Assembly (NCBI RefSeq): GCF_029626235.1
Contig: NZ_JARUBO010000005.1
Span: forward strand, 3,132,501-3,196,500
Source: Micromonospora sp. WMMD1120
GTDB lineage: Bacteria; Actinomycetota; Actinomycetes; Mycobacteriales; Micromonosporaceae
Direction: 5' to 3'
Length of the DNA stretch: 64,000 nucleotides
This document shows positions 1-64,000 of this stretch, one piece after another (the first letter of the stretch is position 1; each line of letters opens with the position of its first letter). The translations under genes and the position numbers were made by a program. Under the pieces are notes generated by a model. It had not been told where the DNA came from, searched no databases, and saw only the letters and a list, made by a program, of their open reading frames with translations.

Positions 1-879
1 GTCGCTGGGCGAGAGTCGAAGGTCGATAGTGCCCAGGTACCTGTCGTCGGGGTCGGCGATCACGAAACAGGAGGCGTCCCCCCGGGCCCAGGTGTCCCGG
101 ACGTAGGACAGGTAACCCTCCGCGTCGGAGCGGTCGTACGGGTCCGGCACCGTGGTCCAGCGGATGCTCTCCGGGTCCCGGCAGGTGTGCACCACCGCGT
201 CCAGGTCCTGCTCCTCCATGGGGCGCAGGCGCAGCTCACCCGACCCGGTGGTGGCGAACAGCACCGGCTGCGGGCGACCGAAGACGGCGGCCCGCCGGGC
301 GGCGAGGGTTCCCGGCCCGGCCGGCCCGGTCGACCCGGTGGCGGGCACCTCGCCGGGGAACAGCGAGCCGATCCAGCCGTCCGCGCCGAGGTGCGGCGTC
401 GAGTCGACCAGCCGCAACCGACCGTCGATCCGGAAGCCGGCCCGCAGGGCAACCAACCGGGAGGCGTGGTTGCCCACCTCGGCCTGCCAGATCAGCCGGC
501 CGAGTCCGAGGGTGTCGAAGGACCACCGCGCCACCGCCCGGGTGGCCCGCACCATCACCCCTCGTCCGCGGGCCCAGGGTGCGGTCCAGTAGCCGATCTC
601 ACCGGTGTCGGTGCCGTCGATGGAGACCAGACCGCACGAACCGAGCAGGTCGCCGGTGACCGGGTCACAGACCGCGAACGGTGCGCCCGTGCCGTCCGCC
701 CAGGCCCGCCCGCTCAGCTCGGTGACGAACCCGCGCGCGTGCTCCGGCAGATAGGGGCGCGGCACCCGGGTCCAGCGCTGGATGACCGGGTCCTGGCAGG
801 CTCGGTACACGGCGTCGGCGTCCTCCTCCCGCCAGGGCCGCAGCCGTACGCCGTCCTCGGTGATCTCCACTGGTTCCAC
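1..879 (-). CDS. Tandem GNAT N-acetyltransferase (3' end beyond window)
   Basis: The leftward frame runs off the window edge, so the C-terminus is missing. Reading the complement gives two GNAT (RimJ/RimL-type) acetyltransferase domains. The first opens with VRLRPWREEDADAVYRACQD and carries the acetyl-CoA loop WARGRGVMVRATRA. The second opens near residue 165 with LRLRPMEEQDLDAVVHTCRD and is cut at the edge. Family role: transfer of an acetyl group from acetyl-CoA to an amine, often a ribosomal protein N-terminus or a small molecule; the substrate cannot be inferred here. I chose GTG at 879; GTG at 897 is also in frame and neither has a clear ribosome binding site. It is divergent from secA. 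Confidence 0.8.
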   Translation of the reverse strand, partial: MEPVEITEDGVRLRPWREEDADAVYRACQDPVIQRWTRVPRPYLPEHARGFVTELSGRAWADGTGAPFAVCDPVTGDLLGSCGLVSIDGTDTGEIGYWTAPWARGRGVMVRATRAVARWSFDTLGLGRLIWQAEVGNHASRLVALRAGFRIDGRLRLVDSTPHLGADGWIGSLFPGEVPATGSTGPAGPGTLAARRAAVFGRPQPVLFATTGSGELRLRPMEEQDLDAVVHTCRDPESIRWTTVPDPYDRSDAEGYLSYVRDTWARGDASCFVIADPDDRYLGTIDLRLSPSD

Positions 880-985
880 CCGTGCATCGTGCCGCACCGT
901 TCGCCGACGGCGTAACCGGATAACGCCCGGCGTGTGGCTGGTACGTGTGTTATGTCTGGTTCGGTGCCATGGACCGCCGCTACCA

Positions 986-1016
986 GTGACCATCACGCCG
1001 ATGGAGCGCCTACGAT
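986..1016 (+). promoter_or_regulatory. Candidate secA promoter
   Basis: TACGAT at 1011-1016 fits the actinobacterial TANNNT -10 box and GTGACC at 986-991 is a weak -35 with a 19-nt spacer. Transcription would start near 1023, giving a leader of about 25 nt that holds the GGGGAG ribosome binding site at 1033-1038. Inferred from sequence only. Confidence 0.35.
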
Positions 1017-1047
1017 GGTTCGAGACCGTCTAGGGGAGCGTTGATCC

Positions 1048-3975
<2,928 letters not shown>

Positions 3976-3987
3976 CCGATAGCACCT

Positions 3988-4024
3988 CCGACGGGCCCCG
4001 GCCGACCAGGCCGGGGCCCGTCGG
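3988..4024 (+). terminator. Hairpin terminator after secA
   Basis: A perfect 16-bp G+C stem (3988-4003 with 4009-4024) closes a 5-nt loop, 12 nt after the secA stop. No T-run follows, as is usual for high-G+C actinobacterial terminators. It also faces the end of the convergent Rv3235-family gene. Confidence 0.8.
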
Positions 4025-4133
4025 CGTCTGCGTGGGGCGATGCGGTGACCGGTGCCGCGTCCCGGTCGAGCCGCCCTCCTCGCGCCGGGTGGGTCGGCCG
4101 TCGCGAGGGGCTGCGCTCTGCTGTCGGGTCGCC

Positions 4134-4724
4134 TCAGAGAATTTGTAGGACGGTGCAGAGCCAGCGGCCGCGACGGTGCTCCAGCCTGATCGCCATCGCC
4201 CAGCTCCGGCCGCCCGCGCCGCTGACCACGGCTGCCGTCTCCACAGCGGCCTGCCGGGGCTCGCACACGCGCAGGCGGAGCAGCCGGGCCACCGGTCGGC
4301 TGGCGCGGCGCCGGGGTGCCGCTGTCCGCCCCGACGCGCGAGCCAACTCGGTCAGCAGGTCGGTCGCCCGAGCCGGGTCGAGCAACGCCCGTACCTGGGC
4401 AGGGGAGCGGTAGCCGTTGACCACCTCCAGGCAGGTGCCGACGAAGCGGTGCGCGGCGCGGGTGGCTTCCGAGGCGGTCGCCGACGGGATCGCGGTGACC
4501 GGGTGGCTGGCCGACCGGTTGGGCGCCGAACGCAGGGCGGCCCGACGCTCCGGCGGTCGGCCCGGATCGGGGCGGGTCGAGGCGAACAGGTCGAGGGCGA
4601 GCTGACCGTCGGTCGGCGCCGGCCAGTACGGCCCGTCGGACTCGTCGAGATATGGCGGGTCGACCTGTGGAACGGGGCGCAGCCGCACCGGCGGTCGGGA
4701 GGGGCCGGGCCGGGAACCGCTCAT
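4134..4724 (-). CDS. Rv3235 family protein
   Basis: A 196-residue protein with a Pro/Arg-rich, probably disordered first 90 residues. The conserved C-terminal domain includes AAHRFVGTCLEVVNGYRSPAQ, then LLRLRVCEPRQAAVETAAVV and a final RGRWLCTVLQIL. This pattern matches the actinobacterial Rv3235 family, whose gene also lies near secA1 in mycobacteria, so the neighbourhood supports the call. No biochemical role is established to my knowledge. It starts at ATG 4724 after a good GAGGAGG site and converges on secA. Small, cytoplasmic, no membrane segment or signal peptide. Confidence 0.8.
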   Translation of the reverse strand: MSGSRPGPSRPPVRLRPVPQVDPPYLDESDGPYWPAPTDGQLALDLFASTRPDPGRPPERRAALRSAPNRSASHPVTAIPSATASEATRAAHRFVGTCLEVVNGYRSPAQVRALLDPARATDLLTELARASGRTAAPRRRASRPVARLLRLRVCEPRQAAVETAAVVSGAGGRSWAMAIRLEHRRGRWLCTVLQIL

Positions 4725-4837
4725 CGCACACCCTCCTCAAGCCTGCGTTTGCCTTCGTTTGCCTCCGATAGAGCCGATTGTGGTCGACGAAGCGGCATCG
4801 GTCAATGGATGGCCGGTGTCGTCGGGCCGGTCCGGCG

Positions 4838-4918
4838 CATGATCCACTCGATTTTCAGGAACCCGCGGCTTCGAAGCGGCCCGGATGCCCCACCTTCCAT
4901 AAAGCCGAGTCGATCATG
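4838..4918. repeat. Intergenic inverted repeat (hairpin element 1)
   Basis: The outer ends CATGATCCACTCG (4838-4850) and CGAGTCGATCATG (4906-4918) are inverted with one mismatch. Pairing extends inward imperfectly to about 24 bp per arm. It lies in the 314-base gap upstream of the Rv3235-family gene and resembles three other hairpin elements in this window that also carry GATC near their outer ends. Confidence 0.6.
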
Positions 4919-4920
4919 AG

Positions 4921-5036
4921 TCGCGCCGGGCGGGGCCGGGCCGCGCCGCGCCGGGCAGGGCAGGGCCGCGCTGGGCAGGGCGGGGCCGGGCAGGGCCGGG
5001 CAGGGCCGGGCGGGCCCGCGCCGGGGGCGGCCGGGG
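4921..5036. repeat. GC-only low-complexity tract
   Basis: Over 110 bases made almost entirely of G and C, built from short reiterations of GGGCAGGGCCGG-like units. It ends two bases before the stop of the small HTH gene. Open frames across it give only Pro/Ala/Gly/Arg repeats and I do not regard it as coding. With element 1 it accounts for the whole gap between 4725 and 5038. Confidence 0.6.
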
Positions 5037-5038
5037 GG

Positions 5039-5266
5039 CTACTCCGGGTCGCGGTCGACCAGCGGATTGCTCTGCACCCACTCGGCGGTCTCGTCGTACT
5101 TGCGGGCGATGTACTCCTCCAGGCGGGCGCGTTCCACCCGCCACTGGCCGCGGCCACCGATCTTGATCGCCGGCAGTTCACCGCTACGCACCATGTGGTA
5201 GACCTGCGAGTCCGACACGTTCAGCTCGGCGGCCACGTCGGAGAGGAGCAGGAACCTCGGCTCCAC
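5039..5266 (-). CDS. Small helix-turn-helix (excisionase/BldC-type) DNA-binding protein
   Basis: A 75-residue protein made of a single MerR-like winged HTH of the excisionase family: [20 protein letters not shown], then [20 protein letters not shown] and the helix [15 protein letters not shown]. Proteins of this size and fold (for example BldC) bind tandem DNA repeats and regulate development in actinomycetes. Here only the fold is visible, so the regulon is unknown. GTG start with GGGAG about 8 nt upstream. It is not accompanied by an integrase, so an excisionase role is unlikely. Confidence 0.8.
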
Positions 5267-5540
5267 AGGAACTCCCGGGGTTGGCGTCGTTTGGCTCAGT
5301 TTGCCACCGACAGCGCCTGTCGCCCAGCACCGGCCCTACGTCGGCCCCGGCGCCGGCCCCACGCCGGCCCAGCACCGGCCCCAGCACCCGCGCGCGTCGA
5401 TCGGGGAAAGCGGTCAGGCGGGACACACCGGCCGGGAACTTCCGCCGACCGGAGGCGGGGTGTATGACGGTCACGGCGTCCGGCATGATCGGCGCCCGTG
5501 CCGGCGTCCGCCGGTGGAGGACGACGCGGGGAGACGACCG

Positions 5541-6050
5541 GTGACCGAGGAGCTTGTCCGGGTGTACGTGCCGGCGACCGTACCGATGCTGGCCCGGCTC
5601 CGGTCGGACGGCCTGGCCGCCGACCAGGCCCATGCCGTGACGCCGGCGCTGCGGGAGTGGTACGCGGAGGGCGACGAGGAGGAGTTGGAGTACGTCGCCT
5701 TCACCCGGGCCGCACAGGACGCGCTGCACCTGCTCCGGGATGACCCGAGCGCTCCCCGCCGCCGCGTCGTCGTCTCGGTCGACCTGCCGGCGGGAGCGGT
5801 GGGGCGCGGCGACGGCGAGTTGGGTTCCAGCACCGTCGCCCTTGTCGACACCGTGCCGTTGGGTGCCGTCGCGGCGATCCACGTGGACGGAGCGGACGCG
5901 GTCGAGGAGATCGCCGCCGCCGCCGACGCGGTGGCCGAGGCGGCGGCCGGCGACCCGGACGCACAGTTCACCGTCGACGGCGCCGAGGACCACGAGCTGG
6001 AGTGGTACGACGTGACCGAGCTGGACCTGCTGCTCCGCGCGACCAGCTGA
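5541..6050 (+). CDS. DUF6912-like conserved hypothetical protein
   Basis: A 169-residue acidic protein beginning [20 protein letters not shown]. The RVYVPAT opening and overall length match an actinobacterial family I recall as DUF6912, commonly encoded close to secA; that name is from memory. No catalytic motif, signal peptide or membrane segment is visible. The Ala-rich middle ([19 protein letters not shown]) should be helical, and the protein ends with a short acidic strand-helix segment. Start chosen at GTG 5541 because GGGGAG lies just upstream. Function unknown. Confidence 0.7.
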
Positions 6051-6071
6051 AGCCCGCGCCACCCGCGCCCG

Positions 6072-6207
6072 CAGGCCGGACGGACGCCGCACCACCCGCG
6101 CCGGCAGGCCGGACGGACGCCGCGCCACCTACGCTACCCGCGCCGGCAGGCCGGACGGACGCCGCGCCACCTACGGCGCCTGCGCCGGCAGGCCGGACGG
6201 ACGCCGC
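6072..6207. repeat. Short tandem repeats after the DUF6912-like gene
   Basis: The 19-base core CAGGCCGGACGGACGCCGC occurs four times, starting at 6072, 6105, 6147 and 6189, so the periods are 33, 42 and 42. The flanks are also conserved. The array fills the space between two convergent genes and may act as a structured 3' region; no function is known. Confidence 0.8.
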
Positions 6208-6223
6208 GCCACCCGCGCCGGCG

Positions 6224-7324
6224 TCAGCCGTCGGCGCGCTGCTCCGCTCTGGTCGGCTGGGCGTCGAACGTCTCCGCCGGGCTCGGCTCGTCGTCCTCGC
6301 TGTCGACCCGCTCCGCGGCCGGCTCGGAGTTGGCCGGCTCGGGGTCGGCCGGATCGTCGTCGGTGTGGGCCGGGCCGAGCGTGCGGCCGAAGGCGATGAG
6401 CGCGGTCAGCGCGCCCACGAAGAGCACCCAGATGCCGTTGTCCACCCGGGAGGTGCCCAGCGAGGTCTGCGCGACGGCGTCCGCCTCGCTCAGCGCGCTG
6501 GCGAGGTCGAGCAGCGACCGGCCGCCGATCCGGATGACCACCTCGGCGAGCAGGAGGAGGAGGCCCGGCCCCGCGCCGGCGAGGAGGTAGGACGGCCAGC
6601 GCAGCGCCGGGGCCGCGTTGTCGCGGCGGACGGCGCGACGCCGCGCCCAGCTCAGGTAGCCGAAGGCCAGCAGGCCGGCCACCAGCCCGGCGACGAGCGA
6701 TTCGGTACGGGACACCCACTTCGCCGCGTCGATCAACGACTGCTGGCTGTCACCCGCGCCGAAGAGGTCGAACAGCGGGTCGCGGGCGCGGCTGAACGCG
6801 ACCACGAAGATGAGCGTGCCCAGCGCGGCGGTGACCACCGCGCCGACCGCCGGGGCGGTACGCGCACCGGCCAGCGCGCCACCGATGACCGCCGCCGCCG
6901 CGGTGGTGCCGGCGATCACGTTCGTGGTCGAGGTGTCGAAGTAGGTGAGGTTGATCGCGAGCGCGGCGGCGAGCCCGACCAGCATCCCGCCGCCGATAGC
7001 CCCGGCGAAGCGCAGCGTCGCCCAGTCGCCGTAACGGCGGGCCAGGACGTTGCCGATGGCGAGCGCGACGGCCGCCCCGGCCACCAGCGCGGCCGAGATC
7101 ACGCCGGGCAGGGCGAACGCGGACAGGCTGATCGCGGTGACGCCGGCCGCCGCCGAGGTGATGGCCTCCCGCGTGGACCAGAGCATCGCGGCCAGCCAGC
7201 CGAGCGCCAGCAGGGCGAGCACCGCCGCGCCGGGCGCGGGCAGCGGCGCGGTGCTGGGGTTGGCCGCGTCGACCGCCGGCTCGTCCGACTCCGCGGCCGG
7301 GACGCGGCCGGGCTGCTTGGTCAT
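6224..7324 (-). CDS. Polytopic membrane protein of unknown function
   Basis: A 366-residue integral membrane protein with about eight or nine hydrophobic segments, such as VLALLALGWLAAMLW, VISAALVAGAAVALAIG and AVVTAALGTLIFVVAFS. The N-terminus is short and hydrophilic and the C-terminal tail is long, acidic and cytoplasmic-looking (from about residue 315). I recognise no transporter signature, and no substrate can be inferred. Start chosen at ATG 7324 because AAGGGGAG sits 5 nt upstream. It is divergent from pruA with a 295-base gap in which I see no other gene. Confidence 0.75.
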   Translation of the reverse strand: MTKQPGRVPAAESDEPAVDAANPSTAPLPAPGAAVLALLALGWLAAMLWSTREAITSAAAGVTAISLSAFALPGVISAALVAGAAVALAIGNVLARRYGDWATLRFAGAIGGGMLVGLAAALAINLTYFDTSTTNVIAGTTAAAAVIGGALAGARTAPAVGAVVTAALGTLIFVVAFSRARDPLFDLFGAGDSQQSLIDAAKWVSRTESLVAGLVAGLLAFGYLSWARRRAVRRDNAAPALRWPSYLLAGAGPGLLLLLAEVVIRIGGRSLLDLASALSEADAVAQTSLGTSRVDNGIWVLFVGALTALIAFGRTLGPAHTDDDPADPEPANSEPAAERVDSEDDEPSPAETFDAQPTRAEQRADG

Positions 7325-7619
7325 CGTCTCCCCTTCGAGGCGGCAGGTCACCGACCATTCAGGGTACGCGGACCGGCTGGGCGTCCCACCGCCCCGGCAC
7401 GCCAGGCCGGCGGATCGAGGGCGATCGGTAAGGAACGGAAGGGTGTGCCGGTCCTTGGCTCAGGGTGGTGGCGGGGGCGGGCCCCGCAGCCCGCCGTGGG
7501 ACAATTCCGGGAGGTCCCGCCGCTGCTCGGCAATCCCGCGCGGCGTCCGGTGTCCGGCTATCCGGTCGGTGCCCGCGGGTCCGGTTTCGCCACTGCTGTC
7601 GAGATCGCCAGGAGCCTTG

Positions 7620-9248
7620 ATGGATGCCGTCTTCTCCGTTCCCGAGCCGCGCAACGAGCCGGTTCGTAACTACGAGCCGGGCAGCCCCGACCGGGACCGG
7701 CTCCAGCGGCGGCTGACCGAGCTCGCCGCCGAGCGCATCGACCTGCCGATGACCATCGGCGGCACGCAGCGGATGGCCGGCGGTGACCCGATCAACGTGG
7801 TGCAGCCGCACCGGCACGCCCACGTCCTGGGGGTGACCGGGCACGCGACCCACGACGACGCCCGCGCCGCGGTCCAGGCGGCGAAGGACGCCGCGCCGAT
7901 GTGGCGGGCACTGCCCTTCGAGGAGCGCGCCGCGATCTTCCTGCGGGCCGCCGAGCTGCTCGCCGGTCCGTGGCGCGACACGCTCAACGCCGCCACCATG
8001 CTCGGCCAGTCGAAGACCGCGATCCAGGCGGAGATCGACTCGGCGTGCGAGTTCATCGACTTCCTCCGGTTCAACGTGCACTTCGCCCGTCGCCTGCTCG
8101 AGGAGCAGCCGGCGTCCGCCCCCGGCGTCTGGAACCGCTTCGACCACCGCCCGCTGGAGGGCTTCGTCTACGCGGTTACCCCGTTCAACTTCACCGCCAT
8201 CGCCGGCAACCTGCCGTCGGCGCCGGCGCTGCTGGGCAACACCGTGGTCTGGAAGCCGGGGCCGACCCAGCAGTTCGCCGCGCACTTCACCATGCGGCTG
8301 TTCGAGGCCGCCGGCCTGCCGCCCGGTGTGATCAACATGGTCACCGGCCGGGGCGAGGAGGTCTCCGACGTCGTGCTCGCGGACCCGGATCTGGCCGGCA
8401 TCCACTTCACCGGTTCGACGAAGGTCTTCCAGCACCTGTGGAAGACCGTCGGCGACAACATCGCCCGGTACCGGGGCTACCCGCGCCTGGTCGGCGAGAC
8501 CGGCGGCAAGGACTTCGTGGTGGCGCACACCAGCGCCGACGTGGACGCCCTGCACACCGCGCTGATCCGCGGCGCGTACGAGTACCAGGGCCAGAAGTGC
8601 TCGGCGGCGTCGCGGGCGTACGTGCCGCGTTCGATCTGGGAGGGTGGCCTGCGGGACCGGCTGGCCGCCACCACCGACTCGCTGACCTACGGCGACGTGG
8701 CGGACTTCGGCAACTTCGGCGGCGCGGTGATCGACGACAAGGCGTTCGCCCGGCACACCGCCGCGCTGGAGCTGATCAACGGTGACGCCAGTTGCCGGGT
8801 GCTGGCCGGTGGCACCGCCGACGACTCGGTCGGCTACTTCGTCCGGCCGACCCTCTTCGAGTGCGACGACGCCGCGCACGAGACGTTCACCACCGAATAC
8901 TTCGGCCCGATCCTGGGCGTGCACGTCTTCGACGACGCCCGGTTCGACGAGGTGGTCGCCCAGGCCGAGTCGATCGCCCCGTACGCGCTGACCGGCTCGG
9001 TGTTCGCCACCGACCGCCGGGTGGTCGAGGCGGTCGGCGAGCGGATGCGCTACGCGGCCGGCAACTTCTACATCAACGACAAGCCGACCGGCGCCGTGGT
9101 CGGGCAGCAGCCCTTCGGCGGCGCCCGGGCCAGCGGCACCAACGACAAGGCGGGCTCCTGGCTCAACCTTGTCCGCTGGGTGTCCCCGCGGACGATCAAG
9201 GAGACGTTCGTGCCGCCGACCGACCACACGTACCCCCACATGGGCTGA
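7620..9248 (+). CDS. pruA: L-glutamate gamma-semialdehyde (1-pyrroline-5-carboxylate) dehydrogenase
   Basis: Oxidises glutamate semialdehyde to glutamate with NAD+, the second step of proline catabolism. The 542-residue protein has the family hallmarks: NLPSAPALLGNTVVWKPGP for cofactor binding, the general-base Glu in LVGETGGKDF, the catalytic Cys in YQGQKCSAASRAY, and the C-terminal QQPFGGARASGTNDKAG. It is a stand-alone enzyme without a fused proline dehydrogenase domain, as in other actinobacteria and thermophiles; the partner putB is not in the window. ATG start 5 nt after AGGAG. Confidence 0.95.
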   Translation: MDAVFSVPEPRNEPVRNYEPGSPDRDRLQRRLTELAAERIDLPMTIGGTQRMAGGDPINVVQPHRHAHVLGVTGHATHDDARAAVQAAKDAAPMWRALPFEERAAIFLRAAELLAGPWRDTLNAATMLGQSKTAIQAEIDSACEFIDFLRFNVHFARRLLEEQPASAPGVWNRFDHRPLEGFVYAVTPFNFTAIAGNLPSAPALLGNTVVWKPGPTQQFAAHFTMRLFEAAGLPPGVINMVTGRGEEVSDVVLADPDLAGIHFTGSTKVFQHLWKTVGDNIARYRGYPRLVGETGGKDFVVAHTSADVDALHTALIRGAYEYQGQKCSAASRAYVPRSIWEGGLRDRLAATTDSLTYGDVADFGNFGGAVIDDKAFARHTAALELINGDASCRVLAGGTADDSVGYFVRPTLFECDDAAHETFTTEYFGPILGVHVFDDARFDEVVAQAESIAPYALTGSVFATDRRVVEAVGERMRYAAGNFYINDKPTGAVVGQQPFGGARASGTNDKAGSWLNLVRWVSPRTIKETFVPPTDHTYPHMG

Positions 9249-9423
9249 CCGGCGACGACCCGCCGGCGGCGCGCGTGCCGCCGCCGGCGGTCGGCCGGTC
9301 GCCGCAACTCATCGAAGGTCCTCAACGGACAGTCTTCCGCCGACAGTGCACTTAGGAAGTCCGGTGGGGTGGCAAACTGGCAAATCCTGGACGCCGGGTG
9401 CGCAAAGTGGCAGCGTAGTGGGC

Positions 9424-9939
9424 ATGGCGGATTCCGGAGTCAACCCTACGGCGGCGGCCCTGCTCGGCCTCCTCCACGAGGGCCCGATGACAGGCGGCCA
9501 GTTGATGGCCGCCGCTGAGCGCCGTTTGGCGCCGTACTGGTCGATGACCCGCAGCCAGGTCTACCGGGAGTTGCCGGTGCTGGCCGAGCGGGGTTTCGTG
9601 CGGCTCGGCAAGCCGGGGCCGCGAATGAGTCAGCCGTACGCGCTCACCGCCAGCGGGAAGCGGACATTCTCCCGCTGGCTGGCGGAGAACCCGGGGCGGG
9701 ACACCATCCGCAACCCGATCGCGCTCCGGATGGCCTTCGGCAACCTGCACTCCGCCAGCCAGCTCAAGAGCCTGTACGCGTCGGCCAACGAATACCACAC
9801 GGAGGCCCTCGCCCAGGTCCGGGAACAGGTGAAGAACGCCAAACGGGACGGCGAGACGTACGACGCCAGCGCGCTGGAGTTCGCCGTCGCCTACCACCGG
9901 GCGGCCCTGTCGTGGCTGAAGTCCGCCCCCGTCGGGTGA
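9424..9939 (+). CDS. PadR family transcriptional regulator
   Basis: The 171-residue protein carries an N-terminal PadR winged [43 protein letters not shown], then the wing [15 protein letters not shown]. The C-terminal part is a predicted helical dimerisation domain ([17 protein letters not shown]). PadR proteins are usually repressors released by phenolics or other small ligands. The target is unknown: the neighbours are pruA upstream and prfB downstream. Start ATG 9424; GTG 9418 is in frame. There is no clear ribosome binding site. Confidence 0.8.
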
Positions 9940-10043
9940 TGATCAGCGGATTCGCGGACAGGCGACGAGTCGCCCCGACCAAGGCGCAGGGCCGATTTGG
10001 CGCGGAGCTGCGGGGCTCGCAAGCTCACTCCTCGTCCGCGCAG

Positions 10044-10058
10044 TACGCTTGTCTGTCG
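10044..10058 (+). promoter_or_regulatory. Leaderless promoter of prfB
   Basis: TACGCT at 10044-10049 fits the -10 consensus and ends 8 nt before the GTG start at 10058, so the transcript should begin at or next to the start codon. Confidence 0.5.
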
Positions 10059-11179
10059 TGACCGCTGCCGATTACGCCGAACAGCTCAAGGAACTCGACG
10101 CGACCCTGCGCAACATCGAGGCCGTCCTCAACATCAACCGGCTCCACGAGGACAAGGCGCGCCTGGAGCAGGAGGCGTCCGCCCCCGATCTCTGGGACGA
10201 CCAGGCCAGGGCTCAGCAGGTGACCTCGCAGCTGTCGTACGTCAACGGCGAGATCAGCAAGCTGGGCAGTCTGCGTTCCGGCCTCGACGACACCCAGGTG
10301 CTGCTGGAGCTGGCCGAGGCCGAGTCCGACCCGGGGGTGCTGGCCGAGGTCGAGTCGGAGATCACCGCGCTGACCAAGTCCATCCAGGAGATGGAGGTCC
10401 GCACCCTGCTCTCCGGCGAGTACGACTCCCGGGAGGCGCTGGTCGCCATCCGGGCCGGCGCGGGCGGCGTGGACGCCGCGGACTTCGCCGAGATGCTGCT
10501 GCGGATGTACCTGCGCTGGGCGGAGCGGCACGGTTACCCGACCGAGGTCTACGAAACCTCGTACGCCGAGGAGGCGGGCCTCAAGTCGGCGACCTTCGCG
10601 GTCAAGGTGCCGTACGCGTACGGCACGCTCAGCGTCGAGTCGGGCACCCACCGGCTGGTCCGGATCAGCCCGTTCGACAACCAGGGCCGGCGGCAGACCA
10701 GCTTCGCCGGCGTCGAGGTCCTGCCGGTCACCGAGCAGACCGACCACATCGACATCCCGGAGAACGAGGTGCGGGTGGACGTCTACCGCTCCTCCGGCCC
10801 CGGTGGGCAGAGCGTCAACACCACCGACTCGGCGGTCCGGTTGACCCACATCCCGACCGGCATCGTGGTGACCTGCCAGAACGAGAAGTCCCAGCTCCAG
10901 AACAAGGCCTCCGCGCTGCGCGTGCTCCAGGCCCGACTGCTCGAGCGCAAGCGTCAGGAGGAGCAGGCCAAGCTCGAAGGGCTGAAGGAGAACGCGGCCG
11001 GCTCGTGGGGCGACCAGATGCGCTCCTACGTCCTGCACCCCTATCAGATGGTGAAGGATCTCCGAACTGAGCAGGAGACCGGCAATCCGAGCGCGGTGTT
11101 CGACGGCGACCTGGACGGTTTCATCGAGGCGGGCATTCGCTGGCGCAAGCAGCGGCAGCTCGCCGGCAACGGTGCGTGA
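10058..11179 (+). CDS. prfB: Peptide chain release factor 2
   Basis: RF2 releases the nascent chain at UGA and UAA codons on the ribosome. The 373-residue protein shows the stop-codon anticodon-like SPF motif in [17 protein letters not shown] and the catalytic GGQ loop in [17 protein letters not shown]. The helical N-terminal domain ([19 protein letters not shown]) is complete. The internal UGA +1 programmed frameshift known from E. coli is absent: the frame is continuous from GTG 10058, which follows a leaderless-type promoter. It heads the conserved order prfB-ftsE-ftsX-smpB-ssrA. Confidence 0.95.
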
Positions 11180-11204
11180 CGACGCGCGGGCGCAGCGCGT
11201 CGTC
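11178..11204 (+). terminator. Possible hairpin after prfB
   Basis: GACGACGCGC (11178-11187) pairs perfectly with 11195-11204 around a 7-nt loop and overlaps the prfB stop. There is no T-run, so this may be an attenuator or processing site rather than a full terminator. Confidence 0.35.
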
Positions 11205-11261
11205 GATCTCCAGGTAGGAGCCTGATTCGACGACTCGTGCCGGATCGGCGGGGCGTGGGGC

Positions 11262-11298
11262 TTGGCTCAGTTGTTACACCGCGTAGACTCACCACCCG
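11262..11298 (+). promoter_or_regulatory. Leaderless promoter of ftsE
   Basis: TTGGCT (11262-11267), a 16-nt spacer and TAGACT (11284-11289) precede the GTG start at 11298 by 8 nt, implying a leaderless ftsE mRNA. Confidence 0.55.
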
Positions 11299-11978
11299 TG
11301 ATTCAGCTTGAGCAAGTGACGAAGACGTACCCGAAGGCGTCCCGGCCTTCGCTCGACAACGTGTCCGTCTCGATCGAGAAGGGCGAGTTCGTCTTCTTCA
11401 TCGGTCCATCCGGCTCCGGCAAGTCCACGATCATCAAGATGCTGCTGCACGAGGTCGCCCCCAACAAGGGCCGCGTCATCGTGAACGGCAAGGACGTCAC
11501 CTCGATGCGCTCCTGGAAGCGACCCCACTTCCGGCGCTCGATCGGCTGCGTCTTCCAGGACTTCCGGCTCCTGCCGAACCGCACCGCCTACGAGAACGTC
11601 GCGTTCGCGCTCGAGGTGATCGGCAAGACCAAGGCGGTCGCCCGCCGGGTCGTGCCGGAGGTGCTGGAGCTGGTCGGGCTCGGTGGCAAGGAGCACCGCT
11701 ACCCGCACGAGCTCTCCGGTGGTGAGCAGCAGCGGGTCGCCGTCGCCCGGGCGTTCGTGAACCGTCCGCTGATCCTGCTGGCGGACGAGCCCACCGGAAA
11801 CCTGGACCCGGACACCTCGATCGAGATCATGCGCCTGCTGGACCGGATCAACCGCACCGGCACGACCGTCGTGATGGTCACGCACGACTCCAACATCGTG
11901 AACCAGATGCGCCGCCGCGTCGTTGAGATTGAGAGCGGTCGCATCGTGCGTGACCAGGCCCGCGGCGTCTACGGGTGA
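11298..11978 (+). CDS. ftsE: Cell division ATP-binding protein FtsE
   Basis: FtsE is the ATPase of the FtsEX complex, which sits at the division septum and activates peptidoglycan hydrolases across the membrane through FtsX. The 226-residue protein has Walker [10 protein letters not shown], the Q-loop [17 protein letters not shown], the ABC signature LSGGEQQR, Walker [15 protein letters not shown] and the switch His in VMVTHDS. The start is GTG 11298, giving the standard N-terminus [12 protein letters not shown]. FtsX follows after 67 bases, presumably in the same operon. Confidence 0.96.
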
Positions 11979-12045
11979 GCAAGCGCCCGACCCCTGCGCA
12001 GCCTGACGACGAACACCTCATGCCGGAGACCCGGAGGAAATCCCG

Positions 12046-12921
12046 ATGCGCGTGAAATACGTCCTGTCCGAGGTACTCGTCGGACTGTGGCGCAACGTGA
12101 CCATGTCCATCGCGATGATCATCACGATGGCGGTCTCGCTGACCATGCTCGGCGCCAGCGGTCTGATGTACCGCCAGGTCGACGACATGAAGGACCTCTA
12201 CTACAAGAACATCGAAGTCTCGATCTTCTTGACCCAGGAGGTGAGCGAGCAGGAGCGCACCGACCTGGACGCCAAGCTGAAGAGCGACCCCCTGGTGAAG
12301 GAGGTCTTCTACGTCAGCAAGGACGAGGCGTACAAGCGCTTCAAGGAGATGTACCCGGACGCGCCGGACCTGGTGAACGCGATCAAGCCGGACCAGTTGC
12401 CCGAGGCGTTCCGGCTCAAGCTGAACAACCCGGAGCAGTACAAGAACATCTACGACCAGTACAAGGACTCCGCCGGCGTCGAGGAGATCATCGACCAGAG
12501 TCGACTGCTCGACAAGGTCTTCAACGTCCTCACCGCGATCCAGAACATCGCCCTGGCCGCCGCCATCGTGATGGCGATCGCCGCCCTGCTGCTGGTCGCC
12601 AACACCATCCAGGTGGCCGCGTACAGCAAGCGGCGCGAGGTCGCGGTCATGAAGCTGGTCGGTGCGTCCAACTGGTTCATCCAGGCGCCGTTCGTGCTGG
12701 AGGCGGTGGTGGCCGGTCTGATCGGCGCCCTGCTGGGCCTGGTCGCCCTGATCGCGGCGAAGTATCTGCTCTTCGACGGCTCGCTGAGCGCGTTGCAGGG
12801 TCTGCTCTCGCCGATCAGCTGGGGTGACATCCTGTTCATCTTCCCGATCATGGCCGGCGTCGGTGGTCTGGTCAGCGCCGCCACCGCCTGGATCACCCTG
12901 CGCTTCTACCTGCGGGTCTAG
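12046..12921 (+). CDS. ftsX: Cell division protein FtsX (permease-like)
   Basis: FtsX is the membrane partner of FtsE; its large extracellular loop recruits septal peptidoglycan hydrolases (in mycobacteria, RipC). The 291-residue protein has one TM segment near residues 20-42. The extracellular domain (about 50-165) includes EVSIFLTQEVSEQERTDLDA, and three TM segments (about 170-195, 220-245 and 260-285) form the FtsX fold with YSKRREVAVMKLVGASNWFI between them. ATG start after a strong GGAGGAAA site. A terminator follows 29 bases after the stop. Confidence 0.95.
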   Translation: MRVKYVLSEVLVGLWRNVTMSIAMIITMAVSLTMLGASGLMYRQVDDMKDLYYKNIEVSIFLTQEVSEQERTDLDAKLKSDPLVKEVFYVSKDEAYKRFKEMYPDAPDLVNAIKPDQLPEAFRLKLNNPEQYKNIYDQYKDSAGVEEIIDQSRLLDKVFNVLTAIQNIALAAAIVMAIAALLLVANTIQVAAYSKRREVAVMKLVGASNWFIQAPFVLEAVVAGLIGALLGLVALIAAKYLLFDGSLSALQGLLSPISWGDILFIFPIMAGVGGLVSAATAWITLRFYLRV

Positions 12922-12950
12922 GCGCCGTACGGGTCGTCCCGTCGTCTCAC

Positions 12951-12994
12951 AAGGACCCTCCCGCGCCGGAAATAAACAGCGCGGGAGGGTCCTT
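12951..12994 (+). terminator. Hairpin terminator after ftsX
   Basis: A perfect 16-bp stem (12951-12966 with 12979-12994) with a 12-nt A-rich loop. It closes the ftsEX transcript before smpB; a possible smpB -10 box TAACAT follows at 13005-13010. Confidence 0.85.
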
Positions 12995-13070
12995 CTCATT
13001 CGGGTAACATGATCGCTCGTCCGGTCCGGGGGAGCCCGACCGCGACATGGGCGGAGAGGGGGTGGCACCG

Positions 13071-13550
13071 ATGCCACGGGAAAAGGGGCGCAAGGTGGTC
13101 GCCTCCAACAAGAAGGCACGCCACGACTACTCGATCCTCGACACGTACGAGGCGGGCATGGCGCTGACCGGCACCGAGGTCAAGTCGCTGCGGGCCGGGC
13201 GGGCGTCGCTCGTCGACGCGTTCGCCCAGGAGCGCAACGGCGAGTTGTTCCTGCACGCGATGCACATCCCGGAGTACACGCAGGGCACCTGGACCAACCA
13301 CGAGCCCCGACGTACCCGCAAGCTGCTGCTCAACCGGGGCGAGCTGGACAAGCTCATCGGGAAGACCCGCGAGGGCGGCCTGACGATAGTGCCCCTACAG
13401 GTCTACTTCTCGGACGGCTGGGCCAAGGTGGAGATCGCTCTCGCCAAGGGCAAGAAGTCGTACGACAAGCGCCAGGACCTCGCCAAGCGGGACGCGGACC
13501 GGGAGATCGCCCGGGTGTCCGGCCGGCGCGGCAAGGGCATGGACGACTGA
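13071..13550 (+). CDS. smpB: SsrA-binding protein SmpB
   Basis: SmpB binds tmRNA and delivers it to stalled ribosomes for trans-translation. The 159-residue protein carries the family motifs [20 protein letters not shown], the tRNA-binding core [19 protein letters not shown] and the basic C-terminal tail [20 protein letters not shown] that reaches into the mRNA channel. I chose ATG 13071 because a GGAGAGGGGG site lies just upstream; an in-frame upstream extension exists but adds no conserved residues. Its RNA partner ssrA lies 105 bases downstream. Confidence 0.95.
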
Positions 13551-13655
13551 TTTCATGCCGGTTGTCCGGGTCGGCGCGTCGGGCCGGGGCTCGGGATGAA
13601 AGCGGTTGCGGCAGGCGTTAGTCTTGTCAGTGCCGCCACATCGGCGGCCTGTCGA

Positions 13656-14031
13656 GGGGGTGACTGGTTTCGACTTCGTACGCAGCGACAGGGGAAGCGA
13701 GCCGAGGAAGCCGACGTCGTCTCGAGAATCGGTCGTCGGAAACCAATAAGCGCCAAGCAAAATCGCGCTGACTTCGCTCTCGCCGCCTGAGGCGAGTAGC
13801 AAGTCTGTCGGCCTGGGAGCGCCTTCGACCCAGTTAGCCGGCATCAGCTAGAAGGCTGGCCAATCGGACCCGGTCGCGGGGTCCGTGTGGCGAGATCAAT
13901 CAGCGACTGGGCCCGTCACACCAACTTGCTCGCGTGAGCGGTGGGGCCGAGTAGAGGCATAGCGAGCTGCGCTCGGAGAAGCCCTGACAAACCGGCGAAG
14001 GACCCGGGTTCGATTCCCGGCACCTCCACCA
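13656..14031 (+). ncRNA. ssrA: Transfer-messenger RNA (tmRNA)
   Basis: tmRNA rescues ribosomes stalled on mRNAs without a stop codon. The tRNA-like domain is formed by the 5' end GGGGGTGACTGGTTTCGAC and the 3' end, whose T arm GGGTTCGATTCCC precedes CACCTCCACCA. The acceptor arms pair with one G-U, and CCA is encoded. The tag reading frame at 13752-13790 reads AKQNRADFALAA and then a stop, ending in the ALAA degron that targets proteins to Clp proteases. It is a one-piece tmRNA, not permuted. The promoter is not obvious; TAGTCT at 13619-13624 is a possible -10 box. Confidence 0.95.
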
Positions 14032-14038
14032 CCTCGAA

Positions 14039-14071
14039 CGAAGCGCCCCGGCCACCGGCCGGGGCGCTTCG
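14039..14071 (+). terminator. Hairpin terminator after tmRNA
   Basis: A perfect 15-bp stem (14039-14053 with 14057-14071) with a 3-nt loop, 7 nt after the tmRNA CCA end. Confidence 0.85.
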
Positions 14072-14201
14072 TCGTACCCGGGTGTGGCCACTGGGACGGC
14101 TGTGTCAGAAGGGGCAGATGAGCCGCCCGGGAGCTCTGGACAGGCTGGGGCGGGTGGGCCCACCATCGCGGTATGGGATAGCAGCGCGTGCGGGAGGTGC
14201 C

Positions 14202-14699
14202 ATGGTCACCGGTCCGGTTGAGCAGCCGTCACTCGTCGCCCGGCCGCGTGCCGCGCTCCCCGTCGACCCCCACCCCGTCGGGCTGCCCGGTGAGCCGCGC
14301 CCGGCCGGCCTCGCCGGTGACGTGCACGCCCTCGGGCGGGCCGTCGCCCGCACCCCCACCGAACCCCGCTGGCGGGAAGACGTGCTCCGTCGGCTGCGTC
14401 CGGTGCGGCGGGGCTTCGCCGAGCACGTCCGGCTCACCGAGGGCCCCACCGGGCTCTACCGGGAGTTGCTCACCCAGTCGCCACGCCTGGATCACCGGGT
14501 ACGACTGCTGACCCGGGAGCACGCCATGATCGTCGCCGCGATCCTGGCGGTCCAGCAGATCGCCGAACGGCCCGAGGGGCACCCCGACGAGGTGCGGCAC
14601 CGGGCCGCGCACCTGCTGCGCAGGCTGGCCCGACACCGGCGGCGTGGGGCTGACCTGCTCTGGGAGGCGTACCAGACGGATCTGGGTGGCGAGACCTGA
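14202..14699 (+). CDS. Helical hypothetical protein
   Basis: A 165-residue protein I do not recognise. The first 60 residues are rich in Pro and Ala and probably unstructured. The rest is Arg-rich and helical: VLRRLRPVRRGFAEHVRLTE, then LLTREHAMIVAAILAVQQIA and HRAAHLLRRLARHRRRGADL. His residues are spaced along the helices but do not form a clear hemerythrin or DinB metal site. ATG 14202 is preceded by GGGAGG. It is followed after 36 bases by a lipoprotein gene and may share its transcript. Confidence 0.65.
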   Translation: MVTGPVEQPSLVARPRAALPVDPHPVGLPGEPRPAGLAGDVHALGRAVARTPTEPRWREDVLRRLRPVRRGFAEHVRLTEGPTGLYRELLTQSPRLDHRVRLLTREHAMIVAAILAVQQIAERPEGHPDEVRHRAAHLLRRLARHRRRGADLLWEAYQTDLGGET

Positions 14700-14735
14700 G
14701 GGAACCAGCCCTCGCGTGGGCACGTCCAACCGCAC

Positions 14736-15683
14736 ATGCGTCGATCGGCAGTGCTGCTCGTACTCCTGTTCACCGCGGGCTGTGCCGCGACCGGCACCGG
14801 CCCGTCCGGCGCGACGGGGGACCCGACGCCCCGTGCGGAGGCGTTCGAGACCCGGGCCGCGCGGGTCGCCGAGGCGTGGCGGCCCGGCCCCGACTGGCGT
14901 ACCGGCTACGTGCCGCTGGAGGGGCCGACACTGCTCACCGGCGACCCCCGCTTCACCACCGACACCGAGACGGCCTTCCGGGCCGGGTGGTACCGGTCCC
15001 GGGTGCCGATACCGCCCGCCCGGGTCGGCGGTGAGATCCGCTTTCCGGACGGACGGCTGACGCTGCCGCTGGTCAGCGCCGCCGAGGCGTACCGGGAACT
15101 GGACCAGGGCGACCCGTTGCCCTGCCCGGGGCGTCCGAAGCGGCCCGGGCTGCCGTCGCCGGGCGGCCCCACCGTCGAGCCCGGACCGGACGGGTGGACG
15201 ACGAGCGGCACGCAGACCGCCTGCCTGCCGCTCACCGTCACCGCTGTCACCCTCGGTGCCGTGCCGGTGCGGACGAGCCGGGGCGAGGCGCAGGTCCCCG
15301 CCTGGTTGTTCACCGTCGAGGAGCTGGCCACGCCGGTGGTCCGGCTCGCCGTCGCGCCGGCGGCGGTCCGTCCGGTGCCCGAGCCCACGGCGCCGGGTCA
15401 GCCGTTGCCGAACGGCATGGTCGGCGCCCAGGATCTGGGGGCTGTCGACGGCAGCCGACTGACCGTGCGGCTGGGGGTCGGCGCCTGCGACACCGACGTC
15501 ACGCCGCTGGTGTGGGAACGGCCCGAGGTCGTGGTGGTCGGTGGGCGGGTCACCCGGGCCACCGGCGAATGCATCGACGTGCTCAAGCTGGAACCGGTCA
15601 CCGTCACCCTCACGGCCCCGCTGGGCGCCCGTCCGGTGTTGGACGTCGCCACCGGCCGTCCGTTGTCGATCGCGCCCCGCTGA
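14736..15683 (+). CDS. Putative secreted lipoprotein
   Basis: The N-terminus is a lipoprotein signal peptide: Arg-Arg, a hydrophobic run, then the lipobox TAGC with the lipidated Cys at residue 16. The mature part (about 300 residues) is exposed on the outer face of the membrane. It contains Cys residues at LPCPGRP, TQTACLPL, GACDTDV and GECIDVL that could form two disulfides. No enzymatic motif is visible; the strand-rich pattern suggests a binding or structural domain. It is convergent with the ThDP enzyme, with only five bases between the stops. Confidence 0.75.
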   Translation: MRRSAVLLVLLFTAGCAATGTGPSGATGDPTPRAEAFETRAARVAEAWRPGPDWRTGYVPLEGPTLLTGDPRFTTDTETAFRAGWYRSRVPIPPARVGGEIRFPDGRLTLPLVSAAEAYRELDQGDPLPCPGRPKRPGLPSPGGPTVEPGPDGWTTSGTQTACLPLTVTAVTLGAVPVRTSRGEAQVPAWLFTVEELATPVVRLAVAPAAVRPVPEPTAPGQPLPNGMVGAQDLGAVDGSRLTVRLGVGACDTDVTPLVWERPEVVVVGGRVTRATGECIDVLKLEPVTVTLTAPLGARPVLDVATGRPLSIAPR

Positions 15684-15688
15684 CCCGC

Positions 15689-17284
15689 TCAGAGGAGGCT
15701 GGGCACGTCGGTGTTGATGGGCACCGGCAGCACCGTGGGCCGCTCGGCGCGCAGCGCGGTGGCGAGCGCCGCGCCGAGCTGCTCGGGTGTCTCCGCCACC
15801 TCGGTGGCGCAACCGTAACCGGCGGCGATGGCTGTGACGTCCAGCCCCGGTAGGTCCAGGCCGGGCACTCCGGGAGTGTGCTTCAGCTCGGCGAACGCCT
15901 TGAGGATCGCGTACTGCTGGTTGACCGGGACCACGACCACCACCGGCAGGGCCAGGCGGGCGGCGGTCCACAGCGCCTGCACCGAGTAGTGGAACGACCC
16001 GTCGCCGATCACCGCCACCACCGGTCGACAGCGTCCGGTGTCCCGCTCGGCGAGCGCCACCCCGACCGCGGCCGGCAGGCCGTAACCGAGGCCGCCGCTG
16101 GCCATCGTGAAGTACGACGCCGGTCGGGTGATCCGAAGCTGACGGCGCAGCGCGGACAGATTGGACGGTGACTCCTGTACCAGCACCCCGTCCGCCGGCC
16201 AGTGCGCGGCCAGCGCGGCGAAGAGGGCGTCGGCGCTCAGCGGGGTGGTCATCTCCGGCGGTGGCGGCGCGGCCCGTCGTGCGGGTGCCGGTCGGTCGGT
16301 CGGCGGCACCCGCTGGACGAACGCGGCCAGGGCCAACCCGGGGTCGCTGAGCAGACTGTCGCCGACCGGAGCCCGCGCGGCCTCGTCGGGGTCGTCGGTG
16401 ACGTGCAGCAGTCGGGCGCCGTCGGGCAGGTGCCCACCGGGCAGGTACGGGTAGTAGCGGAACACCGGAGCACCCACCACCAGCACCGTGTCGTGCCCGC
16501 GCAGCGCCTCGGCGAGGGGGCCGATCGCGTACGGCAGCACCCCGCGGAAGTGCGGGTGGTCCTCGGGGAACACGGCCCGCTCGGTGGCGGGGGCCGACCA
16601 GACCGGCGCGGCCAGCCGCTCGGCCAGGGCGACGGCGGTCGACCAACTGCCGGAGCGGTCCACGCCCGGCCCGTAGACGAGCACCGGACTGGCGCTGCCG
16701 GCGAGCACCCGGGCGAACTCGTCCAACCGCTCCGGGTCCGGCGCGAAGCGGGTCGCCACCGTACGCGGGGCGGGCGGCGGGTCGGCGGGCTGCGCCCAGT
16801 CGTCCAGCGGCAGCGAGAGGAAGACCGGTCCCGCCGGTGGTTGCACAGCTGTCGCGTACGCCCGCAGCAGCGCTGCCGGGATGTCCTGCGCCCGAGCCGG
16901 CTCGTAGGCCCACTTCACATACGGCTGCGGGAGTTCGGTGGGCCGGCGGCTGGCCAACCGGGGTTCGAGCAGCAGCATCTCCCGGGTCTGCTGCCCGGCG
17001 GTGACGATCAACGGGGTCTTGTTGTGCCAGGCGGTCACCAGGTTGCCCATGCCGTTGCCGGTGCCCGGGGCGGTGTGCAGGTTGACGTGGGCGGGTTTCC
17101 CGGTGGCCTGGGCGTAGCCGTCGGCCAGCGCGACGGCCGTCGCCTCATGCAGCGCGTGGACGTAGTGGAAGTCGGTGGGGAAGTCCTGGAGGAACGGCTC
17201 CTCGGTGGAGCCGGGGTTGCCGAAGACGGTGGTCATCCCGAGGGTGCGGAGCACGTCGTATGTCGTGTCCCGGACCGTTGCCAT
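15689..17284 (-). CDS. mdlC: Benzoylformate decarboxylase-like ThDP enzyme
   Basis: Thiamine-diphosphate enzyme of the benzoylformate decarboxylase type (benzoylformate to benzaldehyde plus CO2). The 531-residue protein opens with GNPGSTEEPFL, including the conserved Ser and Glu seen in BFDC. It has HEATAVALADGYAQATG with the active-site His, and the ThDP/Mg motif VIGDGSFHYSVQALW running to VVPVNQQYAILKAF. Close relatives act on other 2-oxo acids, so the exact substrate is inferred. ATG 17284 lies 9 nt after GGAGG; GTG 17290 is too close to the site. A 2-hydroxy-acid oxidase that could make its substrate is encoded 5.6 kb away. Confidence 0.8.
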   Translation of the reverse strand: MATVRDTTYDVLRTLGMTTVFGNPGSTEEPFLQDFPTDFHYVHALHEATAVALADGYAQATGKPAHVNLHTAPGTGNGMGNLVTAWHNKTPLIVTAGQQTREMLLLEPRLASRRPTELPQPYVKWAYEPARAQDIPAALLRAYATAVQPPAGPVFLSLPLDDWAQPADPPPAPRTVATRFAPDPERLDEFARVLAGSASPVLVYGPGVDRSGSWSTAVALAERLAAPVWSAPATERAVFPEDHPHFRGVLPYAIGPLAEALRGHDTVLVVGAPVFRYYPYLPGGHLPDGARLLHVTDDPDEAARAPVGDSLLSDPGLALAAFVQRVPPTDRPAPARRAAPPPPEMTTPLSADALFAALAAHWPADGVLVQESPSNLSALRRQLRITRPASYFTMASGGLGYGLPAAVGVALAERDTGRCRPVVAVIGDGSFHYSVQALWTAARLALPVVVVVPVNQQYAILKAFAELKHTPGVPGLDLPGLDVTAIAAGYGCATEVAETPEQLGAALATALRAERPTVLPVPINTDVPSLL

Positions 17285-17490
17285 CGCCACCCGCCTCCGT
17301 GTCGCGGGCAGGGACGACCCGGTCGTCCTCCCGATCAGCCGAATCTATCGGGATGTGACGGGCCTTTCGGGCTTTTCTCGGCCGTGGCTGGTCCGGATCA
17401 GTCCAGCAGTGGGAAGTCGACCGCCGGGGTTGGCCGGCAACTGTCCGATCACCCGCCGCTGAGACCTTAGCCAGCGCCCGGGACGCAGGC

Positions 17491-17584
17491 TATGGTGCCA
17501 GGCATGGCGTTGACAGCGTGGCTGATCTCGATGCACCGGGCGGAATCGGTTGATGACCGGCACCCGGCACGGGCTCACGGTTGA
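17491..17584 (+). CDS. Possible leaderless 26-residue leader ORF upstream of the YqgE/AlgH gene
   Basis: TATGGT at 17491-17496 is a good -10 box and ends 7 nt before ATG 17504. That ATG opens a 26-codon frame (MALTAWLISMHRAESVDDRH and six more residues) stopping at 17584, three bases before the next possible start. The spacing fits a leaderless leader peptide coupled to the AlgH-type gene. There is no homology evidence. The rest of the 303-base gap from 17285 shows nothing I can name. Confidence 0.3.
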
Positions 17585-17587
17585 CGG

Positions 17588-18187
17588 GTGTGTGGCATGC
17601 AGGGAGAGGGCCAGGCGATCGGCGGACGGGCGATGGAGTCGATGACCGGGCGGCTGCTGGTCGCGACTCCGGCGCTCAAGGACCCGAACTTCGACCGTAC
17701 GGTGGTGCTGCTCGTCGCCCACGAGCCGGGCGGCGCGCTCGGCGTGGTGCTCAACCGGGCCACCGAGGTGCCGGTGGCCGAGGTGCTCGGTGACTGGAGC
17801 GACCTGGCCCGCCATCCGGCGGTGCTCTTCGAGGGCGGCCCGGTGCAGCCCGACTCCGCGATCTGCCTCGCTCGGATGCGGCACCCCATGCGCCGGTTGA
17901 AGGGGTTCCACCAGGTCTCCGGGGCGGTCGGCACGATCGACCTGTCGGTCGACCCGGAGCGGCTGCGGGAGAGCATCGGCGGCATCCGGGTGTTCGCCGG
18001 CTACTCCGGCTGGGGCGGTGGCCAGCTGGAGCAGGAGATCGCCGACGGTTCCTGGTTCGTGCTGGACGGGCTGCCCGGTGACGCCTTCGTCGACCGACCG
18101 GACGACCTGTGGCCGATGGTGCTGCGTCGGCAGGGCGGGATGATGGCGGCGGTCGCCCACTTCCCGCCGGACGTCGCGCTCAACTGA
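17588..18187 (+). CDS. YqgE/AlgH family protein (DUF179)
   Basis: A conserved cytoplasmic protein of unknown biochemical function. Family motifs are all present: TGRLLVATPALKDPNFDRTV, LVAHEPGGALGVVLNRATE, FEGGPVQPDSAICL, and GYSGWGGGQLEQEIADGSWF. The 199-residue length from GTG 17588 includes a short N-terminal extension; ATG 17633 (MESMTGRLLVA) gives the usual family N-terminus and is a likely alternative, though without a strong ribosome binding site. The protein is upstream of, and in the same direction as, the tRNA-Ala gene. Confidence 0.9.
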   Translation: MCGMQGEGQAIGGRAMESMTGRLLVATPALKDPNFDRTVVLLVAHEPGGALGVVLNRATEVPVAEVLGDWSDLARHPAVLFEGGPVQPDSAICLARMRHPMRRLKGFHQVSGAVGTIDLSVDPERLRESIGGIRVFAGYSGWGGGQLEQEIADGSWFVLDGLPGDAFVDRPDDLWPMVLRRQGGMMAAVAHFPPDVALN

Positions 18188-18213
18188 CCCGGCCCGGCGG
18201 GGACCCCGCGAGA

Positions 18214-18241
18214 TGACCATGCCGGCGGGTCTGTGTATAGT
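18214..18241 (+). promoter_or_regulatory. tRNA-Ala promoter
   Basis: TGACCA (18214-18219), a 16-nt spacer and TATAGT (18236-18241) lie 33 nt before the mature tRNA 5' end. Confidence 0.55.
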
Positions 18242-18274
18242 TTCCGAGTGCCCGGGCAACCGGGACGACAGCTT

Positions 18275-18347
18275 GGGGCCGTGGCGCAGCTGGTAGCGCA
18301 CCACACTGGCAGTGTGGGGGTCAGGGGTTCGAGTCCCCTCGGCTCCA
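18275..18347 (+). tRNA. tRNA-Ala (anticodon GGC)
   Basis: A 73-nt cloverleaf. The acceptor GGGGCCG pairs with CGGCTCC with one G-U, the anticodon stem CCACA/TGTGG holds loop CTGGCAG with anticodon GGC at 18308-18310, and the T loop is TTCGAGT. The discriminator is A and the CCA is not encoded (CCC follows). It reads GCC and GCU alanine codons. Its last 27 bases are overlapped on the other strand by the sensor kinase ORF. Confidence 0.97.
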
Positions 18348-19634
18348 CCCAGGCGAAACGCCCTGGTGCGGGTTATTGGCCCGCACCAGGGCGTTGTTCG
18401 TTTCCCGGTCAGGACCCCGCGCCCCTGCCCCGACCGTCCGTGGCGGCAGCGTCGGCAGGCGGACGGTGAAGGTCGCCCCCTCGCCGGGCCTGCTCTCGGC
18501 GGTGATCGTTCCGCCGTGACTCGTCACCACCTCGCGCAGGAGAGCAAGGCCCAGACCGAACCGCCGGTCCTGGGCCCCGGCCCCGCGATGGAAGCGGTCG
18601 AAGAGGCGTTCCGCGTCGGCGCTGTCGAAGCCGGCGCCGCTGTCGGTGACCACCAGGTCCGCGTCGCGGCGGGAGGTGCGCAGCGTCACGTCGATACGGC
18701 CCCCGGTCGGGGTGTGGGTGAGGGCGTTGGCGAGCAACTCGCCGACCACGCGGCGCAGGGCGGAGGCGACGCCGCAGACGAGCACCGGAGTGTCCGGGGC
18801 GGTCAGGCGTACCTGGACGCCCTGCTCCGCGGCGCGCTCGGCCTCGCAGTCGACGGCCTCGGCGGAGAGGCGGGTCAGGTCGACGGGCGCGGAGGGGTGC
18901 CGGTCGGCAGGGGTGGCGGCGAGCCGGGCGGAGAGCAGGAGTTCGTCGACGATCTCGCCGAGGCGGCGGGTGGTCTCGATCAGGCGGTCGTAGTCGGCAC
19001 GGTCGGCGCCGGCGCGGCGGGCCAGAAGTTGGGCGCGGGTGTGGACGTGGGCGATGGGGGTGCGCAACTCGTGGCTGGCGTCGGCGACGAAGCGACGTTG
19101 CCGGCTGAGCGCCTCGGCGAGCGGCGCGACGGCGCGGCGGCCGACGACGAAGCCGGTGAGCACCGCCGCGGCGAGGCCGACGATCGCGGCGAGGAGGAAC
19201 GCCGCGAGCAGGTGACGCCGGTCGGAGAGCTGGAACCGGGCGTCGAACACCGCCTGCACCACCCCCGCGCCGCGCGGCTGGGTGCGTACGTAGTACGTGG
19301 TGCCGTTGCGGGTGATCCGGTCACTGCGGACCTGGCGGTCGAGGGCCACCGTGTCGATGGCGGACCGCAGTGGGAACCCTTCGGGTGGGGGGTTCCGGCC
19401 CGAGTCGAAGCGGCCACCCTCGTACAGGATGATCCAGTTGCAGCCCGGCGGACCGTCGATGGTGCCGTGCACCGCGCCGTAGGTCAGCTCGCGTTCGATC
19501 TGTTCGTGCTGGTTGTGCAGCAGCGCCGCGTACGAGATGGCGGCGCCCAGGGCCAGCAGCGTCGTGATGGTGAGGCCGACGAACACGCTGACCCGTACCC
19601 GGGCCCGGCGCAGCATGGTGTCCTCGAAGCTCAC
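18321..19634 (-). CDS. Two-component sensor histidine kinase
   Basis: A membrane sensor kinase with TM segments at about residues 15-38 and 143-165 around an extracellular sensor domain. The HAMP-like linker is short. The DHp helix carries the phospho-accepting His ([20 protein letters not shown]). The ATPase domain follows with N box [14 protein letters not shown]1 VTDSGAGFD, the F-box-like DRFHRG and G2 RFGLGLALL. The GTG start overlaps the response regulator stop (GTGA). The kinase domain ends near [10 protein letters not shown]. The last 35 or so residues are translated from the tRNA terminator hairpin and 27 bases of antisense tRNA, so the original stop may have been lost. Confidence 0.9.
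18357..18395. terminator. Hairpin terminator after tRNA-Ala, inside the kinase ORF
   Basis: A perfect 16-bp stem (18357-18372 with 18380-18395) and 7-nt loop, 9 nt after the tRNA. It lies within the 3' end of the opposing kinase frame, 34 bases before that frame's stop codon. Confidence 0.8.
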
Positions 19635-20287
19635 AGCGTCCCCAACCGGTAGCCGAGTCCGTGCACGGTCCGGATCACCGACCGGCCGAGCTTGCGCCGC
19701 AGGTAGTAGACGTACGTGTCGACCAGGGACGCCGCTGCCGCCTCGTCGAAGACCCGGCTGCGCAGCTCGGACCGGGAGTGCACGGTGTGCGGCCGGGCCG
19801 CGAGGACGCGCAGCAGCTCGAACTCGCGGGCGGACAGCGCGATCCGGGTGCCGTCGGGCAGGACGGCGTCGCGCACGGAGAGGTCGAGCTGGCCCGCCCC
19901 GAGCCGCAGCACCTCGGTCGAGTCGGAGGTCCGGCGGCAGAGGGCCCGGATGCGGGCGCTCAACTCGTCCAGGTCGAAGGGTTTCGTCAGGTAGTCGTCG
20001 GCGCCCGCGTCGAGACCGGCGATCCGGTCGTGGACGGTGCCGAGCGCGGTCAGCAGCAGCGCCCGGGCGACCACCGCGCGGGAACGCAACCGCACGACGA
20101 GGTCCAGCCCGTCGAGGGCGGGGAGCAGGCGGTCGATCACCATCACGTCGTACGGCCGGGTGAGCCCGAGGTGCAGGCCGCGTTGCCCGTCGGGGGCCTG
20201 GTCGACGACGTATCCCTCGTCGGTCAGCGTCTCGGCCACCATGCCGCGGAGCTCCGAGTCGTCATCAACGAGCAGGAGGCGGGTCAT
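19631..20287 (-). CDS. OmpR/PhoB-family response regulator
   Basis: A 218-residue regulator with an N-terminal receiver ([12 protein letters not shown] acidic pocket, phospho-acceptor Asp in [20 protein letters not shown], and the Lys in [13 protein letters not shown]). The C-terminal winged HTH reads [16 protein letters not shown], then [13 protein letters not shown] and [12 protein letters not shown]. It forms a translationally coupled pair with the downstream kinase. ATG 20287 has no ribosome binding site. It lies 63 bases after the antiporter gene on the same strand, so it could be carried on the metabolic cluster transcript or use its own promoter, near which an inverted repeat is visible. 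Confidence 0.93.
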
Positions 20288-20299
20288 GTACAGATGGTG

Positions 20300-20319
20300 A
20301 CATAGAACCGCGTCTATGT
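20300..20319. promoter_or_regulatory. Inverted repeat upstream of the response regulator gene
   Basis: ACATAGA (20300-20306) and TCTATGT (20313-20319) form a perfect inverted repeat with a 6-nt spacer, 13 bases upstream of the regulator start. It is a plausible autoregulatory binding site; inference only. Confidence 0.45.
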
Positions 20320-20350
20320 GTTGTGAAACTTGTCTCCTCAAACAATCAAT

Positions 20351-21610
20351 TTACGGGGTTCCGGCCGGCACCAGTGCCCCGCTGGACGCGGAAACCCGGG
20401 CCTCGCGCCGTTCGATCCAGCTGAGCAGCGGCGTCGTCATGAGCGTCGTGACGAGCGCGACCAGCACGAGCACCGTGAAGAGCGACGAGTTCACCACGCC
20501 CGCCTCCAGCCCCACGTTCAACGCGATGAGCTGCATCAGGCCCCGGGCGTTCATCAGGGAGCCAACGCGCAGCGCGACGCTGTTCGGCTCGCCCATCAAC
20601 CGCGCCGCGCCCCAACAGGCGCCGAACTTCCCGGCGATCGCCACCGCCACGCAGGCGACGGCGAAGAGCAGCACCGCCGGATTGCCGAGCAACCCGAACT
20701 CGGTGCGCAGCCCGGAGAAGGTGAAGAACAGCGGCAGGAACACCGTCGCGGCGATCGGCGTCAGCGTGTCGACCACCTTGTCGGTCCTGGCGGAGTGCGG
20801 CATCACCACGCCGACAGCGAAAGCGCCGAAGACCGCGTAGAGCCCGATCTCGTCGGTGTAGAAGGCGACCAGGAAGAGTAGCGCCACGGTGCCCAGCAGG
20901 CGCGCCCGGTCGCCCGGAAGCCCCATCACGAAGCCGGTCACCCGCCGTCCGCCCAGCCACAGCGCCACCGCGAACAGCACCGCGCCGCCCGCGGTGACCA
21001 GGGCCGGACCGGCGGCGCCGGAGGCGAACGCCAGCACCACGGCCAGCAGGATCCACGCGACCGCGTCGTCGATCGCGCCCGAGGCCAGGGCGAGCAGCCC
21101 GAAGCGGGTGCCGGCGAGGCCGCGTTCGGTGATGATCCGGGCAAGCATGGGGAAGGCCGTGATCGCGAGCGCCACACCGACGAACGCCGCCGACACGCCG
21201 AGCGACACGCCGTCCGCGCGGATCGGGACGAACCCCGCCATGCTCACGACCAGCAGCACTCCCAGCACCAACGGAACCGTGACACCCGCCACCGACACCG
21301 CTCCCGCCGTGCCCGCGATTCTGGTCACCCGGTGCGAGGTGAAGGCGTACCCGGCCTGGAACATGAACAGCACCAGGCCGACCTGACCGACCACGTACAG
21401 GATCGGCAGCAACGGCGCGGGGAAGAGCGCGGCCTGCGCGCCCGGCCACAGCAGGCCGAGCAGCGACGGGCCGAGCAGCACCCCGGCGAGCATCTCGCTC
21501 ACCACCGGAGGTTGACCCACCCCGCCGAGGAGCCAGGAGACCAGCTTGCAGAAGAGCAGAATGACAGCGACCGCGATGAAGAACCGCGGGGCGAGTTCGG
21601 TGGGGGTCAC
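20351..21610 (-). CDS. CPA2-type cation:proton antiporter
   Basis: A 419-residue membrane protein of the Na+/H+ exchanger (CPA2, KefB/NapA-like) fold with about 12-13 hydrophobic segments. Motifs include PPVVSEMLAGVLLGPSLLG near the N-terminus, VGVALAITAFPMLARI, the ion-binding Asp pair in LASGAIDDAVAWILL, and MPHSARTDKVV. It should exchange a monovalent cation, or possibly an organic ion, for protons across the cell membrane. The GTG start overlaps the P450 stop (GTGA), so it is the last member of the leftward metabolic operon and could export the product or balance its charge. Confidence 0.88.
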   Translation of the reverse strand: MTPTELAPRFFIAVAVILLFCKLVSWLLGGVGQPPVVSEMLAGVLLGPSLLGLLWPGAQAALFPAPLLPILYVVGQVGLVLFMFQAGYAFTSHRVTRIAGTAGAVSVAGVTVPLVLGVLLVVSMAGFVPIRADGVSLGVSAAFVGVALAITAFPMLARIITERGLAGTRFGLLALASGAIDDAVAWILLAVVLAFASGAAGPALVTAGGAVLFAVALWLGGRRVTGFVMGLPGDRARLLGTVALLFLVAFYTDEIGLYAVFGAFAVGVVMPHSARTDKVVDTLTPIAATVFLPLFFTFSGLRTEFGLLGNPAVLLFAVACVAVAIAGKFGACWGAARLMGEPNSVALRVGSLMNARGLMQLIALNVGLEAGVVNSSLFTVLVLVALVTTLMTTPLLSWIERREARVSASSGALVPAGTP

Positions 21611-22860
21611 GTGTCTGCCTCCTCGAAGAACCGGGTGCACAACTTCAGTCGTCGGGCGTCGACGACCATCCAGGTGCCGTAGACGAGCTGCTTGACCGAC
21701 CGACCCACGTCGAAGAGCCGGTCGCGCTGCCGCATCACCGCCAGCCGGCGGCGACCGGGACCGCTGCGGCCCCGGGGCGTGAGGTACGCGGGACCGCGAC
21801 TCGGCAGGGAGCGGGTGTGCGCCACCGACGAGCTGACCGAGAACCGTTGCAGCACCTCCCGGGTCGCCGCGCGCAGTTGCACCGGGGCCGAGCCGCGTGC
21901 CGGACAGGCCCGGTTGGCGGTGACGCCGTACGGGATGAAGTGGGCGTCCTGCCGGCGCAGCGTCAACCAGCGGTCCGGGTCGAACTCGGCGTCCGCCGCC
22001 GGCCCGGTGCGCTGGTAGGCCGGGTAGTTGAAGAGCAGCACCGATCCGCTCGGGAGCACGTGCTCGCCGACGGTGATGGGCGCGGAGGTGATCCGGTGCG
22101 CGATACCGAACAACGGGTACACCCGCAGCGTCTCGTCGATGAGCCGGTCGAGAGAGCCGTCCGAGGTGTCCTCGACGGACTGGGCGCACAGCAGGATGTG
22201 TGCCATGGCCTCCGACATCTGCACCACCGCCGTGTTGAAGAACGCCCCCTGGAGGTACCAGGCGGTCTCCAGGGCGGTGAACGGCGGCGGCAGCACGACC
22301 GGGCAGGTCCCCGCCTCGATCCGGTGCAGCAGGTAACGCGTCAGCCGATCCCGCCGGGACATGTGCCGCAGGCTCATCCCCTTCAGCGCGGTGACCACGT
22401 CGTCGGCGTTCGCCACGATGAGGTCCCGGACGTCGCGCGGGCACCGTGCGCCGAACACCAGCTCGTACGAGACCTCGGCCCAGACCGGCATCATCAGGTC
22501 CCGCAGCCGCACGTGGGTGGTCCGGCCGGCCGGGAGCGTGTCCAGGGCCCGCCGGGTCGCGGCCGTCGCCAGCTCGTCGGAGCGCGCGTGGGGGACGGCG
22601 AGCACCTGCCGTGTCGTACGCGCGACCACCCGGTACCGCTCGCCGGGCTCCAGGTGCTCCTGGTGCATCTGCGGACCGGGGGCGAGCCAGTACCAGAACA
22701 GGTCCGACAGGCCGGCGCCGCGGCTGCGCCCGTCGGCGGCCGGATCGCCGTAGACCCGCTCGAAGTCCTCCGGCCCCACCAGCGGTCCGGGCACGGGGAT
22801 TCCTTCGGTCCCGTTCACCCGCTCGAAGATCCACTCCCGGAGGGCGATCACCGCCCTCAC
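21607..22860 (-). CDS. Divergent cytochrome P450
   Basis: A 417-residue haem-thiolate enzyme. The K-helix ExxR is intact (LIDETLRVYPLFGIAHR) and the haem-ligand Cys is at residue 319 in PYGVTANRACPARG. That loop has one residue more than the usual FGxGxRxCxG. The I-helix oxygen-activation motif, normally (A/G)Gx(D/E)T, reads QGAFFNT with Asn in place of the acid. About 98 residues follow the Cys, more than usual. No ferredoxin gene is adjacent. The GTG start overlaps the stop of the hydroxy-acid oxidase and the stop overlaps the antiporter start. Substrate unknown; the odd I-helix suggests unusual chemistry or reduced oxygen activation. Confidence 0.85.
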   Translation of the reverse strand: MRAVIALREWIFERVNGTEGIPVPGPLVGPEDFERVYGDPAADGRSRGAGLSDLFWYWLAPGPQMHQEHLEPGERYRVVARTTRQVLAVPHARSDELATAATRRALDTLPAGRTTHVRLRDLMMPVWAEVSYELVFGARCPRDVRDLIVANADDVVTALKGMSLRHMSRRDRLTRYLLHRIEAGTCPVVLPPPFTALETAWYLQGAFFNTAVVQMSEAMAHILLCAQSVEDTSDGSLDRLIDETLRVYPLFGIAHRITSAPITVGEHVLPSGSVLLFNYPAYQRTGPAADAEFDPDRWLTLRRQDAHFIPYGVTANRACPARGSAPVQLRAATREVLQRFSVSSSVAHTRSLPSRGPAYLTPRGRSGPGRRRLAVMRQRDRLFDVGRSVKQLVYGTWMVVDARRLKLCTRFFEEADT

Positions 22861-23846
22861 CGGGTCACCACCTGGTCGGGCGTCAGATCGGCCGGCCGCC
22901 GTGCCCCGGCCAGGGCGAGGACCTGATCCAGCTCGGTGGTCAGTCGCTCGAGCGTCTCCCGTACGCCGGCCGCCCCACCGGTCGCGAGCCCGCGCAGCAC
23001 CGGACGCCCGATGAGCACCGCTGTCGCCCCGAGCGCCAGCGCGACAGCCACGTCGGCGCCGTGGCGCACACCCCCGTCGAGCAGCACCGGAATCCGCCCC
23101 TGCACGGCTTCCGCCACCGGTGGGAGCGCGTCGAGCGTGGGGACCGCCCCGTCGAGCTGCCGTCCGCCGTGGTTGGACACCACCAGGCCGGCGGCGCCGT
23201 TGTCGACGGCGAGCCGGGCGTCGGCCGGATGCAGGACGCCCTTGAGGAGGATCGGCAGCCCGGTGACGCCACGCAGCCAGGCGATCCGGTCCCAACCCAC
23301 CGTCGCGTCCATCTCGATCGGGCGCACCCGGCCGGTGGCGTCCCGCATGTTCTCGCAGGCGTAGCCGGCGGGCAGGTCCGTGAAGCCGTTGCGCAGGTCA
23401 CGCTCGCGCCGCCCGAACACCGGGGAGTCCACTGTCACCACGAGCGCCCGGCAACCCGCCGACTCGGCGCGCTTGACCACGTACTCGGTGAAGGCGAGGT
23501 CGCGTTGCGGGTACAACTGGAACCACAGCGTCGCGCCCGCCGCCGCGATCTCCTCGACCGGCTGGGTGGCGGCCATGCTGACCACCATCGTCGTGCCGGC
23601 CGCCGCGGCGCCCCGCGCGGTGGCCGCCTCGCCGTCGGGGTGCGCGAGCCGGTGAAAGGCCGTCGGGGCGACCAGGACCGGCGTGGCCAGCGGGGTGCCG
23701 GCCACCGAGCACCGCAGGTCCCGCTCGCCGGTGGCCCGCAGCACCCGGGGCACGATCCACCGCCGCTCGAAGGCCCGTTCGTTGCCGGCCACCGTGCGCT
23801 CCCGCCCGGCGCCGCCCTCGAAGAAGTCCTGGTGCACCGGGTCCAT
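22857..23846 (-). CDS. FMN-dependent 2-hydroxy-acid oxidase (mandelate/hydroxymandelate oxidase-like)
   Basis: A 329-residue TIM-barrel flavoprotein of the glycolate/lactate/mandelate oxidase family, which oxidises an L-2-hydroxy acid to the 2-oxo acid. Visible elements are APTAFHRLAHPDGE, the flavin-site WFQLYPQRD with the active-site Tyr, VTVDSPVFGRRERDLRNGF, the FMN-phosphate Lys in ILLKGVLHP, the catalytic His and Arg in VSNHGGRQLDG, and DGGVRHGADVAVALALGA. The size and the short loop 4 favour the soluble oxidase type such as 4-hydroxymandelate oxidase. ATG 23846 follows the flavoprotein stop by one base. In context it likely acts on an aryl hydroxy acid. Confidence 0.87.
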   Translation of the reverse strand: MDPVHQDFFEGGAGRERTVAGNERAFERRWIVPRVLRATGERDLRCSVAGTPLATPVLVAPTAFHRLAHPDGEAATARGAAAAGTTMVVSMAATQPVEEIAAAGATLWFQLYPQRDLAFTEYVVKRAESAGCRALVVTVDSPVFGRRERDLRNGFTDLPAGYACENMRDATGRVRPIEMDATVGWDRIAWLRGVTGLPILLKGVLHPADARLAVDNGAAGLVVSNHGGRQLDGAVPTLDALPPVAEAVQGRIPVLLDGGVRHGADVAVALALGATAVLIGRPVLRGLATGGAAGVRETLERLTTELDQVLALAGARRPADLTPDQVVTR

Positions 23847-23847
23847 G

Positions 23848-25422
23848 TCAGCCCTCGACGCCGGCCAGGCAGCGCTCCAGGAACTCCCGCAGCGGCCGGA
23901 CGTGGACCTCGGGCCGGTCCCACCGGTTCTCCAGGTTCTCGGCGAGGTGGTGGGTGTCGACCAGCCGACCCCCGCTGTGGTAGCGGACGACCGGATGCAG
24001 GTACGCCGCGTCGTGCGCCTGCCCCACGACGTCCTGCGCCACCCGGGTCACCGTGATGTCGAACGGGTCGACCTGGTCGTGGGCGGGGCCGTACTCGAGG
24101 GTGACCACGAACGCCCGGTCGTGGTCGTGCCCGGCGGTACGCAGGCCGGTCGACGCGAAGTAGTCGACCGGCACCTCCTCGTGGTAGCGGGCCTCCGGTC
24201 CGGCGACGGTGAGCACGTCGGCGAGGAACCCGAACTGCTGCCACAGGGCCGAGGTGCGGTTGACCCGCTCGATGACGGCGGCGGTCATGGCGGCCGGGTC
24301 GGCGGCGAGGCTGGTGAACGGCCAGTCGGTGGCGTCGTACCGGCGGGCCAGAATCCGGTGCAGGGCGCGTACGGCGTAGCGGAAGCCGTGCACGAAACCG
24401 CTCGTGGACTTCTTGAAGTCGCGTTGCTGCGAGATCGTCCCGGCGAAGAACAACCCGCTGACGTTCACCGACTCCCATTCCTCGGTCTGCGCCGGGAACC
24501 GGTCGTTGATGGCGAGTCGGGGCCGGGCCGAGGCGTCGAAGATCGATGCGTCGAAACGGAATCCGGTGCACGCCAGCACCCTGTCGTAATGCAGCTCCTT
24601 CACCACCTCGTCGGCACGGGAGAAGCTGAACGTGACCCGGTAACCCGTGTCGTCGCGCTCGATGCTCTTGATCGTGCCGTCGAGGATCGCGTTCGCGGAC
24701 TTGAGTTGATAGGTGTCCAGGAAGTTGTTGTTGACCGCGCGCAGGTGCCCCACGTAGTGGGTGCGCCACGCCATCCGCACCGAGCTGGGCCCGGCGACGT
24801 GGATCAGCGTCGTGGTCTCCATGAGGTTGTCGGCGGTCTCGAAGGCGGAGTTGCCCTTGCCGATGATGAGGACCTTCTGGTCGAGGTAGTCACGTGGGTC
24901 GACGCTCATCACGTCGTACCCCTCGGCCAGTTCGAACCCGGGGATGTCCGGCTCGTAGGTCTTCGAGACGCCGGTGGCCACGATCACCGCGCGGGCCTCC
25001 CAGCGGCGGTCGCCGGCCTCGACGGTGAACACGTCGTGGTGCTTGGACACGCGGGTCACCCGGGTGCCGTAACTCACCTTGACGCCGGTCTTCGCCGCGA
25101 AGTCCGCCAGGTACCGCACCATCACGTCGGCGTCCGGGAAGTAGCGCTCGGTGTACTGCGTGAACAGCAGCGCCGGATCGTCGGTGAGCAGCGAGTTCCA
25201 GTCCAGCCGCAGATTCAGTTCCGGGTCGTCCGTCCCGGTGTGCGGTTTGTTGATGGAGATGAGGGTCCGGTGCCGTGGATAGGTGGCGAAGAAGGCCCCC
25301 GGTCCGTCGGCGCCCTCCAGCACCAGATAGTCGCGCTCGCCGTCGGCCTCGAGCAGGGCGGCGAGTTGGAGACCGGCCGGACCGGCCCCGATGATCAGGT
25401 AATCAAGCGTCACGGCGCTCAC
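23848..25422 (-). CDS. FOXRED2-like FAD-dependent oxidoreductase 1
   Basis: A 524-residue flavoprotein with two Rossmann folds: FAD-binding LIIGAGPAGLQLAALLEADG near the N-terminus, and the NAD(P)H-binding VLIIGKGNSAFETADNLME near residue 175. A conserved FFAGTISQQRDFKKSTSGFV completes the FAD site. It resembles single-component flavin monooxygenases and eukaryotic FOXRED2 in layout, plus a C-terminal domain of about 120 residues with AYLHPVVRYHSGGRLV. The reaction is unknown; N- or C-oxygenation or a dehydrogenation are both possible. It starts at GTG 25422 (or 25413), overlapping the lyase gene by up to 20 bases. A close paralog lies on the other arm. Confidence 0.85.
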   Translation of the reverse strand: MSAVTLDYLIIGAGPAGLQLAALLEADGERDYLVLEGADGPGAFFATYPRHRTLISINKPHTGTDDPELNLRLDWNSLLTDDPALLFTQYTERYFPDADVMVRYLADFAAKTGVKVSYGTRVTRVSKHHDVFTVEAGDRRWEARAVIVATGVSKTYEPDIPGFELAEGYDVMSVDPRDYLDQKVLIIGKGNSAFETADNLMETTTLIHVAGPSSVRMAWRTHYVGHLRAVNNNFLDTYQLKSANAILDGTIKSIERDDTGYRVTFSFSRADEVVKELHYDRVLACTGFRFDASIFDASARPRLAINDRFPAQTEEWESVNVSGLFFAGTISQQRDFKKSTSGFVHGFRYAVRALHRILARRYDATDWPFTSLAADPAAMTAAVIERVNRTSALWQQFGFLADVLTVAGPEARYHEEVPVDYFASTGLRTAGHDHDRAFVVTLEYGPAHDQVDPFDITVTRVAQDVVGQAHDAAYLHPVVRYHSGGRLVDTHHLAENLENRWDRPEVHVRPLREFLERCLAGVEG

Positions 25423-26920
25423 CGTACGAGTGGGAAATCAGAGATTTTTCAAGCTGTTCCAGAAGCGCGGCCGCCGTTCGTACGTCACCGTCGAGCGGCC
25501 GGTCCGGGTCGATCGGGGCAATTGCCTCCTCCAGCGCCCGCAGCGCGCGGTCGCAGCCCTTCGCCGTGGGACGGCGCGCTCCGACGTGGACCGCCTGGCG
25601 TAGCCCCAGCGCGAGCGAGCCGGTGATCAGGCGCAGCAGTTGCGCCTGGTCCAGGGCGCGCAGCGCGGCCTGCGTGCCGAGTGGGATGACGTCCTGGTTG
25701 TGCAGGTTGGTGGGCAGGCTCTGCGCGCTCGCCGGCACGGTGTCGCGCCTGATCTCGGTGATGAGCGCCGTCGACGCGAGTTGGACGCCCTGTAGCCCGT
25801 GCTGCTGACCCGGCCCGGCCGCGAGCATCGGCGGCAGCCCTCCGTTGCGTCCGGGGTCCACCAGCAGGTCGAGCTGGCGCTCGGCGAGGTTGCCGATCTG
25901 GGCGATCACCATGGAGAGGACGTCGGCGGCGAAGGCGGCGGGCTGGCCGAAGAAGTTGCCGCCGTGCACGACCTTGTCGTCGTCCGGAAAGAACAGTGGG
26001 TTGTCGCTCACCGCGCCGAGGTCGGCCGCCACGATGCCGTCGACGTAGCGCAGGGCGTCCTCGGCCGCGCCGAGCAGCTGCGGCGAGCACCTGATGCTGT
26101 ACGGCTCCTGTAGCGGTCTGCTGCCGGACGCCCGCAGGCCGGCGCAGGTCGCCCGCATCGCGGCGCCGACCTCGATCGCGCCCCGGTGACCGTAGGCGGC
26201 CAGCAGGGCCGGGTCGAGGAACTGCGGATCGCTGCCGAGCAGGTCGGCGAGGAGGCAGCTCAGTGTCCGCAGCACGCGGTGCGAGGCGCGGACCCGGTCC
26301 AGGGCGAGGGCCAGCGCCGCGGTGGTGAGCGACGTGCCGTTGACCAGCGCGAGCGCGTCCCGGCCGTCGAGCGGCAGCGGTTCCAGGCCCGCCTTCGCCA
26401 GGGCCTCCCCGGCGGGCATCCGGACGCCGTCCAGGTACGCGTGGCCCCGGCCGCGCAACGCCTGCGCGGCGGCGCCGAGCGGGATCAGGTCGCCGCTGGC
26501 CCCCACCGAGCCGAGCCGGGGCATCGCCGGTGTGAACGTCGTGCCGAGCATCGCCGCCAGCGCGTCGATCACGTGGGGCGAGACCCCGGACGCGCCCCGG
26601 GCCAGGGACCAGGCGCGGACCAGCAGGGTCGCGCGTACGACGTCCGGGGCGAGGTCCGGGCCCTGGCCGGCGCCGAGGTGGGCGAGGGTGTTGTCGGCCT
26701 GGTCGCGCTGGTCGGCCCGGCCCGCGTACCCGACGAGCGCCCCGAAACCGGTGGTGGCGCCGTAGATCGCCCGGTCGTCGCCGAGCGCCTTGCCGAGAAA
26801 CGTCCGGCCGGTCGCCACCCGGTCGCGTACCTCGTCGCCGATCACCACGGTGATCGGGCCCGCCGCGGCGCGCAGGTCGGCGGTGCGCAGCGGTTCCGCC
26901 AGATCCACATCAATCGTCAT
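25403..26920 (-). CDS. MIO-type aromatic amino acid ammonia-lyase (tyrosine ammonia-lyase-like)
   Basis: Removes ammonia from an aromatic amino acid to give an arylacrylate (or urocanate). The 505-residue protein has the Ala141-Ser142-Gly143 triad, in GSVGASGDLIPLG, that cyclises to the MIO electrophile. The catalytic Tyr53 is in YGATTGFG, and NGTSLTTAALAL and QEPYSIRCSPQ are conserved. At the selectivity site it reads LAHLGAGQGP: His81-Leu82 matches the His-Leu pair of known tyrosine ammonia-lyases, not the Phe-Leu of phenylalanine enzymes or the Ser-His of histidine enzymes. A tyrosine aminomutase is an alternative. First gene of the leftward arm, with a leaderless-type ATG at 26920. Confidence 0.88.
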   Translation of the reverse strand: MTIDVDLAEPLRTADLRAAAGPITVVIGDEVRDRVATGRTFLGKALGDDRAIYGATTGFGALVGYAGRADQRDQADNTLAHLGAGQGPDLAPDVVRATLLVRAWSLARGASGVSPHVIDALAAMLGTTFTPAMPRLGSVGASGDLIPLGAAAQALRGRGHAYLDGVRMPAGEALAKAGLEPLPLDGRDALALVNGTSLTTAALALALDRVRASHRVLRTLSCLLADLLGSDPQFLDPALLAAYGHRGAIEVGAAMRATCAGLRASGSRPLQEPYSIRCSPQLLGAAEDALRYVDGIVAADLGAVSDNPLFFPDDDKVVHGGNFFGQPAAFAADVLSMVIAQIGNLAERQLDLLVDPGRNGGLPPMLAAGPGQQHGLQGVQLASTALITEIRRDTVPASAQSLPTNLHNQDVIPLGTQAALRALDQAQLLRLITGSLALGLRQAVHVGARRPTAKGCDRALRALEEAIAPIDPDRPLDGDVRTAAALLEQLEKSLISHSYGERRDA

Positions 26921-26928
26921 GGATGCGG

Positions 26929-26976
26929 ATGCTAGAGACGGTTTCTCAGAGCGCTCTGAAATCGCGTCAGTACATT
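26929..26976. promoter_or_regulatory. Divergent leaderless promoters with shared palindromic operator
   Basis: Rightward, TACATT (26971-26976) ends 7 nt before ATG 26984. Leftward, TAGCAT (26934-26929 on the complement) ends 8 nt before ATG 26920. Between them TCAGAGCGCTCTGA (26946-26959) is a perfect 14-bp palindrome covering the expected -35 positions of both promoters. It should let one repressor control both arms at once. The regulator is not identified. Confidence 0.7.
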
Positions 26977-26983
26977 GCGCGGC

Positions 26984-28522
26984 ATGACGCACGATTGCCT
27001 GATCATCGGAGCCGGACCGGCGGGTCTACAGCTCGCGGCTCTGCTCGAGCGCGACGGTCACGACTATGTGGTGCTGGAGGGCGGACCCCGGCCGGGCACG
27101 TTCTTCGAGACCTATCCGCGGCACCGTCAATTGATCTCGATCAACAAGGTGTGGACCGGTTCCGAGGACCCGGAGTTCAACCTGCGGTCGGACTGGAACT
27201 CACTGCTGTCCGACGATCCGGCGCTGCTGTTCAAGAACTACAGCACGCGTTACTTCCCCGCCGCCGACGACCTGCTGCGTTATCTCGCCGACTTCGCGCG
27301 GAATCTCCGGGTCCACTACGACACCCGGGTGACGGCGGTGTCGAAGACCGCCGACGTGTTCACCGTCGAGGCCGGCGACCGGAGGTGGGAGGCCCGCACT
27401 GTCGTCGTCGCCACCGGTGTCTCCGCGCTGTACGTGCCGCCGATCGAGGGCGCGGACCTGGTCGAGCGCTACGACACCGTCTCCGTCGACCCCGCCGACT
27501 TCGTCAACCAGCGCGTGTTGGTCATCGGTAAGGGAAACTCGGCGTTCGAGACCGCCGACGCGCTGATCGAGACGGCGGCGACGATTCATGTCGCCGGGCC
27601 GCACTCCATCCGGTTGGCCTGGCAGACCCATTACGTCGGGCACCTGCGCGCGGTGAACAACAACTTCCTGGACACCTATCAGCTCAAATCGCAGAACGCC
27701 GTCCTGGACGGCACCGTGGAGCAGATCAGTCAGCGCGAGGGCGGCGGTTTCCGGGTGCTCTTCCGGTACGCCCGGACGGTCGAGAATCTGCGCGAGCTGG
27801 AGTACGACCGGATCATCCTCTGCACCGGTTTCCGCTTCGACGCATCCATTTTCGCCGAGTCCGCCCGACCGGAGCTGGTGATAAACGACCGGTTCCCGGC
27901 GCAGACCCCGGCCTTCGAGTCGGTGAACGTCAGCGGCCTCTACTTCGCCGGCACCCTCACTCAGCAACGTGACTTCAAGAAGTCCACCAACGGCTTCATC
28001 CACGGCTTCCGCTACGCCACCCGGGCGCTGCACCACATCCTCCGCGAACGGCACCACGGGAAGCCCTGGCCGGACCGGCGGATCGCGCTGACGCCGGAGG
28101 CGATCGCCGACTCGATCATCGCCCGGATCAACGTGACCTCGGCGCTGTGGCAGCAGTTCGCGGTGCTCGGTGACGTCGTCACGGTGGAGGGCGAGACCGC
28201 CCGGTACCGCGAGGAGATGCCGGTCGCCTACCTGCGCGACGCGGAGCCGGACGTGTTCGCGTTCGTGGTCACCCTCGAGTACGGCCCCGACCACGATCAC
28301 GTCGACCCGTTCGACATCACGGTGCCGCGCCCGGCCGAGAACGACGCGACAGCCGCCCACGACGCCAGCTATCTCCACCCCGTCGTACGGGTGCGGCGCG
28401 GCGGGCGGGTCGTCGCCGAGCACCACCTGGCGGAGAACCTGGAGAACACCTGGGACCTGCCGACGGTGCACCGGCAGCCGCTCGAGGTCTTCGTCAAGGG
28501 CGTCCTCGCCGATGCCCGCTGA
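26984..28522 (+). CDS. FOXRED2-like FAD-dependent oxidoreductase 2
   Basis: A 512-residue paralog of the leftward flavoprotein, collinear throughout and alike at well over half the positions by eye. FAD site LIIGAGPAGLQLAALLERDG, NAD(P)H site VLVIGKGNSAFETADALIE, and FAGTLTQQRDFKKSTNGFIH are intact, and the shared C-terminal domain includes ASYLHPVVRVRRGGRVV. The pair probably arose by duplication and may act in sequence or as a heterodimer. ATG 26984 is directly downstream of a -10 box, so no leader is expected. Its last 11 bases overlap the adenylating enzyme gene. Confidence 0.85.
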   Translation: MTHDCLIIGAGPAGLQLAALLERDGHDYVVLEGGPRPGTFFETYPRHRQLISINKVWTGSEDPEFNLRSDWNSLLSDDPALLFKNYSTRYFPAADDLLRYLADFARNLRVHYDTRVTAVSKTADVFTVEAGDRRWEARTVVVATGVSALYVPPIEGADLVERYDTVSVDPADFVNQRVLVIGKGNSAFETADALIETAATIHVAGPHSIRLAWQTHYVGHLRAVNNNFLDTYQLKSQNAVLDGTVEQISQREGGGFRVLFRYARTVENLRELEYDRIILCTGFRFDASIFAESARPELVINDRFPAQTPAFESVNVSGLYFAGTLTQQRDFKKSTNGFIHGFRYATRALHHILRERHHGKPWPDRRIALTPEAIADSIIARINVTSALWQQFAVLGDVVTVEGETARYREEMPVAYLRDAEPDVFAFVVTLEYGPDHDHVDPFDITVPRPAENDATAAHDASYLHPVVRVRRGGRVVAEHHLAENLENTWDLPTVHRQPLEVFVKGVLADAR

Positions 28523-29927
28523 CATCTGGCCGCAGCCCGTCCTCGACCTCCTCGCGGCCGGCGGGGAGCGGCCGGTCTTCGAGGACGGGCCGGACGTGAC
28601 CACGGCCGCGCAGATGTCGGCCCTGATCCGGCGTGTCGCTGCCGGGCTGCGCTCCGCGGGCGTGCGCCCGGGAACCGGCGTCATCCTCGACCTGCCGGTC
28701 ACCGCCGCCGCCTTCGCCGCGACGATCGCGGCCTTCGCCGTCGGGGCGCGGGTGTCCGGGTGGCGTGCCGACCTGAGCGCCGAGCAGATCGCCGGCGCCG
28801 CGGTGGTCGACGCGGGTCGGCTGGCCTCACTCGCCGCGTACCCCGACGACGGGCTGCCGCTGGTAGCGGCGGGTCGGGCGGAGGAACCCGCCCGGATCAT
28901 CTGGACCAGTGGCAGCACGGGAACGCCGAAGGGAGTGGTGCAGAGCTACGCGGCCATGTCGGCGGCCTGGGCCCCGTACCCCGACCGGTGGCCGCCGGCT
29001 GTCGCCGAACTGGCCACCCGGTTACGGCGCTACCTGGTCTTCGGCTCCCTGGCCAGTCAGGTCATGCTGGAGTACGGCATCATCACGCTGGCGGCCGGCG
29101 GCACCCTCGTGGTGGCGCACCGACCGGTGTTTCCGGCGGCACTGGTCGACTGCCGGGCCACGGCCAGCGTGATCACCGTCGGCAAGCTGTACCAACTGGT
29201 GCGGGACCAGCGCTCCCGACCGGCCGACCTGCGTCACCTCCGGGCGCTGCTGGTTTCCGGGTCGCCGCTCGCGCCGGGCCGGCTGGCGGAGGCCCTCGAC
29301 GTGCTCGGGCCGGTGCTCTTTCACGGGTACGGGCAGACCGAGACCTCGATGATCGCCATGCTGACACCCGCCGAGATGGTGACCGAGCCGGACACCCTCG
29401 CCACCGTCGGTCGCCCGGCCGTGGACGTCTCCGTCCGCGACGGGGAGATCTACGTCCGCACACCAGCGCAGGCGTCCTCGTACTGGCGGGACCCCACGGA
29501 GTCGGCCGAGGTGTTCGTGGACGGCTGGGTGCGCACCCGGGACCTGGGACATGTCGACGCCGACGGTTACCTGCGGCTGCTCGGACGGGCGCGGGACGTG
29601 ATCATCGTCAACGCGCAACTGGTGTACGCCGGGCCGGTCGAGCGCGCGCTCGCCGCCGACGCCGCGGTCGCCGAGGCGTACGTGGTCGGGGCGCCGGACG
29701 AGGTGACCGGCGAGGCGGTGCACGCCTACGTGGTGCCCGTGCACGGCAGGACGCCCGACCCCGACGTGCTGCGCAAGCTGGTGGCCGCGCAGGTGAACGA
29801 CCACGCGGTGCCGCGAACCGTCACGGTCATCGACCGGGTACCCCTCGCGCCCAGCGGCAAGCCGGACAAGAGGCAGCTCGTACCGCCCGACGACACGCGC
29901 GGCGCGGCGGACACGACAACGCCCTGA
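28512..29927 (+). CDS. AMP-forming acyl/aryl-acid adenylating enzyme
   Basis: ANL-superfamily enzyme that activates a carboxylic acid as acyl-AMP, then normally transfers it to CoA or a carrier. In 471 residues it has the P-loop IIWTSGSTGTPKG, the A5 motif FHGYGQTE, the A7 Asp in RTRDLGHVDADGYLRLLGR, the hinge DVIIVNAQ and the catalytic Lys in PSGKPDKRQ. The N-terminal domain is shorter than in most CoA ligases. There is no carrier-protein gene nearby, so CoA or direct amide formation are the options. A cinnamate- or coumarate-type acid from the lyase is the natural candidate substrate, by inference. Confidence 0.85.
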   Translation: MPADIWPQPVLDLLAAGGERPVFEDGPDVTTAAQMSALIRRVAAGLRSAGVRPGTGVILDLPVTAAAFAATIAAFAVGARVSGWRADLSAEQIAGAAVVDAGRLASLAAYPDDGLPLVAAGRAEEPARIIWTSGSTGTPKGVVQSYAAMSAAWAPYPDRWPPAVAELATRLRRYLVFGSLASQVMLEYGIITLAAGGTLVVAHRPVFPAALVDCRATASVITVGKLYQLVRDQRSRPADLRHLRALLVSGSPLAPGRLAEALDVLGPVLFHGYGQTETSMIAMLTPAEMVTEPDTLATVGRPAVDVSVRDGEIYVRTPAQASSYWRDPTESAEVFVDGWVRTRDLGHVDADGYLRLLGRARDVIIVNAQLVYAGPVERALAADAAVAEAYVVGAPDEVTGEAVHAYVVPVHGRTPDPDVLRKLVAAQVNDHAVPRTVTVIDRVPLAPSGKPDKRQLVPPDDTRGAADTTTP

Positions 29928-29952
29928 CCGGATGACCCGGTCAGGGCGTTTT
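29918..29952. terminator. Hairpin terminator closing the rightward arm
   Basis: A perfect 14-bp stem (29918-29931 with 29937-29950), 5-nt loop, followed by TT. It overlaps the last codons of the adenylating enzyme and sits between convergent genes, so it may serve both strands. Confidence 0.85.
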
Positions 29953-29979
29953 GTAGGCTTATGCGCGCTATGGGCTGGG

Positions 29980-30102
29980 TCAGCCCTGGCGGCTCTTCCA
30001 CTGCGGGTTGGCACGGTTCACCACGACCGTCCGACCGCGACGGCGGACCACCACCGAACCCGGCTTCTGCTTGAGCGCACGCAACGAGCTACGTACCTTC
30101 AT
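29980..30102 (-). CDS. rpmJ: Ribosomal protein L36, zinc-free (C-minus) paralog
   Basis: A 40-residue protein: [20 protein letters not shown], then [20 protein letters not shown], the exact length and pattern of type B L36 (YkgO-like). It lacks the Cys/His zinc ligands of the standard L36. In many bacteria this form is induced by zinc starvation under Zur, replacing the zinc protein in the large ribosomal subunit. ATG start behind a strong GAGGAGG. I looked for a Zur-type palindrome upstream (30103-30269) and did not find a convincing one. The gene is divergent from the LPMO gene. Confidence 0.92.
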
Positions 30103-30269
30103 GTCTGCCTCCTCGGTGCAAGCGGTTCCGGATATCGAAACGCCGCGGGCACCCGGTGGATTCCCGCCCAGTACGCGGTGCCGCCACCGCCCTCGACCGG
30201 GCGCGGTGACCCGGGCCGCGTCGAACCTTTGCCGCCCGCCGGCCGTACCACTCGGCGGAGGTAACCCTC

Positions 30270-31190
30270 ATGCCCGTACGTCGGATCCTTGCCCTGGCGC
30301 TGGTCGTCACCGCGACAATGCCCCTGGCGGCCACACCCGCCGCCGCGCACGGCGCGCCGACGGCCCCGGTCAGCCGGGCGGCGGCCTGTGGACCCGAGGG
30401 CCGGTACGCGGCCACCGCCGCCTGCCGGGCTGCGGTCGAGGCCGGCGCGGCGGTCCGCGAATGGGACAACGTCCGCGTGGCGGCGATCAACGGACGGGAC
30501 CGGGAACGGATCCCGGACGGTGAGCTGTGCAGTGGTGGGCTGTCCGCGTACCGGGGACTGGACCTGCCCCGGACCGACTGGCCGAGCACCGAGCTGACCA
30601 GCGGCGCGTCGTTCACCTTCCGGTACCGGACCACCATCGAACACAGGGGCACCTTCCGGCTCTACGTCACCAAGCCCACCTACGACCCCACGAAGCGGTT
30701 GACCTGGGCGGACCTGGAGTCGCGCCCGTTCCTGACCAGAACCGACCCGCCGGTACGCGCCGGGGCGTACCAGTTGGCGGGGCGGCTGCCGGCGGGGCGC
30801 AGCGGTCGGCAGCTGATCTACACGATCTGGCAGAACTCGAACACCCCGGACACCTACTACTCCTGTTCGGACGTGGTGTTCCGGGGTGCGAAGGCCACCG
30901 CCGCCCCGCCGAGGACCGCTCCGACGAAAAGCAGTGCGTCTGCTCCGCGTACCCCGGCGAGTAGCCCGGCCGGCACGCAGCCGGCGGTCGCGGCGGCGGC
31001 CGACCCGGGCGTGCCGGTGGCCTCGGTGACCGGCCTCGGCGGCCGGTGGCCGGTGCTGGCCGGCGCCGCCGTCGCGCTGGTCCTGGCGTTGCTGTTCGGC
31101 GCGGGCCGGCGACGCCGCAGCGCCGCCGCGACGGTGGGCCGGCAGTGCGAGGTCCGCAACCACCGGGCCGGGCGGCGCCGGATCTGGTGA
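30270..31190 (+). CDS. Membrane-anchored AA10 lytic polysaccharide monooxygenase
   Basis: A copper enzyme that oxidatively cleaves chitin or cellulose chains. The signal peptide (residues 1-26) ends in AAA, leaving His27 (HGAPTAPVSR) as the mature N-terminus, one half of the copper His brace. The second His is His125 in TTIEHRGTF, and the late motif IWQNSNTPDTYYSCSDVVF is typical of AA10. After a Ser/Thr/Pro/Ala-rich linker the protein ends with a TM helix (WPVLAGAAVALVLALLFGAG) and an Arg-rich cytoplasmic tail. Most AA10 proteins are freely secreted, so the anchor is unusual. There is no sortase LPxTG motif. ATG follows GGCGGAGG. Confidence 0.9.
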   Translation: MPVRRILALALVVTATMPLAATPAAAHGAPTAPVSRAAACGPEGRYAATAACRAAVEAGAAVREWDNVRVAAINGRDRERIPDGELCSGGLSAYRGLDLPRTDWPSTELTSGASFTFRYRTTIEHRGTFRLYVTKPTYDPTKRLTWADLESRPFLTRTDPPVRAGAYQLAGRLPAGRSGRQLIYTIWQNSNTPDTYYSCSDVVFRGAKATAAPPRTAPTKSSASAPRTPASSPAGTQPAVAAAADPGVPVASVTGLGGRWPVLAGAAVALVLALLFGAGRRRRSAAATVGRQCEVRNHRAGRRRIW

Positions 31191-31214
31191 CCCGGGCCGC
31201 CCCGCCGGCGGTGG

Positions 31215-32210
31215 TCAGCCCAGGTGGCGCTCGATCTCGGCCAGTTCCTCGGCGGTGAAGTCGAGATTGTCCAACGCGGCGATGTTGGTCTCCAACTGGC
31301 CGACGCTGCTCGCCCCGATGATCAGGCTGGTCATCCTGGGATCGCGGAGCGCCCAGGCCAGGGCGAGCTGCGCGAGGGACTGGCCGCGCCCCTCGGCGAC
31401 AGCGCCGAGCCCACGGATCGTGGCCATCTTCTCGTCGCTGAGGTCGCTCTCGTTGAGGAAGACGCTGGTGCGGACCCGTGAGTCGGCCGGGATGCCACCC
31501 AGGTAGCGGTCGGTCAGCAGGCCCTGGGCCAACGGGCTGTACGCGATGCAGCCCGCGCCGACCCGCTCCAGCGTGTCGAGCAGGCCGTCGGACTCGGTCC
31601 AGCGGTTGAGCATGGAGTACGACGGCTGGTTGATCAGCAGAGGCGTGCCCAGGTCGCGCAGGATCGCCGCGGCCCGGGTGGTCTGCTCCGAGGTGTAGTT
31701 CGAGATGCCGACGTAGAGGGCCTTGCCGGAGCGGACGATGGCGTCGAGCGCCCCCATCGTCTCCTCCAGCGGGGTGTCCGGGTCGAACCGGTGCGAGTAG
31801 AAGATGTCGACGTAGTCCAGGCCCATCCGGCCCAGCGACTGGTCCAGCGACGAGATCAGGTTCTTGCGCGAGCCCCACTCGCCGTACGGGCCGGGCCACA
31901 TCAGGTATCCGGCCTTGCTCGAGATGACCAGCTCGTCCCGGTACGGCTTGAGGTCGGTGGCGAGCATCCGGCCGAAGTTCTCCTCCGCCGAGCCGGGCGG
32001 CGGGCCGTAGTTGTTGGCCAGGTCGAAGTGGGTGACACCCAGGTCGAACGCGCGCCGCACGATGTCGCGCTGCCGTTCGAACGGGCGGTCCGGACCGAAG
32101 TTGTGCCACAGCCCGAGCGAGATGGCCGGCAGCCGCAGGCCGCTGCGGCCGCTGCGCCGGTAGGTCATGGTGTCGTAGCGGTCATCCGCGGCGAGGTAGG
32201 TCACGATCAT
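31215..32210 (-). CDS. mgrA: Aldo-keto reductase, L-glyceraldehyde 3-phosphate reductase type
   Basis: A 331-residue NADPH-dependent TIM-barrel reductase of the AKR14/YghZ group, which reduces L-glyceraldehyde 3-phosphate and methylglyoxal. From memory it closely follows E. coli YghZ along its length, including ISLGLWHNFG, FDLANNYGPPPGSAEENFGR with the catalytic Tyr, SSKAGYLMWPGPYG with the catalytic Lys, and DYVDIFYSHRFD with the His. The N-terminus from ATG 32210 (MIVTYLAADDRYDTMTYRRS) aligns with the family, supporting this start. Likely a detoxifying enzyme. It is convergent with the LPMO gene, 24 bases apart. Confidence 0.93.
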   Translation of the reverse strand: MIVTYLAADDRYDTMTYRRSGRSGLRLPAISLGLWHNFGPDRPFERQRDIVRRAFDLGVTHFDLANNYGPPPGSAEENFGRMLATDLKPYRDELVISSKAGYLMWPGPYGEWGSRKNLISSLDQSLGRMGLDYVDIFYSHRFDPDTPLEETMGALDAIVRSGKALYVGISNYTSEQTTRAAAILRDLGTPLLINQPSYSMLNRWTESDGLLDTLERVGAGCIAYSPLAQGLLTDRYLGGIPADSRVRTSVFLNESDLSDEKMATIRGLGAVAEGRGQSLAQLALAWALRDPRMTSLIIGASSVGQLETNIAALDNLDFTAEELAEIERHLG

Positions 32211-32316
32211 GAGCCTAGCCCCGGCCCGGGACGCCCTCGATCGGGAGTGCGAATCAAGACATCAGGGTATTTTCGACGGCATAACCGGATCGCCCGCCAA
32301 CGGGAGAGTGAGCACA

Positions 32317-32820
32317 GTGGACGACATCACCGCGCTGATCCTGGACGACCACGCCTCCTTCCGGCGCGGCTTCGCCCGCCTCGACGACGCCCGTGACGAG
32401 CAGGAGCTGCTCGCCATCTGGGACGCTCTCGCCCTGCACCTGGACATCCACGCCGAGGCCGAGGAGGCGATCCTCTACCCGCACCTGGTGAAGCACGGCG
32501 ACGACGGCGAGGACGAGACCGCCGACGCGATCGGTGACCACAACAAGATCCGCGACGCCATCGCCGAGGCCAAGCTGCACCCGGTTGGCTCCCCGCCCTG
32601 GTGGGAGGCGGTCGGCACCGCCCGCCGGGAGAACAGCGAGCACCTGGCCGAGGAGGAGGACGAGGCGTTGCCCGACTTCCGCCGGCACGCCAGTTTCGAG
32701 CTGCGCGCCGAGTTGGGGCAACGCTGGCTCACCTTCTACGGCGAGCACAAGAACGGCCGCGACCTCCCGTTCCGGGACAAGGACCCGCAGCGGTACGTGA
32801 CCGAGCACCGGGCCGGATAG
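32317..32820 (+). CDS. Hemerythrin-like domain protein
   Basis: A 167-residue four-helix bundle with the hemerythrin metal-ligand spacing: His in LILDDHASFRRGF, HLDIHAEAEEAILYPHL with the HxxxE pattern, IGDHNKIRDAI and SEHLAEEEDEALPDF. Such proteins bind a diiron centre and sense or carry O2, NO or iron. The C-terminal tail after residue 140 is soluble. Start chosen at GTG 32317, which has CGGGAG 10 nt upstream; GTG 32308 is too close. It stands alone between the reductase (divergent) and the MoxR-type gene. Confidence 0.88.
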   Translation: MDDITALILDDHASFRRGFARLDDARDEQELLAIWDALALHLDIHAEAEEAILYPHLVKHGDDGEDETADAIGDHNKIRDAIAEAKLHPVGSPPWWEAVGTARRENSEHLAEEEDEALPDFRRHASFELRAELGQRWLTFYGEHKNGRDLPFRDKDPQRYVTEHRAG

Positions 32821-32889
32821 TGTCGGGTAGTGTCCTGAAGACGTCTTTAGTCCCTTTACGTTGATCGGGGACACCCTCTCCCGGTGAGC

Positions 32890-32903
32890 TAGCGTGGGTC
32901 GGG
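32890..32903 (+). promoter_or_regulatory. Leaderless promoter of the MoxR-type operon
   Basis: TAGCGT at 32890-32895 ends 7 nt before GTG 32903. No clear -35 is visible. Confidence 0.45.
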
Positions 32904-34354
32904 TGACTGCGCCTACCCCGGTAATTCCCACCCCACCGGCCGACCTGCCCGGCACGCTCGGCGCGCTACGGGCGGCCGGTCACCAGTACCGCAGCGTCAA
33001 GCAGGAACTCCGCGACAACCTCCTCGCCCGGATACGCTCCGGCGAGACCCGCTTCCCCGGCATCGTCGGCTACGACGACAGCGTGCTGCCCGAGGTCGAG
33101 CGGGCACTGCTCGCCGGGCACGACATGGTGCTGCTCGGCGAGCGCGGCCAGGGCAAGACCCGGCTGATCCGCGCGCTGGGCGCGCTGCTCGACGAGTGGA
33201 CGCCGGTGGTCCCCGGCTCGGTGCTCAACGAGCACCCGATGCGCCCGCTCACCCCGGCCACCCGCGCCCAGGTCGACGAGGCCGGCGACGACCTGCCGAT
33301 CGGTTGGCTGCACCGCTCCATGCGGTACGGCGAGAAGCTGGCCACCCCGGACACCAGCGTCGGCGACCTGATCGGTGACGTCGACCCGATCCGCATCGCC
33401 CAGGGCCGCACCCTCGGCGACCCGGAGACCATCCACTTCGGGTTGGTGCCGCGTACCAACCGGGGCATCTTCGCCGTCAACGAGTTGCCCGACCTGGCCG
33501 AACGCATCCAGGTGGCCCTGCTCAACGTCCTCGAGGAGCGCGACATCCAGGTCCGTGGCTACCAACTGCGCCTGCCGCTCGACCTGCTCCTGGTGGCCAG
33601 CGCCAACCCGGAGGACTACACCAACCGGGGCCGGATCATCACCCCGCTCAAGGACCGGTTCGGCGCGGAGATCCGCACCCACTACCCGGTCGACCTGGAG
33701 CTGGAACTGGACCTGATCCGCCAGGAGGCGGACCTGGTCGCCGAGGTGCCCGAGCACGTGCTCGAGGTGCTGGCCCGATTCGCCCGCGCCGTCCGGGAGT
33801 CACCCTCGGTGGACCCGCGCTCCGGTGTGTCCGCCCGATTCGCCATCGCCGCCGCCGAGACGGTCGCCGGTGCCGCCCTGCGCCGCGCCGGACTGCTCGC
33901 CGCCGCCGGCACCCCGGACGGGCGCCCGGAGGCCGCCGTCGCCCGCGTCGGCGACGCGGTGTCGGTGACCAGCACGCTGCGCGGCAAGGTGGAGTTCGAG
34001 AGTGGCGAGGAGGGCCGGGAGATCGAGATCCTGGCCCACCTGCTGCGCACCGCGACCGCCGAGACGTTCCGGGCCCACCTCGCCGGGCTGGACCTCTCCG
34101 GCTTCACCGCCCTGGTCGAGGACGGCGCCGCGATCGAGACCGGCGAGCTGGTCAGCGCCGCCGAGTTGCTGCGCCAGGTCGGCACGGTGCCCGGGTTGGC
34201 CAAGGTCCTCGACCGGTTGGGCCTGGGCGACGCGCCCACCTCGGAGGAGGCGGCGGCCGCCGTCGAGTTCGTGTTGGAGGGGCTACACCTGACCCGCCGG
34301 CTCGGCAAGGACGTCACCGACTCGGGACGCACCGTCTACGGCGGCCGGGGCTGA
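32903..34354 (+). CDS. MoxR/magnesium-chelatase-type AAA+ ATPase (Rv0958-like)
   Basis: A 483-residue AAA+ ATPase of the ChlI/MoxR group. Walker A is degenerate in its first part but functional-looking (LLGERGQGKTRLI). It has Walker B FAVNELPDLAERIQVALLN, sensor 1 LLLVASANPEDYTNRG, and ITPLKDRFGAEIRTHYP typical of magnesium-chelatase subunit I. Such ATPases act with a VWA protein as a chaperone or metal-insertion machine. The VWA partner is encoded 2 bases downstream, the same order as mycobacterial Rv0958-Rv0959. Its client is not known. Start GTG 32903 fits a leaderless transcript. Confidence 0.88.
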   Translation: MTAPTPVIPTPPADLPGTLGALRAAGHQYRSVKQELRDNLLARIRSGETRFPGIVGYDDSVLPEVERALLAGHDMVLLGERGQGKTRLIRALGALLDEWTPVVPGSVLNEHPMRPLTPATRAQVDEAGDDLPIGWLHRSMRYGEKLATPDTSVGDLIGDVDPIRIAQGRTLGDPETIHFGLVPRTNRGIFAVNELPDLAERIQVALLNVLEERDIQVRGYQLRLPLDLLLVASANPEDYTNRGRIITPLKDRFGAEIRTHYPVDLELELDLIRQEADLVAEVPEHVLEVLARFARAVRESPSVDPRSGVSARFAIAAAETVAGAALRRAGLLAAAGTPDGRPEAAVARVGDAVSVTSTLRGKVEFESGEEGREIEILAHLLRTATAETFRAHLAGLDLSGFTALVEDGAAIETGELVSAAELLRQVGTVPGLAKVLDRLGLGDAPTSEEAAAAVEFVLEGLHLTRRLGKDVTDSGRTVYGGRG

Positions 34355-34356
34355 CA

Positions 34357-36309
34357 GTGGCCGGCAACCGGTTCCGGTACGGGCAGTGGACCGGCGGGCC
34401 CGACCCGCTCGCACCCCCGTACGACGTGCGCGAGGCGGTGGACGCGGTCGGCGCCGAGGTGCTGGCCGGCGGCAGCCTGCGGGAAGCCCTGCGCAACCTG
34501 CTCCGTCGCGGCCCACAGGGTCGGGGCGGCCTGGACGACCTGGCCGCACGGGCCCGCCGGCTACGCCGGGAGGCGCTTCGTCGCGGTGACCTGGACGGCG
34601 CGGTGACCAGGGCGCGTGCCCTGCTCGACCAGGCCCTCGCCGCCGAGCGGGACGAGCTGCGCGGCCGCGACGACGACGCCGCGCGGTTCGCCGAGTCGGT
34701 GCTGGACAACCTGCCCCGCTCCACCGCACGCGCCGTGCAGGAACTGTCCGGCTACCAGTGGGCCAGCGAGGACGCCCGCCGCTCGTACCAGCAGATCCTC
34801 GACCAACTCCGCGACGACGTGCTCGGTCAGCGCTTCGCCGGGCTGCGGGACGCCGTACGCGCCTCCGCCGACCCGGCCGCCCAGCAGCGGCTCGCCGAGA
34901 TGATGAGCGATCTGAACGACCTGCTGGCCCGGCACGGCCGCGCGGAGGACACCACCGACGCGTTCGCCGAGTTCATGCGCCGGCACGGCGACTTCTTCCC
35001 GGAGCAGCCGGAGACCGTCGACGAGCTGATCGACGTGCTGGCCCGCCGGTCCGCGGCCGGTGAGCGGTTGATGAACTCGCTCTCCGACCGACAGCGCGCC
35101 GAGCTGGCCGACCTGATGCGGCAGTCACTCGGCGACCGGCTCGCCGGGGAGCTGTCCGCGCTCGACGCGAACCTCCGGGCGCTCCGACCCGACCTGCGCT
35201 GGGGACGCGGCGAGCGGGTCCGCGGCGAGCAACCGCTGGGCTACGCCGACGCGGCCGGGGCGCTCGGTGAAATCGGCGAATTGGACGACCTGCTCGACCA
35301 GCTCGACCAGGAACACCCCGGGGCCACCCTCGACGACGTGGACGTCGACGCGGTGGCCCGCACCCTGGGCCGGGACGCGGCAGACGACGTTCGCCGGCTG
35401 CGCGAATTGGAGCGGGAACTCCGTCGGCAGGGTTGGGTGAGTCGGGACGCGGACGGGCTCACCCTGAGCCCGAAGGCGCTGCGCCGGCTCGGCGGGACGG
35501 CGCTGCGCCGGGTCTTCGCCGAGCTGACCGCCGGGCCGCGCGGCCAGCACGACCTCCGCTCGGCGGGCGCGGCCGGCGAGGTCAGCGGAGCCTCCCGCCA
35601 GTGGCAGTACGGCGACGAGCAGCCGCTGGACGTGGTCCGGACCCTGACCCGGGCGGTCCGCCGGGCCGGGCCGACGGTTCCGGTGCAACTGGCGGTGGAC
35701 GACTTCGAGGTGGTGGAGACCGAGAAGCGCGCCTCCGCCGCCGTGGTGCTCTGCGTCGACCTGTCGTACTCGATGATCTCGCAGGGTCGTTGGGGGCCGA
35801 TGAAGCAGACGGCGCTGGCGCTGGCCCACCTGATGGAGACGCGGTTCCCCCAGGACGCCCTGGAGATCGTGGGGTTCGGCCGGGAGGCGACGACGCTCAC
35901 CCAGCGGGAGCTGGCGGCCGTGGAACCGGACCTGGAGCAGGGCACCAACCTCCAGCACGCGCTGCGGTTGGCGGGCCGACACCTGCGCCGACACCCGGAC
36001 GCCGAGCCGGTGGTGCTGGTGGTCACCGACGGCGAACCGACCGCCCACCTGGACCCGGACGACGGCGAGGCGCTGTTCCACTGGCCGCCGCTGCCGGAGA
36101 CGATCGAGGCGACGGTCCGGGAGGTGGACCGGCTCAGCCGCTACGGTGCCACGCTCAACCTGTTCATGCTCGGTGACGACCCCGGCCTGCGGCGGTTCGT
36201 CGACGCGGTGGCCCGCCGCAGCCGGGGCCGGATGTTCACCCCGGACACCGACGACCTGGGCGAGTACGTGGTCTCCGACTACCTGCGCTCCCGCCAATCC
36301 CGCCGCTAA
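34357..36309 (+). CDS. VWA domain protein, partner of the MoxR-type ATPase (Rv0959-like)
   Basis: A 650-residue cytoplasmic protein. The first 430 residues are helical and charged (for example AARARRLRREALRRGDLDGA). The C-terminal VWA domain has a complete MIDAS metal site: DLSYS in VVLCVDLSYSMIS, the Thr in EQGTNLQHAL, and the Asp in LVVTDGEPTAH. In MoxR-VWA pairs the VWA protein docks on the ATPase ring and on the client. It starts with GTG two bases after the ATPase stop, so the two are translationally coupled. Confidence 0.88.
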   Translation: MAGNRFRYGQWTGGPDPLAPPYDVREAVDAVGAEVLAGGSLREALRNLLRRGPQGRGGLDDLAARARRLRREALRRGDLDGAVTRARALLDQALAAERDELRGRDDDAARFAESVLDNLPRSTARAVQELSGYQWASEDARRSYQQILDQLRDDVLGQRFAGLRDAVRASADPAAQQRLAEMMSDLNDLLARHGRAEDTTDAFAEFMRRHGDFFPEQPETVDELIDVLARRSAAGERLMNSLSDRQRAELADLMRQSLGDRLAGELSALDANLRALRPDLRWGRGERVRGEQPLGYADAAGALGEIGELDDLLDQLDQEHPGATLDDVDVDAVARTLGRDAADDVRRLRELERELRRQGWVSRDADGLTLSPKALRRLGGTALRRVFAELTAGPRGQHDLRSAGAAGEVSGASRQWQYGDEQPLDVVRTLTRAVRRAGPTVPVQLAVDDFEVVETEKRASAAVVLCVDLSYSMISQGRWGPMKQTALALAHLMETRFPQDALEIVGFGREATTLTQRELAAVEPDLEQGTNLQHALRLAGRHLRRHPDAEPVVLVVTDGEPTAHLDPDDGEALFHWPPLPETIEATVREVDRLSRYGATLNLFMLGDDPGLRRFVDAVARRSRGRMFTPDTDDLGEYVVSDYLRSRQSRR

Positions 36310-36337
36310 CTCCCGCCGAGGCGGGTTGACTGGGGGA

Positions 36338-36802
36338 ATGGAGAGTGGAGGGTTGCGGCGGGCGTACGACGGGGTGTTCGCCGAGCTGGACGCGGGGGAG
36401 TTCACGGCGGCTCCGCAGGGGCGGCTCAGCGCCGAGCAGATCGTCGCGCACCTGGTCGCCAACGACGAGCTGATGATCCAGGCAACCGAGGCGCTGTTGG
36501 CCGGGTCGCCGTTCGCGTACTACGAACTGGAGGAGGACGTACACCGTCCGCAGCTCGACGCGCTCGCCGCCGAGCAGGGCGGTCTGCGCGGCCTGACGGC
36601 CCTGCTGCACGGCACCAGCGACCGCCTGTGCGGGCTCGTCGATCAACTCGGTCTGGCGGCGGAGACCCCTGTCGAGACGCACCTCCGGGAGGGCTTCGAC
36701 CTCGTCGTCGACGAGCCGCTGCCCTGGGCCCGCACCCTGGACCTGCACACGAGAATCCACCTCCCCAAACACCAAGCCCAACTAAACCAACTCCGCGCCT
36801 AA
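36338..36802 (+). CDS. DinB-like four-helix protein
   Basis: A 154-residue helical protein with the DinB/maleylpyruvate-isomerase-like pattern. The opening helix is LRRAYDGVFAELD, the next helix carries a His (LSAEQIVAHLVANDELMI), and the C-terminus has clustered His residues in LHTRIHLPKHQAQLNQL that could complete a three-His metal site. Related enzymes are thiol-dependent (mycothiol or bacillithiol) S-transferases, but no substrate can be inferred here. ATG 36338 with a weak GGGGGA upstream. The stop is followed directly by a C-rich repeat tract. Confidence 0.7.
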   Translation: MESGGLRRAYDGVFAELDAGEFTAAPQGRLSAEQIVAHLVANDELMIQATEALLAGSPFAYYELEEDVHRPQLDALAAEQGGLRGLTALLHGTSDRLCGLVDQLGLAAETPVETHLREGFDLVVDEPLPWARTLDLHTRIHLPKHQAQLNQLRA

Positions 36803-36804
36803 CA

Positions 36805-36880
36805 GTCCCCCCACCCACCCTGCGCCCCCACCCCACCCCCACCCCCACACCCACCCCCACCCCCACCCTCACCCTCACCC
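36805..36880. repeat. C-rich (CCCCCA)n-like tract
   Basis: About 75 bases of CCCCACC/CCCCCAC reiterations just after the DinB-like gene. Its complement is G-rich with many runs of four or more G, so it could form G-quadruplexes. It mirrors the G-rich tract at 37120-37230 on the other side of two hairpins. Confidence 0.75.
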
Positions 36881-36881
36881 C

Positions 36882-36942
36882 GTTGATCATGAAGTTATGG
36901 CCACTCGCGTCGGCGTTTCCTGGCAATAACTTCATGATCAAC
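36882..36942. repeat. Intergenic hairpin element 2
   Basis: GTTGATCATGAAGTTAT (36882-36898) is perfectly inverted at 36926-36942. With one mismatch the arms extend to 22 bp around a loop of about 17 nt. Its GATC-containing ends match the other hairpin elements. Confidence 0.85.
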
Positions 36943-37041
36943 CCCGCCGGGGGTGTCTCGTGGCGCGCTGACGGCACCTTTCTGGCGAGCTGGTGGCAGC
37001 AGGGGGTGCCGTTGGGTCCGCGGAGGCGCCGGTGCGTCAGA

Positions 37042-37123
37042 CCCCGCCGATCTTGCACTTGCTGTCCCGACAAAGCGGGCGTATGGGTTGTATTCGGCAA
37101 CCGAAAGTGCAAGATCGGCGGGG
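37042..37123. repeat. Intergenic hairpin element 3
   Basis: CCCCGCCGATCTTGCACTT (37042-37060) is perfectly inverted at 37105-37123, giving 19-bp arms around a 44-nt centre. It abuts the 17-bp tandem repeats and lies 100 bases from element 2. Confidence 0.88.
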
Positions 37124-37221
37124 AGAGGGGTGGGGTGGGGAGAGGGGTGGGGTGGGGAGAGGGGTGGGATGGGGAGAGGGGTGGGATGGGGAGAGGGGCG
37201 GGATGGGGAGAGGGGCGGGGA
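37120..37221. repeat. 17-bp G-rich tandem repeat
   Basis: Five units of GGGGAGAGGGGTGGG(G/A)T start at 37120, 37137, 37154, 37171 and 37188, with a partial sixth at 37205. The G-richness runs on into the 3' end of the GlxA-type gene. Each unit carries three G-runs, so stable quadruplexes are likely on the + strand. Confidence 0.88.
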
Positions 37222-37236
37222 GAGGGCGGGGCGGGG

Positions 37237-38229
37237 TTACGGGGTGGGGGTTGGGGTGGGGCGGGGGTGGAAGGTTCGGCGGTAGGTGGTGGGGTTCACG
37301 CCGATGCGCTGGTGGAGTTGTTGGCGTAGGGCGGCGGTGGTGCCGAAGCCGCTGCGGTGGGCGATCTGGTCGACGCTGAGGTCGGTGGTCTCCAGCAGGA
37401 GGCGGGCGTGGTCGGTGCGCTGGTGCAGCAACCACTGCGCCGGACTCAGCCCGGTCTCCGAGCGGAAGCGGCGGGTGAACGTGCGCACGCTCATCCGCGC
37501 GTGCCCGGCCAGGTCGCGGAGCGCGATCGGCTCGTGTAGGCGCTGCCGGGCCCACTCCCGCGTGCCGGCGGTGCTGGTGTCGCTGGCCTTGGGCACCGGC
37601 TGCTCGATGTACTGCGCCTGCCCGCCGTCCCGCCACGGTGGCATCACGCACCGGCGGGCCGCCCGGTTGGCCACCTCGCTGCCGTGGTCGAGGCGGATGA
37701 CGTGCAGGCAGAGGTCGATGCCGGCCGCGACGCCGGCCGAGGTGAGCATCCGGTCGTCGGCGATGAAGAGTACGTCCGGGTCGACATCCACCAGGGGGTG
37801 CAGGCCGCGGAAGCGCTCGGCGTACGCCCAGTGGGTGGTCGCCCGACGGCCGTCGAGCAGGCCGGCGGCGGCCAGCACGAACGCCCCGGTGCAGATGGAC
37901 ATGATCCGGGCGCCCCGCTCGTACGCCGCGCGCAGCGCCGTGATCACCTCCGGCTCGACGGTGCCCGAGGACAGCACGGCGTCGTCGTGGATGCCGGGAA
38001 CGATCACCGTGTCGGCGGTGTCGAGCAGCTCCAGGCCGTGATCGGCGAGCACCTGGAAACCGGCGGTGCTGCGTACCGGCCGCCCGCCGGGCGTGCACAC
38101 CCGGACGTCGTAGAGGGGCGTCCCGTCGACGGCCCGGGCGGTGCTGAAGACCTGGGACGGGGTGCCGAGGTCCAGGCCGACCACCTGGTGCAGGGCGAGG
38201 ACGGCGATCCGGTGCGGGCGAACGGTCAT
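37237..38229 (-). CDS. GlxA-family regulator (DJ-1/PfpI domain plus AraC HTH)
   Basis: A 330-residue regulator. The N-terminal glutamine-amidotransferase-like domain opens HRIAVLALHQVVGLDLGTPS and keeps the Cys at the nucleophile elbow (IMSICTGAFVLAAAGLLDG); it is thought to sense a ligand. The C-terminal AraC double HTH reads LAGHARMSVRTFTRRFRSET, then LLETTDLSVDQIAHRSGFGT. Start ATG 38229, with ATG 38247 as an alternative. The last codons (PRPTPTPTP) come from the G-rich tract, so the C-terminus has probably been extended by repeat growth. It is divergent from an MFS gene, its likely target. Confidence 0.88.
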   Translation of the reverse strand: MTVRPHRIAVLALHQVVGLDLGTPSQVFSTARAVDGTPLYDVRVCTPGGRPVRSTAGFQVLADHGLELLDTADTVIVPGIHDDAVLSSGTVEPEVITALRAAYERGARIMSICTGAFVLAAAGLLDGRRATTHWAYAERFRGLHPLVDVDPDVLFIADDRMLTSAGVAAGIDLCLHVIRLDHGSEVANRAARRCVMPPWRDGGQAQYIEQPVPKASDTSTAGTREWARQRLHEPIALRDLAGHARMSVRTFTRRFRSETGLSPAQWLLHQRTDHARLLLETTDLSVDQIAHRSGFGTTAALRQQLHQRIGVNPTTYRRTFHPRPTPTPTP

Positions 38230-38299
38230 GGCCTGATTATTGCGCATGATGGCTTTCCGGCCACTCGTCGTGGTGAACGGGCGGCCACAGACTAGTCCC

Positions 38300-39604
38300 G
38301 TGACCAGGAACCGCCGTCTGCATCCCGCCTGGCTGGTCGCCGCCGTCGCCCTCGTGGCGCTGGTCGGCGCGGCCGGCTTCCGCGCCACCCCGTCGGTGCT
38401 GCTGCACCCGCTGCACGAGGAGTTCGGCTGGCCGCTCGCCACGATCTCCGCGGCCGTCTCGGTCAACCTGCTGCTCTACGGGCTCACTGCGCCGTTCGCG
38501 GCGGCCCTGATGGACCGGTTCGGCATCCGTCGGGTGGTGTCGGTGGCGCTGCTGCTGGTCGCCGCGGGCAGCGGGTTGACGGTCTTCATGAACGCGAGCT
38601 GGCAGCTCCTGCTCTGCTGGGGTGTGCTGGTCGGGCTGGGCACCGGGTCGATGGCCCTGGCGTTCGTGGCCACCGTCACCGGGCGTTGGTTCGTCCGGCG
38701 CAGGGGACTGGTCACCGGTGTGCTCACCGCCGGCGGGGCGGCGGGACAACTGGTGTTCCTGCCGCTGATCGCCGTCCTGGCCCGCGACCACGGCTGGCGC
38801 TCCGCCGCGCTCGTCGTGGCCGCAGCGGCGCTCGTGGTCGTACCCCTGGTGGTGTGGTTGTTGCGCGAGCATCCGGCGGATCTCGGCCTGCCCGCCTACG
38901 GCGCGACAGAGGTCGTAGCCGCGCCGCCGCCGAGCGGCGGCGCGGCGACCCGGGCGCTGGGCGCGCTGACGACGGCGGCCCGGACCCGGCCGTTCTGGCT
39001 GCTGGCCGGCGGGTTCGCGATCTGCGGCGCGACCACCAACGGCCTCGTCGGTACGCACTTCGTGCCGGCCGCGCACGACCACGGCATGCCGCAGACCACG
39101 GCGGCCGGGCTGCTCGCCCTGGTGGGGCTCTTCGACATCGTCGGCACGATCGCCTCCGGCTGGCTGACCGACCGGGTGGACAGCCGGGTGCTTCTCGGCA
39201 TGTACTACGCGCTGCGCGGAGCCTCGCTGCTGGTGCTGCCGAGCCTGTTCTCCGGCAGCGCCGAGCCGAGCATGCTGGTGTTCATCGTCTTCTACGGCCT
39301 GGACTGGGTGGCCACCGTGCCGCCGACGGTGGCGCTGTGCCGGGAGTACTTCGGGGGCGCCGGGGCTGTGGTGTTCGGTTGGGTGTTCGCCGCCCACCAA
39401 CTCGGCGCGGCGGTCGCGGCGACCGCCGCGGGGCTGGTGCGGGACCGGCTCGGTGACTACGCGCTGGCCTGGTACGTGGCGGGCGCGCTGTCGATCGGCG
39501 CGGCCGGGTTGTCGCTGCTGCTGCGCAGGCGACCGGGCGCGCCGGTGCCGGAGGCCGTGCTGGTGGCCGCGACCGCGCCGAAGGCGTGGAGCTTCCGGGG
39601 CTGA
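38300..39604 (+). CDS. MFS transporter
   Basis: A 434-residue major facilitator with 12 predicted TM helices. It has the inter-helix 2/3 loop motif ALMDRFGIRRVVSVALL and the long central loop after LREHPADLGLP, a sequence common in the monocarboxylate/oxalate-formate antiporter branch. It probably moves a small organic anion. Start GTG 38300 gives the usual N-terminus; ATG 38246 is also in frame and adds 18 residues. It shares a short AT-rich divergent promoter region with the GlxA-type regulator. Confidence 0.85.
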   Translation: MTRNRRLHPAWLVAAVALVALVGAAGFRATPSVLLHPLHEEFGWPLATISAAVSVNLLLYGLTAPFAAALMDRFGIRRVVSVALLLVAAGSGLTVFMNASWQLLLCWGVLVGLGTGSMALAFVATVTGRWFVRRRGLVTGVLTAGGAAGQLVFLPLIAVLARDHGWRSAALVVAAAALVVVPLVVWLLREHPADLGLPAYGATEVVAAPPPSGGAATRALGALTTAARTRPFWLLAGGFAICGATTNGLVGTHFVPAAHDHGMPQTTAAGLLALVGLFDIVGTIASGWLTDRVDSRVLLGMYYALRGASLLVLPSLFSGSAEPSMLVFIVFYGLDWVATVPPTVALCREYFGGAGAVVFGWVFAAHQLGAAVAATAAGLVRDRLGDYALAWYVAGALSIGAAGLSLLLRRRPGAPVPEAVLVAATAPKAWSFRG

Positions 39605-39623
39605 GGCGCGACGGGCCGGCCGG

Positions 39624-40334
39624 TCAGCCCAGCGTCCACTGCTGGGCGGGCCGGCCGTCGCACGGACGCTGCCGGACGTCGTCGTCGGCCTCGTCACCGT
39701 CGTCGTCGGCCTGCCCGCACTTGCCACTGTGCGCCGCGACCAGCAGCACCGGGCCGGTGCCGGTGGCGGCCAGCCGCCACTGCTGGTTGGCGCCGCCGTG
39801 GCAGGGGAACTGGAGCAACCGGGTGCCGTCGTCGGCGCTGCCGCCCTCCACGTCGAGGCACTGCCCGTAGGCGGCGTTGGTCAACGTCACCACGTCCGCG
39901 CCGGCCGGGTTGACCACCCACTGCTGCTCCGGCCCGCCGGTGCAGACGGCCAGCTCGGCCTCGGCCCGTTCGCCGTCGCCGTCGAGGCCCAGGCAGAGCC
40001 CCGAGGCGGCGCGCAGCACCCGGGGTCCGGTGGGCGGACCGGCAGAGGTGCTGGGGGACGGCTCGGCCGACGGGGTCGGGCTCGGCTCCTCCGACGGGGG
40101 CGGCGGTTCCGGCGTGCTGGTCGGCGTGCCGGCGGTCGCCGGCACTGTCGGAGTGTCGTCGGCGTCGAACAGGCCGGTGGCGAACGCCACCCCGAGGAGC
40201 GCGCCGACGACCCCGACCGCCACCGCGACCCGGAGCAGCGGATCGGCCAGCGGTCCGGAGCGGTGCGCCCGGTGCCCGCCGTAGACGGTGCCGGCGGGTG
40301 CGGGACGTTCCTCGGGCGCGGGCATAGCCGCCAT
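39624..40334 (-). CDS. Membrane-anchored ricin B-type lectin protein
   Basis: A 236-residue protein. A cytoplasmic N-terminus of about 32 residues is followed by a TM helix (LLRVAVAVGVVGALLGVAFA), a Pro/Ser/Thr/Glu linker and a C-terminal beta-trefoil RICIN domain with QxW signatures: EQQWVVNP, NQQWRLAAT and AQQWTLG. Cys pairs such as SGLCLGLDG/ELAVCTGG fit the trefoil disulfides. It should display a sugar-binding lectin outside the membrane. Start ATG 40334; GTG 40340 is also possible. It converges with the MFS gene. Confidence 0.85.
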   Translation of the reverse strand: MAAMPAPEERPAPAGTVYGGHRAHRSGPLADPLLRVAVAVGVVGALLGVAFATGLFDADDTPTVPATAGTPTSTPEPPPPSEEPSPTPSAEPSPSTSAGPPTGPRVLRAASGLCLGLDGDGERAEAELAVCTGGPEQQWVVNPAGADVVTLTNAAYGQCLDVEGGSADDGTRLLQFPCHGGANQQWRLAATGTGPVLLVAAHSGKCGQADDDGDEADDDVRQRPCDGRPAQQWTLG

Positions 40335-40387
40335 CCTCACCCATGACGTCGCGCCGGAGCCAGTCCGCCGGTGTGGGCCCGCAGCGG

Positions 40388-40858
40388 TCAGCGCACGGGT
40401 GGGAGGTCGGTGACGTCGGCCACCGTGGCGTCGAGGGCGGCGATCGCGGCGTCGGCGTCGACGGCGATGGCGAGGCCGCGCTCGCCGGCGCCCAACGTGA
40501 TCTCCCGGCCGCGCAGCCGCTCGTCGGCGATCACCGGCCAGGCGGTGCTCGCGCCGAACGGGGTGATGGTGCCGCGCTCGTAGCCGGTGGCGGCCAGCGC
40601 GCCCGCCGCGTCGGGCATGGACAGCCGGTGTACGCCGAGCAGTGCGCGCAGCTTGGGCCAGGAGATCACCCGGTCGCCCGGGGTGAGCACGAATAGGTGA
40701 TCATCCGCACTCCGGCGGACCACGATCGTCTTGACCACGTCGGCGACTGTCACTCCCCGGGCCGCGGCGGCCTCCGCGAGGCTGCCGACCGCGCCGTGGC
40801 TGACCAGGCGGTACGGCAGTCCGGCGGCGTCCAGGGCGGTGATCGCTGGCGATGGCAT
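40388..40858 (-). CDS. YbaK/EbsC-type aminoacyl-tRNA deacylase
   Basis: A 156-residue single-domain trans-editing protein that hydrolyses mischarged aminoacyl-tRNA such as Cys-tRNA(Pro). The family pattern is clear: YRLVSHGAVGSLAEAAAARG, VVKTIVVRRSADDHLFVLTP with the catalytic Lys, GVHRLSMPDAAGALAATGYE, and the glycine-rich GTITPFGAS. ATG 40858 follows TACCGT (40871-40866 on the complement) by 7 nt, a leaderless arrangement. It is divergent from the bfaA-like gene. Confidence 0.88.
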   Translation of the reverse strand: MPSPAITALDAAGLPYRLVSHGAVGSLAEAAAARGVTVADVVKTIVVRRSADDHLFVLTPGDRVISWPKLRALLGVHRLSMPDAAGALAATGYERGTITPFGASTAWPVIADERLRGREITLGAGERGLAIAVDADAAIAALDATVADVTDLPPVR

Positions 40859-40951
40859 GCAGGCCACGGTAGCCGGTAGGCCCGGCGGGGGACGGGAAAC
40901 TGCCCCGGCCGACATCCCACGGTTTGCGAACGGCGAGCGTAAGGTCAGCTC

Positions 40952-42349
40952 ATGCGCGCTGAGCGTGTGGATCACCCGATTGACCATGATCAAGCGGTGG
41001 ACACGCTGCGGCGGTCGTACGCCGCGGTGCCCACGGGCGAGCCTGTCCGGCTCGCCAAACGGACCTCCAACCTGTTCCGTCCCCGGTCCGCTCCGCGGGT
41101 TCCGGGGCTCGACGTGAGTGCCCTGAACGGCGTGCTGTCGGTCGACCCGGTCGGCCGCACCGCCGACGTGCAGGGCATGTGCACCTACGAGGACCTTGTC
41201 GACGCGACGCTGCCGCACCGGCTGATGCCGCTGGTGGTGCCGCAACTACGCACGATCACGCTGGGTGGCGCGGTGACCGGCCTCGGGATCGAGTCGACCT
41301 CGTTCCGCAACGGGCTGCCGCACGAGTCGGTACGGGAGCTGGACGTGCTCACCGGCACCGGTGAGATCGTCACCGCCCGGCCCGACAACGAGCACGCCGA
41401 CCTGTTCACCGCGTTCCCCAACTCGTTGGGCAGCCTCGGCTACGCCACCCGGCTGCGCATCGAGCTGCAACCGGTCGGCCGCTACGTGGCCCTGCGCAAC
41501 GTCCGGTTCACCCGGTTGGAGGCGCTCGCCGACGCGATCGCGGAGGTCACCGCCACCCGGAGCTGGGCCGGCGAGCCGGTGGACGCGATGGACGGGGTGA
41601 TGTTCAGCCCCGGCGAGGCGTACCTGGTCCTCGCCACGTTCACCGACGCGGCCGACCCGCCCAGCGACTACACCGGCCAGGAGATCTACTACCGGTCGCT
41701 GCGTCGGCGTACCCGCGACACGCTCACCGCGTACGACTACCTGTGGCGGTGGGACACCGACTGGTTCTGGTGCTCGGCGGCCTTCGGCGCGCAGCACCCG
41801 GTGGTGCGCAGGCTCTGGCCGGCGCGCTACCGGCGCAGCGACTTCTACCACCGACTGGTCCGCCTGGAGCACCGACACCAGGTGGCGGCCCGGATCGACA
41901 GGCTGCGGGGGCAGCCGGCCCGGGAGCGGGTGGTGCAGGACGTGGAGATCCCGCTGGACCGTACCGCGGACTTCCTGCGCTGGTTCGCCGGCGCGGTGGG
42001 GATGACCCCGGTGTGGTTGTGCCCGTTGCGACTGCGGGAGCCGGCGGGTCCCGGCTCGGCGCGGTCGTGGCCGCTGTATCCCCTCCGGCCGGGGCAGGAC
42101 TACGTCAACATTGGGTTCTGGGGGAGCGTGCCGATCGCGCCGGACGCCGCCGACGGCGACGTCAACCGCACGATCGAACGCAGGGTGTCCGAGCTGGGCG
42201 GCCACAAGTCGCTCTACTCCGACGCGTACTACGACCGGGACGCCTTCGATCGCCTGTACGGCGGCGACACGTGGCGGGCGGTGAAAGACCGCTACGACCC
42301 GGACCACCGGCTGACGGGACTGTACGAAAAGGCGGTAGCACGAGCATGA
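40952..42349 (+). CDS. bfaA: FAD-binding oxidoreductase, BfaA/TmsA-like (10-methyl fatty acid synthesis)
   Basis: A 465-residue flavoprotein with a PCMH FAD domain (AKRTSNLFRPR, GMCTYEDLVDATLPHRLMPL, TITLGGAVTGLGIESTSFRNG) and a DHCR24-like substrate domain. In mycobacteria and Corynebacteriales, as I recall, such an enzyme (BfaA/TmsA) reduces the 10-methylene intermediate made by the adjacent methyltransferase to give 10-methylstearic (tuberculostearic) acid. The gene order and the 4-bp ATGA overlap support the same role here. ATG 40952 lies 6 nt after TAAGGT, so the mRNA is probably leaderless. Confidence 0.85.
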   Translation: MRAERVDHPIDHDQAVDTLRRSYAAVPTGEPVRLAKRTSNLFRPRSAPRVPGLDVSALNGVLSVDPVGRTADVQGMCTYEDLVDATLPHRLMPLVVPQLRTITLGGAVTGLGIESTSFRNGLPHESVRELDVLTGTGEIVTARPDNEHADLFTAFPNSLGSLGYATRLRIELQPVGRYVALRNVRFTRLEALADAIAEVTATRSWAGEPVDAMDGVMFSPGEAYLVLATFTDAADPPSDYTGQEIYYRSLRRRTRDTLTAYDYLWRWDTDWFWCSAAFGAQHPVVRRLWPARYRRSDFYHRLVRLEHRHQVAARIDRLRGQPARERVVQDVEIPLDRTADFLRWFAGAVGMTPVWLCPLRLREPAGPGSARSWPLYPLRPGQDYVNIGFWGSVPIAPDAADGDVNRTIERRVSELGGHKSLYSDAYYDRDAFDRLYGGDTWRAVKDRYDPDHRLTGLYEKAVARA

Positions 42350-43689
42350 GCCTGACCGACAGAGATCAGGGGGCGGCGAGCGTCCCCGCCACCCCGCCGG
42401 CGGGGGGCCGGCGCACGGGTCCGACGGTCGCGGACGTCGTCCGGGCGGTCACCGCCGGGCCGCTTCCGGTGCGGATCACCGGGTACGACGGCAGCGCCGT
42501 CGGCCCGTCCGACGCGGGCATCACCCTGGCGGTCCGTTCCGAGCGTGGGCTGTCGTACCTGCTCACCGCGCCCGGCGACCTGGGCATGGCTCGGGCGTAC
42601 GTCAGCGGCGACCTGGCGTTGCAGGGGGTGCACCCGGGCGACCCGTACGAGGCGTTGCGGGTGCTCAAGGACGAGCTGCGGTTGCGCCCGCCGTCGCTGG
42701 CCGACGGGCTGGCGCTGGTCCGGGGGCTGGGCTGGGAGCGGCTGTTGCCGCCACCGGCGCCACCGCAGGAGGCGCAGCCCCGGTGGAAGCGGGTGATGAA
42801 CGGGCTGCGGCACTCGCGGGTCCGGGACAGCACGGCGATCTCGCACCACTACGACGTCTCCAACGCCTTCTACGAGAAGGTGCTCGGTCCGTCGATGACG
42901 TACACCTGCGCGGTCTTCCGGTCTCCGGACGACACGCTGGAGCAGGCCCAGGCGGCGAAGTACGACCTGGTCGCCGGCAAGTTGGCGCTGAAGCAGGGGA
43001 TGCGCCTGCTCGACGTGGGCTGCGGCTGGGGCGGCATGGTGCGGCACGCGGCGCGCGAGTACGGCGTCAAGGCGCTCGGCGTCACCCTGTCCAAGGCGCA
43101 GGCGCAGTGGGCCCAGGCCGCGATCGAGCGGGAGGGGCTGGGCGAGCTGGCCGAGGTGCGCCACATGGACTACCGGGACGCGCCGGCGGAGCGGTTCGAC
43201 GCCATCTCCTCGATCGGCCTGACCGAGCACATCGGGGTCCGTAACTACCCGACCTACTTCGGGGCGTTGCGCGGTCGGTTGCGCCAGGGCGGGCGGCTGC
43301 TCAACCACTGCATCACGCGCGCGGACAACCGGGCGCCGCACCGCTCCGGCGCGTTCATCGACAGGTACGTCTTTCCCGACGGTGAGCTGGCCGGTCCGGG
43401 TCGGTTGATCAGCGAGATCCACGACGCCGGGCTGGAGGTGCACCATGAGGAGAACCTGCGTCAGCACTACGCGCTGACGCTGGCCGCCTGGTGCCGCAAC
43501 CTGGTCGAGAACTGGGACTTCTGCGTCTCGGAGGTGGGCGCGGGGACCGCCCGGGTGTGGGGGTTGTACATGGCCGGGTCGCGGATGGCGTTCGAGCGCA
43601 ACGGCATCCAGCTGCACCAGGTGCTCGCGACCCACAACGGGCCGGACGGTGTGAACGGCTACCCGTTGCGGCCGGACTGGTTGCCCTGA
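42346..43689 (+). CDS. bfaB: Cyclopropane-synthase-type fatty acid methyltransferase, BfaB/TmsB-like
   Basis: A 447-residue SAM-dependent enzyme of the cyclopropane-fatty-acyl-phospholipid synthase family. The N-terminal lipid-binding domain is followed by ISHHYDVSNAFYEKVLGPSM, CAVFRSPDDTLEQAQAAKYD, the SAM loop LLDVGCGWGGM and EHIGVRNYPTYF. Next to a bfaA-like gene, it most likely transfers a methylene from SAM to the oleoyl chain of phospholipids as the first step of 10-methyl branching. A plain cyclopropane synthase is the alternative. A terminator follows. Confidence 0.85.
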   Translation: MSLTDRDQGAASVPATPPAGGRRTGPTVADVVRAVTAGPLPVRITGYDGSAVGPSDAGITLAVRSERGLSYLLTAPGDLGMARAYVSGDLALQGVHPGDPYEALRVLKDELRLRPPSLADGLALVRGLGWERLLPPPAPPQEAQPRWKRVMNGLRHSRVRDSTAISHHYDVSNAFYEKVLGPSMTYTCAVFRSPDDTLEQAQAAKYDLVAGKLALKQGMRLLDVGCGWGGMVRHAAREYGVKALGVTLSKAQAQWAQAAIEREGLGELAEVRHMDYRDAPAERFDAISSIGLTEHIGVRNYPTYFGALRGRLRQGGRLLNHCITRADNRAPHRSGAFIDRYVFPDGELAGPGRLISEIHDAGLEVHHEENLRQHYALTLAAWCRNLVENWDFCVSEVGAGTARVWGLYMAGSRMAFERNGIQLHQVLATHNGPDGVNGYPLRPDWLP

Positions 43690-43710
43690 CCATCCGCTGA
43701 CCGCCACCTG

Positions 43711-43741
43711 AAGCCGCGCCGGACACGTCGGCGCGGCTTTT
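43711..43741 (+). terminator. Hairpin terminator after the bfaAB pair
   Basis: AAGCCGCGCCG (43711-43721) pairs perfectly with 43729-43739 around a 7-nt loop and is followed by TT. Confidence 0.8.
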
Positions 43742-43751
43742 GGCGAAGCCA

Positions 43752-43789
43752 TTGACAAAGAAGTTTTGTACGTACAAACTGATTTTGCC
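43752..43789 (+). promoter_or_regulatory. Promoter with 14-bp palindromic operator
   Basis: TTGACA at 43752-43757 is a consensus -35. TTTGTACGTACAAA at 43765-43778 is a perfect palindrome covering the spacer and -10 area, ending 12 bases before ATG 43790. It is probably the autoregulatory site of the HTH protein that follows. Confidence 0.65.
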
Positions 43790-44347
43790 ATGAGAGAGAT
43801 CCTGTACCTGGAGCAGATCGAGCAGGCCGAGGTCCTGCTCAAGCCGCAGCGCGTGGAGGTGCTGCGGCAACTATCCGAACCGCGCACCTGCACCGAGGTC
43901 GCGAACCGACTCGACCAGACGCCCCAGCGCGTCTACTACCACGTCAAGCAGCTCGTCGCCGCCGGCCTGGTCGAGCTGGTCAACGAGCGCAAGGTCCGGG
44001 GCATCACCGAGGGCATCTACCAGGCCGTCGCCCGGTCCTACTGGCTGTCCCCACGCCTGGTCGGCCGGATCGGGCTGCGCAAGGCCCGCGACGAGCTGAG
44101 CCTGGGCTACCTGCTCGACCTGATGGAGGAGGTGCAGGCCGACATCGCCGCCCTGGACCGGGCGGCGCCCGAGCTGCCCTCGATCGGGGTGTCCGGCCAG
44201 ATCCGGGTGCCCGCCGAGCAGCGCCAACAGTTCATGCACGACCTGCGAACCGCACTGCAGGACCTGTTCACCCGCTACGGCGGCAGCGAAGGCGACGCCT
44301 TCAAGCTGGCCGTCGCCTGCTATCCGAAAGGCAACGACAATGAGTGA
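43790..44347 (+). CDS. ArsR-like winged HTH regulator
   Basis: A 185-residue regulator beginning MREILYLEQIEQAEVLLKPQ. The winged HTH is RVEVLRQLSEPRTCTEVANR, then LDQTPQRVYYHVKQLVAAGL with the wing VELVNERKVRGITEGIY. A helical C-terminal half follows (LGYLLDLMEEVQADIAALDR). The ATG start follows a promoter with a strong palindrome. It overlaps the next gene by 8 bases; regulator plus SRPBCC-protein operons of this type are common in actinobacteria. Confidence 0.85.
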   Translation: MREILYLEQIEQAEVLLKPQRVEVLRQLSEPRTCTEVANRLDQTPQRVYYHVKQLVAAGLVELVNERKVRGITEGIYQAVARSYWLSPRLVGRIGLRKARDELSLGYLLDLMEEVQADIAALDRAAPELPSIGVSGQIRVPAEQRQQFMHDLRTALQDLFTRYGGSEGDAFKLAVACYPKGNDNE

Positions 44348-45209
44348 GCCGATGATCATCCGGGCCCGTCTCTCCGCGCCCGTCGGGCGTGTCCGCCAGG
44401 CCCTGACCGACCCGGCCGAGCTGCGTCTCTGGCTGGCCGAGCACGCCGAGGTCGAGCTGCCCGAGCGGTACGGGTTCTGGGGCCGCTACACGCCGGAGGG
44501 CGACGCCCCGCACCAGCGGCTGCTGCACGCCGACGACGACACCCTGCGCTTCGGCTGGCTGCTCGACGGGGTGGAGACCACCACCGAGTTCCAGTTGACC
44601 GCCGAGGGCCCCGACAGCACCATCCTGACCCTGACCCAGAGCCACTTCGACTTCAACGAGGCGATGACCGGTTCCAGCATCCGGGGTGTGCTCCAGACGT
44701 ACTGGTCGCTGGCCATCGCCAACCTCGCCGCCCACCTGGAGGGCAAGCCGCTGCTGCCGCGCACCGACTTCACCTCCGCCGACCTGCGGGGCGAGCTGGT
44801 CATCGCCGCGCCCGCCGACAAGGTGTGGGAGTCGCTGACCGACTCCGAGCAGGCCAGCGCCTGGTTCGGCTACCCGATCGGCATCGAGCCCTGGGTCGGC
44901 GGCCGCTACGCCATGGGCGGCTTCGAGACCGGTTACGCCGCCAAGATCGTCGACCTGGAGCCCGGCCGGCGGATGTCCGTCGACTGGGGACCGACCGGTG
45001 TCACCAACTGGGAGCTGGCCGAGTCCGACGGGCGGACCACGCTGACCTTCGTGCAGAGCGGCTTCGACGAGGCCAACCCCCCGTACGGCGCCTGGAGCGG
45101 GTCGGTGGCCGGGCTGTTCGAGCTGCGCCGCTTCCACGAGGTGCCGAACTGGCAGCCGATCTGGATCTCCGAGGAGATCCCCGGCCTGGAGCCCGCGCCG
45201 GCGAGCTGA
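44340..45209 (+). CDS. Double SRPBCC (AHSA1-like) domain protein
   Basis: A 289-residue protein with two tandem START/Bet v 1-like domains of the AHSA1 kind. The first covers residues about 5-140 (IIRARLSAPVGRVRQALTDP and LTLTQSHFDF). The second covers about 150-270 (LVIAAPADKVWESLTDSEQA and LTFVQSGFDEAN). These domains form a hydrophobic ligand pocket; a ligand is not known. Co-expressed with the HTH regulator whose end it overlaps. Start ATG 44340. Confidence 0.87.
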   Translation: MSEPMIIRARLSAPVGRVRQALTDPAELRLWLAEHAEVELPERYGFWGRYTPEGDAPHQRLLHADDDTLRFGWLLDGVETTTEFQLTAEGPDSTILTLTQSHFDFNEAMTGSSIRGVLQTYWSLAIANLAAHLEGKPLLPRTDFTSADLRGELVIAAPADKVWESLTDSEQASAWFGYPIGIEPWVGGRYAMGGFETGYAAKIVDLEPGRRMSVDWGPTGVTNWELAESDGRTTLTFVQSGFDEANPPYGAWSGSVAGLFELRRFHEVPNWQPIWISEEIPGLEPAPAS

Positions 45210-45235
45210 CGGCTCCCGCCCCGTCCGGACCGCTT

Positions 45236-45308
45236 GATCGTGCTCGATCAAGGATGCAGTGGCCTCGTTCGCTCCCCGAGGGCACTACATCCCGGATCGA
45301 GCACGATC
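45236..45308. repeat. Intergenic hairpin element 4
   Basis: GATCGTGCTCGATC (45236-45249) is perfectly inverted at 45295-45308. Inner segments (GGATGCAGTG with CACTACATCC, and CCTCG with CGAGG) also pair, giving one long cruciform between two convergent genes. Confidence 0.85.
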
Positions 45309-45331
45309 TCGTCGGGAGGGGCGACGGCGAT

Positions 45332-45649
45332 TCACGCGATGGCCGCGATGTCGCCGTCGTCGAAGTAGATCGCCTGGTGCAGCCGGCCGCCGAGGGCGGC
45401 AGCGTACCGCGCGACCACTTCCTGGCCGGAGATCCGGCCCTGCTCGATCTGGGACACCCGACCCTTGGTCACGCCCATCCGGTCAGCGATCTGTTGTTGG
45501 GTGAAGCCGCGGGAGCGTCGGACCTCCGCGAGGCGGTGCCCGACCACCTGCGCGAGCAGTTCCTGCTTGCCCTCATCGACGGCTGCCTCTCCGCCAGCGC
45601 GCTGCACGTACTCGGCCCGGATATCCGTCCACCGCACGTGACCACTCAC
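45332..45649 (-). CDS. XRE-family antitoxin (HigA-like)
   Basis: A 105-residue DNA-binding protein with the HTH LAEVRRSRGFTQQQIADRMG VTKGRVSQIEQGRI. The N-terminal part (VRWTDIRAEYVQ) probably wraps the toxin. The C-terminus (LHQAIYFDDGDIAAIA) is short and acidic. The GTG start overlaps the toxin stop (GTGA). It should neutralise the toxin and repress the operon. Confidence 0.87.
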   Translation of the reverse strand: MSGHVRWTDIRAEYVQRAGGEAAVDEGKQELLAQVVGHRLAEVRRSRGFTQQQIADRMGVTKGRVSQIEQGRISGQEVVARYAAALGGRLHQAIYFDDGDIAAIA

Positions 45650-46011
45650 CGCCGTCCTCCGTCCTGCTGTGCGCGTTCCTTCAAGTAAATCTCGTAGCGT
45701 TGCTCCGCGAGCGGAATGGCCTGTCGGTACCAGCTCGTCCACTGACCCGACTTGTCGCCCGCCACGAGCAGAACGCTCGCGCGCCACGGGTCGAAGACGA
45801 AGAGAATGCGGACCGTGCCGGGGCGCAACTCTTTGAGATTGGCGATCGACGACCCGCTGATCGTGTCGACGAGGGGGCGCCCCAGCCCGGGCCCGGCTTC
45901 GGCGAGCGCGTCGATCGCCTGCACGACCCGGGCGAGTGTCGCCTGATCCAGGCTGTCGAGCCAGGCGCGGACCTCGTCGACGACGAAGACGTCCCACTCC
46001 TCCTGCACCAC
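45646..46011 (-). CDS. RelE/HigB-like toxin (Gp49 family)
   Basis: A 121-residue protein of the phage-derived Gp49/HigB type, whose members cut mRNA on the ribosome. The pattern is typical: WDVFVVDEVRAWLDSLDQAT, then IANLKELRPGTVRILFVFDP, and VLLVAGDKSGQWTSWYRQAI ending in a basic tail. It is the first gene of a toxin-antitoxin pair, the HigBA order. The start is GTG 46011. Just upstream TATACC occurs twice, 12 bases apart (46017 and 46029), a possible antitoxin-binding site. Confidence 0.87.
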   Translation of the reverse strand: MVQEEWDVFVVDEVRAWLDSLDQATLARVVQAIDALAEAGPGLGRPLVDTISGSSIANLKELRPGTVRILFVFDPWRASVLLVAGDKSGQWTSWYRQAIPLAEQRYEIYLKERAQQDGGRR

Positions 46012-46117
46012 CGCAGTATACCCAACGCTATACCTTTAGGGCGACGCCTGACGTGCTCGGTCTCGTCCGCTCTCGCGACGTGGTGACTTTTCGCTGTCGA
46101 GTGGGTACTGGCGGGCG

Positions 46118-46351
46118 ATGTTCCTCATCTTCGGTCTGCGTACCAAGGTCAACCGGTCCGGTGTCGTGCAGCAGGTGTGCCGGCACTGCGGCAACCACGC
46201 CGCGCAGGTCGTCACCCGCCGCTCGACCAGATTCACCCTCTTCTTCATTCCCCTCATTCCGATCCGTACCCGGTACGCGCAGCAGTGCACGTTCTGCGGG
46301 GCGGAGTACGAGATCGCCAGGTCCGACGCCCAGCGCCTCCCGGTCGGCTGA
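46118..46351 (+). CDS. Small zinc-ribbon protein
   Basis: A 77-residue protein with two CxxC pairs (VCRHCGNHAAQ and QQCTFCGAEYE) separated by a hydrophobic hairpin FTLFFIPLIPIRTRY that may touch the membrane. This is the zinc-ribbon family common in actinobacteria, of unknown function. ATG start with GGCGGGCG upstream. Confidence 0.8.
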   Translation: MFLIFGLRTKVNRSGVVQQVCRHCGNHAAQVVTRRSTRFTLFFIPLIPIRTRYAQQCTFCGAEYEIARSDAQRLPVG

Positions 46352-46358
46352 CCGCCGG

Positions 46359-46526
46359 ATGGCACGCTTCCTCTGCTGGCTGATCGGCCGGCCGGTGCCT
46401 CCGGTGGTGCACACAGTGTCCCGCCCGCCCTGCACCCCCGGCCGGCGCCGACGCCGCCGCGCCCGCCGACCACTGGCCGGCACCACCCTGCCCCGCTCAC
46501 CCTGGAACCGTTCCGCCGGTCGTTGA
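46359..46526 (+). CDS. Possible small Arg-rich ORF
   Basis: A 55-codon frame starting 7 bases after the zinc-ribbon stop (MARFLCWLIGRPVPPVVHTV, then a strongly basic GRRRRRRARRP segment). No homology is recognised and the Arg-rich part is what G+C-rich non-coding DNA also produces. The remainder of the gap from 46527 to 46719 shows only the ribosome binding site of the next gene. Confidence 0.25.
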   Translation: MARFLCWLIGRPVPPVVHTVSRPPCTPGRRRRRRARRPLAGTTLPRSPWNRSAGR

Positions 46527-46719
46527 TCCCGACCCGATCCCTCGATCTCTCCGGCCGTCCAGGTTGGAGGGAGGCGCCCGATCGCCCGTCCTGTCGCTGC
46601 TTTGGGTGGAAATTGTCGCTCTGGGCGATGGGTCGGCTCCCCGTCGTGTTCGTCGATACCATCTACATCGATCGAACCGCCGCTTGCCGGGCGGGCGACC
46701 GATTCAGACGGGGGATCAC

Positions 46720-48909
46720 GTGTCAGCACATCGCGCACGCCGGTGGGGCGCCGCCCTGCTCGGCGCTACGATCGCGGCCAACCTGTTGGGCGGAGCCTCC
46801 GCCCAAGCCGTCACCGGAACGCAACCGGTTCCCGACGGCAGCCACCTGTTCAGCGCGAAGGTCACCTTCGGTGAGGTGCGCGCCTGCTCCGGCGCGCTCG
46901 TCGACCCGAGCTGGGTGCTGACGGCGAGGAGTTGTTTCGCCGAGGGCGCCGGGCCCGTCGCCGCAGGCCCGCCCAGTCGGCCGAGCACCGTGCTGGTCGG
47001 CCGCACCGACCTCACCAGCACCGCCGGCCAGCGGCGGGAGATAGCCTCGGTGGTGCCGCATCCGGACCGCGACCTCGCGCTGGTCCGCCTCTTCGCGCCG
47101 GTGACGGACGTGCCGCCGGTCCCGCTGGCCACCACCGCACCGGCCGCCACCGAGACGCTCACGGTGACCGGCTACGGCCGGACCGCCACCGAGTGGGTTC
47201 CCGACCGACTGCACCAGGGCGCCTTCACCGTCCGGGACGTCACTGCCGGCTCGGTCGGCCTGCTCGGGGCCTCCGCCGGCACCACCCTCTGCAAGGGCGA
47301 CGCCGGTGGGCCGGCGTTCCGCGACAACGCGGGCACCGTCGAGCTGGTCGCCGTCGCGAGCACGTCGTGGCAGAAGGGCTGCCTGAGCGAGACCGAGACC
47401 CGCGACGGGGCCACCGCGACCCGCGTCGACGACCTTGGCGGCTGGTTCCGTGAGCAGCTCAGCGACGTGCAGGTCTTCAGCGTCGTGTTGGAACCGCAGA
47501 CGTTCGTCAGGCGGCTGACCTATCACGCCATCGACTCGGCCACCGGCGCTGTACGGGCCAGCCGTGCCGCCGCTGAACCGCTTCCCTTCGGTCCCAGAGC
47601 CATGGCGACGTTGAACGCCGACACCATCCTCATGAACGACGGCGCCGGGAAGCTGTACCGGGTGGACGTGACCGGCATGTCGCCGTTCACCTACACCATG
47701 ACGCCGATCGACACCGACTGGACGCACGACCAGCTGGTCTACGACGGATATGGCTCGTTGTACGGCATCCGCTCCGGCTCGACCCTGACCCGGCACACGG
47801 TGACCAGCCCGAAGCCGGTCAAGGAAGACCTCACGGCTCCCACCACGATCGGCAGCGGGTTCGGCTTGACGAAGCTCACCTCGCCGGGGCCCGGCCGGAT
47901 CCTCGGCACCGACTCGACCGGCTACCTGATCTCCTACAAGATCAACGGTGTCAACTCGTGGAGTCGATCGGACCTCTACACCAGCGGCTGGGGCTCGTCG
48001 GGCCACCTCGTGTCGCCCGGTGGCGGCCTCTATCTCACCTTCGACCCCTTCAACGGCCTGACCCGCTACCGGGACGCCAACCCGTTCGACGGCAAGAGCA
48101 CCGACATCACCATCCTCGGGACCGAGTCGATCCAGGGGCGCTGGCGCTTCCACCAAGAGGTCTCCGCGCGCCCCTGGCGGGGGGTCGTGTCGGTCTACGG
48201 CACCCGCCCGGACGGACGCCTCTCCTACACGACCGTCGACCCGGTCACCGGCAAGCGACGCACCATCGTGTCGGCCGGCACCCTCGGCTTCACCCCGAAG
48301 GCGATGGCGGTCCTCAACTCGGACACGCTCCTCGTCACCAGTACCGAGGGGCAGCTCTACCGGGTGGACATCACCGGCAGCGACCCGCTCACCTTCGACC
48401 GGACCGCTTCGCTCTCCGGCGGGTGGACGCACGACCGGCTCGCGTACGACGGCAACGGTTCGCTCTACGGCATCGCCAACGGCGCGACGCTGCGCCGCTA
48501 CACGGTGACCACGCCGAAGCCCGTCTACGCCGATATCACCAACGCGAAGACGATCACCGGCACCTTCGCCCTGACCTCCCTCGCCGCACCCGGACCCGGG
48601 CGGATCCTCGGCACGACAAGCGCGGGCAAGCTGATGATGTACCTCATCGACGCGTCCGGCACCTCGACCGCCGCGGAGATCGGCGCGAGCGGCTGGGCCG
48701 ACACGACAGCGCTCTTCTCGCCGGGTGGGGGTCTCTACCACAAGCGACTGGCCTCCGGTCAGGTCGTCACCTACCTGGATGCCAGCCCGTTCGACGGCAA
48801 GGGCAGTGACATCAAGCCCCATCTCGCTACCGTCGACAGCACCGGTTGGGATCCGATCCTGTCGGCCCGTCCGTACGACTCGTGGCCGGACAGCACACGC
48901 CAGTGGTGA
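46720..48909 (+). CDS. Secreted trypsin-fold pseudoprotease fused to tachylectin-like propeller repeats
   Basis: A 729-residue exported protein with a signal peptide ending ASAQA near residue 28. Residues 30-250 are a chymotrypsin-fold domain with SGALVDPSWVLTARSCFAEG and TTLCKGDAGGPAFRD. The catalytic His position is Ser71 (usual motif TAAHC) and the catalytic Ser position is Ala195 (usual GDSGG). The Asp118 in DRDLALVRL remains, so proteolysis should be abolished. Residues about 255-475 and 495-720 are two copies of a beta-propeller, tachylectin-2-like module (WTHDQLVYDGYGSLYGI and WTHDRLAYDGNGSLYGI). GTG 46720 follows GGGGGA. Probably a binding or decoy protein outside the cell. Confidence 0.87.
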   Translation: MSAHRARRWGAALLGATIAANLLGGASAQAVTGTQPVPDGSHLFSAKVTFGEVRACSGALVDPSWVLTARSCFAEGAGPVAAGPPSRPSTVLVGRTDLTSTAGQRREIASVVPHPDRDLALVRLFAPVTDVPPVPLATTAPAATETLTVTGYGRTATEWVPDRLHQGAFTVRDVTAGSVGLLGASAGTTLCKGDAGGPAFRDNAGTVELVAVASTSWQKGCLSETETRDGATATRVDDLGGWFREQLSDVQVFSVVLEPQTFVRRLTYHAIDSATGAVRASRAAAEPLPFGPRAMATLNADTILMNDGAGKLYRVDVTGMSPFTYTMTPIDTDWTHDQLVYDGYGSLYGIRSGSTLTRHTVTSPKPVKEDLTAPTTIGSGFGLTKLTSPGPGRILGTDSTGYLISYKINGVNSWSRSDLYTSGWGSSGHLVSPGGGLYLTFDPFNGLTRYRDANPFDGKSTDITILGTESIQGRWRFHQEVSARPWRGVVSVYGTRPDGRLSYTTVDPVTGKRRTIVSAGTLGFTPKAMAVLNSDTLLVTSTEGQLYRVDITGSDPLTFDRTASLSGGWTHDRLAYDGNGSLYGIANGATLRRYTVTTPKPVYADITNAKTITGTFALTSLAAPGPGRILGTTSAGKLMMYLIDASGTSTAAEIGASGWADTTALFSPGGGLYHKRLASGQVVTYLDASPFDGKGSDIKPHLATVDSTGWDPILSARPYDSWPDSTRQW

Positions 48910-48936
48910 TGCGCCGACCCACGCGCCACGGCTGAC

Positions 48937-48975
48937 GGTGCGGGCCACCCGGCGACGGGTGGCCCGCACCTTTTT
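48937..48975 (+). terminator. Strong intrinsic terminator
   Basis: A perfect 15-bp stem (48937-48951 with 48956-48970), 4-nt loop and a run of five T. It closes the pseudoprotease gene. Confidence 0.92.
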
Positions 48976-49099
48976 GTCGCCTGCGGTCTGCCGTTCGGCC
49001 CTGGCGGGCCATCCGGCCGCTGGCTAGGCTTTCCAAGGTTTGCCGGGACCGGTCCTCAGCGTCGAGGGTGCACCACGAGAGAGAGCCGAAGCGTTCGCC

Positions 49100-51421
49100 G
49101 TGTCACCGCAGGACGTGAGCCAGGCTGTCGTGGTGTCGACCGCGCCGGCACCGCCGACGCGTCCCGACTCCGCTGGGCGGCACGCGTACGCGACGTCGCG
49201 AACGGGCCGGGGAGGCCTGCTCGTCGCCGGCTCGGTCCTGGCCGTGGAGGCGGCCTGGTTGTTCGCCGCGCTTCCCGGCGCCGCGCTGGTCAGTGACCTT
49301 GGCGCGCTCCTGGTTGCCGGCTGGGCGACGTTCGCCTGCGCCGGGGTGGCCCGCCGGCACCCGGCCCCGCTGTGGCGCTTCTGGACGCTGCTCGCTCTCA
49401 CCATGGGCCTCGCCGCGCTCGGCCGGGCCGTCTGGACGGCGCAGCGGCTCGCCGGTGACGGCCTGCCGCACACGCCGATCGTCGGGGTGATCTTCACCCT
49501 TGGCATCCTCACCGGTACGGCGGCGCTGCTCAGCGCGCCGTCCGCGCCGCGTACGGCGGTCGGGCGGGCCCGGACGTTGCTGGACGGCGTGATCGTCGCC
49601 CTGGCCCTGGTGCCGATGGGCTGGGTGCTGGTCTTCCGCGGGGTGGCCGCCGCCGAGTTGACCGATCCGGCGCGCACGCTGGGGCTGCTCTTCCCGATGT
49701 TCGACCTGATGCAGCTCACCATCCTGGTGGCGGTGTCCGGTCCGGCCCGGCCGATGTGGCGGCCGATGAGCATCCTCGCGGTGAGCCTCACCCTGCGGGT
49801 CGTCGCCGACGTCGTCTACGTGTCGCTCGTCGCCCGCGCCGACTACGCCGCGGGGCACCCGATCGACCTGTGCTGGCCGCTGAGTTACCTGCTGATCGGC
49901 CTGGCCACCCGCAAGCCACCACCGCCGGACTGCGACGGCGCCGACGACACCGCCGACTCGCCGCTGCCGCCGTGGTGGCGGGTGGCGCTGCCGTACCTGC
50001 CGGTGGGCGGGGCGATCATCGCGGTGGTGCTGGCCCGTCGTCCCACCGGGCAGACCCCGCAGCTGGTCTTCGTGACCATGATGGCGTTGCTGGCGGCGCT
50101 CGCCGTGCGGCAGGGGCTGGCCGCGAACGAGAACCTGCGCCTGGTGGTGCGGCTGCGCCGGCTCGCGTACGGCGACCAGCTCACCGGGCTGCCCAACCGG
50201 CTGCTGTTCAACCGGCGGCTGCGCCTGGCCCTGCGGGAGGGTCGGCCGGTGGCCGTGCTGCTGCTCGACCTGGATGGGTTCAAGCAGGTCAACGACAGGT
50301 TCGGGCACGCCACCGGGGACACCTTGCTGACCGGGCTGGCGGCCCGGATGCGGGCCGCCGTGGACGACGACGGCACCATCGCCCGGCTCGGCGGCGACGA
50401 GTTCGCGGTGCTCGTCGAGGGCGACCGGCAGGTGTCGCCCGAGCGGCTCGCCGAGCGGCTGCTGGACGCCCTGCGCCCGTCCGAGGGTGAGGAGGACGTC
50501 GGGGTGCACCCGTCGGCGAGCATCGGCATCGCCGAGTACGGTCCGCAGCACGCCTCCCACTCGGATCTGCTGCGGGACGCGGACATCGCCATGTACGCGG
50601 CGAAGGCGGCCGGCAAGTCCGCGTACCGGACGTGCACCCCGGCACTTCGTGAGTCGGCGGTCACCCGCGCCGAGTTGATCGCCGACCTGCGTCGCGCCGT
50701 CGACGAGGAGCAACTGCGCCTGGAGTTCCAACCCATCGTCGACCTGCACACGGGCGCGGTACGCAGCGCCGAGGCGTTGGTGCGCTGGCGGCACCCCCGG
50801 CTGGGGATGCTGACGCCGGCGAGCTTCCTGCCGCTGGCCGAGGAGACCGGGCTGATCCTGCCGATCGACCGCTGGGTGATCCACGAGGCGTGCCGGGCCG
50901 CCGCGACCTGGCGGGGCCGGGTGCCGGACGCGACCGTCGCGGTGAACATCGCCGCCGCGCACCTGCGCCGGCCGGACCTGATCGCCACCGTCACCGCGGC
51001 CACCAGCGCCGCCGGGCTGGCCCCGCGTGCCCTGACCCTGGAGCTGACCGAGTCGGCCCTGATCGAGGGCACCGACGCGGTGCTGGAACGGCTGCACCAG
51101 CTCCGCGAACTGGGCATCAGGATCGCCATCGACGACTTCGGCACCGGCTACTCCTCGCTGAGCTACCTGCACCGCATCCCGGCCACCGAACTGAAGATCG
51201 ACAGGTCGTTCGTGTCCCGGCTGGGCGCCGACGACCGGGCGTACGCCACGGTGGAGATGGTCACCCGTCTGGCCGACGCGTTCGACCTCGCCGTGGTCGC
51301 CGAGGGGGTGGAGACCGAGCGGCAGCACGAGGCGGTCACCAAGATCGGCTGCCCGCGTGGTCAGGGCTATCTGTACGGGCGTCCGGACGGGGCGGCGATG
51401 GTGGGGCAGGATCGGGCTTGA
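49100..51421 (+). CDS. Membrane GGDEF-EAL cyclic di-GMP protein
   Basis: About 773 residues with seven or more N-terminal TM helices (about 30-310 from this start). The diguanylate cyclase domain has an intact active site, RLGGDEFAVL. The EAL phosphodiesterase domain is also intact (SAEALVRWRHP, DDFGTGYSSLSYL, ELKIDRSFV and AEGVETERQ). Both activities may be possible, with the membrane part sensing a signal; c-di-GMP controls development in actinomycetes. Start uncertain: GTG 49100 has a weak site, while TTG 49040 lies 9 nt after TAGGCT (49025-49030). Confidence 0.92.
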   Translation: MSPQDVSQAVVVSTAPAPPTRPDSAGRHAYATSRTGRGGLLVAGSVLAVEAAWLFAALPGAALVSDLGALLVAGWATFACAGVARRHPAPLWRFWTLLALTMGLAALGRAVWTAQRLAGDGLPHTPIVGVIFTLGILTGTAALLSAPSAPRTAVGRARTLLDGVIVALALVPMGWVLVFRGVAAAELTDPARTLGLLFPMFDLMQLTILVAVSGPARPMWRPMSILAVSLTLRVVADVVYVSLVARADYAAGHPIDLCWPLSYLLIGLATRKPPPPDCDGADDTADSPLPPWWRVALPYLPVGGAIIAVVLARRPTGQTPQLVFVTMMALLAALAVRQGLAANENLRLVVRLRRLAYGDQLTGLPNRLLFNRRLRLALREGRPVAVLLLDLDGFKQVNDRFGHATGDTLLTGLAARMRAAVDDDGTIARLGGDEFAVLVEGDRQVSPERLAERLLDALRPSEGEEDVGVHPSASIGIAEYGPQHASHSDLLRDADIAMYAAKAAGKSAYRTCTPALRESAVTRAELIADLRRAVDEEQLRLEFQPIVDLHTGAVRSAEALVRWRHPRLGMLTPASFLPLAEETGLILPIDRWVIHEACRAAATWRGRVPDATVAVNIAAAHLRRPDLIATVTAATSAAGLAPRALTLELTESALIEGTDAVLERLHQLRELGIRIAIDDFGTGYSSLSYLHRIPATELKIDRSFVSRLGADDRAYATVEMVTRLADAFDLAVVAEGVETERQHEAVTKIGCPRGQGYLYGRPDGAAMVGQDRA

Positions 51422-51471
51422 CCCTCACGTAGCGGCAGGCGGGAGCCTGGTTCCCGGAAGGGAGGGGAACC

Positions 51472-52230
51472 ATGGCGTACACGGTGGGCCAGGTGGCCAG
51501 GATGGCCGGCGTGACGGTCCGGACGCTGCACCACTACGACGAGATCGGGCTGCTCTCGCCGAGCGGGCGGACCCCGGCGGGGTACCGCCGCTACGACGAC
51601 GCGGACCTGGAGCGGTTGCAGCTCGTCCTGTACTACCGGGAGCTGGGTTTCCCACTTGAGGAGATCGCCGCGATCATCGACGATCCGGCGGCCGATCGGG
51701 CCGCCCACCTGCGCCGGCAGCACGAGCTGCTGACGGTACGGATCAAGCGGTTGCAGGAGATGGTCACGGCGATCGAGTTCGCGATGGAGGCAGGCAAGTT
51801 GAACATCCAACTCACTCCCGAGGAGCGGTTCGAGGTATTCGGCGACTTCCGCCCGGAGGATTACGAGGCCGAGACGGAGCAGCGGTGGGGTGACACCGAC
51901 GCGTACCGGGAGTCGAACCGGCGGGTGGCCGGCTACACCAAGGACGACTGGCTGCGGAACAAGGCGGAGAACGAGGACTGGGGTCGGCGGATCGTCGCGC
52001 TGATGGCCTCGGGCGCTCCGGCGGACGGCGCGGAGGCGATGGAGCTGGCCGAGGAGCACCGGCAGCTCATCAGCCGCTGGTTCTACGAGTGCTCGTACGA
52101 GATGCACACCTGTCTGGCCGACATGTACGTGGCCGACGAGCGGTTCACCGCACACTACGAGGCCATCGCCCCCGGGCTGGCCGCGTACCTGAACGACGCG
52201 ATCCACGCCAACGCGATCAGCCGGGCCTGA
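51472..52230 (+). CDS. TipA-like MerR regulator with TipAS ligand domain
   Basis: A 252-residue regulator. The MerR winged HTH is YTVGQVARMAGVTVRTLHHY, then GRTPAGYRRYDDADLERLQ, followed by the dimerisation coiled coil LRRQHELLTVRIKRLQEMVT. The TipAS C-terminal domain (from about residue 130) has ISRWFYECSYEMHTCLADMY, containing Cys residues like the one that bonds thiopeptides in Streptomyces TipA. It probably senses thiopeptide-like or other hydrophobic drugs. ATG behind a strong GGGAGGGGAA. Confidence 0.92.
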   Translation: MAYTVGQVARMAGVTVRTLHHYDEIGLLSPSGRTPAGYRRYDDADLERLQLVLYYRELGFPLEEIAAIIDDPAADRAAHLRRQHELLTVRIKRLQEMVTAIEFAMEAGKLNIQLTPEERFEVFGDFRPEDYEAETEQRWGDTDAYRESNRRVAGYTKDDWLRNKAENEDWGRRIVALMASGAPADGAEAMELAEEHRQLISRWFYECSYEMHTCLADMYVADERFTAHYEAIAPGLAAYLNDAIHANAISRA

Positions 52231-52237
52231 CGGCGAC

Positions 52238-52465
52238 TCACTCCTCGACCGCGCCGTCGGTCGGGGTGACCAGGAAGTCGTAGACGGTCCGGGCCATCCT
52301 CCGGACCGTCTCGTCGCCGGTGGCCATCGGCCCGGCGGTGAGGACGCGACGGCGCGTACGGTCGCGCCGGCCGGGTTGACGCTGGCGTCGGCGACGACCG
52401 CGCGAGGCGGGTGGGGCCGCCGAGGCGGCCACCCGTCCGGGCGGGCGGCGATCCGAGAGTGACAT
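52238..52465 (-). CDS. Doubtful 75-residue ORF, possibly a gene remnant
   Basis: The last 30 residues (ETVRRMARTVYDFLVTPTDG) look like a real protein segment, but the middle is Arg-rich and gives no fold. It could be the decayed end of a regulator or a false ORF. It fills most of the 305-base gap between the TipA-like and monooxygenase-like genes; no other gene is visible there. Confidence 0.2.
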   Translation of the reverse strand: MSLSDRRPPGRVAASAAPPASRGRRRRQRQPGRRDRTRRRVLTAGPMATGDETVRRMARTVYDFLVTPTDGAVEE

Positions 52466-52508
52466 ACCGCAGAGGTATGAATATGACGCTGAGGTATCAG
52501 AGGTAACA
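52463..52508. promoter_or_regulatory. GGTAT repeat cluster upstream of the ABM-domain gene
   Basis: CATACC (52463-52468) and GGTATG (52474-52479) form an inverted repeat with a 5-nt spacer. GAGGTAT recurs at 52491 and AGGTA at 52501. The spacing suggests an operator with several half-sites in front of the small monooxygenase-like gene. Confidence 0.45.
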
Positions 52509-52535
52509 GCAGCACCCCGACCCGAGGGAGTGGTC

Positions 52536-52820
52536 ATGTTGATCATCGCTGGCAGTCTGCGTGTCGACCCCGCCGCACGGGAGGGCTATCTCGCCGACTG
52601 CGCGACGGTGATCACCCAGGCGCGCGCGACCCCCGGTTGCCTCGATTTCCTGCTCGCGGCCGACCCGCTGGAGCCGGACCGGATCCACGTCTACGAACGC
52701 TGGGAGTCACCGGAGCGGTTGGCGGCGTTCCGCGGGTCCGGCCCGGATGACGTGCAGACGGCGGCGATCCTCGACGCCGACGTCCGCCGTTACCTCATCG
52801 CCGGTGTCGAGGCGCCCTGA
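52536..52820 (+). CDS. Antibiotic biosynthesis monooxygenase (ABM) domain protein
   Basis: A 94-residue ferredoxin-like alpha/beta barrel protein: MLIIAGSLRVDPAAREGYLA, TRATPGC-like RATPGCLDFLLAAD, and DRIHVYERWESPERLAAFRG are the family's core. Members act as cofactor-free oxygenases or in stress responses (YgiN-like). ATG 52536 follows CGAGGGAG. It is convergent with the kinase gene. Substrate unknown. Confidence 0.88.
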   Translation: MLIIAGSLRVDPAAREGYLADCATVITQARATPGCLDFLLAADPLEPDRIHVYERWESPERLAAFRGSGPDDVQTAAILDADVRRYLIAGVEAP

Positions 52821-52832
52821 CTCCGACGCGGT

Positions 52833-54395
52833 TCACGTGGGCGTGCCGTTGGCGGGCTCGGGTTCCGCCGGCAGGCCGGGCGCCATCCGGCGGATCGAGG
52901 TGAAGGTGGGCGTCAGCGCCTCGTACAGCTCGGCGAAGAGCGGCAGCAGCGCGGCGTAGGTGGCGGCGGCGGCCGGGTCGGGGCGGATCGTCTCCTCGAT
53001 CCGCACCAGGTCGGCGGCGACGTCGATGCTGGAGATCAGCCCGAGCGCCTGCATGCCGAGCATCGCCGCGCCGAAGCTCGACCCCTCGTGCGCGGTCGGG
53101 AAGCTCACCGGCATGCCGAGCGCGTCGGCGAGCATCTGCCGCCACAGGCCACTGCGCGCGAAGCCGCCGCCGGCCCGGACCTCCCGGACCTCGTTACCGG
53201 CCGCCCGCACCGAGCTGAGCACCAGCGCGAGCTGCTGACAGACCCCCTCCAGGGCGGCCCGGACCAGGTGCTCGCGACGGTGGCCGTGGGTCAGCCCGAC
53301 ATACGCGCCGCGCGGCAGCGCGCTCCAGTGCGGCGCCCGTTCGCTGTGCAGATAGGGCAGCATGATGAGCCCGCCCGAACCGGCCGGCGCGCGGGCGGCG
53401 AGGGCGACCAGGTCCTCCTCGGAGTGCTCGCCCAGATCGGGGGCGAGCGCCGCGCCGGCCCACTTGAGCACGATGCCGCCGTTGTTGATCGCGCCGCCGA
53501 CCGCCCACCGGTGCTCGGTCAGCGCGTAGCAGAACACTCCGCCGAGCGGGTCCACGCTGGGCCGCTCCACCATCACCCGCATCGCGCCGCTGGTGCCGAT
53601 CGAGCAGGCCACCATGCCGGGGTGCACCGCGCCCAGGCCCAGGTTGGCCAGCGGCCCGTCGCCCGCGCCGACCACCACCGGGGTGCGCTCCGGCAGGCCG
53701 GTCTCGGCCGCGGCCTGCGGCGTGAGGCCGGGCAGCACGGCGGTGGTGGCGACCAGTCGGGGCAGCTTGTCAGCGGTGATGCCGGCGATGCCCAACGCCT
53801 CGCTGTCCCACTCCAGCCGGTGGATGTCGAGCAGGCCGGTGGCCGAGGCGATCGAGTGGTCGACGACCAGCTCGCCGCAGAGCCGCAGCAGCACCCAGTC
53901 CTTGATCCCCACCCAGTGCGCGACGCGCTGGAAGAACCGCGGCTCCTGCTCGGCGAACCAGAGCAGCTTGGGCAGCGGCGACATCGGGTGGATCGGGGTG
54001 CCGGTGCGCCGGTGCAGGGCCAGCCCGGACGGCACCGCCCGCAGCCGCTCGGCCTGCCGGGTCGACCGGGAGTCCGCCCAGGTCACCGACGGGGTGAGCG
54101 GGTTGCCGTCGGCGTCCAGGCCGATCAGGCTGTGCATGGCGGAGCTGAACGACAACCCGGCCACCGGCTGCACCAGCTCGGCCACGACCAGGCTCACCGA
54201 CCGCAGCACCGCTTCGAGAATGAGCTGCGGGTCCTGCTCCGCGTAGCCGGGCTGCGGGTCGTTCAGCGGGTAGCCCACCGAGTGGGCGCCGAGCTGCCGC
54301 CCGTCGGTGTCGTACGCGACGGCCTTGGTGCTCGTGGTGCCGATGTCGACACCGACGACCACGCCCGCCCGGGCGACCTGCGGCACGACGCTCAC
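52833..54395 (-). CDS. gntK: FGGY-family carbohydrate kinase, gluconokinase-like
   Basis: A 520-residue sugar kinase that phosphorylates its substrate with ATP. The N-terminal phosphate-binding motif is GVDIGTTSTKAVAYDTDGRQ. It has VTWADSRSTRQAERL and HPMSPLPKLLWFAEQEPRFF as in bacterial FGGY gluconokinases, VVGAGDGPLANLG, and the C-terminal ATP motif VRAGGGFARSGLWRQM. Xylulose or another polyol is an alternative substrate. No gluconate transporter or dehydrogenase is adjacent. GTG 54395 is the outermost start; GTG 54386, with AAGGGG 9 nt upstream, is as likely. Confidence 0.85.
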   Translation of the reverse strand: MSVVPQVARAGVVVGVDIGTTSTKAVAYDTDGRQLGAHSVGYPLNDPQPGYAEQDPQLILEAVLRSVSLVVAELVQPVAGLSFSSAMHSLIGLDADGNPLTPSVTWADSRSTRQAERLRAVPSGLALHRRTGTPIHPMSPLPKLLWFAEQEPRFFQRVAHWVGIKDWVLLRLCGELVVDHSIASATGLLDIHRLEWDSEALGIAGITADKLPRLVATTAVLPGLTPQAAAETGLPERTPVVVGAGDGPLANLGLGAVHPGMVACSIGTSGAMRVMVERPSVDPLGGVFCYALTEHRWAVGGAINNGGIVLKWAGAALAPDLGEHSEEDLVALAARAPAGSGGLIMLPYLHSERAPHWSALPRGAYVGLTHGHRREHLVRAALEGVCQQLALVLSSVRAAGNEVREVRAGGGFARSGLWRQMLADALGMPVSFPTAHEGSSFGAAMLGMQALGLISSIDVAADLVRIEETIRPDPAAAATYAALLPLFAELYEALTPTFTSIRRMAPGLPAEPEPANGTPT

Positions 54396-54636
54396 CCCCT
54401 TCGCGACGGGGGACGCGGCGGCGGCTCCACCCGGCTGGGGCTGACGTTACCGAGGCGGTGGGTAGCGCCGCACGGCACGCGCGAAGGTGGATCGGCCACG
54501 TCGCAGTATCGGCCTATCGTGTCAGTTGCTCCACCGATCGGATATTTTGCCCGTTCCGGCGTGTCCGAGCGCCACGCCGAGCCGGTTAGACAGTGCGACA
54601 CCCCAGATTGGTGGCCTGCGCGGCGAAGGAGTCGGC

Positions 54637-55773
54637 GTGGCAAAGACTGATTCGACGGGTTCCACATGGCGGTACCGGTGGGCGCACCGGCAGAACGTGC
54701 GGCGGGTCCGCACGTACCACGGCGCCGAGGCGGCATGGCGTCGGCGCGACGACGAGTTACGGCGGCTACGCGCGCTGGCCGCCGAGTTCCAGGGGTCCAG
54801 GGCGGCCGGTGCCGGCCTGCCGCTGGAGCTGGCCGCCGACGAGGTGGTGCTCTGGGCGCTCCCCGCCGCGCAGCTGGTCGAGATTCGGCACACAGCGGTC
54901 CTGCCCGCGCCGGATCTCACCGTCGCTGCACCGGCCGGGCCGCTGCGCCCACGCCGCCCGGACGGCGTACGCGTCACCGACGCCGGCATGGCCGTGATCA
55001 CCAGCCGTCGGCTGGTGCTCCTCGGCGGACGGGGTCGGCGCGAGTGGGCGTACGGCCGGATCACCGGCCTGTCCCACGACCCGGCGGCCCCGGTCACCCT
55101 GATCCAGGTGCTGGACCGGCGGCGTACCTCGGGGTTGTTGCTGCCCAGCGACGCCGCGCCGGATTTCCGGTTCAAGCTGACCCTGGCCTTCGCCGACGCG
55201 ATCGAGCAGCGCGCCGCGGTGCTCGCCCAACTCGACGAGCTGATCGCGGAGCACGCCCAGCTCAAGCCGTTCCGGACGGCGGCGGTCACCCCCGCGCAGG
55301 CCCGGCTGTCGTCCCTCGTGCCCGGCGGCCGGCGGACCATAGCGGTGGCGGCGGCCATCGCGCTGCTGGTGCCGGCGGCGCTGATCGAGTCGAACCCGTC
55401 CGACCCGACCGGCGCGGAGGTGGCCGCCGCGGCGACCCCGGCGCCCACCGTCAGCGGTCTGCCCGCGGTGATCCGCCCGGCCGCCCCGGCGCCCACCCGT
55501 AGCGCCCCGCCGCGCAAACCGACGACGTCGCCCAGCGCCACCGGGGCGCCGCGCTGCGGGGCGCCGGAGAACCCGCTGGGGTACGACTTCTGCGGCGGGA
55601 CGCGGATCCGCAAGCCGGCCGCCGAGGTGTGCGACTTCTTCGACTGCGTGCCCGACTTCTGGGCCGGGCGCGGCTATCTGGTGCAGTGCCGCGACGGCTC
55701 GATCAGCCTCAACGGCGGTCGGTCCAGCGCCTGTGCCGAGCACCGAGGTGTGCGGCGGACCGTCACCAAGTGA
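54637..55773 (+). CDS. Membrane protein with PH-like domain and Cys-rich extracellular tail (paralog A)
   Basis: A 378-residue protein. The N-terminal helix is charged (HRQNVRRVRTYHGAEAAWRR), followed by a domain with the bacterial-PH/GRAM look: VRVTDAGMAVITSRRLVLLG, then RREWAYGRITGLSHDPAAPV. A TM helix lies near residues 232-250 (TIAVAAAIALLVPAALI). The exported Pro-rich part ends in a Cys-rich module, CDFFDCVPDFWAGRGYLVQC followed by DGSISLNGGRSSACAEHRGV. That last motif resembles the small CxDG...SGGR..AC..HGGV domain found on secreted actinobacterial nucleases. GTG follows GAAGGAG. A paralog lies 665 bases downstream. Confidence 0.7.
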   Translation: MAKTDSTGSTWRYRWAHRQNVRRVRTYHGAEAAWRRRDDELRRLRALAAEFQGSRAAGAGLPLELAADEVVLWALPAAQLVEIRHTAVLPAPDLTVAAPAGPLRPRRPDGVRVTDAGMAVITSRRLVLLGGRGRREWAYGRITGLSHDPAAPVTLIQVLDRRRTSGLLLPSDAAPDFRFKLTLAFADAIEQRAAVLAQLDELIAEHAQLKPFRTAAVTPAQARLSSLVPGGRRTIAVAAAIALLVPAALIESNPSDPTGAEVAAAATPAPTVSGLPAVIRPAAPAPTRSAPPRKPTTSPSATGAPRCGAPENPLGYDFCGGTRIRKPAAEVCDFFDCVPDFWAGRGYLVQCRDGSISLNGGRSSACAEHRGVRRTVTK

Positions 55774-55818
55774 CCGATTTAGGAGTTGAAGTCCGCTTCG
55801 GTCGGTCAAAATGATCTG

Positions 55819-56352
55819 ATGGAGATCCGGTCTGACGACGGCGCGCGGGTGCGGATGCGCCCGGTCGGCTACCAGCCCGGCGTCGACCCGCCGGACGACC
55901 CCGACCAGGTCGCCCCCGGCTGGCACGACTGGCTGCTCGTCGAGGTCGACGCCCGCACCGCCGACGGTCAGACCTGGTCGCACCACTACCCGAGCCTGAT
56001 GGTCGAGGAGGCCCGCGCGCTCGGCGGCTGGCTGCACGGGCAGGCCACCGCCGCCCTGGGGTTGAGCGCGCCGCCGGCGCTGGTCCGCTTCACCGAGCCC
56101 AACCTGGCCCTGCGTACCCGGGTGCTGCGCCGCCGCCGGCTGGAGTTGACAGTGGAGTTCTCCGCCGAGTCGCTGCCGCCCTGGCTGCGCCGCCCGTCCA
56201 CGGCGATCTACCCGCTGGTGCTCACCGTCTCCGCGGACGCCCTCGCCGCCGCCGCCGAGCACTGGGTCGAGCACTGCGAGGCGTACCCACCGAGGACCCG
56301 GTCGCGCTTCCCGGCCCGGGGTCCGCTGCCGCACCGCCGCCGCGCCGGCTGA
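55819..56352 (+). CDS. Conserved hypothetical protein, possibly WapI-like
   Basis: A 177-residue soluble protein beginning MEIRSDDGARVRMRPVGYQP. It contains WHDWLLVEVDARTADGQTWS and LMVEEARALGGWLHGQATAA, a pattern I loosely associate with proteins annotated as WapI-type immunity proteins; that assignment is from memory and weak. No toxin gene is visible next to it. It lies between the two PH-like paralogs in the same direction. ATG 55819 lacks a ribosome binding site. Confidence 0.6.
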   Translation: MEIRSDDGARVRMRPVGYQPGVDPPDDPDQVAPGWHDWLLVEVDARTADGQTWSHHYPSLMVEEARALGGWLHGQATAALGLSAPPALVRFTEPNLALRTRVLRRRRLELTVEFSAESLPPWLRRPSTAIYPLVLTVSADALAAAAEHWVEHCEAYPPRTRSRFPARGPLPHRRRAG

Positions 56353-56437
56353 GCGCCAATTCTCTCCTTCCGGGCGTACCGGGAGACATCGATCAGTCTC
56401 GCGTTGCCTGTCACGTACGCGAGCGGTTGTAACGCGT

Positions 56438-57661
56438 GTGACCGTGACCTCCGTGCCCCACGCACCCTGGCGGACCGCCTGGGCCGAGCGCGAGAACGAG
56501 CGCCGACGCCGCGCGTACCGCGACGCCGCCGACGCCTGGCAACGCCGCGACGACCATTTGGCCCGGCTGCGCATCGAGGCCGCCAGCTTCCTCGGGTGTA
56601 CGCAGCCGCGCGCCGGCCTGCCGGTCGACCTCGCCGACGACGAACTCGTCTTCCGCGTCCTCCCCGCCGCCACGCTGGTCGAGGCCGAGGCTCGGCACGT
56701 GCCCGGGCTGCCCGCCCCGGACGGCTCCGGTGCCTTCGCCGCGGCCTTTTCGGATGCCCTGCCGCCGGGCCTGCGGGCCGTGGACACCGGCCTGGCCGTC
56801 GTGACCAGTCACCGGGTCGCCTTCGCCGGCCGTGCGCGCCGCCGCGAGTGGCGGTACGCGGACCTGGTCGGCCCCGCCCACCATCCCGACGTGCCGGTGA
56901 CCCTGCTGCCCGACCACAGTCGACTCGGTGGGCTGCTGGTGCCGACCAGCGCCGTGGTGAACTTCCGGTTCTACCTGACCCTCGCCGTCGCCGCCGACCG
57001 GGCCGCCGTCCTGGCGCAGGTCGACGCCGTCGTGGCCGCGCACCGGAACGCCCGGCCGGTGGCGTGTTCGTTCGTGCGCCCCGACGACGCGCCGCTGACA
57101 GCCGTACGCCCCGACCGCCGGGCGCTCGGCGCTGCCGCCGTCGCGGCGGTGGTGTTCGCGACCGTCGGCCCGGGTGCGCTCGGCCCACGCCCGGCTGGTC
57201 CGGATCTGCCGGAGCCGGTGCACCGGGCCGAGATCGTCGCCCTGGACGTGCCCATGGCTGCCCCTGTGGCGTTGCCTCCCGTCGGGCCGGTTGCCCCCAG
57301 ACCGCGGACGGGGCTGATCGAGCGTGCCCCGTCGGCTGCTCGGCCGGCAGTGCCGGTATCCGGTCCGGTGGTGTCGGCTGCCGTCGAGCCGACTGTCCTG
57401 CTGGACCCGTCGCCGGCCGCCACACCGCCGCGCGCGCCACATCCGTCCGCTGGTCCGACGCCTGATCCGGTCCCCAGCAGCCTCCCGACGCCATCCGTCG
57501 CACCGCCGCCGACCCCTCCGGCGCCGACCTCTTCGGCGCCGACCTCTTCGGCGCCGACCTCTTCGGCTCCGACGGCGACGCCCTCGCCGGATGCGGGCCT
57601 GCTGGCGGTCTGTCTGGACCCGTTGCAGCTCCCGGTGCTGTGCCCGTCTCCCACGCACTGA
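56438..57661 (+). CDS. Membrane protein with PH-like domain and long Pro-rich tail (paralog B)
   Basis: A 407-residue relative of the protein at 54637. It shares the charged N-terminal helix (ENERRRRAYRDAADAWQRRD), LVDLADDELVF-like DLADDELVFRVLPAATLVEA, and the PH-like core DTGLAVVTSHRVAFAGRARR REWRYADLVG. A weak TM helix (ALGAAAVAAVVFATVGPGAL) precedes an exported Pro/Ser/Thr/Ala-rich stretch of about 150 residues. It ends in a short two-Cys tail (LAVCLDPLQLPVLCPSP) instead of paralog A's Cys-rich module. GTG start at 56438. Function unknown. Confidence 0.7.
   Translation: MTVTSVPHAPWRTAWAERENERRRRAYRDAADAWQRRDDHLARLRIEAASFLGCTQPRAGLPVDLADDELVFRVLPAATLVEAEARHVPGLPAPDGSGAFAAAFSDALPPGLRAVDTGLAVVTSHRVAFAGRARRREWRYADLVGPAHHPDVPVTLLPDHSRLGGLLVPTSAVVNFRFYLTLAVAADRAAVLAQVDAVVAAHRNARPVACSFVRPDDAPLTAVRPDRRALGAAAVAAVVFATVGPGALGPRPAGPDLPEPVHRAEIVALDVPMAAPVALPPVGPVAPRPRTGLIERAPSAARPAVPVSGPVVSAAVEPTVLLDPSPAATPPRAPHPSAGPTPDPVPSSLPTPSVAPPPTPPAPTSSAPTSSAPTSSAPTATPSPDAGLLAVCLDPLQLPVLCPSPTH
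57521..57565 (+). repeat. 15-bp coding tandem repeat
   Basis: Three perfect copies of GCGCCGACCTCTTCG encode repeated A-P-T-S-S units in the exported tail of paralog B. The tail length is likely variable between strains. Confidence 0.9.
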
Positions 57662-57737
57662 TCGGGCTCGCTGTTCTGGTGTTCCGCAGCGCTCGGGTTC
57701 CGGCTGGCTCGGGCGTCGACGTCTCCGCCCGGCGCGG

Positions 57738-58175
57738 TCAGGCGTTCGCGCCGAAGTCCGGAAGGGTGAGGGCGCCGTCCGGGCCGAGCGCGAAGCCCGG
57801 ATTCCAGGCGATCTCCCAGATGTGACCGTCCGGGTCGGCGAAGCAGCCGGCGTAGCCGCCGTAGAACGTCTCTCGTGCCGGCTGGGTCACCTCGGCGCCC
57901 GCCTGGAGCGCGGTGGCGATCAGCTGGTCGACCTCGGCCCGGGAGCGGACGTTCTGGGCCAGGGCCACCCCGCCGAAGCCGTCACCGCCCCGATCGTCGA
58001 TGCCGGCGTCGGCGGCGAGCTTGTCCCGACTCCACAGGACGAGCGCCAGGCCGCCGGCCTGGAAGAAGACCGTCTCCTCGACCTCCTGGCCGCGCCAGCC
58101 AAGGTGCTCGTAGAACGCCCTGGCGCGCGCCAGGTCGCCGACGCCGAGGGTGATCAGGCTGATCCGCTGCTCCAT
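57738..58175 (-). CDS. VOC-family (glyoxalase-like) protein
   Basis: A 145-residue protein of two beta-alpha-beta-beta-beta units. LITLGVGDLARARAFYEHLG is the family opening, ALVLWSRDKLAADAGI the middle, and CFADPDGHIWEIAWNPGFAL the C-terminal metal-site segment with its Glu. Members are dioxygenases, isomerases or resistance proteins that bind metal, or drug-binding proteins without it. No neighbour indicates a substrate. ATG start at 58175. Confidence 0.9.
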   Translation of the reverse strand: MEQRISLITLGVGDLARARAFYEHLGWRGQEVEETVFFQAGGLALVLWSRDKLAADAGIDDRGGDGFGGVALAQNVRSRAEVDQLIATALQAGAEVTQPARETFYGGYAGCFADPDGHIWEIAWNPGFALGPDGALTLPDFGANA

Positions 58176-58396
58176 GGCCCCAACCTAGTGCGTGATCAGT
58201 CCGGGGCGTGGTTCCCCGCACGGGCGCCCGGTCATCGGCGGTGAGCTTCAAAAGCACGCGACCGACACCGCCCCGCGTCCGAAAAGGATTAGGGCGCGAC
58301 GGTACGCTGCACATCGGTAGCGCAGCGTGGTGATCGGGGCGTCCGTGGGCACCTCGGCCACCCGACGTCGGTTGTGCCGGACACATGGGGGGAACC

Positions 58397-60550
58397 ATGT
58401 TCGAGCGGCTGGGCAGATTCGTCGTGGGCAGGGCGTGGTGGGTGATCGCCGGGTGGGTGGTCGCGGCAGCCGCCATCATCGCCACCACGCCGTCCCTGAG
58501 CGACATCACCTCCGCCGACCAGGAGAGCTTCCTCCCTCGCTCGTACGAGTCGGTGCAGGCCACCGAGCTGGGGCAGAAGGCGTTCCCGCAGCAGGCCACC
58601 GCGACGGCGACCATCGTGGTCAAGCGCGCCGACGGGCAGAAACTCACGCCGGCGGACGAGGCGAAGGTGGGCCAGCTCGCACAGTCGCTCAAGGCCAGGA
58701 ACATCCCGCGCACGTCCGGCTACCTCACCGGCCCGCCCGCTGTCGCGCCGGACAGGTCGGTGCAGATCATCAACGTCGGGCTGGACGCCCCCACCCCGGA
58801 CGACCCGGCACTGCTGGACGCCGTACGCGACCTGCGCGCGGACATCGGCCCGGAGCTGGCGAACAGCGGGCTGACCGCGGGCGTGGCCGGTGACGTCGCG
58901 AGCTTCGTCGACAACGAGGACACCTTCAACGACGCCTTCGCCGTGGTCGGCATCGCGACGATCATCCTGATCATCGGGCTGATCCTCGTCATCTTCCGCA
59001 GCCCCATCGCGGCGCTGCTGCCCGTGGTGGTGGTCGGCGTCGTCCTGAGCATCACGACGGGTCTCGTCGCCGCCGCCGGCAAGGCATTCGACCTCAGTGT
59101 CAGTCAGGATCTGCAGACGATCCTGCTGATCGTGCTGTTCGGCATCGGCACCGACTACATCCTGTTCCTGCTCTTCCGCTACCGGGAGCGGCTGCGCGCC
59201 GGCGACGACAAGCGCACCGCGATGATCGTCACCGTCCAGCGGGTCGGCGAGGTCATCACCTCGGCCGCCGGAGCGGTCATCGTCGCGTTCCTCGTGCTGC
59301 TCCTCGCCTCCCTGGGCTTCTTCGGCTCCCTCGGTCCGGCGCTCGCGATCGCGGTCGGCGTCATGCTGATCACCTCGCTCACCCTCATCCCGGCACTCGT
59401 CTCCCTCCTCGGCCGGTACGTCTTCTGGCCCTCGAAGGCGTGGCAGCGCGCGCCCGAGGCCACCATCTGGCACCGGCTCGGCAACACCGTCGGGCGCCGG
59501 CCGGCGCTTGTCGCGGCGGCCTCCGGCGTCCTCCTGGTCGCGCTCGCCGCAGGCGTGCTCGGCTACAAGGCCGACTACGACTTCAGCGCCGGCTTCCCGC
59601 AGGACACCGAGTCGGCGAAGGCCGCACAGGACCTGCAGCGCGGGTTCGCCGCCGGCGCGCTCGCCCCCACCGAGGTCTACCTGACCACCAGCAACGGGTC
59701 GCCGCTGACCGAGCAGCAGGTCAACGACTTCGCGACGGCTGTGGCGAAAGCCCCGGGTGTGGGCCAGGCGCAGCCCCCGGAGCGCAGCACCGACCCGAGC
59801 GTGGTCCGGGTGAGCCTGCTGCTCAACGAGAACCCGGTCTCCAACGAGGCGATCACCCTCGTCCGCGACGATCTGCGCGGTGCCGTGCACGCGGCGGCCC
59901 CGCCCGGCACCCGGGCGCTGGTCGGCGGGACCACCGCGATCTTCGCGGACATCAACTCGGCGAACAACCGCGACCTGTCGGTGATCCTGCCGGTCGCGGC
60001 CGGCCTGATCGCGCTCATCCTCGCGCTGCTGCTGCGCAGCCTGGTCGCGCCGATCTACCTCGTGATCGCGGTGCTGCTCAACTTCGCCGCCACGCTGGGC
60101 GCCACTGTCTACCTCTTCCAAGGGCTGCAGGGCGAACCCGGTGTCACCTTCCAACTGCCGATCATCCTGTACCTCTTCGTGGTGGCGATCGGGACTGACT
60201 ACAACATCCTGATGATCGCCCGACTACGCGAGGAGGCACGGGAGGGCAACGAGCCGCACCAGGCCGCCGCCATCGGGGTCGAACACGCCGGCCCGACGGT
60301 CGCGGCGGCAGGCCTGATCCTGGCCGGGACCTTCGCGGTGCTGCTGCTCGCGCCGATCTCGTTCCTCCAGCAGATGGGCTTCGCGGTGGCGATCGGCATC
60401 GTGCTGTCGGCGTTCGTCATGTCGATGTTCTTCGTCCCAGCGCTGACCGCGCTGATCGGGCACAAGGCGTGGTGGCCGGGCCACGGCGACGAGCGACCGG
60501 CCGGCGGGCCGCACGTCCCGCCGGAGCCGGACGCCGTGGCGCAGGGATAG
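58397..60550 (+). CDS. MMPL/RND-family membrane transporter
   Basis: A 717-residue lipid or drug exporter with 12 TM helices in two similar halves, each with a periplasm-side domain after its first helix. Features include WWVIAGWVVAAAAIIATTPS, the DY-type proton relay motifs GIGTDYILFLLFRYRERLR and AIGTDYNILMIARLREEARE, and SAAGAVIVAFLVLLLASLGF. MmpL proteins export lipids, glycolipids or antibiotics using proton motive force. ATG 58397 follows GGGGGG. No regulator is adjacent; the substrate is unknown. Confidence 0.93.
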   Translation: MFERLGRFVVGRAWWVIAGWVVAAAAIIATTPSLSDITSADQESFLPRSYESVQATELGQKAFPQQATATATIVVKRADGQKLTPADEAKVGQLAQSLKARNIPRTSGYLTGPPAVAPDRSVQIINVGLDAPTPDDPALLDAVRDLRADIGPELANSGLTAGVAGDVASFVDNEDTFNDAFAVVGIATIILIIGLILVIFRSPIAALLPVVVVGVVLSITTGLVAAAGKAFDLSVSQDLQTILLIVLFGIGTDYILFLLFRYRERLRAGDDKRTAMIVTVQRVGEVITSAAGAVIVAFLVLLLASLGFFGSLGPALAIAVGVMLITSLTLIPALVSLLGRYVFWPSKAWQRAPEATIWHRLGNTVGRRPALVAAASGVLLVALAAGVLGYKADYDFSAGFPQDTESAKAAQDLQRGFAAGALAPTEVYLTTSNGSPLTEQQVNDFATAVAKAPGVGQAQPPERSTDPSVVRVSLLLNENPVSNEAITLVRDDLRGAVHAAAPPGTRALVGGTTAIFADINSANNRDLSVILPVAAGLIALILALLLRSLVAPIYLVIAVLLNFAATLGATVYLFQGLQGEPGVTFQLPIILYLFVVAIGTDYNILMIARLREEAREGNEPHQAAAIGVEHAGPTVAAAGLILAGTFAVLLLAPISFLQQMGFAVAIGIVLSAFVMSMFFVPALTALIGHKAWWPGHGDERPAGGPHVPPEPDAVAQG

Positions 60551-60577
60551 CCGGGCAAACCGCCAGGCGGGCCGATA

Positions 60578-63500
60578 TCAGGCGGCGATCGTGCGGGCGG
60601 CGGCGTAGACGTCAGCGGGTAGGGCGTGGCGCAACCTCCAGAGGATGCGCATCGGGCGGTCGCCGGTGTGCTCCTGGTAGGTCATCGGCCCGGCGTAGAG
60701 GTACGGCGGCGCGCCCAGGTCGCGGTCGGGGATGCGGGTCTCCCGGACGAAGAGGTGCACCGTCGAGCCACCGGACGTGTAGCGCTGCCCGGTCGCCGAC
60801 GCCGCCGAGGTGGTGCTCTGCGACTCCCACTGGAACAGGGTGTCGGTGATGGCCCGGTCGGCGTACATGGTGGTGGGGGAGTAGTGCGCCTCCGACTTGA
60901 CCAGGGTGACGAAGAACAGGTCGGCCCGGGCGTCGGGCAGCCACTTCACCCCCTCGCGTAGCGAGCCCGGGTTGGGCATCCCGAACGCGGCACACGCCTC
61001 GTTGCGGCTGTACCGGGCGTGCACCCGCAACGGCACCGCGCCGGGCGCGACGGCAGGCGTCACCCGGTGGATGCGGTCCCGCAGCACCTCGGCGACCTGT
61101 CCCAACTCGGCGCACCGCGCCGGGTCCTTCCACAGCCGCGTCAGTCGTTCGTCGCGCGAGGTGAGGGCGGCGTTCGGCCCCCAGAGACCGAAGTGCAGCA
61201 TGTCGAGGAGGCGGCCGTTTCCCTCGTACACCTGCTGACCTGGCGCGGGCGGTCCGGCCGCGACCCGGGTCAGCAGCTCCAGCCGGTCGACGTCGTCGGT
61301 GTGCAGCATCCGGCCGATGGCCCGGCCCAGCTCCCGGTCGTCCGGGCCGGGGTCGGACGTCTCGATGCCGGCGAGGCGACGCAGGCCGGTCCAGCCGCCG
61401 ATGCTCGCCGACCGGTAGACGTCCTCGATCTCCAGGCCCGTCTCGCGGAGGAACGTGGGCAGGCTGACGTCGCCGAGGTGGCGTAGCTCGGTCACCAGGC
61501 CGGCCTTCGAGGTGGGCAGTGCCGACCTCAGGTTGGCGAGCACCACCTCCTTCGCCACGCGGTCCAGCTCGACGTGGCAGCCGCTGGGCAGGCTCGGGAA
61601 GTCGTCGCGGACCGCCTCGGTGATCGCCCGCCGGGTCACCCCGGTCAGGGCACGCCAGCGCAGGTCGAAGCGGAAGTTGGCGTTCTGCCCGCCGATGAAG
61701 TCGAGCACCGTGAGGCAGGGCTTGTCGTCGTCGAGGCGCAGGCCACGGCCAAGCTGTTGCAGAAAGATCGTGGCGCTCTCGGTGGGCCGCAGCATCAGGA
61801 TCGTGTCGACCATCGGCAGGTCGACGCCCTCGTTGAACAGGTCCACGGTGAAGAGCACCCGGAGCTTGCCGGCCTTGAAGTCCCGCAGCAGCCCGGCCCG
61901 GTCGGTGCCGGCCCGCGAGGTCACGGCCGCCGCCTCGACACCGTGCTTCCGGAACCAGTCGGCCATGAACTCGGCGTGCCCGATGCTCACGCAGAACCCC
62001 AGCGCCCGCATCCGTCCGACGTCGACCTTGTCGCGGACCGCCCGCAGCACCAACAACGCCCGAGCGTCGTTGCCGGTGTAGACGGTGTCGAGCTGCGTCG
62101 GGTCGTAGCCCTGACCGCGTTTCCAGGTGACGTGCGACAGGTCCACGTCGTCGTGCAGCCCGAAATACTGGAACGGCGACAGCAACTGCCGCTCCAACGC
62201 GTCCCACAGGTGCAGCTCAACCGCCGCGCGGCCGTCGAACCACCGGCGTACGTCGCCGCCGTCGGCCCGGTCGGGGGTCGCTGTCAGTCCGAGGAGTACG
62301 CGGGGACGCAGGCGTTCCAACAGTCGCGTGTACGTCGGTGCCTCGGCGTGGTGGAACTCGTCGACGATCACCATGTCGTACGCCTCGGGGTCCACCTCCC
62401 GCCGGTGCAGCGACTGGATGGAGGCGAACACGTGCTTCCAGCCGTTCGGTCGGTCACCCGCGACAAGCGTCTCCCCGAAGCTGCCGTCGCCCATCACCTG
62501 CCGGAACGTCGACAGGCTCTGTCGCAGGATCTGCTCCTGATGCGCGACGAAGAGCAGCGAATCTGTTTGTCCCGCCCTGTGTAGCCGGCGGTAGTCCAGG
62601 GCGGCGACCACCGTCTTGCCGGTGCCGGTCGCCATCACCACCAGGTTGCGCCACCGCCCGTGCACCAACCGCTCGGCGTCCAGGTCGGCAAGGATCTCCG
62701 CCTGATACGGGTACGGGCGGACGTCCAGGTTCGAGATATCGGTCGGCGTCTGGTCGCGGCGCTCCCCTGTGAGTGCCTGCCGTAGCCGCTCGGCGTCCCT
62801 GGCCGCGTCGTACGCCTCGAACGCCGGATCGTTCCAGTAGTCCTCGAACGTCGCCGTGAACGTGTCGATGACGTGCGGCTGCTCGATGTTCGAGATGCGG
62901 ACGTTCCACTCCACGCCGTCCACCAGTGCGGTCTTCGACAGGTTCGACGAGCCGACGTACGCGGTGGTGGTGCCGTTGGACCGGCGGAACAGCCACGCCT
63001 TGGCGTGCAACCGGGTCGTCCGCGTCTCGTAGGAGACCTTGACCTCGGCACCCAGCTCACTGAGCCGGTCCAGCGCCCGCTGATCGGTGGCACCGAGGTA
63101 GGTGGTGGTGATGACCCGGACCCGGCCACCCCGGGCGATCAGCTCGCGGATGGGCTGCTCGACGATCCGCAGGCCATACCACTTGATGAACGCGCAGAGC
63201 AGGTCGACGCTCTCCGCCGACGCCATCTCGTGGTTGACCTCGTGACCGATGCGCGGCTGGTGCCGGCCGTTGACCAGCAGCGCGCCGGTGGAGAGGGGAG
63301 TGGTCGGGCGTTGCGGAAAGGCCGGTAGCGCGGGTGGAGTCGGCGGGGCGGCGATGGCGTGGAGAAGGTGCCTGGCGTCGGTGACCTGGTCCTGATCCGT
63401 TGCGGCGGTTGGGCTGAGGGCGGCGATGGCGTCGGCGATGTGGTTCGCCATCTGGACCTGGCGGTGCAGCTTGTCGTCGCCGTTGGGGACGGAGTGGAGG

Positions 63501-63661
63501 GCGCGGGCGGCGAGGGTGGCGATGTGCCGGGCGAGGGTGGTGTGCGCGTCGGCAGGGTCGAGCTTGTGGTGCTGGACCAGGGCGGGATCGACGTGCTGGA
63601 GGCGGGTGGCCAGATCACGGGTGATCAGATGCTCGTAAACACCCCGCTCAAGGTCAACCAT
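60578..63661 (-). CDS. PLD-nuclease/SF2-helicase fusion, DUF3427-type (candidate defence protein)
   Basis: A 1027-residue multidomain protein. Residues about 125-270 are a phospholipase-D-like nuclease domain with one HKD-type motif (TRLHAKAWLF and YVGSSNLSK). A superfamily 2 helicase follows (about 310-690) with Walker A VVMATGTGKTVVAALDYRRL, DEFHH Walker B, LLGLTATPDRADG and the motif VI Arg finger QQLGRGLRLDDDK. The C-terminal third resembles DUF3427 (YTSGGSTVHLFVRETRIPDR). This layout recurs as a stand-alone DNA-processing gene in accessory regions and suggests foreign-DNA restriction. ATG 63661 lies 6 nt after TAAGTT on the complement, so it is probably leaderless. Confidence 0.88.
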   Translation of the reverse strand: MVDLERGVYEHLITRDLATRLQHVDPALVQHHKLDPADAHTTLARHIATLAARALHSVPNGDDKLHRQVQMANHIADAIAALSPTAATDQDQVTDARHLLHAIAAPPTPPALPAFPQRPTTPLSTGALLVNGRHQPRIGHEVNHEMASAESVDLLCAFIKWYGLRIVEQPIRELIARGGRVRVITTTYLGATDQRALDRLSELGAEVKVSYETRTTRLHAKAWLFRRSNGTTTAYVGSSNLSKTALVDGVEWNVRISNIEQPHVIDTFTATFEDYWNDPAFEAYDAARDAERLRQALTGERRDQTPTDISNLDVRPYPYQAEILADLDAERLVHGRWRNLVVMATGTGKTVVAALDYRRLHRAGQTDSLLFVAHQEQILRQSLSTFRQVMGDGSFGETLVAGDRPNGWKHVFASIQSLHRREVDPEAYDMVIVDEFHHAEAPTYTRLLERLRPRVLLGLTATPDRADGGDVRRWFDGRAAVELHLWDALERQLLSPFQYFGLHDDVDLSHVTWKRGQGYDPTQLDTVYTGNDARALLVLRAVRDKVDVGRMRALGFCVSIGHAEFMADWFRKHGVEAAAVTSRAGTDRAGLLRDFKAGKLRVLFTVDLFNEGVDLPMVDTILMLRPTESATIFLQQLGRGLRLDDDKPCLTVLDFIGGQNANFRFDLRWRALTGVTRRAITEAVRDDFPSLPSGCHVELDRVAKEVVLANLRSALPTSKAGLVTELRHLGDVSLPTFLRETGLEIEDVYRSASIGGWTGLRRLAGIETSDPGPDDRELGRAIGRMLHTDDVDRLELLTRVAAGPPAPGQQVYEGNGRLLDMLHFGLWGPNAALTSRDERLTRLWKDPARCAELGQVAEVLRDRIHRVTPAVAPGAVPLRVHARYSRNEACAAFGMPNPGSLREGVKWLPDARADLFFVTLVKSEAHYSPTTMYADRAITDTLFQWESQSTTSAASATGQRYTSGGSTVHLFVRETRIPDRDLGAPPYLYAGPMTYQEHTGDRPMRILWRLRHALPADVYAAARTIAA

Positions 63662-63911
63662 CAGAGCAACTTATCCGATCGCAGCAAGAGAGGCAGCCTT
63701 TCGAGCAACGGTTTCAGGGGCAGGCCCAAGCGTGCTGTTAGCGCAGCGCCGGAACCCGAGCGGCCGACTTGAGTGGGACGAGTACTGATTGTGTCGGGAG
63801 GCCGACACTCCTTGATGATGTGGATCAACAGAGTAATAAGATGCATCCCTTGCTGCTTGCTCGGATGCCGAATTTTACTATTGATCACGCGCGCGAGAGG
63901 TTCCATCCTGC
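63662..63911. other. AT-rich divergent intergenic region
   Basis: The G+C content falls clearly between about 63780 and 63911 compared with the rest of the window, with runs such as GATGTGGATCAACAGAGTAA. It contains the helicase promoter at its left end and the start region of a divergent gene at its right end. No hairpin element or repeat was seen. It may mark the edge of an acquired segment. Confidence 0.45.
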
Positions 63912-64000
63912 ATGAATGCGTACCTCTCACTGTTGTCTGCCACGGCGCTATGTCTAGTTGTTTTGATTTGCCTTGTGGTCCTGCTTCGAATGCTCTCTCC
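63912..64000 (+). CDS. Start of a membrane protein gene (cut by window end)
   Basis: ATG 63912, with AGAGG 11 nt upstream, opens a frame of 29 codons to the window edge. It encodes MNAYLSLLSATALC and then a hydrophobic stretch LVVLICLVVLLRML that would be an N-terminal TM anchor. Codon use is markedly less G+C-rich than in neighbouring genes. The rest of the protein, and any link to the divergent PLD-helicase gene, lies outside the window. Confidence 0.5.
   Translation, partial: MNAYLSLLSATALCLVVLICLVVLLRMLS

Follow-up and report, generated by a model that had tools for sequence, protein, structure and literature searches.

An actinobacterial gene set pairing a tyrosine-type lyase with a P450 and an FMN oxidase shares a promoter repeat and its own two-component system

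We analyzed a stretch of 64,000 nucleotides from Micromonospora sp. WMMD1120 (the window) and found in it one member of a set of nine gene families that co-occur, rearrange, and even split, yet keep the same 7+4-bp repeat, the retention applying to nearly all transcription units of the set that were read. Whether the locus belongs, as the full pathway reading has it, to a widespread actinobacterial set for a small specialised metabolite with its own two-component system is in our judgment evenly balanced. On our best reading of the genes, the product would be an oxidised, probably amide-linked phenylpropanoid from an uncharacterised pathway, with tyrosine probably the precursor. With its parts list, core, and probable switch in hand, the set is ready for direct tests: the repeat points to the regulator to activate, and an invariant P450–FMN pair to the first reaction to assay.

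Gene Content and Layout

The first-pass annotation had described seven genes at 20351–29927, and profile searches recovered all of them, with the families as named, the flavoproteins at the level of PF13738, in two compact arms that run outward from a shared 63-bp region (Table 1). The idea of a single functional unit was supported, although its size was not: with the adjacent histidine kinase and response regulator (18321–20287), the set comprises nine genes. The coordinates agree with the description of junctions as overlapping or 1 bp apart. The ANT/P450 and P450/FMN junctions overlap by 4 bp each, FLA/ANL by 11 bp, and FLB/LYA by 20 bp (11 bp if the start is the second GTG), while FMN and FLB lie 1 bp apart. 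Three starts were corrected: LYA to the ATG at 26920 (505 aa), replacing a GTG at 26992; ANL to the ATG at 28512 (471 aa); and FLA to the ATG at 26984 (512 aa, the length of all 18 best FLA matches).

Table 1. Features of the set in the window
Feature	Position	Strand	Description
HK	18321..19634	-	Membrane sensor histidine kinase; Pfam HisKA + HATPase_c
RR	19631..20287	-	OmpR/PhoB-type response regulator; Pfam Response_reg + Trans_reg_C
ANT	20351..21610	-	Na+/H+ exchanger-type antiporter, CPA2-like; PF00999 152 bits
P450	21607..22860	-	Divergent cytochrome P450; PF00067 38 bits
FMN	22857..23846	-	FMN-dependent alpha-hydroxy acid oxidase/dehydrogenase; PF01070 395 bits
FLB	23848..25422	-	Two-dinucleotide-binding flavoprotein B; PF13738 171 bits
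LYA	25403..26920	-	MIO aromatic amino acid lyase, tyrosine-type; PF00221 429 bits
Divergent promoter region, 63 bp	26921..26983	.	
-10-like hexamer TAGCAT	26929..26934	-	8 nt upstream of LYA ATG
Putative operator TCTCAGA-n4-TCTGAAA	26944..26961	.	Two TCTNAGA-type half-sites, 11-bp period
-10-like hexamer TACATT	26971..26976	+	7 nt upstream of FLA ATG
FLA	26984..28522	+	Flavoprotein A; PF13738 161 bits
ANL	28512..29927	+	Adenylating ligase; closest relative of known structure is the amide bond synthetase McbA

Distribution of the Set

Of 121 genomes from the genus, the identical 24 contained LYA and the P450; the FLB type was present in all 24 of these and the FLA type in 22. In a family-wide sample of 250 genomes, LYA was present in 55 and the P450 in 62, with both in 53. 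All nine families occurred together in 45 of 93 loci (in many of the remainder, a contig or locus end truncates the set), and the exact order of the window (HK-RR-ANT-P450-FMN-FLB-LYA|FLA-ANL) was seen in 25; the gene set is thus more than a chance association. A chance neighborhood of housekeeping genes has nothing in its favor beyond the ordinary gene names and is extremely improbable given the co-occurrence, the rearrangement, the splitting with partners retained, and the common repeat. A near-core neighbor, the decarboxylase at 15689–17290, behaves quite differently from the set, being present in 109 of the 121 genomes, and we rejected the chance explanation on the co-occurrence counts. 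The set is carried by many soil bacteria with antibiotic-producing relatives, in genera that include Micromonospora, Actinoplanes, Dactylosporangium, Lentzea, Saccharothrix, Nonomuraea, Microbispora, Streptomyces, and others.

The invariant element was the P450–FMN pair, the two genes being adjacent in 77 of 77 loci; HK and RR each share the locus with the P450 in 67 of the 77, where contig ends truncate some loci, and ANT does so in 65. Four related genomes (L109–L112) carry a reduced set, ANL|FMN-P450-RR-HK, that keeps the repeat and has no LYA, FLA, FLB, or ANT. The lyase, both flavoproteins, and the antiporter are therefore separable from the rest, and the minimal form that still has a switch consists of ANL, the FMN enzyme, the P450, and the two-component pair. 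Together with the invariant P450–FMN pair, these lyase-free and flavoprotein-free sets indicate that the set is not defined by the lyase and that tyrosine-derived coumarate is not essential in every version.

Scattering of the genes in relatives had been proposed as a test of linkage. Within the genus the result was negative, as the shared distribution of LYA and P450 shows. Beyond it, the set was split into two units in ten genomes of Nonomuraea, Microbispora, and Actinomadura, all ten with LYA|FLA-ANL at one site and FLB-FMN-P450-ANT-RR-HK at another; LYA and the P450 were also apart in two genomes of the family sample (G151 and G155).

A Repeat Shared by Most Promoters of the Set

The repeat consists of TCTGAGA half-sites in a 7+4-bp layout with an 11-bp period and is present in 69 of 69 LYA|FLA promoters. 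It matched all 69 with at most two mismatches (shuffle mean 0.01) and 65 with at most one, and the sole zero-mismatch match in the window's genome is the one at 26944..26961. As 11-bp direct repeats it precedes most other units of the set, with matches before FLB/FMN units in 10/10, 5/6, 2/2, and 4/4 loci. The repeat was not found in RR's own promoter, and neither the FLB promoters of Actinoplanes nor L113 gave a match at two mismatches. With two mismatches allowed, the pattern also occurred elsewhere in four further genomes, 5–11 times per strand vs. 2–4 for the control, and other targets are therefore possible. All 69 loci have a TAnnnT hexamer 6–8 nt upstream of the FLA start; on the LYA side, 53 loci have one and 16 do not. 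With TACATT only 7 nt from the ATG, could the FLA transcript be leaderless?

PMC2648988 describes PhoB boxes as two 11-bp direct repeats, each with seven conserved and four less conserved base pairs. The arrangement found here resembles these and other OmpR-type boxes in its two 7-bp half-sites, 4-bp spacers, 11-bp period, and adjoining –10 box; it differs from the PhoB box in the TCTGAGA half-site and in the inverted version at the divergent promoter. The linked RR has a receiver and a winged-helix domain, and the promoters of the set carry 11-bp tandem half-sites; the best NCBIfam models for RR were RppA, TctD, and PmrA, all under the cut-off. By analogy with the PhoB layout, the linked OmpR-type regulator is likely the activator of the set.

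The Lyase and the Ligase

The tyrosine-type signature claimed for the lyase was borne out: the His-Leu selectivity pair (AHL) is present in 70 of 70 rows, as is the MIO triad ASG (ASGDL), window included. The rows and an alignment with 2o6y show NQ in place of the HAL-type QE (HNQD in 66 of the 70 rows, RNQD in 3, and a gap in 1). None of the eight listed NCBIfam lyase/mutase models reached its cut-off. The best solved match was 2o6y (232 bits), an entry labeled putative histidine ammonia-lyase, which we take to be the tyrosine ammonia-lyase of R. sphaeroides. Neither the His-Leu pair nor the MIO triad, however, distinguishes a lyase from a mutase. LYA might thus be a tyrosine 2,3-aminomutase in a pathway using beta-tyrosine, with the flavoproteins oxidising the amino group and the ligase joining beta-tyrosine to a partner. 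Tyrosine aminomutase structures follow closely (211 bits), and the fold neighbors of FLA include amine N-hydroxylases, but the match to the mutase model TIGR03832 (269 bits) falls short of the cut-off of 501, and the best solved match is presumably a lyase; we regard an aminomutase as distinctly unlikely.

Among solved structures, McbA was closest to both ANL members queried, those from the window and L065; for the window ligase, 6sq8 and 6h1b scored 192 and 189 bits, and acyl- and feruloyl-CoA synthetases came next with 143 and 117 bits. This supports the predicted acid-activating ligase of the adenylating ANL family and, since the nearest solved relative is McbA, makes an amide a plausible outcome, as had been suggested. 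The catalytic Lys is kept (GKPDK in 71 of 72 rows), and the A4-motif position, His in CoA ligases, is Gln in 70 rows, Leu in one, and part of WAHTM in one. According to PMC6282839, McbA couples aryl acids to amines within one active site, and its Asp201 stands in for the catalytic His of CoA ligases. The McbA amine-entrance carboxylates D463, E221, and E400 align with D, H, and N in the window (with a 3-residue numbering offset), so that two of the three (E221 and E400) are not conserved there.

The P450–FMN Pair and the Flavoproteins

In the P450, the heme Cys319 and ExxR (E243/R246) were present in 58 of 58 rows and invariant in a 34-row alignment. The acid position of the I helix, located by spacing and alignment only, is Asn209 in 55 of 58 rows, and Thr210 is present in all 58. 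The FMN enzyme retains the catalytic His/Arg motif NHGGRQ in 58 of 58 rows. CYP152 peroxygenases carry an Arg-Pro pair in the I helix, and this pair is absent from the rows here (AFFNT, TYFNT, TFFNT, AFGTT, and TMFNT).

The FMN enzyme could merely feed H2O2 to a P450 peroxygenase, or the two could recycle peroxide between hydroxylation and product oxidation. Their strict adjacency, the Asn at the acid position, and the lack of a recurring ferredoxin-like frame within 5 kb of the P450 among the matches listed are in line with this, and if true, the pair would be a natural counterpart of a cascade that, to our knowledge, exists only by design. However, P450s of actinobacteria often rely on ferredoxins encoded elsewhere in the genome, the P450 does not have the CYP152-type pair as far as the alignment places the helix, and the FMN enzyme would have to use O2 as its electron acceptor; we rate peroxide sharing as unlikely. 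Less probable again is the joint reading of a natural peroxide-recycling module, in which the P450 would perform an H2O2-driven hydroxylation beside a carbonyl and the FMN oxidase would make the ketone and return the H2O2, needing neither ferredoxin nor NADPH, and the lyase, twin flavoproteins, and amide ligase would lead to tyrosine-derived amides of a new class, controlled by a dedicated PhoB-like switch. The engineered cascade (PMC5768024) pairs a P450 peroxygenase with an alpha-hydroxyacid oxidase for internal H2O2 recycling, both enzymes acting in sequence as proposed here; unlike the natural linked pair, it is a laboratory construct in which CYP152-type P450s act on fatty acids.

FLA and FLB are paralogues, 66–67% identical in alignments, and the two dinucleotide-binding motifs and group B fold expected of a class B flavin monooxygenase are present. 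The AlphaFold2 model of FLA (pLDDT 80.2) has disulfide reductases and flavin monooxygenases as its nearest folds, Bdr/YpdA reductases and FMOs being near-tied; the FLA of the window contains no CxxC. ANT, at 110 bits against TIGR00932 (cut-off 238), is possibly an exporter.

Proposed Pathway

In the pathway that we propose, the OmpR-type regulator would bind two TCTGAGA half-sites beside the –10 box and switch on both arms. LYA would convert tyrosine to p-coumarate, and the P450 and the FMN oxidase, as an obligate pair, would most simply hydroxylate the carbon beside a carboxylate or carbonyl and turn the alcohol into a ketone. FLA and/or FLB may use NADPH for another oxidation step, perhaps at a nitrogen; ANL would adenylate the resulting aryl acid and join it to an amine, CoA being less likely; and ANT would export or protect. 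The expected product is a small oxidised aryl amide. The shared distribution of LYA and P450 (24 of 121), the P450–FMN adjacency (77/77), the partners retained in the ten split genomes, the operator (69/69), the His-Leu pair (70/70), and the McbA-like ligase argue for this pathway. Against it stand L109–L112 with their four missing genes, the lack of two of three McbA entrance carboxylates, the CoA synthetases that follow McbA in score, the absence of FLA from 2 of 24 genomes, and the repeat-free promoters of RR, Actinoplanes FLB, and L113.

The same genes could form a catabolic or detoxifying aromatic-acid regulon, whose sensor detects an aryl compound that the lyase, oxidases, and ligase degrade or modify. 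The dedicated sensor kinase and the lyase-free reduced sets would suit such a role, and oxidases and a ligase serve degradation too. No gene for ring cleavage or for a hydratase, aldolase, or thiolase, however, was seen in the nine families and ten annotated neighbor groups, the ligase is closest among solved structures to an amide synthetase, the CoA-ligase His is replaced by Gln, and the occurrence within the genus is patchy; we find catabolism rather unlikely.

Among known systems, the marinacarboline pathway has a comparable stand-alone adenylating ligase, McbA, unlike which the window ligase has H and N for E221 and E400; here, the ligase is accompanied by oxidases and a lyase. The bagremycin/ferroverdin cluster likewise has an actinobacterial tyrosine-type lyase (BagA/FevW) feeding a small aryl product, but in this comparison of the lyase alone, the window protein scored 222 bits against a model cut-off of 1000. 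The start of flexirubin synthesis combines a lyase, FlxA, with a 4-coumarate-CoA ligase; here the lyase reached 236 bits, the model cut-off being 700, the nine families include no PKS/FAS gene, and the ligase has no A4-motif His. A search of the open-licence literature found no published product for the gene set, in keeping with the earlier statement that no characterised pathway has it.

Gene Neighborhood

Several oxidases had been predicted, together with an absence of PKS, NRPS, and carrier genes. The P450, the FMN hydroxy-acid oxidase, and the flavoproteins confirm the former, and the latter held in the nine families and the ten further groups annotated out of 28 listed beyond them. Having none of these genes, the set may be passed by in routine genome mining, though it occurs in many genera. 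The companion claim that there is no glycosyltransferase did not hold everywhere: in seven Lentzea loci, the set has such a gene as its neighbor on the opposite strand.

Extent and Inheritance of the Gene Set

By computation, we observed co-inheritance of the genes studied here, an invariant pair among them, separable parts and a common promoter repeat. The first-pass annotation had described seven genes in two tightly packed arms, and both the gene calls with family matches and the junctions, which are overlaps of 4–20 bp or gaps of 1 bp, bore this out. All seven genes are indeed linked, but the unit proved larger, as genes for a sensor kinase (HK) and a response regulator (RR) travel with them. 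We aligned the window proteins to 71 loci, all taken from named genomes and bearing the twin flavoproteins FLA and FLB (66–67% identical to each other); the loci were drawn from the best 80 of 215 relatives, and the sample is therefore biased to close relatives. The nine genes, HK and RR included, have one common order in Micromonospora, Actinoplanes and Dactylosporangium; the order differs in Lentzea, Saccharothrix, Actinophytocola and Actinokineospora, with HK-RR still linked.

Features of the window and their coordinates
Feature	Coordinates	Strand	Content or match	Remark
Benzoylformate decarboxylase	15689-17290		NF005485, 679 bits (cut-off 493)	near HK
Two-component pair	18321-20287	minus	HK, RR
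Minus-strand arm	20351-29927 region	minus	antiporter (ANT), P450, hydroxy-acid oxidase (FMN), FLB, aromatic amino acid lyase (LYA)
Plus-strand arm	20351-29927 region	plus	FLA, adenylating ligase (ANL)
Divergent promoter	26921..26983			63 bp, between LYA and FLA
Promoter repeat	26944..26961
Lytic polysaccharide monooxygenase	30270-31190		LPMO_10	directly 3′ of the ligase arm

Clustering of gene calls from 72 sources, the 71 loci and the window, gave eight broad groups that correspond to the nine genes with the flavoproteins merged (ANL in 64, LYA in 53, RR in 44, HK in 33 and P450 in 30 of the sources). Open reading frames outside the nine families were chosen by a simple rule on GC content by codon position; the largest further group, with 17 of 72 sources, overlaps the P450 on the opposite strand. 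We annotated ten of the 28 next neighbor groups, and these were lineage neighbors: ABC transporter, glycoside hydrolase, kinase, glycosyltransferase, AraC regulator and the like. All nine families were present in 45 of the 93 loci fetched around the set. Seven Lentzea loci carry a gene for an EryCIII-like glycosyltransferase just past ANT on the opposite strand (e.g., L053:18014-19132), which could decorate the product there.

The co-occurrence of lyase and twin flavoproteins, proposed earlier as a check, was confirmed in an evenly drawn genus sample of 121 genomes: LYA was found in 24 (E ≤ 1e-100), the P450 in the identical 24 (E ≤ 1e-60), FLB in all 24 and FLA in 22. Another 23 genomes had solely a flavoprotein homologue of 42–46% identity. 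Among 250 evenly drawn family genomes, LYA was present in 55, the P450 in 62 and both in 53; the two LYA-only genomes hold lyases of 60% identity in different surroundings (L117 and L118, the latter a 4-kb contig). Absence here means no match at E 1e-100 or 1e-150 for LYA, 1e-60 or 1e-100 for the P450 and 1e-60 for FLA.

The all-or-nothing distribution of the nine genes contrasts with that of the nearby decarboxylase, which we considered as an extra pathway gene in a mandelate-type route and rejected as near-core in the genus and rarely near the set. Of the 121 genus genomes, 109 have it (E ≤ 1e-100), including 85 that lack the nine genes, and only in four of the 24 set-bearing genomes (the source genome, of 7.15 Mb, and G002, G093 and G119) does it lie about 10 kb or less from the P450. 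It was found in none of the 71 loci, a weak test because most loci stop short of its position.

Invariant Pair and Separable Parts

Reduced sets were found when we read eight of the nine P450-only family genomes (all except G241). Loci L109–L112 keep ANL, FMN, P450 and HK-RR and have lost LYA, FLA, FLB and ANT; the full set is present in another genome of their genus (L119). L113 retains everything except LYA and FLA; L114 and L116 retain FLB-FMN-P450, and L115, at a contig end, retains P450 and FMN in divergent orientation. The FMN gene adjoins the P450 in all 77 P450-bearing loci, none of which was selected via the FMN gene. Given this adjacency and the reduced sets, the invariant core consists of the P450 and the FMN oxidase, and the lyase is dispensable to the set.

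The natural pair resembles a designed laboratory cascade in which a P450 peroxygenase and an α-hydroxyacid oxidase recycle peroxide (PMC5768024). A pattern search for a conserved linked ferredoxin gene gave 43 matches in the 77 loci, and no such gene was among the 40 inspected by eye, which were off-frame Arg/Ser/Cys-rich frames. The missing linked ferredoxin and the altered I helix of the P450 point, weakly, toward the pair acting as a natural peroxide-recycling system.

In ten genomes of Nonomuraea, Microbispora and Actinomadura, the set is split. These genomes come from eleven loci with LYA and the divergent FLA-ANL alone, L061 and L034 being outside the search. Each has one P450 elsewhere (10/10, E ≤ 1e-20), inside a unit FLB-FMN-P450-ANT-RR-HK, and in N. 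jabiensis the sites fall at 2.5 and 11.8 Mb of a complete chromosome. The regulator closest to the window RR is the P450-linked one in all ten (58–62% identity; next best 46–48%). A second ligase gene precedes FLB in nine of the ten units (L099–L108), and all nine second ligases lack the SQVM-type motif that the first ligase carries.

Promoter Repeat and Predicted Regulator

The divergent promoter carries the repeat TCTCAGA-n4-TCTGARA. With at most two mismatches it occurs in all 69 regions between LYA and FLA and with at most one in 65, against a mean of 0.01 in shuffled controls (200 letter shuffles per region); 28 regions have the exact form TCTCAGA-n4-TCTGAGA. Two loci without a complete LYA and FLA pair, L055 and L062, are outside the 69, and the motif precedes FLA in both. 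The zero-mismatch match is unique in the source genome; in four other genomes, looser matches are also found at other sites. In Streptomyces with a separate FLA-ANL unit, the repeat lies ahead of the unit in five of five cases.

At one-directional units, the half-sites form direct repeats, TCTGA-n6-TCTGA (first base T or G). These were found in all ten split units, in two of two and four of four loci lacking LYA (L113 and L115 are outside this count; L113 has no repeat match at ≤2 mismatches), and in five of six Actinoplanes loci that carry an insertion ahead of FLB. These six Actinoplanes-type loci (L013, L016, L020, L038, L071 and L120) have unrelated genes separating LYA from FLB, and five of them show a degenerate 11-bp repeat 31 nt 5′ of the FLB start as aligned.

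The linked RR is a regulator of the PhoB type, and PhoB boxes are two 11-bp direct repeats of seven conserved and four less conserved base pairs each (PMC2648988). We infer from these patterns that the linked RR would bind the repeat. A copy ahead of the RR gene itself was considered and rejected, the repeat being absent from the RR upstream stretches examined. All 69 regions have a –10-like TAnnnT 6–8 nt ahead of the FLA start, and 53 of the 69 also have one toward LYA; since these elements lie so near the starts, both messages may be leaderless.

Proposed Pathway and Its Enzymes

The gene set appears to be a new pathway family of specialized-metabolite type with an unusual invariant oxidase pair. 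The earlier statement that no characterized pathway is known to have this set held within the open-licence PMC literature, where no publication on the nine genes was found, and among the best 120 flavoprotein and best 120 P450 relatives, whose named proteins bear generic names only. The pathway would convert tyrosine to coumarate; the P450 would hydroxylate and the FMN enzyme then oxidize the resulting alcohol, with an additional flavin-dependent oxidation, amide formation and export as further predicted steps.

The closest relatives of the window flavoproteins are from Micromonospora. In a tree of 27 author-selected loci of the 71, ten second units and five outgroups, the FLB of Micromonosporaceae clusters with all FLA (support 0.999), apart from the FLB of other families, which indicates that one twin was replaced or gene-converted by the other. 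The fold matches were listed without a FOXRED2 structure, which bears neither way on likeness to FOXRED2. In six of the ten regions read, the flavoproteins of 42–46% identity have genes for a nitroreductase and a YbdK-like ligase as neighbors, and in some also an M20 peptidase. This second neighborhood of the flavoprotein family was seen in L079–L085, where the ligase is a YbdK-like carboxylate-amine ligase (Pfam annotation was run for two genes). As a functional clue, the neighborhood of the 42–46% flavoproteins was set aside, as it points to no specific reaction.

A plain 4-coumarate-CoA ligase is a less likely identity for ANL, judged by its A4 motif and the rank of the 4CL structures (65–74 bits, against 192). 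For LYA, a histidine ammonia-lyase was rejected because of the residues (NQD, His-Leu), although hutH models outscore TAL models (358 vs. 236 bits), all under the cut-off. The source genome also has a second, separate aromatic-amino-acid-lyase gene (G000:C5:3271480-3272859, locus L001; PF00221, 614 bits).
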